Positions 1 through 37,630 of a DNA stretch of 37,630 nt are shown in pieces. The notes under the pieces are model-generated. The model was not told the origin of the DNA. It saw nothing but the letters and a program-made list of their open reading frames with translations, and did not search any database. The DNA is from a virus. Both the position numbers and the translations under genes were made by a program. The stretch is taken from positions 1 to 37,630 of IMG/VR virus record IMGVR_UViG_3300043427_002006; one strand, written 5' to 3'. Position 1 is the first letter of the stretch, and each line of letters opens with the position of its first letter.

Positions 1-1476
1 GAATCAAAAAGAATCAAAGCAATTTTAGAGGATTTATTTAAAGAAAAATTAGACATAAATACCAACCTACAAATGTGGGCAAGAGGTATGTGTAAGTATG
101 GTGATGATTTTGTTTATCTAAAAGTAGACCCTGAAAAAGGAGTCGTTGGATGTCAACAATTACCGAATATCGAAATTGACAGAATTGAAGGTTCAAGTGC
201 TTCTGGTAAAAATTTAGCACCTGTTCCCCAAGATAGTAAATTACCAACAAGAGAGTTAAGATTTAGTTGGAAGAACAAGGATATGGAATTCCAAGCTTGG
301 GAAATAGCTCATTTTAGAATTTTAGGTGATGATAGAAAGTTACCATATGGTACTTCTATGTTAGACAAGATTAGAAGAATTTGGAAACAACTTTTACTTG
401 CAGAAGACGCGATGTTAATTTATAGAACATCAAGAGCTCCTGAAAGACGTGTATTTAAAGTGTTCGTTGGTAATATGGACGATAAGGATATTGAACCATA
501 CGTACAACGTGTAGCAAATAAATTTAAAAGGGACACTGTGGTCGACCAAAAAAATGGTCAAGTGGATATGAGATATAATCAAATGGCTGTAGACCAAGAT
601 TATTTCATACCTGTTCGCGACCCCGCTCAAACTAATCCAATTGAAACATTAGCAGGTGCAGCCAATTTAGGTGAAATCGCCGATATTGAGTATATCCAAA
701 AAAAGATGTTAGCCGCTCTTCGTATTCCAAAAGCGTTTTTAGGATTTGAAGAGGTTGTTGGTGATGGTAAGAATTTAGCGTTAATGGATATTCGTTTTGC
801 AAGAACCATTAATAGAATACAGAAATCATTAATCCAAGAATTAAATAAAATAGCATTAATTCATTTATATCTTTTAGGTTTAGAGGACGAATTACATAAT
901 TTCAGTTTATCACTAACTAACCCATCATCTCAGTCTGATTTACTTAAGATTGAACAATGGAAAGAAAAGATTACCCTTTATAAAGACGCAACATCTGACC
1001 AATCACAACTTGGTATCTTACCTGTTTCACATACTTGGGCTAAGAAGAATATTCTCGGATTTAGTGATAATGAAGTTATACTTGATTTACAACAACAAAG
1101 ACTTGAAAGAGCTATTGGTGGTGAATTGGCTGCAACTGCAACAATCATTAAACGTTCAGGTGTATTTGATGAGGTGGACGCTAAGTATGGTATTCCTGAA
1201 GAAGAAAGAGAGAAATTGGAAGCTGCAGGTGCAGCAGGTGGAGCCGAAGCGGGAGCCGCTCCGGGAATGGATATGGGTGGTGGAGGAGCCGCCCTTGGAG
1301 CTGAAGCTGCACCTCCGGGTGGCGAAGCTGCACCATTGAGTGAATCAAGAAAAGAGAAGATATTATCTATGTTGAGTGATAAAGATGAAAAATTGGAGGA
1401 CCTATTTGACATTAATAAAGCACAACAGAATATTTATGAAATAGAAAATAAATTAAACAACTTACTAAACGACTAA
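1..1476 (+). CDS. 20: Portal protein, T4 gp20-like (5' end outside window)
   Basis: Forms the dodecameric portal at the capsid vertex that nucleates prohead assembly and through which DNA is packaged. The reading frame is open from base 1, so the 491 visible codons lack only the extreme N-terminus (T4 gp20 is about 524 residues). Family-type segments are visible: 'HFRILGDDRKLPYGTSML', then 'RAPERRVFKV', 'RYNQMAVDQDYFIPVR', and 'YIQKKMLAALRIPKAFLGFE' in the region where T4 has its LGEIDDI-type portal core. The last 100 residues contain a Gly/Ala/Pro-rich low-complexity stretch and then a charged helical tail, which is unusual for gp20. The next gene begins 2 bases after the stop, and the protease, scaffold and capsid genes follow, as in T4. 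Identity is firm; only the N-terminus is missing. Confidence 0.93.
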   Translation, partial: ESKRIKAILEDLFKEKLDINTNLQMWARGMCKYGDDFVYLKVDPEKGVVGCQQLPNIEIDRIEGSSASGKNLAPVPQDSKLPTRELRFSWKNKDMEFQAWEIAHFRILGDDRKLPYGTSMLDKIRRIWKQLLLAEDAMLIYRTSRAPERRVFKVFVGNMDDKDIEPYVQRVANKFKRDTVVDQKNGQVDMRYNQMAVDQDYFIPVRDPAQTNPIETLAGAANLGEIADIEYIQKKMLAALRIPKAFLGFEEVVGDGKNLALMDIRFARTINRIQKSLIQELNKIALIHLYLLGLEDELHNFSLSLTNPSSQSDLLKIEQWKEKITLYKDATSDQSQLGILPVSHTWAKKNILGFSDNEVILDLQQQRLERAIGGELAATATIIKRSGVFDEVDAKYGIPEEEREKLEAAGAAGGAEAGAAPGMDMGGGGAALGAEAAPPGGEAAPLSESRKEKILSMLSDKDEKLEDLFDINKAQQNIYEIENKLNNLLND

Positions 1477-1478
1477 CA

Positions 1479-2216
1479 ATGAGTAAATTTGGGGTTTTAA
1501 AAACTAAGATATTAAAGAAACTCACAGAATCATATTCAAATCAGAATAAAACTGAGATGAAGGAAATTCTTAAAATGATTAAAGAGAATAAGGATTTTAA
1601 AGAGTTATATCTTTTTTACGAAGAAATCGAAAACAAATATTTTGAAGATAAGGACACTGCAAAATTATATGTGGAAGAATTGAATACAATTCTAAAGAAC
1701 AAATCAAAAAATATATCTGATTTTTGTAATAAATTGAATACGAAATTAAATGACATTGAGATAAACGAAAATGAAGTTTACTCAAGTCTTGATACGTTAT
1801 TAGAAGAAGATAACTTATCGAATATTGATAAGAAGGTTCTTTCTAAGAAAAAATTAGTCGGTCATTTAACGACTTCTAAACAAACAAACGAAGACTTATC
1901 GTCTGATGTTGTTGTAAATGAATCTTTACTGCACGCAGTATTAGTTAATAATTTTAACGTTTTATATTCAAACAACCTAAACGAAGAACAAAAAGAAGAA
2001 TTAAAAAATATTCTTTCAATGAATCAAGAAGATTTAGATAAGAATATGTCAGAATTAAAAGAAAATGTTTTAGACCAAGTATCCAAGATTTTAACTGAAA
2101 ATTCAGACCAAGACCTTTCAAAGAAGTTAACACAAGTTCAAGACGAGGTTAACAAAATGACATTTAGTAAAATTAATTATTTCAAACTTAAAGAATTAAA
2201 AAATGGTCTTAATTAA
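1479..2216 (+). CDS. Helical protein following the portal gene, possible prohead core component
   Basis: A 245-residue protein, very rich in Lys, Glu, Asn and Leu, predicted almost entirely helical, with no transmembrane segment and no enzyme motif I recognise. It starts 2 bases after the portal stop codon, so it is almost certainly co-transcribed and translationally linked. In T4 the genes after 20 (67 and 68) encode prohead core proteins; position and composition make a core or head-assembly role plausible, but I see no sequence match that proves it. The 3' end lies in a perfect palindrome shared with the convergent bS21 gene, so both proteins end in the same residues (NGLN). Function is unassigned. 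Confidence 0.7.
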   Translation: MSKFGVLKTKILKKLTESYSNQNKTEMKEILKMIKENKDFKELYLFYEEIENKYFEDKDTAKLYVEELNTILKNKSKNISDFCNKLNTKLNDIEINENEVYSSLDTLLEEDNLSNIDKKVLSKKKLVGHLTTSKQTNEDLSSDVVVNESLLHAVLVNNFNVLYSNNLNEEQKEELKNILSMNQEDLDKNMSELKENVLDQVSKILTENSDQDLSKKLTQVQDEVNKMTFSKINYFKLKELKNGLN

Positions 2217-2228
2217 GACCATTTTTTA
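2197..2228. terminator. Bidirectional intrinsic terminator, perfect 32-base palindrome
   Basis: Bases 2197-2228 form a perfect inverted repeat centred between 2212 and 2213. The core is TGGTCTTAATTAAGACCA flanked by A-runs on the left and T-runs on the right, so RNA from either strand gives a hairpin followed by U-rich sequence. It includes the stop codons and last codons of both the upstream helical protein (+) and bS21 (-). Read as an intrinsic terminator separating convergent transcripts. Confidence 0.75.
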
Positions 2229-2400
2229 TTTTCTCTGAATAGATTGCTTTGAGTTTTTCTTTACGTTTTTTAACGGAGGGTTTTACAAACTCTTCCCTTT
2301 CTCTTAATTTTTGGATTTGCTTAATTTTTTGAACTTTTTGTTTGTACGTTCTTAACGCAAACTCAATTCCTCGCTCTCCCTTTACTTCGATTATAATCAT
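2209..2400 (-). CDS. rpsU: Ribosomal protein bS21 (phage-encoded)
   Basis: A 63-residue basic protein with the bS21 pattern from end to end: N-terminal 'MIIIEVKGERGIEFALRTYK', then a second helix, and the hallmark 'EEFVKPSVKKRKEKLKAIY'. bS21 binds the 30S platform near the 3' end of 16S rRNA and acts in translation initiation. Phage bS21 genes are known from pelagiphages and uncultivated viral genomes. In Flavobacterium ribosomes bS21 with bS18 and bS6 helps sequester the anti-Shine-Dalgarno tail, so a phage copy could alter initiation. The gene is a single minus-strand insert between head genes, with its own late-type motif (TATTTATA on the minus strand, 2420-2427) 20 bases before the ATG and no Shine-Dalgarno. 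Its last 8 bases overlap the convergent upstream gene. Confidence 0.92.
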   Translation of the reverse strand: MIIIEVKGERGIEFALRTYKQKVQKIKQIQKLREREEFVKPSVKKRKEKLKAIYSEKIKNGLN

Positions 2401-2419
2401 TTGTTTTTAATTTATATTT

Positions 2420-2427
2420 TATAAATA
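2420..2427 (-). promoter_or_regulatory. Late-type TATTTATA motif before bS21
   Basis: TATTTATA on the minus strand, ending 20 bases before the bS21 ATG. It matches the motif found before most structural genes here, so bS21 is predicted to be expressed late. The region is very AT-rich, which lowers confidence in any single instance. Confidence 0.45.
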
Positions 2428-2430
2428 TAT

Positions 2431-2462
2431 TTTGGATTTACCAGAATTTTTCATTATATTTT
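2431..2462 (+). promoter_or_regulatory. Host-type (Bacteroidota) promoter, TTTG-N20-TATATTTT
   Basis: TTTG at 2431-2434, a 20-base spacer and TATATTTT at 2455-2462. This differs from the Bacteroidota -33/-7 consensus (TTTG, TAnnTTTG) only in the last base. A start near 2466 would give the gene at 2501 a leader of about 35 bases. Confidence 0.5.
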
Positions 2463-2500
2463 AAATATAACCATAAGATATTATAATATGAACAAAATTA

Positions 2501-2926
2501 ATGAAAACCGGAAAATTTATACCACTGGGACACTATGGTAATGTAAAAATCGGATATGGAACTGTAGATTACAAAAACTTAAAAACCATATATATAAAAT
2601 TAAATTCTTGGCTTTTACCTGAAACCGATACTAAAGACTTCGATGTCATAATTTCAAAATCACGTAGAGAAATTAAAAACTATATCTATTGTTTGGATAA
2701 CGACTTATTTAGAAAAGAAAATATAGTCGATTTAGACATTAGAACTAAAGGAATCAAACTCGAAAAGAAGTCATTTATGAATTTAGAGATAACATTATTT
2801 GTTAAAAATCATTTTGACATTCGCGATAAAAAAGTAAAGAGTAGAATTAAAGAACTATCCGAACACATCGTTGATACTAATCTAAAAGACAAAAATCTGT
2901 TTAATTTCTATAAGAACAAGAAATAA
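2501..2926 (+). CDS. Hypothetical protein between bS21 and the prohead protease
   Basis: A 141-residue soluble protein with no family I recognise. The N-terminal half (to about residue 50) looks beta-rich and the C-terminal half helical and strongly basic, ending in a Lys/Asn-rich tail. An ATG at 2488 in another frame is closed after 17 codons, so 2501 is the better start. It has a host-type promoter of its own upstream and is followed by a separate late-type motif before the protease gene, so it is probably expressed on a different schedule from its head-gene neighbours. No function can be assigned. Confidence 0.6.
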   Translation: MKTGKFIPLGHYGNVKIGYGTVDYKNLKTIYIKLNSWLLPETDTKDFDVIISKSRREIKNYIYCLDNDLFRKENIVDLDIRTKGIKLEKKSFMNLEITLFVKNHFDIRDKKVKSRIKELSEHIVDTNLKDKNLFNFYKNKK

Positions 2927-2940
2927 GTTGGGTTATTGAT

Positions 2941-2950
2941 GTATTTATAG
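2941..2950 (+). promoter_or_regulatory. Late-type motif GTATTTATAG before the protease gene
   Basis: GTATTTATAG, 14 bases before the ATG of the protease gene. The same ten bases recur at 3704-3713 before the scaffold gene. This is one of the clearest copies of the recurring structural-gene motif. Confidence 0.6.
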
Positions 2951-2964
2951 TATAAAAACTGTAA

Positions 2965-3651
2965 ATGAAAATTTTAGGTCCTCACGAAACGGGTAAAGGA
3001 ATCTTAATAGAGTACGACGCCGGACATATATCACCTGAAGAAAACAAGCAAATCATTAAGGAAATGAGAGAACTTGATTTTTCTCAGGACATAGTTTTAT
3101 ACGCTGTTTTACAAAAATACGACACTCCAAATAAGAACGGAAGGATTTATCCTGAAATGTTACTGAAAAGAGAAAACGAAAAATACCAAACGCTCATTAA
3201 AAAGGGTGGCGCATTAAACGAATTAAATCACCCATCATCTTCACTTATCGATTTAGATAGGGTTTCCCATTCAATTCTTGAAACTTTTTGGGATGGTAAG
3301 ATGCTTATGGGTAAAATTAAACTTTTCACTTCGCCGGGTTGGAGAAAGATGGGAATTGTTTCCACAAAAGGAGACCAAGCTGCAATGTTAATTATGAACG
3401 GAGCCACTTTAGGTATCTCTTCAAGAGGTGTTGGTTCATTAAAGAATGTTAAGGGTCAAAACATAGTACAAGAAGATTTTGAACTTGTTTGTTTTGATTT
3501 GGTGTCATCTCCATCTACACCAGGTGCATATGTGTTCCCTGATTTATCTGACAGGGACAAATATCAAGAATCTATTGATGAAAAATCTGATGAAGGTATG
3601 AACAAGATGAAGTCATTAATGGGTAAACTAGATAGTTTTTTATCTAAATAA
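2965..3651 (+). CDS. 21: Prohead core protease, T4 gp21-like
   Basis: The maturation protease that digests the scaffold and trims capsid and internal proteins inside the prohead. It has 228 residues (T4 gp21 has 212). The serine protease core of the herpes/T4 prohead protease fold is visible: 'NGRIYPEMLL' near residues 58-67, the catalytic His in 'LNELNHPSS' (H89), and the catalytic Ser in 'GISSRGVGS' (around 152-153). A conserved segment follows, 'FDLVSSPSTPGAYV'. The C-terminal ~30 residues are charged and probably self-processed. It lies directly upstream of scaffold and capsid, the standard T4 order, and is preceded by GTATTTATAG. There is no Shine-Dalgarno. Assignment is firm. Confidence 0.93.
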   Translation: MKILGPHETGKGILIEYDAGHISPEENKQIIKEMRELDFSQDIVLYAVLQKYDTPNKNGRIYPEMLLKRENEKYQTLIKKGGALNELNHPSSSLIDLDRVSHSILETFWDGKMLMGKIKLFTSPGWRKMGIVSTKGDQAAMLIMNGATLGISSRGVGSLKNVKGQNIVQEDFELVCFDLVSSPSTPGAYVFPDLSDRDKYQESIDEKSDEGMNKMKSLMGKLDSFLSK

Positions 3652-3703
3652 TAATTTTTATCCGTTTTGAGGTATAAGAAAAGTAATTTTTTCTAAAATC
3701 AAT

Positions 3704-3713
3704 GTATTTATAG
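3704..3713 (+). promoter_or_regulatory. Late-type motif GTATTTATAG before the scaffold gene
   Basis: Identical ten bases to those at 2941-2950, here 25 bases before the scaffold ATG. This is probably a second entry point for transcription of scaffold and capsid, which are needed in large amounts. Confidence 0.6.
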
Positions 3714-3738
3714 GATAATAAAACATTTAAAAAATACG

Positions 3739-4971
3739 ATGAGTCAAAAATCTATTTTAGAACAAGCTTTACTTCAAGTACAAACTCTTGAAGAAGCAGT
3801 TAAGCAAAATGCAAAGGGTATACTTGCTTCTACAATGAAACAAGAACTAAATGATTTGCTTAAAGAATCAGAAGACGAGGGGAATATTGAATCTCCTGAA
3901 GTTGAAGAACAAGATGTACCAGAAATTGGTGATGAAGAAACTCCAACAGATGACGAAGAATCAGACGAAATTGCAGATGAACCTGAATCTGACGAAGAAG
4001 GTGAAGATGAAATGGGTGCTGATGATGAAGAAGAAATACCTGCGGATGACGAGGAAATGCCTGCTGATGACGAAATGGGCGTTGAAGACGAAATGGGTGC
4101 TGATGATGAAGAGGGAGAAGATGTTCTTGATATGACATCGGCTTCTGACGCTGAAGTACTTAAAGTTTTCAGAGCTATGAAGCCTGATGATGGTATTGTC
4201 GTTAAAAAAGAAGGTGATAAAATTTCTTTGAATGTTGATGATGAGGAGTACATTATTAAGCTCGGTGACGAAGGAATGGGTCTTAATGAAGGATGGGATG
4301 AATCTGAAGGACAATATGATGAGTCTGATGTAGACACATCTATGTTGGAAGATGATGATATCGAACCTTCTGATGAAGACGGAACCGTTTTTGAAATCGA
4401 ACTTGACGAAGAGGAAGCAGAAGTTATTGAGCCTGTTGAAGGTGAAGTTAAAAAGGTTGAAGCAACCGAAGCGTTACGTACAAAATCAAACCGTCACGGA
4501 GATAAAAACGGCCAAAATCGTACTGGTTTACCGGCTAAAAATGTTTACAAAGCGGGTACAGTAACTAATGAGGAAGTATCAACACTTAAAAAACAAGTTC
4601 AAGTTCTTAGAGAAAAGAATGAAGAGTACAAAAAAGCTCTTGTCCTTTTTAAAGAAAAATTAAACGAAGTTGCCACTTTCAACGCAAATTTAGCATTCGC
4701 TACCAAATTGTTTACAGAACATTCAACAACTAAACAGGAGAAAATGAATATATTAAAAAGATTTGATTCAGTTTCTACTATAAAAGAGTCCAAAAATCTT
4801 TATTCTACAATTAACTCTGAATTAGACAATAAAAAACCAATGACAGAGGCTATTGTAGATAAAATTACATCTAATCCAACAACTTCTTCTACTGAGGTTC
4901 TTTCAGAGTCAAAGGCTTATGAAAATCCACAATTCAGAAGAATGAAAGATTTGATGAATAAAATAAAATAA
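3739..4971 (+). CDS. 22: Prohead scaffold/core protein, T4 gp22-like
   Basis: The internal scaffold around which the capsid is built and which the gp21 protease then destroys. It has 410 residues, longer than T4 gp22 (about 270). The extra length is an extremely acidic Asp/Glu block (about residues 45-135) with repeated 'DDEE' and 'EMGADDEE' units, followed by a further acidic region to about 235. The C-terminal third is a coiled coil starting near 'LKKQVQVLREKNEEYKKAL' and continuing into the family-typical 'NLAFATKLFTEHSTTKQEK'. Candidate gp21 cleavage contexts (Ile/Leu-x-Glu) are frequent, including 'SILEQA' at the N-terminus. The acidic repeats create long false open frames in other frames. 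Confidence 0.87.
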   Translation: MSQKSILEQALLQVQTLEEAVKQNAKGILASTMKQELNDLLKESEDEGNIESPEVEEQDVPEIGDEETPTDDEESDEIADEPESDEEGEDEMGADDEEEIPADDEEMPADDEMGVEDEMGADDEEGEDVLDMTSASDAEVLKVFRAMKPDDGIVVKKEGDKISLNVDDEEYIIKLGDEGMGLNEGWDESEGQYDESDVDTSMLEDDDIEPSDEDGTVFEIELDEEEAEVIEPVEGEVKKVEATEALRTKSNRHGDKNGQNRTGLPAKNVYKAGTVTNEEVSTLKKQVQVLREKNEEYKKALVLFKEKLNEVATFNANLAFATKLFTEHSTTKQEKMNILKRFDSVSTIKESKNLYSTINSELDNKKPMTEAIVDKITSNPTTSSTEVLSESKAYENPQFRRMKDLMNKIK

Positions 4972-5001
4972 TAAAAATTTAAAAAAATAAAATCCAAAAA
5001 A

Positions 5002-6726
5002 ATGGGAGCATTATTAGAATCAGGTATGGTTGGTAACATCGGTCTTAAGCACCTTCGTGTTATCAAAGAAGATACCATTAAAAAATGGGACGAGTTGGGA
5101 TTCCTTGAGGGTCTTGGCGGTCACCAAAAAGATAACATCGCGCAATTATACGAAAACCAAGCATCTTACTTAATCAACGAAGCAGCAGTATCTGACGCTT
5201 CAGGTTCATTTGAGACAGTGGTTTTCCCAATCATTCGTCGTGTTTTCTCTAAATTATTAGCGAACGATATCGTATCCGTACAAGCTATGAACTTACCAAT
5301 CGGTAAATTGTTCTACTTTGTACCTAAAATCCAAAACAGAAATGGTGTTGACCACTACGCACCTTACAAGATGCCAGGTAACACTGACGCAGCAACAGCT
5401 GGTTATGATTCAGGTTTGAATCTATATGATAGATTCTACGAGTCAGGAGATGGTAACAGCCCTGATACAGGATTGTTCGATTACTCTAAAGGTTCTTATT
5501 CAGGTGTAACTTTAGCAGGTGCTGCGGTTGTAGCATTCTCTAACGGTGTTGTATCTGATGTAACAAGAGCATCATTAACTGGTACTACTAAAGATTCATT
5601 AGTTGTTAAATTCTCAGGTTTCACTAAAGATGGTCAAGGTAAACTTATCGGACCTAACGGTTCTGTAATGGATACTGAAGAATTCTTAGCTGGTGCTGAG
5701 ATTTTCGTTAGTGGTTCTTCTAAGAACTTCAACATTGTAACTCAAAAATACGGTAAAGGTATTATCGAGTACGGTGCAAAAGCTACATCTGCATTCCCAG
5801 GTGGTAGATTCCAAGATGTTTGTGATGAGGAAGGTGTAATTTACATCAATGTAGATTTACAAAACTACAACGGTGCAACTACAGGTTTTACCGCATCTCA
5901 ATTATCTAATACATTCCAAGCTTCAGACGTTACTTTGACTTTCAGAGTATACAATGACTTAGAATTTGAAGATGAAATCGGTGAAGTATCTTTCGATTTA
6001 GAATCTGTTACAGTTTCTGTAGTAGAAAGAAAATTAAGAGCTAGCTGGTCTCCAGAATTAGCACAAGACGTAAGTGCATTCCACAACATCGACGCTGAAG
6101 CTGAGTTAACAGCATTGTTATCTGAGCAAATCGCAGCTGAGGTTGACCGTGAAATCTTACGTGACCTTCGTAAAGGTGCCGCTTGGACAGCTAAGTGGGA
6201 CTACAACGAATGGAAATACGGAAACGGTGGTTCTTCATTCGCAGGTTACACTCAAAAAGACTGGAACCAAACATTAATCACTAAGATTAATCAGATTTCA
6301 GCTCAAATCCATAAAACTACTTTGAGAGGTGGTGCTAACTGGATTATCGTATCTTCAGAAGTATCTGCAGTATTCGATGATTTAGAATATTTCCACGTAT
6401 CAAACGCTCATCCTGAGCAAGACCAATACAATATGGGTATTGAGAAAGTAGGTACATTAGCAGGTCGTTACCAAGTATATCGTGACCCTTACTTCCCAGC
6501 AAACAAAATTTTGATTGGACACAAAGGTAAGTCATTGTTAGACGCTGGTTATGTATACGCACCATATGTTCCACTTCAATTAACTCCAACAATGTATAAT
6601 CCTTTCAATATGACCCCAATTAAGGGTATTATGACTCGTTACGCTAAGAAAATGGTTAACAACCGTTACTTCGGTGTAATCACAGTGAGAGGTGTACAAA
6701 CGTTCGATATGAACACATTAAGATAA
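5002..6726 (+). CDS. 23: Major capsid protein, T4 gp23-like
   Basis: HK97-fold shell protein, 574 residues (T4 gp23 has 521). The N-terminal propeptide ends in 'SYLINE' followed by 'AAVSDA'. This gives an Ile-x-Glu|Ala site after Glu60 that matches the gp21 cleavage rule and the position of the T4 cut (Glu65|Ala66). After it comes the family core 'FPIIRRVFSKLLANDIVSVQ' and 'MNLPIGKLFYFVP'. The C-terminal half has the strongly conserved 'ELTALLSEQIAAEVDREIL', 'ANWIIVSSEVSAVFDDLEYF' and 'MTRYAKKMVNNRYFGVI'. Residues about 165-320 form an insertion-like beta-rich region. Codon use is visibly more C/G-ending than in neighbours, as expected for a very highly expressed gene. It is followed by a strong terminator. 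Confidence 0.97.
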   Translation: MGALLESGMVGNIGLKHLRVIKEDTIKKWDELGFLEGLGGHQKDNIAQLYENQASYLINEAAVSDASGSFETVVFPIIRRVFSKLLANDIVSVQAMNLPIGKLFYFVPKIQNRNGVDHYAPYKMPGNTDAATAGYDSGLNLYDRFYESGDGNSPDTGLFDYSKGSYSGVTLAGAAVVAFSNGVVSDVTRASLTGTTKDSLVVKFSGFTKDGQGKLIGPNGSVMDTEEFLAGAEIFVSGSSKNFNIVTQKYGKGIIEYGAKATSAFPGGRFQDVCDEEGVIYINVDLQNYNGATTGFTASQLSNTFQASDVTLTFRVYNDLEFEDEIGEVSFDLESVTVSVVERKLRASWSPELAQDVSAFHNIDAEAELTALLSEQIAAEVDREILRDLRKGAAWTAKWDYNEWKYGNGGSSFAGYTQKDWNQTLITKINQISAQIHKTTLRGGANWIIVSSEVSAVFDDLEYFHVSNAHPEQDQYNMGIEKVGTLAGRYQVYRDPYFPANKILIGHKGKSLLDAGYVYAPYVPLQLTPTMYNPFNMTPIKGIMTRYAKKMVNNRYFGVITVRGVQTFDMNTLR

Positions 6727-6746
6727 TATTTTTTATCTTATTTTAT

Positions 6747-6776
6747 AAAAACCCCCGACTATTCGGGGGTTTTTTA
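6747..6776 (+). terminator. Rho-independent terminator after the capsid gene
   Basis: Stem AAAAACCCCCG / CGGGGGTTTTT with a 6-base loop (ACTATT) and a T-run. It lies 20 bases after the capsid stop codon. The G/C-rich stem stands out in AT-rich sequence. Confidence 0.92.
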
Positions 6777-6786
6777 TTATGTAACA

Positions 6787-6797
6787 GATATTTATAT
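6787..6797 (+). promoter_or_regulatory. Late-type motif GATATTTATAT
   Basis: GATATTTATAT directly after the capsid terminator and 29 bases before the next ATG, exactly where a new late promoter would be needed. Confidence 0.55.
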
Positions 6798-6826
6798 ATT
6801 ATAAAATAAAAAAAAACATTTATAAG

Positions 6827-7720
6827 ATGAAAAGAAGAGTAATTCAATTAAAAGAATCTGAACTCAAACAATTGATTTCAAGAATTATAGAAGAACAAAC
6901 AGCAGCTTCAGCATTTACACAAGGTCAACAAGCTGGTCAGGTGGCGGGACAACAAGCTCGTCAGGTAGTTAATAAAGCTGCAAATCAAGCGGTGGCTACG
7001 GTTAAACAAGGGGCAACAAATTTGGCGAAAGGTCTTGGTGAAATAGTTATCACTATTGGTAAAATTCCAATTAAAGTACTTATTTTCGGTGCTGCTGTTG
7101 TTTATGTAATTGCTGATGGTGTATATAAAGTGGGAGTGGCAGCACACAATGCTTTTATGAAATTTTTATCCGCAACCGGAAAAGTGCTTGTTAAAAAATA
7201 CGAACAAGCTAGTGCAAATACTATAAATTCGTTAAATAAAATTGGAATTGTATTAGATAAAGGTATGAATTTTGTGAATCAAAAGCTTACCTCTTTGAAA
7301 GATTCAACTTTCGCGATAGGTAAGTACGTTATTGATAGTTTTAAACAATTCGGAACACAACAATGGGCAAAAGTTTTAGTTGCTGCTGCGGGCATTAAAG
7401 AACTTGCGAGTATGTTAGGTGGTTATTTAAAAAGTGCGTGGGGAACCATACAAAATCAAGTTGGTGTGGCTTGGGAAAACGCCTCAAATTGGGCCCGTGG
7501 TGCTATGAACACAGCGAAGCAAGGTTTACAAAACTTTAGTAATTCAGTTACAAATAAAGCAAATCAAATGGCTCAATCCGCTTCAGGTTATGCAGGTAAA
7601 GCCTTAGGTGCAATTCAAGGTTTTCTATCTGAAATGTATGAAAGATATTTATCATTTTCTGACGATACCGAATCAATACTTAACGAAGCTATCAAATATA
7701 ACGGTAAAGTTATTTTATAA
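6827..7720 (+). CDS. Putative internal head protein with hydrophobic segment
   Basis: A 297-residue, Ala/Gln/Asn/Lys-rich protein of unknown family. The N-terminus 'MKRRVIQLKESELKQLISRI' is a short amphipathic helix followed by 'IEEQT'. Ile-Ile-Glu and Ile-Glu-Glu give gp21-type cleavage contexts, reminiscent of the capsid-targeting prefixes of T4 internal proteins. Residues about 72-105 are hydrophobic ('PIKVLIFGAAVVYVIADGV') and could be membrane-active. The rest looks like a long chain of amphipathic helices. It is a single-gene unit between two terminators, directly after the capsid gene, with its own late-type motif. A head-packaged or DNA-injection-associated protein fits but is an inference; a tape-measure-like or pore protein is possible. 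Confidence 0.65.
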   Translation: MKRRVIQLKESELKQLISRIIEEQTAASAFTQGQQAGQVAGQQARQVVNKAANQAVATVKQGATNLAKGLGEIVITIGKIPIKVLIFGAAVVYVIADGVYKVGVAAHNAFMKFLSATGKVLVKKYEQASANTINSLNKIGIVLDKGMNFVNQKLTSLKDSTFAIGKYVIDSFKQFGTQQWAKVLVAAAGIKELASMLGGYLKSAWGTIQNQVGVAWENASNWARGAMNTAKQGLQNFSNSVTNKANQMAQSASGYAGKALGAIQGFLSEMYERYLSFSDDTESILNEAIKYNGKVIL

Positions 7721-7739
7721 TTTTTTCATAATACTTTTT

Positions 7740-7767
7740 AAAACCCTCGAGAAATCGGGGGTTTTTT
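7740..7767 (+). terminator. Rho-independent terminator
   Basis: Stem AAAACCCTCG / CGGGGGTTTT (one T-G pair) with a 6-base loop (AGAAAT) and a T-run. It closes the single-gene unit that starts at 6827. Confidence 0.88.
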
Positions 7768-7771
7768 GTTT

Positions 7772-7802
7772 TTTGTATATTCTGAAAAATACACTATATT
7801 TG
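7772..7802 (+). promoter_or_regulatory. Host-type (Bacteroidota) promoter, TTTG-N19-TATATTTG
   Basis: TTTG at 7772-7775, a 19-base spacer and TATATTTG at 7795-7802: a full match to the Bacteroidota -33/-7 consensus. The box ends 5 bases before the ATG at 7807, so the transcript should start at or next to the start codon. It would drive the small protein and dCMP deaminase. Confidence 0.75.
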
Positions 7803-7806
7803 TGCT

Positions 7807-8121
7807 ATGGGTGAAACAGATTATAGTAAATTAAGAACTGATGTCCTTGAAAAACTCATTTACGAGAGAAGTATTGAGTGCAAAATGAAAAAGGACGAAA
7901 TGGTAAAAATGTTGAGGTTGTACGATGAGGGAAAGTATATAGAACCAATGAAAGAAACTTCATACGTAAAAGACGGAGATGGTTTTATGGTGGGTGTTGA
8001 TATGAAGAATAAGGAACATTTACAACAAATAAGTAAATTAATAGAAAAAAAAGAGGGTAAATCCTTAAACAGATATTCTGATGATAGAGTATGGTATTGG
8101 ATTCCTAACAAATTAATATGA
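7807..8121 (+). CDS. Small protein with SAP/HeH-like N-terminus
   Basis: A 104-residue soluble protein. Residues about 6-45 ('YSKLRTDVLEKLIYERSIEC' and then 'KKDEMVKMLRLYDEGKY') have the helix-extended loop-helix pattern of SAP/HeH-type modules, which often bind nucleic acid; the match is by eye and modest. The C-terminal half is a short alpha/beta stretch ending in 'VWYWIPNKLI'. The stop overlaps the start of dCMP deaminase in ATGA, so the two are translationally coupled under a consensus host-type promoter. The promoter box lies 5 bases from the ATG, suggesting a leaderless message. The next in-frame Met is residue 27, which would remove most of the SAP-like part, so 7807 is preferred. Confidence 0.65.
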   Translation: MGETDYSKLRTDVLEKLIYERSIECKMKKDEMVKMLRLYDEGKYIEPMKETSYVKDGDGFMVGVDMKNKEHLQQISKLIEKKEGKSLNRYSDDRVWYWIPNKLI

Positions 8122-8558
8122 ATTGGATAGAATATTTTTTGGGTTTAGCTGAACAGGTTAAGTTAAAATCTAAAGACCAATCCACACAGATTGGTGCAGT
8201 TATCGTTGGCGAAGACAATGAGGTCCTTTCTACGGGTTATAATTCATTTCCGAGGGGAATGGATGATTCGAAAGAAGAACGTCAGGAAAGACCTGAAAAG
8301 TACTTCTGGTTCGAACACGCAGAACGTAATGCGATATACAACGCTGCTCGGGTTGGAACTCCATTAAAAAGCTCCACCATATATCTGACATCGGGGTTAC
8401 CGTGTATGGACTGTGCTAGAGGTATAGTAAACAGTGGAATTAAGACTGTTTACTGTAAAGAGGTATGTACCACAAAAAATAAGGAGAAGTGGGATGAATC
8501 TCAAAAGAAATCACTCCAACTCCTCCTTGAATGTGGGATTGTTGTAAACTATTATTAA
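8118..8558 (+). CDS. cd: Deoxycytidylate (dCMP) deaminase
   Basis: Converts dCMP to dUMP, feeding thymidylate synthesis during phage replication. It has 146 residues. The zinc site is complete: 'HAERNAI' with His67 and the catalytic Glu69, and 'PCMDCARGIVNSGI' with Cys96 and Cys99. The N-terminal 'KDQSTQIGAVIV' and 'GYNSFPRGM' segments are typical of dCMP rather than cytidine or tRNA deaminases, and the insert containing 'ERPEKYFWFEHAE' is the usual phage form. It overlaps the preceding gene by 4 bases. Its stop codon abuts the stop of the convergent gene with no spacer and no visible terminator. It works in the same nucleotide pathway as the dUTPase at 19601-20251. Confidence 0.95.
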   Translation: MNWIEYFLGLAEQVKLKSKDQSTQIGAVIVGEDNEVLSTGYNSFPRGMDDSKEERQERPEKYFWFEHAERNAIYNAARVGTPLKSSTIYLTSGLPCMDCARGIVNSGIKTVYCKEVCTTKNKEKWDESQKKSLQLLLECGIVVNYY

Positions 8559-9464
8559 TTACCAAGTTCTACAAGCCCAATATCTTGCTTTCCATCTTGG
8601 ACCTGGGTTGTCACAATTGTGTCTGGCTCTAAATGATTTTCTTCTTTCGGGGTTATTTTTCTTAATCTTCATAACCTTACCTTTTGCTGATTTACCACCA
8701 AAACCAAAGTTTACTTTTACAACCTTTCCACTTGCATTTTTAACATAAACTTTGAATTTCTTTACGTCTCCTTGCATAATTTTTCCTAATTGTACTTTAC
8801 GTCCTTGGTATTCAGCCTCATTTAATAAATCGGTTACTTCATAATCAGTTTGTTCGATTGGTCCGTATTCATTTTCATATATGAATGTTAAATCGTCGTC
8901 AGATAAATCTAATTCACCACTTAAATATAGTTCTTTAGATTCTTCTAATAACTCATAGAAACCATCAGTACCTAACTTATAAACACTTTCTATTAGTGGT
9001 TTTTTTGCTAATACGTGGTATGTTAATGCTGCGGATGTTTCTATATTTTCATTAACCAATGTTGGGTATAGTGTAACATTGTTTGGTATTGAAAAATCAA
9101 CCTTTATTTTGTTTTCCATTCCTTCATCAAATTTTGTCATTGTTGGTTTATTACCCTTACCAATTTTAGGGTCTTTCTTTTCAGCTCTTCTCTTTTGAGA
9201 AGTCATTGCTTTCTTTTCTTTCTTACTATATGAACCTGCAGTTTTAGGGGTTTCTTTTGATACTTTCTTCGATGGTCTACATTTTGGATATGATTTACCA
9301 TCTGCGTCTTTTCTACCGCAAGGTGGGTGTTTACCATCTACCTTACGACTGACATCTACCCACTTTTCTTTAAACCAACGTCTAAGGTCTTCTACTAAAA
9401 CATCACCCTTCTCGATTGATTCTTGAATGTATTTAAAATCTTCTTTACTTACAAGTACCTTCAT
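8559..9464 (-). CDS. Basic protein with C-terminal RRKSFRARHNC domain, probably virion-associated
   Basis: A 301-residue protein in three parts. Residues 1-30 are a helical leader with 'SIEKGD'. Residues 28-100 form a Lys-rich module beginning 'RRWFKEKWVDVSRK', with 'GKHPPCGRKDADGKSYPKCR' and then a Lys/Ser tail, of the sort seen in phage and giant-virus proteins of unknown function. The middle (about 115-225) is acidic. The C-terminal 70 residues contain 'GDVKKFKVYVKNASGKVVKV' and end with 'RRKSFRARHNCDNPGPRWKA' and 'RYWACRTW', a short Cys/His/Arg/Trp-rich motif I recall from uncharacterised phage proteins. It is the last gene of the leftward structural run. The role is unknown; the basic ends suggest DNA contact. 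Confidence 0.6.
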   Translation of the reverse strand: MKVLVSKEDFKYIQESIEKGDVLVEDLRRWFKEKWVDVSRKVDGKHPPCGRKDADGKSYPKCRPSKKVSKETPKTAGSYSKKEKKAMTSQKRRAEKKDPKIGKGNKPTMTKFDEGMENKIKVDFSIPNNVTLYPTLVNENIETSAALTYHVLAKKPLIESVYKLGTDGFYELLEESKELYLSGELDLSDDDLTFIYENEYGPIEQTDYEVTDLLNEAEYQGRKVQLGKIMQGDVKKFKVYVKNASGKVVKVNFGFGGKSAKGKVMKIKKNNPERRKSFRARHNCDNPGPRWKARYWACRTW

Positions 9465-9469
9465 ATCGA

Positions 9470-9922
9470 TTATTTTTTACATTTTTTCCAACCACCACCT
9501 TTTTTCTTATAGTTTTTCGCTGCCCAACCATTTGCATATGCACTTGGGTAAACGTCGAATTTTGATTTAGCAGCTGCTTTAGATGCTGCCCATTTACCTG
9601 GGTCGGTAGGACAATTTCTACTCTCGTCTATTTGGTATTCTTCACTTAATAAACTCTCATCCATTTCAGTATCTTGACCCTTTGTTTGATTCATCATAAA
9701 ATCAAAAACTTGGTCCAAATTTTCTTTGGCTACCGTTATGTGGTCATCAGCCCAATCGTGTCCGTTATCGAGTATTTCGTTAACCTTATTTTCGTCTATT
9801 TCTAATAACAATTCACATTGTCTTTTGATTTGTTCTAAATTACTAAAAAACATATAGTTACCCGTTTTTTGTTCTACGAGTTTTGATATGTGTTTTTTAA
9901 TAACATTTTCTAAATTTTTCAT
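9470..9922 (-). CDS. Small protein with YPSAYAN-type domain of unknown function
   Basis: A 150-residue protein. The N-terminus 'MKNLENVIKKHISKLVEQKT' is an amphipathic helix with a Leu-Val-Glu|Gln context like a prohead-protease site. The acidic middle ends in 'LSEEYQIDESRNCP'. The C-terminal 45 residues, with 'KWAASKAAAKSKFDVYPSAY' and 'ANGWAAKNYKKKGGGWKKC', resemble a domain of unknown function widespread in phages and large DNA viruses (often labelled DUF5872-like; I am not certain of the label). It ends 5 bases before the start of the gene at 9464, and both carry Cys-containing basic modules, so they probably share a function. Possibly a head-packaged protein. Confidence 0.6.
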   Translation of the reverse strand: MKNLENVIKKHISKLVEQKTGNYMFFSNLEQIKRQCELLLEIDENKVNEILDNGHDWADDHITVAKENLDQVFDFMMNQTKGQDTEMDESLLSEEYQIDESRNCPTDPGKWAASKAAAKSKFDVYPSAYANGWAAKNYKKKGGGWKKCKK

Positions 9923-9936
9923 ATTCTTAAATAGTT

Positions 9937-11316
9937 TTATTTTTCTGATATAATTTCAAATTTCAATTCTTCTCTATAGAATATCTCTTCGGTATGTGTT
10001 TTAGCTTTTATTTCGACCCAATACTCTCTTGGTATCATATAACTTGTATCTAATATAAACGAATTTTCATTTGTTCTGTCTAATTTAGTCCAATCAAACA
10101 CATTTACTTGGGTAAGTCCTTCTTTCACATATACCCTATAATAAACCTCGTCAAATAAAACCGATTTAGGTTGATTAATTGACCTTAGAGTGACAACTAC
10201 TTTTCTAAACTCTCCACGTTTAATTTTTTCGTTTAATTTAATACCAAAAAATTGAATAGCGTATCTTTCTAATTCTGTTTGATTCTCACCAATAGTGAAT
10301 AGACTTGTATGTGGTTTAGGGATAAATTTTTGTTTAACGTCACTAAATGAAATACCACCTATTTCAATACCTTTCCATTTATCATAAAAGAATCTTTTAC
10401 CGTCACAAAGAACACCACTAATACCAAATGTAACCTTATAAACTCCTTTACGAACTTTAGTAGTGGTGAGGTTAGATAATCCCGCAATTGGGTTGTTTGT
10501 ACTGTCTAATATATCAACTGTTGGTAAAACGTCTAAGTCGTAGAAATTAGTACCTTTTGTGACATATAAATATAGATTTCTATTGATGTCGGCAATAAAG
10601 TTTTCCCTATTGTCATCTATTTGGTCATCAAATACCGTTTCAACAAATGGTTCAAAAAATGTTTGGGTATACATTGTAAAAAATGATACCGATTGGTCAA
10701 CCTCGTTTGTAATATTTTGATATTCGGGGGCAAATGCAATACCTAATCCATAGTTAATACTTGTACCTGTTAATATGCTATTTACGTAACTTGTAATATC
10801 TGCTTTAAAGTTTTCATTTCCATTATCAAAATGAACTTCAGCAATTGTGGTACCTGTCGGTGGGGCCGTAGAATAAACTCCCTCTTCTGTCCACTGGTCT
10901 AATGTAGTTCTATTAAACCAGTTCGACGGTCTTTGGTCAAAGGTTTCATTACCTGAAGTATAATCATAGGCTTGTTCATAATCAAACCCAACTCCCTCAT
11001 CCCAAAATTCAGATACTTTGAATACGATAAGGTCAAAAGAGGTTGTTCTTTCTCTACCTGTACCTCTTTTTACTCCTTTAAGCGACTCATCACCAAATAT
11101 GGTATTAGTTAGATTTAGGTAATGTCTTGTGTTTGAATTTAAAACAAATTCACCACTATCAACTTTCGATTTTAAATCATCTAAATTGATTCTGAAGATA
11201 TACTTAGAGAATCCCGAACCATAAAAAATCTCAGTATTTGGATTTTTTGCGGTGTTAACCTGTGAATCCTTAATTAAGGTGTTGTTTTTATTGAAATATG
11301 AACGGAAATATGACAT
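9937..11316 (-). CDS. Virion structural protein, probably tail or baseplate
   Basis: A 459-residue protein, beta-rich and aromatic-rich, with no transmembrane segment or enzyme motif. Phrases such as 'FWDEGVGFDYEQAYDY', 'RPSNWFNRTTLDQW' and 'GLGIAFAPEYQN' look like jelly-roll or carbohydrate-binding type structural modules. The C-terminal 120 residues resemble Ig-like or beta-sandwich repeats ('FRKVVVTLRSIN', 'EYWVEIKAKTHTEE'). It lies directly downstream of the gp5-like baseplate gene and has its own late-type motif 10 bases before the ATG. I call it structural from composition and context; it could equally be a baseplate wedge or a fibre-attachment protein. Confidence 0.6.
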   Translation of the reverse strand: MSYFRSYFNKNNTLIKDSQVNTAKNPNTEIFYGSGFSKYIFRINLDDLKSKVDSGEFVLNSNTRHYLNLTNTIFGDESLKGVKRGTGRERTTSFDLIVFKVSEFWDEGVGFDYEQAYDYTSGNETFDQRPSNWFNRTTLDQWTEEGVYSTAPPTGTTIAEVHFDNGNENFKADITSYVNSILTGTSINYGLGIAFAPEYQNITNEVDQSVSFFTMYTQTFFEPFVETVFDDQIDDNRENFIADINRNLYLYVTKGTNFYDLDVLPTVDILDSTNNPIAGLSNLTTTKVRKGVYKVTFGISGVLCDGKRFFYDKWKGIEIGGISFSDVKQKFIPKPHTSLFTIGENQTELERYAIQFFGIKLNEKIKRGEFRKVVVTLRSINQPKSVLFDEVYYRVYVKEGLTQVNVFDWTKLDRTNENSFILDTSYMIPREYWVEIKAKTHTEEIFYREELKFEIISEK

Positions 11317-11326
11317 CTTTTTATTT

Positions 11327-11336
11327 AATAAATATC
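11327..11336 (-). promoter_or_regulatory. Late-type motif GATATTTATT (minus strand)
   Basis: GATATTTATT on the minus strand, 10 bases before the ATG at 11316, placed in the 22-base gap between two structural genes. Confidence 0.5.
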
Positions 11337-11338
11337 AA

Positions 11339-12850
11339 TTAGTTAATTCTAATTGAGTGGTTTATTAAATCATTCTCCATAGAATCGATAAGATTTTCTA
11401 AAACATACATATCTTCGGTTGTCATATGTCCTGGTTCGGCCCAGTTATGTACGTGACCAACCAAAAATTTATACATCTTTTTTATTATTTGAATTAAAAC
11501 TTCCCCTCTAACAGTTGCGTAGGTTGAGGGTTCAATTTCCATAAGATAGTCTTCCTGAGTGAATTCGTAATTGTCTATTTTTGTGAAATCTACACTTTTT
11601 TTAGGTCCTTTGTTTGTACTTGTAGATACAAAATACATTTTATCGGATATTAAATTTGAAAATGTCTGCTCACCTTTATTGTCCTCTGGTCTAAGAACTT
11701 TTATCGTTTTTGTTTTAATTGAAGGGAGCGGATTTGCAAATTCTTTCGAGAAAATCAATCCGTGACCTCTACCAACTCCTCTGACCTGAATATTATCTAT
11801 GAACGATTTACGATTCGATTTTTGTGAATCTGATATTGTTGTTCTTGTTAATAGTTCGTTTGTTGGTCTGAAATAGAATGGGTGTACATCATCTTTACTA
11901 TAAAGAGTACTAATTTTTTGTAAACTATCTGTGTGAATTATATGTAAGATTTCTCGTAATTCTATATAACCAGTTTTAAACGTGTCAATTGATATTGTTG
12001 CAGTTGCACCTGTTAGTGAATTATCTGAATTAATTAGTTTTACCTTTTTCGTATCATTTAAATCTATTTGAGTTCCACTACTAAAATAGTTTGTGTCGAA
12101 AATGGGTCCATATGTGTCCAATATTTTATAAACAAATACATCAACCTTTGTTGGGGTTGTTAAATCATCAATGGTATATTCAACAAGGTGTTTTATTTTA
12201 TTTACTGCGATTTTGGAGATGGTAATTTTTTCGTCTTTAATCGACATAGTTCTTGGAAACTTTTTAAGATTAAGTTTTGACATCTTTTCCGACATCAAAG
12301 GAACCTCACTTAACCTTTTTCTAAATTTAGGATTTGGGATTTCTTTGTTTATGAGTTTACCACCTCTTAACATCATACCATTCTTTGTAAAAACTATATC
12401 AGAACCATAGTTTCCATTTAATGCGGTATCATCCAAAGTAGCCATTGTACCATATGATTTCCTATCAATATAGTTTCCTGATTTATCTCTTAAATCGGGA
12501 AGTCTTTCTGCAATAACACCTCCATATGTTGTATCTTGGTGTTGTGGAGTAAATGTTTGAGATTCAAAGTCGTGTGGAGATGTATATGGTCCCGGCACAT
12601 ATTCCACGTTTTGATTATCTTTATCAGTATCGTATTTAATTAACTTTACTGACTGACCATCTTTGGGTATAATATTGATGTGTCCCGGTAGAAACGGAAT
12701 TGCTATTAATGGGTCCTTTTCGTCCCATTCATCATAATTTTGTCCTGCGGCAATTTCACTTAGAAATTGACCATACGGTCGATATCTAATTCTACCAATT
12801 CCTTTTGGGTCTCTATTGTTAGTACAGACGGCGACATCAATTATTTTCAT
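11339..12850 (-). CDS. Baseplate hub/spike protein with N-terminal OB-fold (gp5-like)
   Basis: A 503-residue protein. The N-terminal ~80 residues ('GIGRIRYRPYGQF', then 'DPLIAIPFLPGHINIIPKDG' and 'SVKLIKYD') have the pattern of the oligosaccharide-binding fold found at the start of T4 gp5 and gpV-type hub and spike proteins. The middle is a long beta-rich region. The C-terminus ('FLVGHVHNWAEPGHMTTEDM') returns to helix. I see no lysozyme domain like that of T4 gp5, so cell-wall cutting would have to come from another protein. Its start overlaps the previous gene in ATGA. The gp5-like call rests on the OB-fold pattern and context and is moderately sure. Confidence 0.6.
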   Translation of the reverse strand: MKIIDVAVCTNNRDPKGIGRIRYRPYGQFLSEIAAGQNYDEWDEKDPLIAIPFLPGHINIIPKDGQSVKLIKYDTDKDNQNVEYVPGPYTSPHDFESQTFTPQHQDTTYGGVIAERLPDLRDKSGNYIDRKSYGTMATLDDTALNGNYGSDIVFTKNGMMLRGGKLINKEIPNPKFRKRLSEVPLMSEKMSKLNLKKFPRTMSIKDEKITISKIAVNKIKHLVEYTIDDLTTPTKVDVFVYKILDTYGPIFDTNYFSSGTQIDLNDTKKVKLINSDNSLTGATATISIDTFKTGYIELREILHIIHTDSLQKISTLYSKDDVHPFYFRPTNELLTRTTISDSQKSNRKSFIDNIQVRGVGRGHGLIFSKEFANPLPSIKTKTIKVLRPEDNKGEQTFSNLISDKMYFVSTSTNKGPKKSVDFTKIDNYEFTQEDYLMEIEPSTYATVRGEVLIQIIKKMYKFLVGHVHNWAEPGHMTTEDMYVLENLIDSMENDLINHSIRIN

Positions 12851-13047
12851 AAAGCGGTTCTATTTCCTATTTCTTTGTTTATCTCTTCGTAATATTCTTG
12901 TACGGTATCTAAATGCCTTGTTAAATCAATAATAAGCTGTTTTGTTTTTTCGTGTTCCTCAATTAAAAAATCTCTAGCCTCAAATAATGTTTTATTTGAT
13001 TTATCTTTTGCGTTTGAATAGATTTCAGTTAATGTTTTATTATCCAT
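12847..13047 (-). CDS. Small helical protein in the tail/baseplate operon
   Basis: A 66-residue protein beginning 'MDNKTLTEIYSNAKDKSNKT'. It is one long charged helix (probable coiled coil: 'LIIDLTRHLDTVQEYYEEIN'). The frame is open to an upstream ATG at 13074, but that lies inside the preceding gene. The ATG at 13047 comes one base after that gene's stop and is the natural start. The stop overlaps the next gene's ATG by four bases. Probably a small structural or assembly factor; no family recognised. Confidence 0.6.
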   Translation of the reverse strand: MDNKTLTEIYSNAKDKSNKTLFEARDFLIEEHEKTKQLIIDLTRHLDTVQEYYEEINKEIGNRTAL

Positions 13048-13048
13048 T

Positions 13049-14935
13049 TTAGAATATTTTACCCGCACCAACAATCATTGGTGAAATAATTGCACCACCT
13101 GGACCCGAAGGTATTACTGCTGGTTTTAAACCAATTTTTACAAATGATTTTTCATCCATTGTTTGACTATAAGCCTCCATCGTTGATTTAATTGCGGTGT
13201 TCCATTTATTTTCTCTATCATAAAGTGGTCCTGTTTGAAGTCCACTTCTTGTCATCTTTTCAATTGCTAACATATACGCCTCATCAACACTAAAACCCGG
13301 TAATTTATCTGCTAACATTAAAAGAATACCCGGTATTGGTATTTTTATTGATTGGCTTAAAGCACCACTTATCGTTGATAGTATCGTACTGAATATGGCC
13401 TCACAACTATCTAATTTAGTTGTCAAAATTTTCATTAATAATGTAATCAAAGCTAAAAGAATGCCTTTCCATCTTTTGAACTTCCTTAATATAATTTTTG
13501 CGGCGATTCTTTTTATAAAATTTAGTAAATCTCTTTTAATGAATCTCCAAAAAGTTTCAATAAATCTCCAAAATAACTTTTTTACAATATCGAAAAATAA
13601 CTTAGCTAATCTTTTTAGTATTTCGGCAGCACTAAATGCCACTCCTTTGATTAATTTGTAAATTACGACAATCGGTAAAAATAGCTTAGGGGATAAAATA
13701 GATTGTATTAATGCTTTTGGTAAATTAAGAATAAACAAACCAGTGATATTTGCTTGTAAATTTCCTAAATCAACTGAGAGTCCTGATTTTTCGTGACTCT
13801 CTGATGCAACTTTACTCAATGTATTGTCCACAACTGAATCAATATCAGGACCATTTTTATCTGAAAAATGTAAGAAATCTTCTAAATGGTTTTTGTTTAC
13901 CGGAACCTCAAAATTATTACAATCTGTAAATCTTAATACTCTTCTTAATCTTGCATTCTCGTCATCTAAATCAATACCTTCAACATCATCAAAATCAAAA
14001 TAATTTTCCTCATCATCTTCATTGTCTAATTGGTCGATGGGATTTTGATTTAGTGGTTTAGTTTTTTGTTTTTTATTACAAATGGCGAATAGTTTTTGTA
14101 ATATTCTATTCAAACTATTTGTTGATGCAGTGAATGATTGTGGAGCGTCATCAGCCCCTTGTATTGTCATCATCATTGCTTGCTTCACAATATTCGAAAT
14201 GTCGGGATACTCGATATTGGAATAGTAGTCAGTTAGAAAGTTTTCAACTGTTGTAGTTCCTGATACGCCTTGTAAACCACCGAGGTTATATGCTTGTGCA
14301 CCGTTATTCCAATCCATAGTAAAGATTGTCTTATAATCCTTATTATTAAAGAAATATGAAGAACCGGCATCAAATTGGTCATAGAGTTGTTTATTCATTT
14401 TTACGAAACCTGTAGTTGTTGAGGATTCATACATAATGTTACCCGTGTTACTATCAGGAGTAACTTTAAGCATATTTAAAAAATCAATTTCCTTTGGGGA
14501 AATGTCTACACTATTTGCTGGCATTAGTGTATTTGCACCACAAACACCACCACTAAAGAACGCAGTTTTAACAGAATCCATAACAATGTTTTTGGATTCT
14601 CTACCTGTAATACGTGCAGATTCCTTTGCGTATTTTTTTAATTTGTTTTTAATTACAGGTTTACTTGTTGGAGCATTTGGATTTGTTGATTGTTCTGAAC
14701 CTAAAAACCCTTCGAATGTTTTTATAAGTTCACCAAAAATATCTTTCTTTTGAGTTTGTTTTGCTTTCCTACTATTCTTAAAATCGTCTATTTTCCTTTT
14801 GACAAGACCATCAATATCAGGTAAGTCATCTTTAACCCTATCAAATAGGTCGTCTACTACCTGGTCATTTTCGTCTGCCAATTTTTTAATAGCATCAAGT
14901 TTGGCTCTTATTAATGCTCTTTGTGTATTAGCCAT
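13049..14935 (-). CDS. Large structural protein with central hydrophobic region, tail/baseplate operon
   Basis: A 628-residue protein. Residues 1-120 are charged and helical. Residues 125-290 are Ser/Thr/Asn-rich ('GGVCGANTLMPANS', 'NNGAQAYNLGGLQGV'). Residues about 300-330 are very acidic. Residues about 395-545 are strongly hydrophobic or amphipathic, with segments such as 'LFLPIVVIYKLIKGVAFSAA' and 'KLFWRFIETFWRFIKRDLL', then a Pro/Gly-rich C-terminus ('AVIPSGPGGAIISPMIVGAG'). The hydrophobic block suggests a membrane-interacting or buried structural core. It overlaps the preceding gene by one base (TAATG) and is followed after one base by the next, so it belongs to the structural operon. 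No known family recognised. Confidence 0.6.
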   Translation of the reverse strand: MANTQRALIRAKLDAIKKLADENDQVVDDLFDRVKDDLPDIDGLVKRKIDDFKNSRKAKQTQKKDIFGELIKTFEGFLGSEQSTNPNAPTSKPVIKNKLKKYAKESARITGRESKNIVMDSVKTAFFSGGVCGANTLMPANSVDISPKEIDFLNMLKVTPDSNTGNIMYESSTTTGFVKMNKQLYDQFDAGSSYFFNNKDYKTIFTMDWNNGAQAYNLGGLQGVSGTTTVENFLTDYYSNIEYPDISNIVKQAMMMTIQGADDAPQSFTASTNSLNRILQKLFAICNKKQKTKPLNQNPIDQLDNEDDEENYFDFDDVEGIDLDDENARLRRVLRFTDCNNFEVPVNKNHLEDFLHFSDKNGPDIDSVVDNTLSKVASESHEKSGLSVDLGNLQANITGLFILNLPKALIQSILSPKLFLPIVVIYKLIKGVAFSAAEILKRLAKLFFDIVKKLFWRFIETFWRFIKRDLLNFIKRIAAKIILRKFKRWKGILLALITLLMKILTTKLDSCEAIFSTILSTISGALSQSIKIPIPGILLMLADKLPGFSVDEAYMLAIEKMTRSGLQTGPLYDRENKWNTAIKSTMEAYSQTMDEKSFVKIGLKPAVIPSGPGGAIISPMIVGAGKIF

Positions 14936-15312
14936 TAACTATCGTAATTTGCGGTTTTAACGTTATTATCGTCACCTTCATTGACTAATTTTTCCAATAA
15001 TTCTCTATCTTCTTCAGAAAGAGTCATTTTTGAAAATCCTTCTTTTCCACCACCTGAAGATTGTTTTAACAATGCTCCTTGAAGTTTAACTAAAGATATT
15101 TTCTTTTCGGTACAGTCATTTAGGATTTTTTGCTGTTCTTTGATGACAGGACCAATAGTACTCATATCCTCAGCATCTTTCATAAATGACAACATTTTTT
15201 TCATTATAAGAGATGCGGTATTTCTATTTTCTACGATATCATTGTAAATCTCCTGCATTAATGCTAATGCGGATTCCGTATCCAACGATATGTTTCTTTT
15301 TCTGTCTTTCAT
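14935..15312 (-). CDS. Helical protein upstream of the large structural protein
   Basis: About 125 residues, starting 'MKDRKRNISLDTESALALMQ'. It is mostly helical, with a short Gly-rich loop ('QSSGGGKEG') and an acidic C-terminus. An ATG two codons earlier (15318) falls inside the late-type motif at 15316-15325, so the ATG at 15312 is the likelier start and sits 5 bases after the box. It overlaps the next gene by one base and follows the gp55-like sigma gene. Probably a structural or assembly protein; the family is not recognised. Confidence 0.6.
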   Translation of the reverse strand: MKDRKRNISLDTESALALMQEIYNDIVENRNTASLIMKKMLSFMKDAEDMSTIGPVIKEQQKILNDCTEKKISLVKLQGALLKQSSGGGKEGFSKMTLSEEDRELLEKLVNEGDDNNVKTANYDS

Positions 15313-15315
15313 ATA

Positions 15316-15325
15316 CATAAATAGA
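15316..15325 (-). promoter_or_regulatory. Late-type motif TCTATTTATG (minus strand)
   Basis: CTATTTATG preceded by T on the minus strand, in the 11-base gap after the sigma-factor gene. The box ends about 5 bases before the ATG at 15312, predicting a leaderless start for the structural operon. Confidence 0.5.
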
Positions 15326-15329
15326 TATT

Positions 15330-16031
15330 TTATGAATTTAGAAAACCAAAAATAACACCATCGTACATTTTTCGATATTTTTTAAGAGCAACCCTTATTT
15401 CTTTAGTGTTCAGGGAGGTCATTTCTCTTAACGATAGTAATATTAAGTTTTTATTGAATTTATTACCATCACCAACTTGGAATATTCTATCGAAGTTGCT
15501 AAAAATTTCAAGTAGGGCGAACCCTAATTTTTGTTCGTTTTCACTGAGTTCTTCAGTGTTTATAAAATCCTCTAATTGAACTGTCATCTTTATGATAACA
15601 TCTTTGTAGTCTAATACCGATTCATCTATTGTATATGAATACTCGGGATTGTCCTCCATATCACTAGATATGTCATCATAAGACACTGTTCTATTGTTGT
15701 CTTTGGTATCTTTCTGTATCGCACCCATAAGGTAATTCTTACAGATGGTACCAAAATAAGAATACGCCTTATGATTCTTGGTGTGGTCGAACTTACTAAT
15801 CTTAGTCATTAAAAATGACATAGTATCTGTATGAATTTCTTCAAATTCCATATCTTTTCTATATAATTTATAACGTCGAATAATTGATTCGACCATTATA
15901 ATCAGGGGTTCTCGTAAATATTCGTTGAATATCTTGTTTCTTTCTGCCTCATCAACACTTTCAAGGTATTTGACTACTGCCTTCTCTTGGTCCTCCCCAA
16001 AATAAATTTTTTGGGTCCTTTTTCTTGGCAT
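15330..16031 (-). CDS. 55: Late-transcription sigma factor, T4 gp55-like
   Basis: A 233-residue minimal sigma factor that would direct host RNA polymerase to phage late promoters. Residues about 62-112 ('EFEEIHTDTMSFLMTKISKF' and then 'NHKAYSYFGTICKNYLMGAI') align by eye with sigma region 2 of T4 gp55, where the sequence runs NPHAYITQACFNAFVQRI. It is longer than gp55 (185 residues) and keeps a C-terminal helical part ('LILLSLREMTSLNTKEIRVA') that looks like a helix-turn-helix, as in region 4 or SigH-type factors. The start overlaps the stop of the preceding glycosyltransferase by one base. Its presence supports a dedicated late promoter, of which the recurring TATTTATA motif is the obvious candidate. 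Confidence 0.72.
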   Translation of the reverse strand: MPRKRTQKIYFGEDQEKAVVKYLESVDEAERNKIFNEYLREPLIIMVESIIRRYKLYRKDMEFEEIHTDTMSFLMTKISKFDHTKNHKAYSYFGTICKNYLMGAIQKDTKDNNRTVSYDDISSDMEDNPEYSYTIDESVLDYKDVIIKMTVQLEDFINTEELSENEQKLGFALLEIFSNFDRIFQVGDGNKFNKNLILLSLREMTSLNTKEIRVALKKYRKMYDGVIFGFLNS

Positions 16032-16819
16032 TAGCTTTCTACATAATTGACATCTCTTTTATTTTTAAAGAAAAATTCTTTCTTAGCAGTTTCAATCCAA
16101 AATTTAACTTCGTTTTCGTTTAGTTGTCCGTCTTCTCCATTTTTGTATGACCAAAAAAGTGAATCTTCTCTAAAGTTAACGTGTTGGTATCCTGCTCTTG
16201 GAACAACCATAATTTTAACACCATTGTGTGTTAATCTTAAAAGAAATTCATATGTGAAAGTCAATTTGATGTTATTTTTAAGTTTACCGTTTTCCTTAAC
16301 GACTTCTGTTTTAAATAAACCACCACTAGTTTGGTAGTTTTGATATTCCATTAAAACTTCATTATCAATAAAACCTTGGTTGTCGGTAAATCCATACGCC
16401 CAAGCAGATTCATTCGTAAAAGAAATAAATTCACCGTTTCCATTAATGTCCTTAACGATAGGTAAGAAAACATCAACTTCAGGATTATTATGAATATATT
16501 CACCCATTGAATTAATCCAAATTGTCTTATACTCATCATCAATTTCCAAAATAGAAAACCATTCAGTATCACAATCATCGATACCTAAGTTTATTTGACT
16601 TACAAAATCGGTTTCATTTGTTTTATTTTCTAATAATTTAACCTCCAATTTTTGACCGAAATCAAAATCTTCAAGTTTCTTTTTTACACTTGTTGGGGAA
16701 ATTACTGTTAACTTAATATCATTGTGAAAATCTTCAATTGATTCCAAAGCATTCGCTAACATCACAGACTCATCTTCCCCAATTTTATGTATTGGTAATA
16801 AAATTGTTATTTTTTTCAT
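16031..16819 (-). CDS. Glycosyltransferase, GT-A fold, family 2-like
   Basis: A 262-residue cytosolic enzyme. The N-terminal 'KKITILLPIHKIGEDES' followed by 'ALESIEDF' is the nucleotide-sugar binding start of family 2 transferases. 'NLGIDDCDTEWFSILEIDDE' (about 77-96) carries the acidic metal-binding DxD-like position. 'TYEFLLRLTHNGVKIMVVPR' is the typical C-terminal acceptor-side segment. There is no transmembrane helix. It overlaps the preceding glycosyltransferase by four bases (ATGA) and the sigma gene by one. The substrate is unknown; phage options are modified DNA bases, virion proteins or host surface glycans. Confidence 0.75.
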   Translation of the reverse strand: MKKITILLPIHKIGEDESVMLANALESIEDFHNDIKLTVISPTSVKKKLEDFDFGQKLEVKLLENKTNETDFVSQINLGIDDCDTEWFSILEIDDEYKTIWINSMGEYIHNNPEVDVFLPIVKDINGNGEFISFTNESAWAYGFTDNQGFIDNEVLMEYQNYQTSGGLFKTEVVKENGKLKNNIKLTFTYEFLLRLTHNGVKIMVVPRAGYQHVNFREDSLFWSYKNGEDGQLNENEVKFWIETAKKEFFFKNKRDVNYVES

Positions 16820-17871
16820 ACAGTTTCTTCTACTTTAAGTTTTTCAATAGCACTTTTAATTGACTCTTGTCTGATTGATATCAGTGAGTTAAAAATTGCT
16901 AAGGTGTTATTGTTGTGTGTTTCTTTGTTATATGGTAAAACAGTTTGTTTCATTTTATCTTTTACTTCTTCAGTGATTTCAACACCTTCTAACCAAGCTA
17001 AAACAAATGTGCCTAATATCTCAACGATTTTATTTGAATCGTATGTCCATAGACCATTTTCACTTAACCAATCAGGTTCAGTATTTGGTATTTTACCAAT
17101 AACCGGTACACCACATTTCATAGACTCTAATGGGAATGTACCGAATGTTGATTCATCATCAACCCAAACCGATACCATACACTCTTTGAGGTTATCCGCA
17201 AATTCATCATATGACATTTGTACCATATCTCTAAAAGTTACCCATCTTAATTGTGGGTATTTAATATAAAATTCAGAAATAATTCGTCTGTGTACCAATC
17301 TGTCTCTACAGCTGATTGCCACATATGGTTTTAATGGTTTATCCGATGGTTTAAAATTATCACCAATGAATGGCGGAATTAGATGTGATAATGTTTCAGG
17401 AAAATATTCTTTGATATATTTTTTTGTTGATTCGGTTGTTGTGATACACTTATCGAATCCATAATCACCCCATCTACTACCAATAGGTAATGTTTCAAAC
17501 ATATAATCCTTTTGTTGTACCAACATCACTTTAACTGATTTAATATTGGTTAATTGTGGTAATACGTTTGAATAATGTTCAGGTACTACTATAACATCTT
17601 CTACTTTAATTTCAACTTTATCGTCTTTAATTGAAACAACTTCGAGAGTATTATATTCTTCACCTAACCAAGACTCTACGCCACCGTAGGTCTTATCCTC
17701 TACTAATATTTTAGCATTGTAACCATTTTCTTTTAAGGTTAATGCCATATCATAGATATTCTTAACTGCTGCTCTTGCGTTGTTCTTTGTGTCGTAAGTT
17801 AAAAAATATATGACGTTTTCTTTATTTTCAATCCTACCTAAAGAGGATTCTAATTTTTCAATGTTACTCAT
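16816..17871 (-). CDS. Glycosyltransferase, GT-B fold, family 4-like
   Basis: A 351-residue cytosolic protein with a two-domain GT-B layout. The C-terminal nucleotide-sugar-binding domain is clear: 'VSVWVDDESTFGTFPLESMK' and 'CGVPVIGKIPNTEPDWLSEN' contain the family 4 Glu-x(7)-Glu-like region and the following Gly-Val-Pro-Val-Ile-Gly. The N-terminal half ('VIYFLTYDTKNNARAAVKNI') is the acceptor domain. It overlaps the next transferase by 4 bases and the preceding small gene by 8, so the three are co-expressed. With the enzyme at 16031 it may form a two-step sugar-transfer pathway; the acceptor is unknown. Confidence 0.8.
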   Translation of the reverse strand: MSNIEKLESSLGRIENKENVIYFLTYDTKNNARAAVKNIYDMALTLKENGYNAKILVEDKTYGGVESWLGEEYNTLEVVSIKDDKVEIKVEDVIVVPEHYSNVLPQLTNIKSVKVMLVQQKDYMFETLPIGSRWGDYGFDKCITTTESTKKYIKEYFPETLSHLIPPFIGDNFKPSDKPLKPYVAISCRDRLVHRRIISEFYIKYPQLRWVTFRDMVQMSYDEFADNLKECMVSVWVDDESTFGTFPLESMKCGVPVIGKIPNTEPDWLSENGLWTYDSNKIVEILGTFVLAWLEGVEITEEVKDKMKQTVLPYNKETHNNNTLAIFNSLISIRQESIKSAIEKLKVEETV

Positions 17872-18148
17872 TTTCTTCTTCTATTAAGATGTTATTTTTT
17901 ACTAATGTGTTAAATGCTAATCTGAACGATATGGTGGTATCTTTTTGTGCGAAAAGACCCATTTCTTCATCTGATTCATCGAATTCGTTAAGAACTCTTT
18001 CAAGACACATTTTTATTATTTCGTATTTAAAAATGTTTATTTCGAGCGATTCGCCCCCATCGTCATCTTTAATCGTGTTACCTGTTCTACAAACTTCTGT
18101 AACCGTATCAAGGTCGATGTAATAATATTTTCCGAAGACTTCAACCAT
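17864..18148 (-). CDS. Small acidic protein upstream of the glycosyltransferases
   Basis: A 94-residue acidic protein starting 'MVEVFGKYYYIDLDTVTEVC'. A beta N-terminus is followed by a helical 'FKYEIIKMCLERVLNEFD' and a C-terminal helix. No family recognised. Its first 112 bases overlap the end of the preceding gene in another frame, and its start directly follows an 18-base tandem duplication (18149-18184). Its last 8 bases overlap the GT-B gene. Composition looks like a real folded protein, so the frame is probably genuine. Confidence 0.6.
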   Translation of the reverse strand: MVEVFGKYYYIDLDTVTEVCRTGNTIKDDDGGESLEINIFKYEIIKMCLERVLNEFDESDEEMGLFAQKDTTISFRLAFNTLVKNNILIEEENE

Positions 18149-18729
18149 AATTTATCAATTTCTATTAATTTATCAATTTCTATTCCATTAGTAAAGTATT
18201 CGTTATATTGTGTTTTAAACTTTACTGCCGTTTTATTTTTAGGACACTTGTCTATAATATTTTTATTATCGGTAATCCATAAATCACATTCCTTCCAAAG
18301 ATTATCTATTTCAGTATCTCTTGAAAATTTTATGTTATTTGACATACACCCATTTCTTGAGAGAAAGAAAAGAGTAGCCGCTTTCGCTTTACCCAATTCA
18401 TTAATACCAACTAATGTTATGTTGTGTTCTTTGTGTTCATAAATGAATTCATTAAGGTGAATGAAAGCATTTTGATAACTTTGTGTAGCGTGTCCAAAAA
18501 TTTCGATTGGATAATCGATATATAAAAAATTATCATATTCCTCTTTAGATTGGAATTTATAATAATTTAAAAGATTATCATTTTGGATTATGCTTTCTTT
18601 CCCATACTCAAAAGACTCTTGTTCATTTCCCTCTTCAATTTCAGAGTTGATGAAATAATCGTGGTAATGGTAATCGAATTTTTGAATTGTGTTTCTTAAA
18701 ACTCCATCAATACTAATGTATATTTCCAT
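18037..18729 (-). CDS. HAD-like protein with altered nucleophile motif
   Basis: A 230-residue protein with a HAD-type outline: N-terminal 'MEIYISIDGVLRNT' (motif I position), 'ITLVGINELGKAKAATLFFL' (motif II/III-like), and 'CDLWITDNKNIIDKCPKNKT' (motif IV-like). In motif I the first Asp of DxDG is a Ser (SIDG), so normal phosphatase chemistry is doubtful. The C-terminal ~37 residues lie in the 112-base overlap with the next gene and follow a duplicated IEIDKL unit. They may be an extension that arose when the original stop was lost. The ATG sits 5 bases after a host-type box (TATATTTT, 18734-18741), suggesting a leaderless message. The HAD call is tentative. Confidence 0.5.
   Translation of the reverse strand: MEIYISIDGVLRNTIQKFDYHYHDYFINSEIEEGNEQESFEYGKESIIQNDNLLNYYKFQSKEEYDNFLYIDYPIEIFGHATQSYQNAFIHLNEFIYEHKEHNITLVGINELGKAKAATLFFLSRNGCMSNNIKFSRDTEIDNLWKECDLWITDNKNIIDKCPKNKTAVKFKTQYNEYFTNGIEIDKLIEIDKLWLKSSENIITSTLIRLQKFVEQVTRLKMTMGANRSK
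18149..18184. repeat. Tandem duplication of 18 bases
   Basis: Two exact copies of AATTTATCAATTTCTATT, side by side. On the minus strand they add six codons in frame to the HAD-like gene (IEIDKL twice) and end directly before the ATG of the next gene. Confidence 0.9.
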
Positions 18730-18733
18730 AATG

Positions 18734-18764
18734 AAAATATAACATAGATAGATTTATAAGTAAA
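18734..18764 (-). promoter_or_regulatory. Possible host-type promoter, TTTA-N19-TATATTTT (minus)
   Basis: TATATTTT at 18734-18741 and TTTA at 18761-18764 on the minus strand, with a 19-base spacer. Each element has one mismatch to the Bacteroidota consensus. The box ends 5 bases before the ATG at 18729. The same arrangement precedes the helicase gene. Confidence 0.4.
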
Positions 18765-18769
18765 CAATA

Positions 18770-18801
18770 AACCCACATTTGAAAACTAACAAATGTGGGT
18801 T
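18770..18801 (-). terminator. Hairpin after PhoH, probable terminator
   Basis: A 12-base-pair stem AACCCACATTTG / CAAATGTGGGTT with an 8-base loop, located 43 bases after the PhoH stop codon. On the minus strand it runs into T-rich sequence, as expected of an intrinsic terminator separating PhoH from the next unit. ACTAACAAATG occurs in the loop/right arm and again at 18804-18814, next to a second small inverted repeat, so alternative pairings are possible. Confidence 0.65.
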
Positions 18802-18843
18802 ATACTAACAAATGATATGTTAGTGTGCAAAATTATGTTATCG

Positions 18844-19554
18844 TTAATCGTATCTTTCTAAGATTTCAGAAATAATTGGATTTCTAACAATGTCTTCGGT
18901 TCCGAATTCGAACACACCAATACCTCTCACTCCTTCTAATCTTTTTTTGGCGTCGTATAATCCTGACTTTGTTTTGTCTTTAAATTTATCTGATTGTTCT
19001 AAATCTCCTGATAAGAAAAACTTAGAATTAAAACCAATCCGTGTAAGTAATAATTTTATTTGTGCTGGCGTTGCGTTTTGTGCCTCTTCAAATACTAGAA
19101 TTGTATTATCTACGTTCCAACCCCTCATATACGCTAGTGCGGCAACTTCGATAAAACCTTCATCTTTTAACCTTTCTCTCGATTCTTTACCTATAATCTT
19201 ATTTAGTAGGTAATATGAAGGGTATATGTATGGGTCTAATTTTTCTTCTAATCCACCCGGTAACGAACCGAGTTTTTCCTCAGCTTCAACCGCGGGTCTT
19301 ACAATTATAATTTTTTCATACTTATTATCTTCCTGCCATAAGAGGTCAACTGCCCTTTTCATTGCTATGTAGGATTTACCAACACCCGCGGGACCAAAAC
19401 ACAAGGTGATTTGATTATCACCTAATATTTTCCAGTATTCTTCTTGATTTTTTGTTAGGAATTTTTCTTTTGGTCTTTTAACTAGTTCTCTGATTCTCTC
19501 TTTATGAGTTGTTTTTTTGTCTTCTACAACTGATTTAAATTTTGGTTTCAACAA
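18844..19554 (-). CDS. phoH: PhoH-like ATPase
   Basis: A 236-residue P-loop ATPase related to the N-terminal half of bacterial RNA-binding PhoH and common in marine phages. Walker A is 'GPAGVGKS' (54-61). Next come 'IIIVRPAVEAEEKLGSLPGG' and the Walker B region 'ILVFEEAQNATPAQIKLLLT' (154 onward), with Glu in the first position where most members have Asp. 'FFLSGDLEQSD' is the sensor. No ATG is available at the 5' end: the best start is TTG at 19554 (a second TTG follows), because upstream codons reach a stop 5 codons earlier. A late-type motif lies about 35 bases upstream. The role in phage is not established; RNA metabolism or phosphate stress are both proposed for the family. Confidence 0.94.
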   Translation of the reverse strand: MLKPKFKSVVEDKKTTHKERIRELVKRPKEKFLTKNQEEYWKILGDNQITLCFGPAGVGKSYIAMKRAVDLLWQEDNKYEKIIIVRPAVEAEEKLGSLPGGLEEKLDPYIYPSYYLLNKIIGKESRERLKDEGFIEVAALAYMRGWNVDNTILVFEEAQNATPAQIKLLLTRIGFNSKFFLSGDLEQSDKFKDKTKSGLYDAKKRLEGVRGIGVFEFGTEDIVRNPIISEILERYD

Positions 19555-19588
19555 GGTCTTTTTAATTTAATATAAACTATTATTTTAT

Positions 19589-19599
19589 GATAAATATCA
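19589..19599 (-). promoter_or_regulatory. Late-type motif GATATTTATCA (minus strand)
   Basis: GATATTTATCA on the minus strand in the gap between dUTPase and PhoH, 34 bases before the PhoH TTG start. It is the only copy of the motif placed before a gene that is clearly metabolic. Confidence 0.45.
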
Positions 19600-19600
19600 T

Positions 19601-20251
19601 CTAATTACCCGTAGAACCAAATCCACCTTCACCTCTTTCGGTATTTGACAATTCGTTAGACTCAATCATCCTTATCTGTGGGTAAGGTAAAATAACGATT
19701 TGAGCCCCTCTTTCACCTACCTTATATTTTAGTGAGTCTAATCCGTTGGTTTTTTTAAATGTGGCTTGCAATTCACCCCTATACCCACTATCGATTACAC
19801 CAACACAATTTGATAGAATTAAATCTTGGTTACGTACAGAGGAACGAGGGAAGACTAGTCCAACATAACCCTTTGGTATTTCCATAGCAATTCCAAATCC
19901 ATATGATACACTAAAAGATGTATTTTCAATTTCTTTTGTTATGGTTAAATCCATTCCCGCGTCTCCGTCTTTTGAGTATGTAGGAATCACTGCATTTGGG
20001 TCTAATTTTTTGACTTTAACGGGTACGGTGAATATTGATGAAGGGGATACTTGTTGGGGTGTTTCCATTACCCCCTTCATCATCTCTTGCTCAACATCTT
20101 TGTTCAATGACGTTAAAACATTGTTCAGAGTCTGAATGAAATTATCGTTTAACATTTCATCATCCTCTAAAGACTCATCATCGACATCTTCAATTTTACT
20201 ATTCAGTTCCATTAATTTACTAATGTACTCCTGAACCTTATCTTTTTCCAT
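19601..20251 (-). CDS. dut: dUTPase with N-terminal extension
   Basis: Hydrolyses dUTP to dUMP and pyrophosphate, keeping uracil out of phage DNA and supplying dUMP. All five trimeric dUTPase motifs are present: 'DAGMDL' (97-102), 'PRSSVR' (135-140, Ser for the usual Gly), 'GVIDSGYRGE' (151-160), 'GERGAQ' (179-184) and 'RGEGGFGSTG' (206-215). The enzyme proper starts near residue 74, so residues 1-73 are an added acidic helical region not seen in ordinary 145-150-residue dUTPases. The ATG at 20251 immediately follows the stop of the small gene at 20253, and no internal Met near residue 70 has a better context. It works alongside the dCMP deaminase at 8118-8558. Confidence 0.95.
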   Translation of the reverse strand: MEKDKVQEYISKLMELNSKIEDVDDESLEDDEMLNDNFIQTLNNVLTSLNKDVEQEMMKGVMETPQQVSPSSIFTVPVKVKKLDPNAVIPTYSKDGDAGMDLTITKEIENTSFSVSYGFGIAMEIPKGYVGLVFPRSSVRNQDLILSNCVGVIDSGYRGELQATFKKTNGLDSLKYKVGERGAQIVILPYPQIRMIESNELSNTERGEGGFGSTGN

Positions 20252-20252
20252 A

Positions 20253-20471
20253 CTATTGGGTTACTCTTTTTTCTGAAATCCACTTATCTAATGCCTTAAT
20301 TCTTTTTTTAAGGTCTTCATCTTGAGGCCTCAAACAAATCTCAACGAATAAATCGGTGATTCTTACTAATTCCTCTAATGTAACTGATACACCTACAGAT
20401 TGAACGTACTCCAAAGCCATTTTGCTTTGTGATTGACGCATAATTTGTATTTCACGACTGTAGAATTCCAT
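20253..20471 (-). CDS. Small helical hypothetical protein upstream of dUTPase
   Basis: A 72-residue helical protein starting 'MEFYSREIQIMRQSQSKMAL' and ending 'KRIKALDKWISEKRVTQ'. No family recognised. It lies between two co-directional genes with 11- and 1-base gaps, so it is part of the same transcript as dUTPase. Composition resembles small phage adaptor or inhibitor proteins, but nothing specific can be said. Confidence 0.6.
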   Translation of the reverse strand: MEFYSREIQIMRQSQSKMALEYVQSVGVSVTLEELVRITDLFVEICLRPQDEDLKKRIKALDKWISEKRVTQ

Positions 20472-20482
20472 TTTTTTTATGT

Positions 20483-20716
20483 TTATGATTTATAATATTC
20501 TGGTGTGTTTTTTTCGTCGATTACACATTCAATCGGCATTTTAACTACACTCAAACTTTCACTACCGCGGATATCACCTGCTCGGTATTTTCCTGCAACA
20601 AGAGTTGCTTCTTCAACTGATTCTGCTTGAAGGACGTATTTTACTTTTTTAATACGTGGGTTACCTTCTCTGTCCATTTGTTCGGTTTCATAACCGATAG
20701 TTACTAAATAATACAT
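20483..20716 (-). CDS. Small conserved-looking protein, possibly DUF4494-like
   Basis: A 77-residue alpha/beta protein: 'MYYLVTIGYETEQMDREGNP', then basic 'RIKKVKYVLQAESVEEATLV', then 'MPIECVIDEKNTPEYYKS'. The pattern of a beta strand pair, an 'AESVEEA' helix and a final beta strand resembles the start of DUF4494, a family of Bacteroidota proteins, but the protein is about half the usual length and the match is from memory. It lies 11 bases after the glycosyltransferase stop and shares its transcript. Function unknown. Confidence 0.6.
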   Translation of the reverse strand: MYYLVTIGYETEQMDREGNPRIKKVKYVLQAESVEEATLVAGKYRAGDIRGSESLSVVKMPIECVIDEKNTPEYYKS

Positions 20717-20727
20717 AATTGTTGTTT

Positions 20728-21954
20728 TTATTTGTTAATAATTGATTTGAAAAATTCTGCTCGTGTGTTATTGACAACTCTTAATGAATATCTGTCTTTA
20801 ACTGTTTCATATAGTCGATTACCCAAGTCTTCAATCATATTTGGATTTTCGATTAATCTTTTCATATGTTTAGCCCAATCTTTGTGATTTCTTCTTGTGT
20901 TAACGAGTAAGGCATTTCCTTTACTATTGAACTTACCTTCATCAACCGCATTTACTAAATCAATAAGATAAGGATTACATTCACTTGCAATTAAAGCTTT
21001 TTTATGAAATCCTGCTTCAATTGCTTTTAATTGTGATTTATTTGAATTAAACTCACTGTCAACAAGTGGAGCTATCGAAACATCAAATGTATTATAATTT
21101 AATGCATATTTTGAAATTTCTTTAGTCCATCTTCTTCTGTATGGTTTATTAGTATCATCGTATTGTTCGTCTTTGAATGTTAGAAGAAAATTTTTATAAT
21201 CTTCGTCTAATGATTTATAATCATCAGTAAACATTCTTTCGTATTGATACCAAACAGTTTCTGTCGGTGTTATGGGTCTTTCAGTAACTTTACCTTGAGC
21301 GTCCATTTGTTTTACTGTACCTCTTAAATCGAAACCACATAAAACAAATTGTGTTGAATCTTTATAAGCAGCAAGTGTAGATGAAATTCCGCTCTTAGCC
21401 AATTCCAAATCGTGAAAGTGGGATGAACCACCTAACCAACCAAAACGAATTTTATCTGATTTTTCAACATTCGATTTGTATTGGCTTTCATTTTCATCTA
21501 TTGCGTTTGGAAAAACAACAATGTTTTTTAATCCGATTTTTTTTGCTATTGTATCTCTGAAAACACTTGTTGTTGTTGAAACATAGTCGGCAGCTCTTAG
21601 TAGTTGTACCTTCTTTTTATTTGTTTCCGTTTTTATAATTGACTGATACATAGGGTGTCTATGGTCAGGAGTCCAAAAATCATCAATGTCTACAATTACC
21701 TTAACTCCCTTGTTTTTTAACCATTCGATTCTCGATAAGTTTTTTTCAAAGGGAACTTTGTTGTGTATAAAACTATGTAAAATAACTACATCATAGCCAT
21801 CAAACTCAGAATCATTATCTTCAACATTGTATTTGATATCAATATGGAAATCATTAGGGTAAGTTTCTTGTAAGTGGGTGTATGGACCCATAACCCTGAA
21901 TTTACCAACACCATATTGGTCTGAGGGAATAGCTAATATTTTAATTTTTGACAT
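20728..21954 (-). CDS. Glycosyltransferase, GT-B fold, family 4/1-like
   Basis: A 408-residue cytosolic protein. The N-terminal domain begins 'KIKILAIPSDQYGVGKFRVM', contains 'DVVILHSFIHNKVPFEKNL' and 'GVKVIVDIDDFW', then the inter-domain 'FPNAIDENESQY'. The C-terminal domain has 'KIRFGWLGGSSHFHDLELA', 'SIAPLVDSEFNSNKSQLKAI' and 'EAGFHKKALIASECNPY', which form the nucleotide-sugar site. An insertion around residues 215-275 is unusual. It is the third transferase in the window and has its own host-type promoter (21973-22005), separate from the other two. Acceptor unknown. Confidence 0.85.
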   Translation of the reverse strand: MSKIKILAIPSDQYGVGKFRVMGPYTHLQETYPNDFHIDIKYNVEDNDSEFDGYDVVILHSFIHNKVPFEKNLSRIEWLKNKGVKVIVDIDDFWTPDHRHPMYQSIIKTETNKKKVQLLRAADYVSTTTSVFRDTIAKKIGLKNIVVFPNAIDENESQYKSNVEKSDKIRFGWLGGSSHFHDLELAKSGISSTLAAYKDSTQFVLCGFDLRGTVKQMDAQGKVTERPITPTETVWYQYERMFTDDYKSLDEDYKNFLLTFKDEQYDDTNKPYRRRWTKEISKYALNYNTFDVSIAPLVDSEFNSNKSQLKAIEAGFHKKALIASECNPYLIDLVNAVDEGKFNSKGNALLVNTRRNHKDWAKHMKRLIENPNMIEDLGNRLYETVKDRYSLRVVNNTRAEFFKSIINK

Positions 21955-21972
21955 AATTTACTTCACTTATAT

Positions 21973-22005
21973 CAAAAATATAAATAAAAAAATTTGAAAA
22001 ACAAA
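21973..22005 (-). promoter_or_regulatory. Host-type (Bacteroidota) promoter, TTTG-N21-TATTTTTG (minus)
   Basis: TTTG (22002-22005) and TATTTTTG (21973-21980) on the minus strand with a 21-base spacer: a full match to TTTG/TAnnTTTG. It would drive the glycosyltransferase at 21954 with a leader of about 14 bases. Confidence 0.6.
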
Positions 22006-22006
22006 A

Positions 22007-22582
22007 TTACTTTGCTTTATTTACTCCTGTAATTTTACCTTTGAATATTGAATCCCCAACCTTTAAAACAAGGTTTTCATTAATACTTGAGGTTTGTTGT
22101 GCAGTTAATATTTGATTTAATTTTTCGTCTAATACTTTTCTAACTGTGTTTTCAATTAAAACCGCAATTGCATTCATATCAACATTAGAAGAGCCTGTGG
22201 TAGATGGTCTCTGTGTCGGTTTTTGGGATTTTGAACTAACTCCCTCTTGTTCCATTAATCTTTTTGCACCCTTCACAAAATCCATATCTAAACTGTCGTT
22301 TAATGAAATTTGAGGTATAGGGTTTTCTCTCATCGCCTTTTTAATGGCGTCAGGTAATTTAGAATTTTCTATTCTATCAACAGAAGGCATTCCAACCGGT
22401 TTTGTGTTTTGTCTAACTTGTGGTTGTGGCATTTCCATTGTTGACTCATTACTTTCAACATAAAGTTTTGATTCGTCTATTTGACCTCTTTCGAAGTTTC
22501 CTGAATCTACTTTATTCATTACTTTTTTTGCTTGTACTAATTTGTACATTAAATCATTTTCTGATATTGCTCCGTTTCCCAT
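22007..22582 (-). CDS. Hypothetical protein, disordered with helical C-terminus
   Basis: A 191-residue protein. The first ~120 residues are polar with many Pro, Gln, Ser and Asn residues and look disordered. The C-terminal 65 residues contain a helix ('MNAIAVLIENTVRKVLDEKL') and a short beta end ('LVLKVGDSIFKGKITGVNK'). No family recognised. It starts 15 bases after the preceding gene's stop. The late-gene company suggests a virion or assembly role, without direct evidence. Confidence 0.6.
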   Translation of the reverse strand: MGNGAISENDLMYKLVQAKKVMNKVDSGNFERGQIDESKLYVESNESTMEMPQPQVRQNTKPVGMPSVDRIENSKLPDAIKKAMRENPIPQISLNDSLDMDFVKGAKRLMEQEGVSSKSQKPTQRPSTTGSSNVDMNAIAVLIENTVRKVLDEKLNQILTAQQTSSINENLVLKVGDSIFKGKITGVNKAK

Positions 22583-22597
22583 ATTACTAAATATAAT

Positions 22598-23491
22598 TTA
22601 TACTAACGAATTTATCAATGTTTTAATCCTTTTTATAGTTTCAGATAAATTTTCAGGTTGATTTTCGTCTTGTACCTTTATGTTGTCTTTATTTAATAAA
22701 GTATCTAATTCTGTTCTCGATTCCTTATCAAATCTTGCTCTTGTCCCTTCTCCTGGTCTATCATTACCTGCAACTTGTCTTTGATAATTTTTCCAATCTC
22801 CCTCTTTTCTATTATATAAATCTTTGACCGCAGTTTCGTAATCTTGTTTGTTTACTACTTTTTGCCCTTCAATATCTTTTACTTTGCCCTTCAAATTATT
22901 TAAAACTTCAGGACCATAATTCTTTTGTGGTTCGGATGTTGGAATATCTTGTGGTTCAACTTTTTCTGGTTCAGGCGTTGGTTTTGGTTGAGGTTGTGGT
23001 GATGGTTGTGCCGGTGTAGGTGCGGTCGTTTTTGGTTTTGGTGGTGCTGGTTGTGTCGGTTGGTCCTTTTTAAATCTGGCGTCATCTTCAAACCAATAAG
23101 GTGAAAATATCTCAACCTTACTAAGTGACTTCATTGCGTTTGGTGCTTTACCTTTTTGGTATCCTGGTAAATCAGTTAATTTAAATGGATTTAAACCTGG
23201 TTTTGTTTTAATTTGATTTACCCTATCTACTCTAAACATTTTCCAACCCGGTAATCCTTTCTTTGATGTTCCTTTAAACACATAAGCCCAAAAAACTAAA
23301 TTACCTGATTTGGCGTGCGTTCCTAATACAACAGGTTCAATGTCATATCGTACACCATTTAATACTTCATCATCTTCACTTCTATAATCAATAGTAATAG
23401 GCGTTCTTTCACTGATTGCATTCCTCAATAAAAGAAGTTTTGCATCTTGTTCAAGTAAAAGTTCCTCAAATATGTTTAATATTTCAGACAT
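22598..23491 (-). CDS. WYL-like domain protein with Pro-rich linker
   Basis: A 297-residue protein. After a helical N-terminus ('MSEILNIFEELLLEQDAKLL', with a Leu-Leu-Glu|Gln context) comes a beta domain at about 22-95: 'AISERTPITIDYRSED', 'GVRYDIEPVVLGT', 'NLVFWAYVFKG' and 'GWKMFRVDRV'. The order of strand, Arg-x-(Val/Ile)-Glu-Pro, aromatic strand and Gly-Trp-x-x-Phe-Arg-x-Asp-Arg is that of WYL domains, which sense nucleic acids or ligands in bacterial regulators; here there is no helix-turn-helix. Residues about 142-190 are a Pro/Gln/Thr/Lys linker. The C-terminus ends 'ENLSETIKRIKTLINSLV'. It overlaps the previous gene by one base. The role in a phage virion-like neighbourhood is unclear. 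Confidence 0.6.
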   Translation of the reverse strand: MSEILNIFEELLLEQDAKLLLLRNAISERTPITIDYRSEDDEVLNGVRYDIEPVVLGTHAKSGNLVFWAYVFKGTSKKGLPGWKMFRVDRVNQIKTKPGLNPFKLTDLPGYQKGKAPNAMKSLSKVEIFSPYWFEDDARFKKDQPTQPAPPKPKTTAPTPAQPSPQPQPKPTPEPEKVEPQDIPTSEPQKNYGPEVLNNLKGKVKDIEGQKVVNKQDYETAVKDLYNRKEGDWKNYQRQVAGNDRPGEGTRARFDKESRTELDTLLNKDNIKVQDENQPENLSETIKRIKTLINSLV

Positions 23492-24150
23492 TAAAAATCA
23501 GGATAGTTTTTGTTACCGTTATATTTGTTAAAAGCTACGGATTTTGTTCTATTGTTTATATCAGATAATGAACCAACAACTCCATTGTTATCTCCTTTTC
23601 CTTTTTCGTCACTATCTGAAATTGCGTTAGGGTGTGTCACACCGTATTCGTTTTTATTGGTGTACGTATTTTTAACTACGTTTTGTTTTCTTAAATTAAT
23701 ATCAGTGATTGAGCCGATTTTACCATCGTTTTCTCCTTTGCCTTTTTCATCACCATCTGATATTGCATTAGGGTTATTCACACTATATCCAAAACCGTCG
23801 TTATAAATGTTTTTACCTAACAAATTAATTCGAGTATTAATATCAACAGAAGACCCTATGTTACCATTGTTTTCACCTTTACCCTTTTCGTCACCATCAG
23901 ACAATGCATTTGGATTGCTGTCTGAGTATCCATTTGATGGGTTATATGGGTTTCTTGCTAAACTATCAATTCTGGTGTTGATGTCTACAGAAGAACCTAT
24001 TTTACCGTTGTTATCTCCCTTACCCTTTTCATCTCCACTTGATAACGCATTTTCGTGATTAGAATTATATTCTGTTTTGAAATTGTAAGAATTTCTTGTT
24101 ATGTGTTCTTGTCTATATTTTTCAGCAAGTTGTTCTAATTGTGTTGCCAT
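23491..24150 (-). CDS. Tandem-repeat structural protein (47-residue repeat)
   Basis: A 219-residue protein built of four near-identical units of about 47 residues after an N-terminal 19-residue helix ('MATQLEQLAEKYRQEHIT'). Each unit reads roughly R/K-N-x-Y-x(4)-Y-S-x-x-x-P-N-A-(L/I)-S-D-G-D-E-K-G-K-G-x-N-x-G-x-(I/V)-G-S-x-x-D-I-N. The Gly-Asp-Glu-Lys-Gly-Lys-Gly cores start at residues 39, 86, 133 and (Ser variant) 180, exactly 47 apart, and a partial fifth unit ends the protein. The Asp/Asn/Gly-rich loops could bind metal. A decoration, fibre or linker protein is likely; it resembles no enzyme. Confidence 0.75.
   Translation of the reverse strand: MATQLEQLAEKYRQEHITRNSYNFKTEYNSNHENALSSGDEKGKGDNNGKIGSSVDINTRIDSLARNPYNPSNGYSDSNPNALSDGDEKGKGENNGNIGSSVDINTRINLLGKNIYNDGFGYSVNNPNAISDGDEKGKGENDGKIGSITDINLRKQNVVKNTYTNKNEYGVTHPNAISDSDEKGKGDNNGVVGSLSDINNRTKSVAFNKYNGNKNYPDF
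23530..24093. repeat. Four tandem 141-base coding repeats
   Basis: The DNA encoding the 47-residue units of the repeat protein, period 141 bases. Divergence is mostly at third positions. The antisense frames over it stay open only as a by-product of the repeat. Confidence 0.75.
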
Positions 24151-24151
24151 A

Positions 24152-24631
24152 TTACATCAAATTTTTTATTCTTTCTATCTCTTCAAATAACCCAAGTGAA
24201 GTAATGGGAGATTTGAATGAGTTATTTTTTACAAAATTAAGATTTGGTAGGAAATCGGGCTTTTTTGAGTGTTTCTTTAAAAAACTATTTTTTCTTTCTC
24301 CTGAAATTCCACCCATTTCGTCTGCCTTCTTTCTCCCTTCTTTTCTATTTGTTATTTGGTCTCTGTCCTGTCCTAATACTGACCATCCCCATTTTTCCAT
24401 TAAATCACCACCATATAAATTATGTCTTTGTGGTTCACTTAATTTATCAACATTTTTTAAATCGTGAAGAATTCTTTTAAGTTGACCATAATTTACTTTA
24501 CCCGATTGTATTAATTCTTTTGCACGATTAGTACCAACAGTATCAGTTGAACTAATCTGTAATTGTGAATTAAGATGTTTTATTATATCAGGAGGTAAAT
24601 TATATTCTCTACCCTTTAATTCTTTATTCAT
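24152..24631 (-). CDS. Hypothetical protein, probably virion- or assembly-associated
   Basis: A 159-residue basic, helical protein. It starts with 'MNKELKGREYNLPPDIIKHL', passes through 'YGQLKRILHDLKNVDKLSEP' and 'HNLYGGDLMEKWGWSVLGQD', and ends with 'SLGLFEEIERIKNLM'. The final E-x-I-x-R-I-K-x-L-(M/I) pattern also ends the WYL-like protein two genes away. I recognise no family. It overlaps the preceding gene by 8 bases and precedes the repeat protein with one base between. Possibly packaged or assembly-related. Confidence 0.6.
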   Translation of the reverse strand: MNKELKGREYNLPPDIIKHLNSQLQISSTDTVGTNRAKELIQSGKVNYGQLKRILHDLKNVDKLSEPQRHNLYGGDLMEKWGWSVLGQDRDQITNRKEGRKKADEMGGISGERKNSFLKKHSKKPDFLPNLNFVKNNSFKSPITSLGLFEEIERIKNLM

Positions 24632-25418
24632 TATCTTCCATTTGTTTTAAAATAACTTTTGGTGAAATACCATTGTCCTTTAACGTTTGAAGTAACACTT
24701 TAATCTGTCTTTTAATTATTGGGTTTAAATCTTCTTGATTTTCTTTTTCTAAAACATCGTTTTCATTTGATTTTTTAGCTATAATACTTTCCAAATATTC
24801 CTCAATAAATTTTTTAGGGTTTTCAATTAATCTAACTTTATCGGTGTTAGCTAATTTTTCATCATAACCCATTTTTTCTAATCTTTCTTCAGCCTCATCG
24901 TCAGATAACCCTAATTCATTGGTAAAATGATTTTCTGCGGTATCAAAATCCACATCATTACCCATAGTATCTTCATAACCCAACGATTTATTCATTGCGA
25001 TTTCTAATAAATCCTCTTTTGATAATTCGTATCCTTCAGCCCAATATTTCAAACTTCCTATGTTTTTACTTGCCGGTCCAAAAGCACCGAAAGTACCGAT
25101 TGTATTCATATATGACTGAACATAATCATCTGTGGTGTCTTTCGCGGTTATACCTTTAGTTGCGATATTTGATGGTTTTTCACTTCTTGCGATGTTCCCA
25201 TCAACGTCAACTATTTCATCAACTTCCTTTTCCACTTTATCAGGTATCTTATCAAAATCGGTTTTATCAGAATACTCTTTAGCCCACTTTGACCATTTAT
25301 TACCTTTTTTTCCTTTCTTTCCCTCTTTTTTTTCTTTTGCTGCGTTAGCAAAGAATAGCCTTTGTTGTGCTTTTGAGGCAAATTTCTCTTCAATTACTTG
25401 TTTTATAAACTGATTCAT
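24624..25418 (-). CDS. Phage protein with SKAQQR-type N-terminal module
   Basis: A 264-residue, very charged protein. The N-terminus 'MNQFIKQVIEEKFASKAQQR' combines a helix with a Val-Ile-Glu|Glu context and the 'SKAQQRLFFANA' motif seen at the start of many small phage and bacterial basic proteins. A Lys-rich run follows ('KEGKKGKKGNKWSKWAKEYS'). The middle contains 'MNTIGTFGAFGPASKNIGSL', and the C-terminal half is acidic then helical ('NPIIKRQIKVLLQTLKDNGI'). It is the first gene of a leftward five-gene run and has a late-type motif 12 bases upstream, back-to-back with the fibre operon promoter. Function unknown; late timing suggests virion or assembly. Confidence 0.6.
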   Translation of the reverse strand: MNQFIKQVIEEKFASKAQQRLFFANAAKEKKEGKKGKKGNKWSKWAKEYSDKTDFDKIPDKVEKEVDEIVDVDGNIARSEKPSNIATKGITAKDTTDDYVQSYMNTIGTFGAFGPASKNIGSLKYWAEGYELSKEDLLEIAMNKSLGYEDTMGNDVDFDTAENHFTNELGLSDDEAEERLEKMGYDEKLANTDKVRLIENPKKFIEEYLESIIAKKSNENDVLEKENQEDLNPIIKRQIKVLLQTLKDNGISPKVILKQMEDNE

Positions 25419-25430
25419 TAAAAATCTTTT

Positions 25431-25442
25431 TATATAAATATC
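25431..25442 (-). promoter_or_regulatory. Late-type motif GATATTTATATA (minus), divergent pair
   Basis: On the minus strand, 12 bases before the ATG at 25418. With the plus-strand copy at 25456-25466 it forms a divergent pair only 13 bases apart, serving both flanking operons. Confidence 0.6.
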
Positions 25443-25455
25443 AAACAGAGGGAAA

Positions 25456-25466
25456 GATATTTATAG
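25456..25466 (+). promoter_or_regulatory. Late-type motif GATATTTATAG (plus), divergent pair
   Basis: GATATTTATAG. The TATTTATA box ends 6 bases before the ATG at 25471, so a start at the usual distance would fall on the A of the ATG. Confidence 0.6.
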
Positions 25467-25470
25467 AAGT

Positions 25471-26916
25471 ATGAATACCCAAAATATTTTAAAGTTTTAC
25501 GGTTCGAAGTTAGATATCAGGTTAGATAGCTCTGAATTTTATGATTATGAGGTTACAAAAACAGAAAATGACTATAATTCAGACGTTTTAGACCTGTCAA
25601 CATCCATAACATATACCGCATTAACCATAAATGAGTCGTTAAATGGTTTTGGGTGTTCAAGAAACACTATCAAATTAACTGAATACGATAATAGAACTAA
25701 TGACCCGTCTTATATATATTCGGGGTTGTCAGCGACAGTTACATATTCTTCCTTCGTCAATCATATATCCCCAACATATCAACATACTATATTAAATGAT
25801 GATGTGTATGAATATGAGGGATTAACAGGAGAGACTCACTACTTTACTATAACGGCTTTTAATCAATCTTTAAGTATTCATACAGGATTTACCGCAACAA
25901 ATGAAACAGATTTAATTTTAGGATTTGTTTCGGGAACAACATCAATTGAAAAATGTGAAGGTAGATTAGATTCTCCGTCGTATTGTTGTCCGTTTCCACC
26001 AAAATTAAGTAATAAACCTTGGGCTTATCAATTTATTGACCCCATTGTTAATGGTTGTAGTCCATTTATCAAAAGGAGAACAGAAAAGGGTTGGACTCTT
26101 GACTTTATTTTTAATAGGGAAAGTTTACCTTGGTCATCTGGTGGAGTTTTTTATTACTTTGGAACCCGTGGCTCTTCCAATATAGATGATTACGCAGATA
26201 ATAATTTATCTTTTGGGTTTACTTCAGACAGAAGAATAAGGTGGACGGCTATCAGATATTCGGGAGAATGTGTTAACAACGCCTATACCGAAAGTTATTA
26301 TGTTGATTCAGACCAAACAGTTCCATTATGTACAACAGGAACCACCAAAGACTTCAACGTTACTATTGTATTCGACAGATACAAAAGATATACTGAATGT
26401 AATTTGGAAAACGATGGCGGATGGAATGATTTATTAGGTTGGAGAATTGATGAGTATAGTGAAAGTGGGACCACATCCACTCAGTTGGTAACATATGACG
26501 CAGAAAACGAAGAATTAAATAAAAAATGGGCAGACGAGAGAGAACGAAGATTGGGTGTTTTAAAAATATACCTTAATGGTCGACCAATTTACAAAAAAGA
26601 GAATTGGGAAGAGGTTGTTCCTTCAAAAAGAGGAGTACAACCATTTATACAATCTTGGGGTGGTGGTACAGGTTTAATGACTCATCACGACGGTGTTTGT
26701 TGTTTTAATATGAAAACAATCAAGTATTATGAAGAACCGTTAGATTTTGTCCACGTTAGACATAATTTTTTAACGAGATTAAATCAATATGATTTCTTTA
26801 TTTGTGGATTAAATTGTGAAGATGATGTTTACACCATTGAGGGTGGTCATATTATAAATCAAAATGGTGAAATCATAACAAGTAGCGATGGTACACACAT
26901 ACTATATAGAACATAA
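25471..26916 (+). CDS. Tail fibre/adhesin-like structural protein, Cys-rich
   Basis: A 481-residue beta-rich protein with 12 cysteines, including 'SYCCPFPP' and 'VCCFN' pairs, unusual for a phage structural protein. The N-terminal half contains Thr/Ser/Tyr-rich strands. Residues about 200-400 ('GWTLDFIFNRESLPWSSGGV', 'LSFGFTSDRRIRWTAIRYSG', 'RLGVLKIYLNGRPIYKKENW') have the look of a concanavalin-like (LamG-type) jelly roll. The C-terminus 'HIINQNGEIITSSDGTHI' is a common fibre ending. It is followed at 26935 by a fibre protein and stands at the head of the operon. Probably host-surface binding; the exact structure is not recognised. Confidence 0.6.
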   Translation: MNTQNILKFYGSKLDIRLDSSEFYDYEVTKTENDYNSDVLDLSTSITYTALTINESLNGFGCSRNTIKLTEYDNRTNDPSYIYSGLSATVTYSSFVNHISPTYQHTILNDDVYEYEGLTGETHYFTITAFNQSLSIHTGFTATNETDLILGFVSGTTSIEKCEGRLDSPSYCCPFPPKLSNKPWAYQFIDPIVNGCSPFIKRRTEKGWTLDFIFNRESLPWSSGGVFYYFGTRGSSNIDDYADNNLSFGFTSDRRIRWTAIRYSGECVNNAYTESYYVDSDQTVPLCTTGTTKDFNVTIVFDRYKRYTECNLENDGGWNDLLGWRIDEYSESGTTSTQLVTYDAENEELNKKWADERERRLGVLKIYLNGRPIYKKENWEEVVPSKRGVQPFIQSWGGGTGLMTHHDGVCCFNMKTIKYYEEPLDFVHVRHNFLTRLNQYDFFICGLNCEDDVYTIEGGHIINQNGEIITSSDGTHILYRT

Positions 26917-26923
26917 AAACTAA

Positions 26924-26932
26924 TATTTATAG
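26924..26932 (+). promoter_or_regulatory. Late-type motif TATTTATAG
   Basis: TATTTATAG in the 18-base gap between two fibre genes. The box ends 4 bases before the ATG at 26935, too close for a conventional leader, so it is either a leaderless start or a non-promoter signal. Confidence 0.45.
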
Positions 26933-26934
26933 AA

Positions 26935-28020
26935 ATGGCAGAAAATAAACTAATATCAGAACTATCAGGAATAACAAACCCAAGTCTTACGGGGTATACC
27001 GTTTATGATGACGGAATAACCACCTACAGAATGGCTTTAGGTGAATTAGTGGCATACGTAACAGCCGAGGAAGGTGATTTTGCAACTACGGGAAGTAACA
27101 CATTTAACGGAAATCAAATAATTAGTGGTAGTTTAACAATTACAGGTTCCGTAACTGCCAATTCGTTTGTAGGTAATGGTAGTGGATTGACAAATTTACC
27201 GTTATCACATTTAACAACAACATCATCGTTTAACACATTTACGGGTAATACAATGTCAATGTTTAGTAGTTTGACCCCTGTTTTAAATGATATACAAACA
27301 TCAACAAGTTCTTTAAATTCATTTACCAGTAGTATTAATACTAAAACAGGTTCATTTGCAACCACTGGCTCAAATACATTTTTAGGTAGCCAAACCATAA
27401 AAGACGCCGTTATTATCGGTCCGAGTGGTAGTAGACACACCAATAATCCTGAAATGTTACACGTCCAAAATAGTGGAAGTTTTAATATTGCACATCTTCA
27501 AGGTAATGTTGACAATTATTTTCAACTTAATATAAAGAATGAAAGTTCTGCCGCAGGAGCAAGTACTGACTTTGTTGCAACTGCCGATAATGGTACTGAA
27601 AATTTACATTATGTTAATATGGGTATCAACTCAAGTGGTTTTCTTACACCGTTTTCAGTTGGTTATCAAAATGATGCGTACCTAATTAACAGAGGTAGAG
27701 ATTTATATATTGGTTCTTTGGATGGTCCGGATTATGACCATACTCACGTTCATTTATTTTCTTCTAATAGTTGGCAGAATCCACAGATTAGTATTATAAG
27801 TGAAGGAAAGATAGGATTTAACACAGGTTCTGTAACAACAGGATACACATATGAATTTAGTGGTAGTGTTAAATTAAATAATAATTTAAAAACGGATGGA
27901 TTTACAATATTAACAAATGTAACCTCAAGTTTTACAAATGACGCGGCGGCCGCGGCTGGTGGTGTACCATTACAAGGACTATATAGAAGTGGTAGTTACG
28001 TTTTAATTAGATTAACATAA
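26935..28020 (+). CDS. Tail fibre protein
   Basis: A 361-residue Ser/Thr/Gly/Asn-rich protein. Residues 1-45 ('KLISELSGITNPSLTGYTVY') look like an attachment domain. Residues about 48-170 contain repeated 'FATTGSNTF' units and 'ISGSLTITGSVTANSFVGNG' followed by 'SGLTNL', a pattern typical of trimeric phage and phage-like fibre shafts. The C-terminus ('GVPLQGLYRSGSYVLIRLT') is a common fibre tip ending. It has no enzyme motif. It lies between the Cys-rich adhesin-like protein and a small tail protein, with late-type motifs before both fibre genes. Confidence 0.78.
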   Translation: MAENKLISELSGITNPSLTGYTVYDDGITTYRMALGELVAYVTAEEGDFATTGSNTFNGNQIISGSLTITGSVTANSFVGNGSGLTNLPLSHLTTTSSFNTFTGNTMSMFSSLTPVLNDIQTSTSSLNSFTSSINTKTGSFATTGSNTFLGSQTIKDAVIIGPSGSRHTNNPEMLHVQNSGSFNIAHLQGNVDNYFQLNIKNESSAAGASTDFVATADNGTENLHYVNMGINSSGFLTPFSVGYQNDAYLINRGRDLYIGSLDGPDYDHTHVHLFSSNSWQNPQISIISEGKIGFNTGSVTTGYTYEFSGSVKLNNNLKTDGFTILTNVTSSFTNDAAAAAGGVPLQGLYRSGSYVLIRLT

Positions 28021-28021
28021 T

Positions 28022-28390
28022 ATGGAATTTTTTATCAGACAGGGCGCAAGTGACCCAATATTGAAAATGAAATTGATTGATGACGGTAAAAACGACAAGT
28101 CGTCCTTTAATGATATGCTAGAAAATTCAGACATCACATTTGAAATGTTTGATGTTAAAACAGAAGAATATCATATCTTAAACGGTCCTTGTCTATTAAC
28201 GACAAGAACCAAAAAGTATGACCAAACAACTGACGAATACTACATTACCTATCGTTTTTCAGAAGAAGGTACGTCAGTTAAAGGTAGATACGAAGGAATT
28301 GTAACGGTTCAATTTTTAGATACAAACTCAAACCCAACAACAAAACTTATCCTTCCAATCAAAGAAAAATTATACATTAACGTAGTGTAA
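28022..28390 (+). CDS. Small tail-associated protein, possibly BppU-N/Ig-like
   Basis: A 122-residue beta-sandwich-like protein. It starts 'MEFFIRQGASDPILKMKLID', continues 'ITFEMFDVKTEEYHILNGPC' and ends 'TTKLILPIKEKLYINVV'. The opening 'RQG-x-(S/T)-xPI' followed by a 'DDGKNDKSSFNDML' turn recalls the N-terminal domain of upper-baseplate or fibre-attachment proteins. It begins one base after the fibre stop and is translationally linked to it. Likely a fibre connector, an inference from context. Confidence 0.6.
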   Translation: MEFFIRQGASDPILKMKLIDDGKNDKSSFNDMLENSDITFEMFDVKTEEYHILNGPCLLTTRTKKYDQTTDEYYITYRFSEEGTSVKGRYEGIVTVQFLDTNSNPTTKLILPIKEKLYINVV

Positions 28391-28422
28391 TTTGTTTTTC
28401 ACCGTTTAATTTTTTATATTTA
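28391..28422 (+). promoter_or_regulatory. Host-type promoter before DNA polymerase, TTTG-N20-TATATTTA
   Basis: TTTG at 28391-28394, a 20-base spacer and TATATTTA at 28415-28422 (one mismatch to TAnnTTTG). A start near 28426 gives the polymerase a leader of about 60 bases that contains the inverted repeat at 28441-28456. Confidence 0.5.
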
Positions 28423-28440
28423 TTAAGTAACAAGGCAAAC

Positions 28441-28456
28441 TGTGATTTAGGTCACA
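28441..28456 (+). promoter_or_regulatory. Inverted repeat TGTGA-N6-TCACA in the DNA polymerase leader
   Basis: TGTGATTTAGGTCACA, a perfect 5-base inverted repeat with a 6-base loop, 30 bases before the polymerase ATG. In RNA it is a short hairpin placed like the T4/RB69 gp43 translational operator. In DNA it matches the half-sites of a CRP/FNR-type operator. Both readings are inferences. Confidence 0.5.
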
Positions 28457-28486
28457 AGCTAATACGTCACTTTAAAAAAATATAAA

Positions 28487-31384
28487 ATGAAAGAGGTAAT
28501 ATCTCAGGAAGTTATTGAAAGCTTCCTTAACGGTGGTGACCCCGAAGAGTTCATCGTGGGTGTTGAATATGACTACCCAACCAACAAAATCTACAAAATT
28601 ATTCAGGACCCTATTCAGGGTAAAATCATCAAAGAAGATACGTTTACTCCATTTATGTGGGTAGGTGATTTATCAGGATTAAATTTCTATGGTAATTCCA
28701 AATCCATTCAAAAGAAAAGGATGGGTGAATTCGGTATTCTTATTGAAAAATTAGAAACCGGTGGAAATGAAAGACTTGAAGCTGGTATGAAATTTTTAGT
28801 AAAAAGTATTAAAAGTTATACTGACTTAATTTCATTTTTCAGAATGGGGGGATTAAATCCTTGGGATGAAAAATATAGACAATTTTTTACAATACTATCA
28901 CCCGTAGAACAATATCTAATTCAAAAAAGAAAAAGATTATTCAAAGGAATTGATGACTATGGTGGTGTTCATCGATTTGTATTCGATATTGAAACCACAG
29001 GTTTAGACCCTGAAACTTGTAATATCATTTTGATTGGAGTTAAGGATAACCGTGGTTTAAATGAAACAATTCCCGCATTTGGTGAAGATGGTGAAAAGAC
29101 TTGTATAGAAAGGTTTTTTTATCATATTAGAAATTTGAAACCAACAATTATTGGCGGTTATAACTCCGCATTCTTTGATTGGCCGTTTATATTAAAACGT
29201 GCACAAATACTTGGTGTTGATATTGAAGGTTTGACACAAATCTTTACATCACAAGGTATGAAAGAAAAAGAGGGGATGTTAAAACTTGCAAATGAAATTG
29301 AACCTTATACACAACACGTTATATGGGGTTTTAATATTATCGATATTGCACATTCTGTTCGTAGAGCTCAGGCAATTAACTCAGAGATTAAGTCTTGGGG
29401 TTTGAAATATATTACACAATATTTGGAAAAAGAAAAACCTAATCGTGTTTACGTTGATGGTGGTAAAATCTCAAAAATATATCTTGATAATGAAAGTTAT
29501 TATGTTAATCCTAAAACAGGTAACTATAAACAAATTGGTGACCCCGGTACTGAAGGATTAATGGAAAAATATCCCGGCAAGTTTGAGATATGGCCAGGTA
29601 GAAAAATTGTAGAGCAATATCTTGACGATGACTTGTATGAAACTATGATTGTGGATGATTCATTCTCCCAATCAACATTTCTATTGTCTAAATTAGTACC
29701 CACAACATATGAAAGAATTGCAACAATGGGTACTGCAACATTATGGAAGATAATAATGTTAGCTTGGTCATATGAAAACAATTTGGCGGTTCCTGCTAAA
29801 GATGAAAAACGAGCAATCACAGGAGGTCTATCACGTTTATTAAATGTTGGGTACTCAAAGAACATTGTTAAGTTTGACTACGCTTCACTTTATCCATCTA
29901 TTCAACTTGTGTATGATGTATTCCCCGAATGTGATATTATGGGTGTACAGAAATCAATGTTAAAGTATTTCCGTAACATTCGTATTAAGTACAAAAGATT
30001 AGCGGGAGAACTTGCGAAAACAAATCCCGTAGAGGCGGAAATGTACGACCGTAAACAATTACCAATTAAGATTTTTATTAACGCTTATTTTGGTAGTTTA
30101 TCTGCACCACAAGTATTTCCTTGGGGAGATATGAATATGGGTGAAACTATCACTTGTACGGGTCGTCAATGTTTACGTATGATGATTATGTTCTTTATGA
30201 AGAAAGGTTATAAACCTCTCGTAATGGATACGGATGGTGTGAACTTTGAAACTCCTGACACAATTAACGAACACAAGTATATTGGTAAAGGTTTAAATGA
30301 GTTAGTGGAAGAAGGTAAAGAATATCAAGGTATTGAAGCGGACACTGCAGAATTTAATGATATCTTTATGAGAAACGAAATGGGTCTTGATATTGACTAC
30401 ACTGCTCCGGCTTGTATTAATGTTTCTCGTAAGAACTACATCATTAAATTGATGAAAAAAGGTAAAGAGAAAATTAAATTAACGGGTAACACTATTAAAT
30501 CTAAAAAATTACAAACGTATATTGTTGAATTTTTAGATGAAGGTTTGAAAATGTTATTGAATGGTGATGGTTTATCTTTTGTTGAATTGTATTATGAATA
30601 CGTTGAAAAGATTTATAACAAAGAAATCCCATTAGCAAAAATTGCAAACAAATCACGTGTTAAACAATCCGTAGAAGATTATAAAAAACACATCAAGAAG
30701 ACAACTAAGGCAGGTTCATTAATGTCACGTCAGGCACATATGGAGTTAATTCTTGAAAACGATTATCCTGCTGGACTTGGTGATACTATCTATTACATCA
30801 ATAATGGTACAAAGAAAACTTCCGGTGATGTTCAGAAGATAAGTAAACCAACCAAGAAACAACAAGAAGAATATCGTGCAAAAAATGGTGTTGATATGCC
30901 GAATGATTTTATAGAAATCAATTGTTATATGATTCCTGAAAAAGATATTGTAAATAATCCAAATTTAACAGGTGAATACAATGTTGCGAGATATCTATCA
31001 AACTTCAATAAACGTATTGAACCTTTACTTTGTGTATTTAAAAAAGAAATTCGTGAGGATATTTTAATTGAAGACCCAAGTGATAGACAATACTTTACTA
31101 AATCTCAATGTGAACTTATTAATGGTCAACCGATAAAAGAAGACGGTCAAGATAAATTTGATGAAGTGATGACATTGTCAGATAGTGAGGTGTTATTTTG
31201 GAACAGAGTTGGTCGTGACCCGTTCTTTATGTATGTAGAAAACAGCTTAGAACTTGCGGACCCATATTGGGTAGACCACAATAGGAAAGTAGTTTCTCTA
31301 CAAGCAGAAAGTATTAAGAGTAACGAAGATGAAATTATCGAAACCAATGGAAACGACTTTGCTTTACACGCAGTTGAAAGTTAA
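28487..31384 (+). CDS. 43: DNA polymerase, family B, T4 gp43-like
   Basis: Replicative polymerase with 3'-5' exonuclease, 965 residues (T4 gp43 has 898). Exo I 'FDIETTGLD' (Asp167, Glu169), Exo II 'GGYNSAFFDW' (Asn226, Asp231) and an Exo III-like 'YLDDDLYETMIVDD' are present. Polymerase motif A is 'FDYASLYPSIQL' with Asp464, motif B is 'KQLPIKIFINAYFGSL', and motif C is 'DTDG' at 581-584, with Gly replacing the usual Ser; both catalytic Asps remain. The gene has a host-type promoter and a leader hairpin. Its stop overlaps the stop of the convergent neck gene by four bases (TTAA). It should be a single functional enzyme with no intein or split. Confidence 0.97.
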   Translation: MKEVISQEVIESFLNGGDPEEFIVGVEYDYPTNKIYKIIQDPIQGKIIKEDTFTPFMWVGDLSGLNFYGNSKSIQKKRMGEFGILIEKLETGGNERLEAGMKFLVKSIKSYTDLISFFRMGGLNPWDEKYRQFFTILSPVEQYLIQKRKRLFKGIDDYGGVHRFVFDIETTGLDPETCNIILIGVKDNRGLNETIPAFGEDGEKTCIERFFYHIRNLKPTIIGGYNSAFFDWPFILKRAQILGVDIEGLTQIFTSQGMKEKEGMLKLANEIEPYTQHVIWGFNIIDIAHSVRRAQAINSEIKSWGLKYITQYLEKEKPNRVYVDGGKISKIYLDNESYYVNPKTGNYKQIGDPGTEGLMEKYPGKFEIWPGRKIVEQYLDDDLYETMIVDDSFSQSTFLLSKLVPTTYERIATMGTATLWKIIMLAWSYENNLAVPAKDEKRAITGGLSRLLNVGYSKNIVKFDYASLYPSIQLVYDVFPECDIMGVQKSMLKYFRNIRIKYKRLAGELAKTNPVEAEMYDRKQLPIKIFINAYFGSLSAPQVFPWGDMNMGETITCTGRQCLRMMIMFFMKKGYKPLVMDTDGVNFETPDTINEHKYIGKGLNELVEEGKEYQGIEADTAEFNDIFMRNEMGLDIDYTAPACINVSRKNYIIKLMKKGKEKIKLTGNTIKSKKLQTYIVEFLDEGLKMLLNGDGLSFVELYYEYVEKIYNKEIPLAKIANKSRVKQSVEDYKKHIKKTTKAGSLMSRQAHMELILENDYPAGLGDTIYYINNGTKKTSGDVQKISKPTKKQQEEYRAKNGVDMPNDFIEINCYMIPEKDIVNNPNLTGEYNVARYLSNFNKRIEPLLCVFKKEIREDILIEDPSDRQYFTKSQCELINGQPIKEDGQDKFDEVMTLSDSEVLFWNRVGRDPFFMYVENSLELADPYWVDHNRKVVSLQAESIKSNEDEIIETNGNDFALHAVES

Positions 31385-32499
31385 ATTACATTAAACGGAG
31401 AAGGCATTGGTCTATATTTTAATGCCTTATTAAGATTTTCCGCCTCGGCTCCTTTTCTCTCGAGAAGTTTGTCGGGGCGAAGTCTTTCTAATCTAGCAGC
31501 CAACTCTTCGACAAGTTTTAATCTTTCATCTTTACCCTCGGTAAGTAAAGAACTATAATCTAATTTAATTGTACTATCAGGAACCTGTAAGTCACCTGAG
31601 AATTTACCCCAAATACGACCTAAACCTTCTTTAGCATATCCGATTAGGTATTTTCTAACCCAGTTTTGCGCGGGTTTATTTAATCTATCCCAAGTCAATT
31701 GTTCAGTTTCAACGTCTGATGGTAACTTAATAACATCTGCGTTTTGTTCTAAACACGTATCTCTGTCCATAGTATCATAATACCAATACCAAACTCTGAA
31801 ATTTGCGTTCTTTATAGAACCAAAATCAAATTTACCACCCGGTACGTTCATTAAGTGTACAATTTTAGTACCATTAGGACCTGCAGTTATTCTATATGTT
31901 AATTCACCACCAATAAGACGATTTTTTAAGTTCCTGTCTTGCATTCTCAATAATAAATCAAATGCTGGTAACATAAAGTAAGAACCTGATGTACCAATTT
32001 GTGCAAAACCACCCACACCACCGAAACCTACACCACCAAGTCCACCAAAACCACCTAAGAAAGGGTCTACGATAGAATCGGTAAGTTCAGCTCTTGTGAA
32101 CCATAAAAGTTCATTTATTTCACGACCCGCGGGAATCACATATGTTTGAGTACCTCCTGATAATGTGATGTAATCTTTTTTCAGTTCGTGAGGTCCATTA
32201 GCTTGAAGACCTACAATCTTTGAATATGAGTAGGTATATTGGGTTTCATAGTCTAAACTTCTTGTTGTAAAGGCTCGAGTTAAAGATTGTGTATCAACGT
32301 CTAACCCCGCCAAAGCTGACCACTGAGATTCAATTAACCAATCAGACACATATTGTTCGTATTCTGAAATTGAAAACTCAATAAAGGTGTCCATTTGTTC
32401 TTCGGTTAATTCAATACCTCTAACAGGCATACCTAATAAATGGAATACTTGAGAGTATAGTTTTTCTTTTTCTGGTTGTGATATAACAGTAGTAGCCAT
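31381..32499 (-). CDS. 13: Neck protein, T4 gp13-like
   Basis: A 372-residue structural protein (T4 gp13 has 309). The N-terminal helical part ('LLGMPVRGIELTEEQMDTFI', 'YEQYVSDWLIESQW'), a middle beta domain ('NFRVWYWYYDTMDRDTC') and the C-terminal 'AQNWVRKYLIGYAKEGLGRI' followed by 'GKFSGDLQVP' and 'LLTEGKDERLKLVEELAARL' match the layout of gp13-type neck proteins, which seal the filled head. A Gly/Phe-rich loop at about residues 148-170 ('GGFGGLGGVGFGGVGGF') is an unusual insertion. The late-type motif CTATTTATAG lies 13 bases upstream. The gp13 call is by eye; gp14- and gp15-like genes occur nearby at 35343-37093. Confidence 0.65.
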   Translation of the reverse strand: MATTVISQPEKEKLYSQVFHLLGMPVRGIELTEEQMDTFIEFSISEYEQYVSDWLIESQWSALAGLDVDTQSLTRAFTTRSLDYETQYTYSYSKIVGLQANGPHELKKDYITLSGGTQTYVIPAGREINELLWFTRAELTDSIVDPFLGGFGGLGGVGFGGVGGFAQIGTSGSYFMLPAFDLLLRMQDRNLKNRLIGGELTYRITAGPNGTKIVHLMNVPGGKFDFGSIKNANFRVWYWYYDTMDRDTCLEQNADVIKLPSDVETEQLTWDRLNKPAQNWVRKYLIGYAKEGLGRIWGKFSGDLQVPDSTIKLDYSSLLTEGKDERLKLVEELAARLERLRPDKLLERKGAEAENLNKALKYRPMPSPFNVI

Positions 32500-32500
32500 A

Positions 32501-32532
32501 TTTGTTTTATTTCTATAAATAGTTTATATTTT
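32501..32532 (+). promoter_or_regulatory. Host-type promoter before the nuclease, TTTG-N20-TATATTTT
   Basis: TTTG at 32501-32504, a 20-base spacer and TATATTTT at 32525-32532 (one mismatch). The box ends 6 bases before the ATG at 32538, predicting a leaderless message. It overlaps the minus-strand late motif at 32513-32522. Confidence 0.55.
32513..32522 (-). promoter_or_regulatory. Late-type motif CTATTTATAG (minus) before the neck gene
   Basis: CTATTTATAG on the minus strand, 13 bases before the neck-protein ATG. It is embedded in the spacer of the divergent host-type promoter, so the two classes could exclude each other. Confidence 0.55.
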
Positions 32533-32537
32533 AAAAT

Positions 32538-33563
32538 ATGAATATAAATTCAACTCAAAAATTAGATTATAGTTTCTTTCAAAACCTTTACGAGGAGGGT
32601 AAAACGGGGTGGAAGGGACTTTACTTTGAGGAAGCTCAAAGATGTTTTGAGTCCGCATTTTCTAAAATTAATAGATGGGGGTGGTTTGAAAAAGAAGAAA
32701 GGTATGGTATATTAAGTGAAGACGGAAAATGGGACGCTTTAAATAGATTCAACACACACCCGAATTTATATCGGTTTGTTTATGAAGAATGTATAAACTC
32801 AAACCCAAATTGTTTTACTGATTTTGGTAACCCAATTTATCACGAGAAAAATATAAAAGTGATGTGGGAGTTTTTAATGGAAAATTTTGATTTGTACTTC
32901 ACAAAAAACATAACACCAAAATATTACAATAAAATATATTATCTATTAAATAAATCTTGGCAAACAGGTAATATAACAACAATCATTGCAGTATCTCACT
33001 TGAAAAATGCGTTTCCGAATATTACTGAGATGAAATACGGATTTGAAGCTGGTGATAAATCAGATATGATGGGAGTGGATATTGAAATTAAGTTAGATAA
33101 TGATGAAATAAAAAAATTTCAAGTTAAGAGTGGTAGATATACTGATAAAAGTTATGGTGGTATCTATTACGTTAATGGTTCTGCGAATGATTTGAGTTAT
33201 AAAAATTGTGATTACTACATTTATGGTCAACCTAAGTGGCAAGACACATTATCACAAGTAATAATTTTTAAAAATAGTCCTGATTTAAAAAAGAAAGATA
33301 AAAAGACATTACTCGTACCTCAAAAAAATATTATATATAAAACACAACAATTTATGTCAATACCTGAAAATTTATCTAAACTAATGGAGATATGTGGTAA
33401 AAACGATATCGAGTTTAGAATATTAAAAGAAGAGGAGGAAAGTTCAGTTTCATTTAACGAAGAAGAACAAATACTAACAGTTAAATTTATTGGTCCTGAT
33501 GATTCTACTTTATTAAGTAAGATTCAGAACACAATAAAAACATTAGAAGAGAGATTTAAGTAA
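32538..33563 (+). CDS. Putative PD-(D/E)XK-type nuclease
   Basis: A 341-residue protein. Residues 165-200 ('MKYGFEAGDKSDMMGVDIEI' and then 'IKKFQVKSGR') give the pattern Gly-x-Asp181 ... Gln195-x-Lys197, the form of the restriction-endonuclease-like active site in which Gln replaces the usual Glu, as in Mrr-type and some repair nucleases. The helical N-terminal 150 residues could bind DNA or a partner, and the C-terminus carries alternating charged strands and helices. It is convergent with, and overlaps by 21 bases, the SNF2-type helicase. A host-type promoter with its box 6 bases from the ATG suggests early or middle expression. The nuclease call is by motif only. Confidence 0.6.
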   Translation: MNINSTQKLDYSFFQNLYEEGKTGWKGLYFEEAQRCFESAFSKINRWGWFEKEERYGILSEDGKWDALNRFNTHPNLYRFVYEECINSNPNCFTDFGNPIYHEKNIKVMWEFLMENFDLYFTKNITPKYYNKIYYLLNKSWQTGNITTIIAVSHLKNAFPNITEMKYGFEAGDKSDMMGVDIEIKLDNDEIKKFQVKSGRYTDKSYGGIYYVNGSANDLSYKNCDYYIYGQPKWQDTLSQVIIFKNSPDLKKKDKKTLLVPQKNIIYKTQQFMSIPENLSKLMEICGKNDIEFRILKEEEESSVSFNEEEQILTVKFIGPDDSTLLSKIQNTIKTLEERFK

Positions 33564-35294
33564 GTCCTTACTGAATGTTTCTGAGTATTCTCCGTCACCC
33601 ATCACTTGGTCGATGATACCTTTTTTCTTCTGTAATATATTGTAAACAATCTTCTCAATAGTGTTCTCAAATATTGGATAATATACGAGGACACTATTTT
33701 TTTGCCCGTATCTATATGCTCTATCTTCTGCTTGACTATGATGTGCAGGGACAAATGACAAGTCATTCATAATTACAACTTCAGCTGCGGTTAATGTAAT
33801 ACCAACACCACCGGCAACAATGTTAGATATGAATACTTTTACCTTATCATTGTTTTGAAATTTATCTACCGATTCTTGTTTACGCTCTTTAGACATACGA
33901 CCATCGAGAGTAACCGAATTCTTTTTGTATTTTTCGTGAATCAATTCTAATGATGATGTAAAATTGGTAAATACGATTACTTTCTTTCCTTGTTCAAGAC
34001 ATTTGTCAATAAGTTCACAAGTGTATGATACTTTTTCAATTGCAATCAATTGACGAATCTTCATTAAACGATTTAAGGTAACAGTAATACTTTCATTTTC
34101 TTTGTTGTCTTTACTGATTCTCATAAACTCCTCTAACTCATCGTCATAGAATGTATTTTTCAATTCTAAATAAACAGGGGTTACTATTTTTTCAGGTAAA
34201 TCGAGAATGTCAGTTTTCATTCTTCTTAAAACTAAACTTTTAGTTCTTTCCCTTAGTTCATCTAAATTAGATGCTCCACTAGTGTTCCAAACCTTTCTAT
34301 TACCAACTCTAAATTGATATCCCGCACAATATCTACGAACATATGATTGCCAATTGAGTGTTAATGGTGATTCAACAATTTTTAATAGATTAAAATAGTT
34401 AATAGGTCTCGATGTCATCGGAGTTCCTGTAAGTAACCAAACCTTTGGTATTTTTTCTAATACGTCATTTAATAATCTTGTCCTTTGAGCAGTATTGTTA
34501 GATATGTAATGAGCTTCATCTACAATCGCCAAATCAAATCCCGCGTTTACCAATAGTTTATAATCTTCACTATCTTCACTATTATCTGTGGTATGGAAGT
34601 TCTTTAATATATCATAATTTATAATATAATAATCAAAAGTAGAACCCCACTTACGACCTTCAATTAGTAAGATTCTTCTATCCGTATAATTTTCAATTTC
34701 TCTTTGCCAGTTAATTTTGAGGGATGCCGGACAAACTATCAGAATTTTTCTGGCATTACTTTCTAAAGACGCAATAACCGCGGACGTAGTCTTCCCAAGA
34801 CCCATATCATCCGCCAAAATAAATTTATCATTTGCTAATAATTTCTCGATGGCGACTTTTTGATGTTCCATCGGTGCTCTCTTACTATAGGGACTATAGT
34901 CAATTACTCTATTGAGTTTCTTTTCTTCTTGTAAGATTGCAGCTTTAGGTACCCACATTGCCTGCAGTTTATCCGATTCTAAAACCTTACCCCAAATGTG
35001 ATATGCTTTGTCTGTTTCGCAAAGTAATTTCTCGACCCATATTTTTTGTGGGACTGAAACCAAAAATCTTTGCTCCATTATCTTCTCGCCGAACGATTCA
35101 ACTATTGAAACGTATTTTTTTGCCACCTTTGGTGTAATTGAGTGATATTTTAAAACATAGTCAGCCTGTGGCCTTGTAAAACTAAACCCCTTTGCAGTTT
35201 GGGATTTAATTTTCCATTCCAATAATTGATTATTGGAACCATCATAATTTTCTAATATTTCTCTTGCCTCTATCTCAGGAATTTTTCTTTCCAT
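33543..35294 (-). CDS. SNF2-family DNA helicase/translocase
   Basis: A superfamily 2 ATPase of the SNF2 type, 583 residues from the ATG at 35294. The frame continues to a TTG at 35309, but the ATG fits the upstream box better. Motif I 'LADDMGLGKTTSAVIA' (about 160-175), Ia 'ILIVCPASLKINWQREI', II 'AIVDEAHYISN', III 'WLLTGTPMTSRP', V 'VFISNIVAGGVGITLTAAE' and VI 'HHSQAEDRAYRYGQ' are all present. The N-terminal 130 residues are extra and unrecognised. Family members remodel or anneal branched DNA (SMARCAL1-like); in T4 the related job is done by UvsW. It is convergent with the putative nuclease and divergent from the gp14-like gene. Confidence 0.94.
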   Translation of the reverse strand: MERKIPEIEAREILENYDGSNNQLLEWKIKSQTAKGFSFTRPQADYVLKYHSITPKVAKKYVSIVESFGEKIMEQRFLVSVPQKIWVEKLLCETDKAYHIWGKVLESDKLQAMWVPKAAILQEEKKLNRVIDYSPYSKRAPMEHQKVAIEKLLANDKFILADDMGLGKTTSAVIASLESNARKILIVCPASLKINWQREIENYTDRRILLIEGRKWGSTFDYYIINYDILKNFHTTDNSEDSEDYKLLVNAGFDLAIVDEAHYISNNTAQRTRLLNDVLEKIPKVWLLTGTPMTSRPINYFNLLKIVESPLTLNWQSYVRRYCAGYQFRVGNRKVWNTSGASNLDELRERTKSLVLRRMKTDILDLPEKIVTPVYLELKNTFYDDELEEFMRISKDNKENESITVTLNRLMKIRQLIAIEKVSYTCELIDKCLEQGKKVIVFTNFTSSLELIHEKYKKNSVTLDGRMSKERKQESVDKFQNNDKVKVFISNIVAGGVGITLTAAEVVIMNDLSFVPAHHSQAEDRAYRYGQKNSVLVYYPIFENTIEKIVYNILQKKKGIIDQVMGDGEYSETFSKDLLKSLF

Positions 35295-35297
35295 ATT

Positions 35298-35328
35298 AAA
35301 ATATAACAAAATGGATTGTATTATTAAA
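35298..35328 (-). promoter_or_regulatory. Possible host-type promoter before the helicase (minus)
   Basis: TATATTTT (35298-35305) and TTTA (35325-35328) on the minus strand with a 19-base spacer, each with one mismatch. The box ends 4 bases before the ATG at 35294. It has the same form as the element before the HAD-like gene. Confidence 0.4.
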
Positions 35329-35329
35329 C

Positions 35330-35337
35330 TATTTATA
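35330..35337 (+). promoter_or_regulatory. Late-type motif TATTTATA before the gp14-like gene
   Basis: CTATTTATAC context. The box ends 6 bases before the ATG at 35343, predicting a leaderless late transcript for the neck/terminator genes. Confidence 0.5.
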
Positions 35338-35342
35338 CGTAT

Positions 35343-35855
35343 ATGGAAAATAAATTACCCATAAACAGATTATCTAAATTCTTCTCAACAGACGACTTTG
35401 ACCTCCATATTCAAATGGGTCAGGAGTATCTACACGGAGATTTAAATATGAAATTGGTTCTATATAGAGTAGATAGAGCCAAAACAGATAAGGACGCAGT
35501 TTATGCAGAAGTGGGTAAGGATGAAATAAAATATTTCCCTCCTATTGAATTTAATGCGTTAGTTAAAATTGATGAGCCTAAAAATAGTTCTTATAAGAAT
35601 GGAACTCTTAGGTATTTGGAGCCCGGTAATTTACTAATCCAAGTGTATATAAAACACTTAGAAGAATTGAAGATAGATGTTAGATATGGTGATTATATCG
35701 CGTATCCCGAATCGGAAGGTCGAGTTAGATATTATAATGTTATTAATGACGGAAAAGTAACATCTGACAATAAACACAATCATTTCGGGTTCAAACCATA
35801 TTATAGAACAATAACTTGTGCACCTGTTCAGGAAGGTGAATTTAGAGGAGTTTAA
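35343..35855 (+). CDS. 14: Neck protein, T4 gp14-like
   Basis: A 170-residue structural protein, shorter than T4 gp14 (256). After 'NRLSKFFSTDDFDLHIQMGQ' comes a beta domain. 'VRYGDYIAYPESEGRVRYYN' and the following 'VINDGKV' line up with the GDLIYFP...LFEI...VEP stretch of T4 gp14, and the C-terminus 'PYYRTITCAPVQEGEFRGV' follows the same pattern. Two bases separate it from the gp15-like gene, and the sheath comes next, giving the T4 order 14-15-18 (16 and 17 not in this stretch). Moderately sure. Confidence 0.6.
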   Translation: MENKLPINRLSKFFSTDDFDLHIQMGQEYLHGDLNMKLVLYRVDRAKTDKDAVYAEVGKDEIKYFPPIEFNALVKIDEPKNSSYKNGTLRYLEPGNLLIQVYIKHLEELKIDVRYGDYIAYPESEGRVRYYNVINDGKVTSDNKHNHFGFKPYYRTITCAPVQEGEFRGV

Positions 35856-35857
35856 TT

Positions 35858-37093
35858 ATGCCATTACCAAAAAGAAAAAATAACATATCCATCTACGGAC
35901 AAAAGGAACTGACAGAAAGGAGACAAGAGTTGTTGGATAGAATAACCAAGTCTGACACTTATCTTCCTGATTCCATTTTACACGATGACCTCGACTTGGG
36001 TATGCTTGAATTTATTAAAGATAATTTCAAAGTTGTTTCTGATGGTACAAAAATTCCTATCATTGATAAGATTTTAACAATACAGAGATGGGGTGAGATT
36101 TTAAATAATTGGGAGTTTTCTGATGATGACGGGAATATGAAGATTCCATTCATCGCTATTATTCGTAGACCTGATGTTCAGCCAGGTACAAACCCTGTCG
36201 TTCAAAGAACTATACCCGATAGACGTACATTCTATTATGCTTCTGTCCCAACTTGGAATGGAACACAAATGGGAGCCGATGTATATAAAATACCACAACC
36301 TGTTGCTATTGATATTAGTTATGAAGTGGTAATTTTATGTAACAAGTTTAGAGACCTTAATAGATTTAATAAGGTAGTTCTTCAAAAGTTCTCATCAAGA
36401 CAGGCGTATACAACAGTTAAAGGTCACTATATTCCTATTATATTAGATAAAAATGGTGACAACTCACCGATTGATAATATGGATGGTCGTAAATACTATA
36501 TGCAGACTTACGATTTTACAATGTTAGGATTTTTAATCGATTCGGAAGAATTTGAAGTGAAACCCGCGGTTAGTAGAATGTTTTTACTTACTGAGTTTAT
36601 AGGTACAAAACCATTTGAAAAGAAATTCTTTAATAAATCTATTGAAACAACGACCGTAAAATTTATTGCGGATGGAATGCAAACCACATTTAGTGTGGGA
36701 GAGTCTATCGGATTTTTATTTTCAGTTGCAATTAATGGATTAGTTCAGGAAAGGGATGTTGATTATTTCCATATTGCAGGTACATCCAAAATAACATTTG
36801 CAGAACCCCCAATGGAAGGTTGGGAAATCACGGTTTCATACTATGCAGGTAGAAATAGTGTCTTTATCGACAGTTATGGTAAACCTTTGTTTTTGGAATC
36901 TGAATATTTTGTGTACGATGGTAGTACATTAACGTTTACACTCCTAAATAAAATAGATAGTATCATTAATGTTACAATTAATGGTCTTATAGATGAGGAA
37001 GGTGCAGGTTTTGCGGTTTCGGGTGATAATGAGATAACTTTACTTTCGTCTCCTGTTTTAGGTTCCAATATTGGTATTACCTATATACGTTAA
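35858..37093 (+). CDS. 15: Tail terminator/sheath-stabiliser, T4 gp15-like, with two added beta modules
   Basis: A 411-residue structural protein; T4 gp15 has 272. Residues about 148-245 contain 'IDISYEVVILCNKFRDLNRF' and 'NKVVLQKFSSRQAYTTVKGH', 'YIPIILDKNG' and 'MQTYDFTMLGFLIDSEEFEV', which follow T4 gp15 (YELSIFTRYEDDMFQIVEQ ... FEVNGWMYP). After residue 262 come two tandem beta modules of about 65 residues ('VKFIADGMQTTFSVGESIGF', 'YFVYDGSTLTFTLLNKIDSI'), each ending in an I-x-(V/I)-x-Y strand. Such modules occur in fibre and decoration proteins. It is the last gene before the sheath and its stop overlaps a small minus-strand gene. Confidence 0.7.
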   Translation: MPLPKRKNNISIYGQKELTERRQELLDRITKSDTYLPDSILHDDLDLGMLEFIKDNFKVVSDGTKIPIIDKILTIQRWGEILNNWEFSDDDGNMKIPFIAIIRRPDVQPGTNPVVQRTIPDRRTFYYASVPTWNGTQMGADVYKIPQPVAIDISYEVVILCNKFRDLNRFNKVVLQKFSSRQAYTTVKGHYIPIILDKNGDNSPIDNMDGRKYYMQTYDFTMLGFLIDSEEFEVKPAVSRMFLLTEFIGTKPFEKKFFNKSIETTTVKFIADGMQTTFSVGESIGFLFSVAINGLVQERDVDYFHIAGTSKITFAEPPMEGWEITVSYYAGRNSVFIDSYGKPLFLESEYFVYDGSTLTFTLLNKIDSIINVTINGLIDEEGAGFAVSGDNEITLLSSPVLGSNIGITYIR

Positions 37094-37248
37094 TCTTCCC
37101 CGTATAAATCCTTCTTTTTAGGTTTACAAAATTCATCAATCCACTTTTCTAAAACTTTGTAGATTTTTAAACCATTTTTCTCACAATATTTTTTTAACAT
37201 TTCGTGATGTTTTTCACTGATTTTTACATTTTTTGATTTGTTTTCCAT
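37090..37248 (-). CDS. Small ribbon-helix-helix-like protein
   Basis: A 52-residue basic protein starting 'MENKSKNVKISEKHHEMLKK'. A short strand ('NVKIS') followed by two helices ('KHHEMLKKYCEKNG' and 'KIYKVLEKWIDEFCK') is the ribbon-helix-helix layout of MetJ/Arc-type DNA binders and antitoxins. The C-terminal tail is Lys-rich. The stop overlaps the last bases of the gp15-like gene (37090-37093). The gene fills most of the 280-base gap before the sheath. It could be a repressor or regulator of late genes; that is an inference. The rest of the gap (37249-37374) is AT-rich. Confidence 0.6.
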   Translation of the reverse strand: MENKSKNVKISEKHHEMLKKYCEKNGLKIYKVLEKWIDEFCKPKKKDLYGED

Positions 37249-37269
37249 ACTAAAGATATATTAAGATAT

Positions 37270-37294
37270 AAAAAGATAAATAACTATCTTTTTT
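37270..37294. promoter_or_regulatory. AT-only inverted repeat upstream of the sheath gene
   Basis: AAAAAGATA / TATCTTTTT with a 6-base loop. It has a T-run after it on the plus strand but only one G-C pair per arm, so a terminator is weakly supported. It could instead be an operator site for the adjacent ribbon-helix-helix-like protein. Confidence 0.35.
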
Positions 37295-37327
37295 GAAAAA
37301 AGTACGGAAATCTTTGCTAAAAACAAA

Positions 37328-37338
37328 GATATTTATTG
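37328..37338 (+). promoter_or_regulatory. Late-type motif GATATTTATTG before the sheath gene
   Basis: GATATTTATTG, 36 bases before the sheath ATG. It fits the late class and the position where a strong sheath promoter is expected. Confidence 0.5.
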
Positions 37339-37374
37339 AATAAGTAATAAATTATTTTAACCAAACAACAATCA

Positions 37375-37630
37375 ATGGCAAATTCAAACAAAGTATTCGT
37401 ATCTCCGGGTGTGTACACATCAGAGAAGGATTTAACATTTGTTGCACAGAGTGTCGGAGTAACAACATTGGGTTTAGCAGGTGAAACCTTGAAAGGTCCT
37501 GCGGAAGAACCCGTTTTGATTACCAATTTTGACGAATTCAAAACTTATTTCGGCCCAACATCTCCAGAAAAATTTGGGAATGGGAATCCGAAATACGAAT
37601 TGGCATATGTAGCAAAGGCTTATTTACAAG
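37375..37630 (+). CDS. 18: Tail sheath protein, T4 gp18-like (3' end outside window)
   Basis: The first 85 codons of the contractile sheath protein. 'FVSPGVYTSEKDLTFVAQSV', 'GVTTLGLAGETLKGPAEEPV' and 'NFDEFKTYFG' are the standard N-terminal sequence of the gp18 family, where the first strand joins neighbouring subunits. It follows a gp15-like gene as part of the neck-tail module and is preceded by a late-type motif. The start is ATG after an A-rich leader without Shine-Dalgarno. Confidence 0.93.
   Translation, partial: MANSNKVFVSPGVYTSEKDLTFVAQSVGVTTLGLAGETLKGPAEEPVLITNFDEFKTYFGPTSPEKFGNGNPKYELAYVAKAYLQ

Follow-up and report, generated by a model that had tools for sequence, protein, structure and literature searches.

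Putative late promoter boxes, a shared terminator, and predicted leaderless packaging-gene messages around a phage-borne bS21 gene in T4-like phages of Bacteroidota

No other ribosomal protein is as widespread among phages as bS21. Chen et al. (2022; PMC9723584) described Bacteroidetes lake phages in which the bS21 gene lies on the reverse strand within the head-gene region, is co-transcribed late with the structural genes and highly transcribed, and encodes a protein with a conserved Tyr54 and divergent positions 21, 23, 25, and 28; they hypothesized that phage bS21 takes over the ribosomes late. According to a citation in the same paper, a pelagiphage bS21 was incorporated into E. coli 70S ribosomes, while promoter, sigma, leaderless, and TATA are terms that the paper does not mention. 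In Flavobacterium johnsoniae, rpsU is autoregulated through its Shine-Dalgarno (SD) sequence, ribosomes whose bS21 C-terminus is missing hardly start translation of SD-less mRNAs, and Tyr54 of bS21 helps to hide the anti-SD (PMC9976891). Transcription in this bacterium starts 4–5 nt past the −7 element (PMC6847099), and the late box of phage T4 is located at −13 to −6 (PMC2988020). The type of phage bS21 treated here, its late expression, and the takeover proposal are hence known since 2022 (PMC9723584), and the late reprogramming of initiation that a preliminary description of the present locus suggested would be an instance of that earlier hypothesis. What is new here is the sequence of the late promoter and the signs of near-leaderless messages for two packaging genes.

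The window, i.e., the whole 37.6-kb stretch of DNA that was analyzed (IMG/VR record IMGVR_UViG_3300043427_002006), is by all signs a fragment of a virus genome, with the gene for the large terminase subunit (TerL) lying outside it. As in the phages of Chen et al., bS21 is encoded on the reverse strand between TerL/portal and protease/major capsid protein at a GC content of 31–34%, and the protein has Tyr54 and the phage-specific positions 21, 23, and 28. The identity of the gene, its late box, terminator, missing SD sequence, and conserved contacts were all read from the sequence, with the following features:

1–1476, plus strand: portal gene (gp20-like; PF07230, E 1e-65), frame open from base 1, 5′ end cut by the window
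1479–2216, plus strand: convergent conserved gene, 8-nt overlap with bS21, matching no family
2198–2227, no strand assigned: palindromic bidirectional terminator where the stop codons of bS21 and of its convergent neighbor overlap
2209–2400, minus strand: phage bS21 gene (P0001), 63 aa, PF01165 above cut-off, Tyr54 and KPSVxKR kept
2401–2419, minus strand: bS21 spacer and leader, A/T-rich, without an SD sequence
2420–2427, minus strand: putative late promoter box of bS21, TATTTATA, sense to bS21, 19 nt to the ATG, predicted leader of ~14 nt
2501–2926, plus strand: divergent conserved gene, matching no family
2965–3651, plus strand: prohead protease S77 (PF03420), TATTTATA at 2942–2949, 15 nt from box to ATG
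3739–4971, plus strand: probable scaffold gene (by position only), TATTTATA at 3705–3712, 26 nt to the ATG, major capsid gene next
5002–6726, plus strand: major capsid protein gene, gp23-like (PF07068, E 2e-75)
15330–16031, minus strand: putative gp55-like late sigma factor gene (phrog_234, E 6e-4; profile leading to T4 gp55)
25458–25465, plus strand: TATTTATA, 5 nt from the ATG of gene 25471–26916, neighbor divergent
26924–26931, plus strand: TATTTATA, 3 nt from the ATG of gene 26935–28020
35330–35337, plus strand: TATTTATA, 5 nt from the ATG of gene 35343–35855, neighbor divergent

Judged by its sequence, the ORF at 2209–2400 is a true phage-borne bS21. It matches PF01165 with an E-value of 4e-10 (39.6 bits vs a cut-off of 27), and its best solved relative is the F. 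johnsoniae bS21 (7jil_z; E 1.6e-9, 43% identity). The platform contacts of the Bacteroidia type, taken from papers later than the one on the F. johnsoniae ribosome structure, are present as Y54, K40-P-S-V, and K45-R46, and the ribosome-contact residues are retained in 47 aligned phage bS21 proteins. The window protein further has Q21, V23, K25 (within a lysine-rich stretch), and Q28; positions 21 (R to Q/N/S/H), 23 (F to V), and 28 (mixed to Q) differ consistently between phage (n = 47) and Bacteroidota (n = 80) proteins. All nearest cellular homologs belong to Bacteroidota, with Saprospirales types at 51–60%, and in a tree computed from only 64 columns and with no distant outgroup, 52 phage proteins form one branch among the Bacteroidota bS21 (support 100/97), beside Saprospirales-like and Robertkochia proteins. 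The bS21 signature that the preliminary description had recognized was thus confirmed by family match and nearest PDB chain, and the checks it had proposed on phylogeny (within the limits of so few columns) and on contact residues (Tyr54 and KPSVxKR) came out in its favor, as did its placement of a lone minus-strand gene amid head genes, since portal, S77 protease, and gp23-type capsid genes flank it. The profile search matched no family for the probable scaffold. Insertions are seen in this region of two related loci: the portal gene of L034 (8233–12831; L022 is the same phage) has apparently three intein-like ones, some of HNH type, in a single open frame of 1532 aa, and in L484 a GIY-YIG-like short frame located 1500–1650 nt 3′ of the portal follows the protease start, which points to the protease gene as the site of a homing insertion.

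Promoters were sought by counting every 8-mer in the 45 nt upstream of ORF starts. In the window, TATTTATA was the most enriched of all 8-mers: 10 of its 11 copies precede an ORF start by ≤45 nt and read in its direction (binomial p 8e-16). It was likewise the top upstream 8-mer in a 130-kb relative (23/47) and in immuto, an isolated phage of Flavobacterium (13/20), and when six genomes or contigs of bS21 phages were pooled, 142 of its 290 copies had such an upstream position (p 2e-143). As a control, the identical script returned the known late box TATAAATA as the top 8-mer in T4 (12/19). For the product of 15330–16031, the single-sequence matches to phrog_234 are weak (4 of 6 orthologs, best 1e-4) and the profile matches consistent, with T4 gp55 (7d7c_F, E 0.007) as the top PDB match of the family profile. 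Because of this enrichment before starts, the recovery of the T4 box by the same scan, and the gp55-like sigma factor encoded in the window, TATTTATA very probably serves these phages as their late promoter, in line with the late-type motif noted earlier in front of bS21. A literature search on TATTTATA as a phage promoter gave nothing relevant; we regard the late-promoter reading as strongly supported and new in detail. The arrangement shares with the T4 late system an 8-bp TATA-type box used in sense on either strand, head genes downstream, and a gp55-like protein, but TATTTATA departs from the T4 consensus TATAAATA, and boxes 3–5 nt from the ATG are numerous here and absent from T4 (14–28 nt). 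One box at 2942, before the protease gene, and another at 3705, before the probable scaffold gene that precedes the capsid gene, fit the separate protease and capsid transcription units of Chen et al.; the gp23-like capsid gene has no TATTTATA box of its own within 60 nt.

Fifty relatives carry the bS21 box at a conserved position in the form TATATTT(G/A)T, mostly as TATATTTGT, one base from the late box. The host −7 element of Bacteroidota promoters is TAnnTTTG. Since TATATTTGT equals this element, the bS21 promoter in these relatives may be a mixed host and late promoter rather than strictly late everywhere. Elsewhere in the window (25418–25471), two late promoters overlap divergently, with boxes at 25433 (minus) and 25458 (plus) serving two genes whose starts are 52 nt apart, a spacing conserved in relatives. 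In Rhodothermus phage RM378, whose host is related to Bacteroidota, the top upstream 8-mer was TTATTTAA (8/15), probably one more variant of the late box. The huge phages LR756501, LR756502, and LR756504, whose bS21 is 44–52% identical, were rejected as TATTTATA cases, as their upstream word is AATATATA; in huge uncultured bS21-bearing phages of 640–735 kb (L204, L205, and L206), this word was enriched in place of TATTTATA.

The sequence upstream of bS21 pairs hardly at all with the 16S rRNA tail, at +0.8 kcal/mol in the clade of the window and −0.9 kcal/mol on average (minimum −5.1) for 53 distinct phage bS21 upstreams, none of which falls below −6 kcal/mol as an extended SD, compared with −19 to −22 kcal/mol for printed examples of Flavobacteriales rpsU. 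SD-like pairing before the window genes as a whole lies below that of random sites, as in immuto and unlike in T4, which agrees with the earlier proposal of a non-SD host; SD sequences are depleted in the window, its relatives, and the relatives of immuto, and enriched in T4 and the Microcystis phage Mel-JY01. Whereas F. johnsoniae rpsU has an extended SD, the phage gene has none and hence stands outside the autoregulatory loop. The idea that the phage lost its SD as an escape from autoregulation is weakened, however, by the Saprospiraceae bS21 genes, the closest cellular ones, most of which also lack an SD; the absence may be inherited.

As a whole, these observations are best explained, more probably than not, by a phage bS21 that is made late, replaces or replenishes host bS21, and keeps ribosomes fit for SD-less messages. 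Transcription of the gene, alongside the head genes, would start at a T4-type late promoter of its own (TATTTATA), presumably read by the host RNA polymerase carrying the phage gp55-like sigma factor, and would end at the two-way terminator in the overlapping stop codons; the message would have a short A/U-rich leader with no SD. In the Flavobacteriales hosts that were checked, rpsU has a strong SD that lets bS21 curb its own production, a loop that leaves the phage copy unaffected. The phage protein, which keeps the residues that seat it on the platform (Tyr54 and KPSVxKR) and differs in the helix near the mRNA, would late in infection join the 30S subunit in place of, or in addition to, host bS21, and would keep the anti-SD tail masked and ribosomes able to translate phage messages that lack an SD. 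Under a late and unregulated phage supply, ribosomes would therefore stay replete and SD-less initiation would keep running. We infer the incorporation into 30S subunits, the timing in this phage, and the effect on translation from this set of features.

The altered N-terminal helix might instead make ribosomes prefer phage over host messages, a specialization that we consider possible but somewhat unlikely. The differences at positions 21, 23, and 28 between 47 phage and 80 Bacteroidota proteins, as published (PMC9723584), would suit it, as would phage late messages that are SD-less with short or no leaders where leaders longer than 10 nt make up 87% in F. johnsoniae (PMC6847099); yet host messages are SD-less too and offer no simple SD-based distinction, and the helix differences may stem from the Saprospirales-like origin of the gene.

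The suggestion that several phage messages look leaderless was supported for 3 of the 10 boxed genes of the window (25471, 26935, and 35343) but not for bS21 itself, with its box 19 nt away. Across the bS21 phages, box-to-ATG distances show two peaks, at 2–6 nt and at ≥10 nt, with few between. Within the bS21 group, the portal box is 3–6 nt from the ATG without exception (145 loci: 77 readable ones of a first scan at 3–6 nt and 68 new ones of a second at 3–4 nt), and the TerL box is at this distance in 103 of 108 loci. Each of the 52 distinct boxed TerL upstreams has a hairpin with a T-run that ends 1–2 nt before the box and whose stem varies on both arms in a covarying manner. Upstream transcripts would thus stop about 12 nt short of the TerL ATG, a space that the box fills almost entirely. 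As transcription in F. johnsoniae starts 4–5 nt after the −7 element, a spacing of 3–5 nt is compatible with a 5′ end at the AUG or right beside it; the geometry of T4 would allow a distance of 5 nt and strictly not one of 3 nt. Miscalled start codons do not account for the short portal spacings, as codons 2–15 vary mostly at third positions, and a portal start at Met15 was rejected because Met15 is missing in 9 of 49 sequences. The tube, sheath, protease, and scaffold genes of the bS21 phages have box-to-ATG distances of 15–40 nt, i.e., they are leadered; a leaderless layout is a feature of the low-copy products TerL and portal rather than of bulk capsid production. Leaderless expression of these two late genes is thus well supported, if indirectly, by promoter and terminator positions.

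We regard it as unlikely that the short spacing reflects an A/U-rich translation enhancer, or that the short-spaced genes are read only within longer transcripts. In favor of such readings, strict T4 geometry at 3 nt would place +1 inside the ATG. However, read-through is blocked by the terminator abutting the box in all 52 distinct boxed TerL upstreams, two short-spacing genes of the window face divergent neighbors (gene 25471–26916 receives no read-through from upstream for this reason), and the F. johnsoniae start 4–5 nt after the −7 element (PMC6847099) fits distances of 3–5 nt. We would give about even chances to a large clade of T4-like Bacteroidota phages in which the variant late promoter TATTTATA yields leaderless terminase and portal messages where it lies close to the start codon, and leadered ones for head and tail genes of high copy number where it lies further away, with the position of the promoter coding for the dosage of late proteins on SD-ignoring ribosomes that receive bS21 from the same regulon.

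Two other groups of phages share the box. Immuto (MW353175) has T4-like head genes, the TATTTATA late box, no SD, and gp55-like relatives in its group, but its portal and TerL boxes are 16–17 nt from the ATG, corresponding to leaders of ~11 nt, and bS21 was found neither in its head region nor in two long contigs of its group. Mel-JY01 and its relatives (L208–L287) are T4-like phages with TATTTATA and with bS21 on the head-gene strand, but they have SD leaders (AGGTGA), portal boxes mostly 25–36 nt from the ATG, and a host group other than Bacteroidota.

The preliminary description had also coupled bS21 to leaderless late expression; on such a coupling, phage bS21 would enable ribosomes to translate the leaderless TerL and portal messages. 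We consider this very improbable and reject the coupling as a general rule. It would be consistent with the portal boxes, which lie at 3–6 nt in the bS21 group (145/145 loci) and at 13–31 nt in the immuto group, which has no bS21 (80/80), and with short spacings among boxed genes in 53/161 vs 6/59 cases (Fisher p 5e-4, a value to be read with caution, as it assumes independence of the genes), but the two groups amount to a single evolutionary contrast. At three loci of the same phage group (L478 and L485, identical in sequence, and L471), bS21 is cleanly lost between the same flanking genes and was found nowhere else in these records (one of them 168 kb and incomplete), yet the portal distance of 3 nt is kept, and L478 also retains TerL at 3 nt with its abutting terminator. 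The Mel-JY01 group has bS21 and uses SD leaders, the bS21 gene of the window is itself leadered (~14 nt predicted), and so are high-copy head and tail genes including scaffold, protease, sheath, and tube. Portal scans for a bS21-less sister closer than immuto gave members of the same clade only, these three lacking bS21 at the locus. Because of these three loci, bS21 is not indispensable.

The terminator at 2198–2227 encodes the C-terminus KNGLN of both bS21 and the convergent gene, whose last codons overlap by 8 nt inside the palindrome, with T-runs on both strands. Across 13 distinct forms, 98.8% of the stem cells are paired, and 7 cells show double changes (T-A to C-G and T-A to A-T) vs 2.2 in shuffles. 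In L109, L113, and L116, the hairpin is lost together with the C-terminal motif and the C-termini differ, so that terminator DNA explains the conserved KNGL better than an adaptation to the ribosome; at the three loci without bS21, the convergent neighbor still ends in KNGL and has no shared terminator. While Chen et al. take the conserved C-termini as functional, they reflect at least partly a constraint on DNA. That bS21 is a low-effect passenger kept for the shared terminator in its 3′ end, as its DNA-dictated KNGL C-terminus and its occasional absence might suggest, is hardly credible given contact residues kept in 47 aligned proteins, one origin with long retention, and the high bS21 transcription published (PMC9723584).

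For phage bS21 more generally, the terminator is a warning against taking a conserved C-terminus, as the literature has done, for a ribosome-binding adaptation. The promoter map predicts leaderless messages, cheaply and in a testable way, for a phylum in which cellular messages have leaders, and with a defined late promoter and a place outside the host SD-based control of bS21, the idea of a late takeover of ribosomes becomes testable in the tractable F. johnsoniae.
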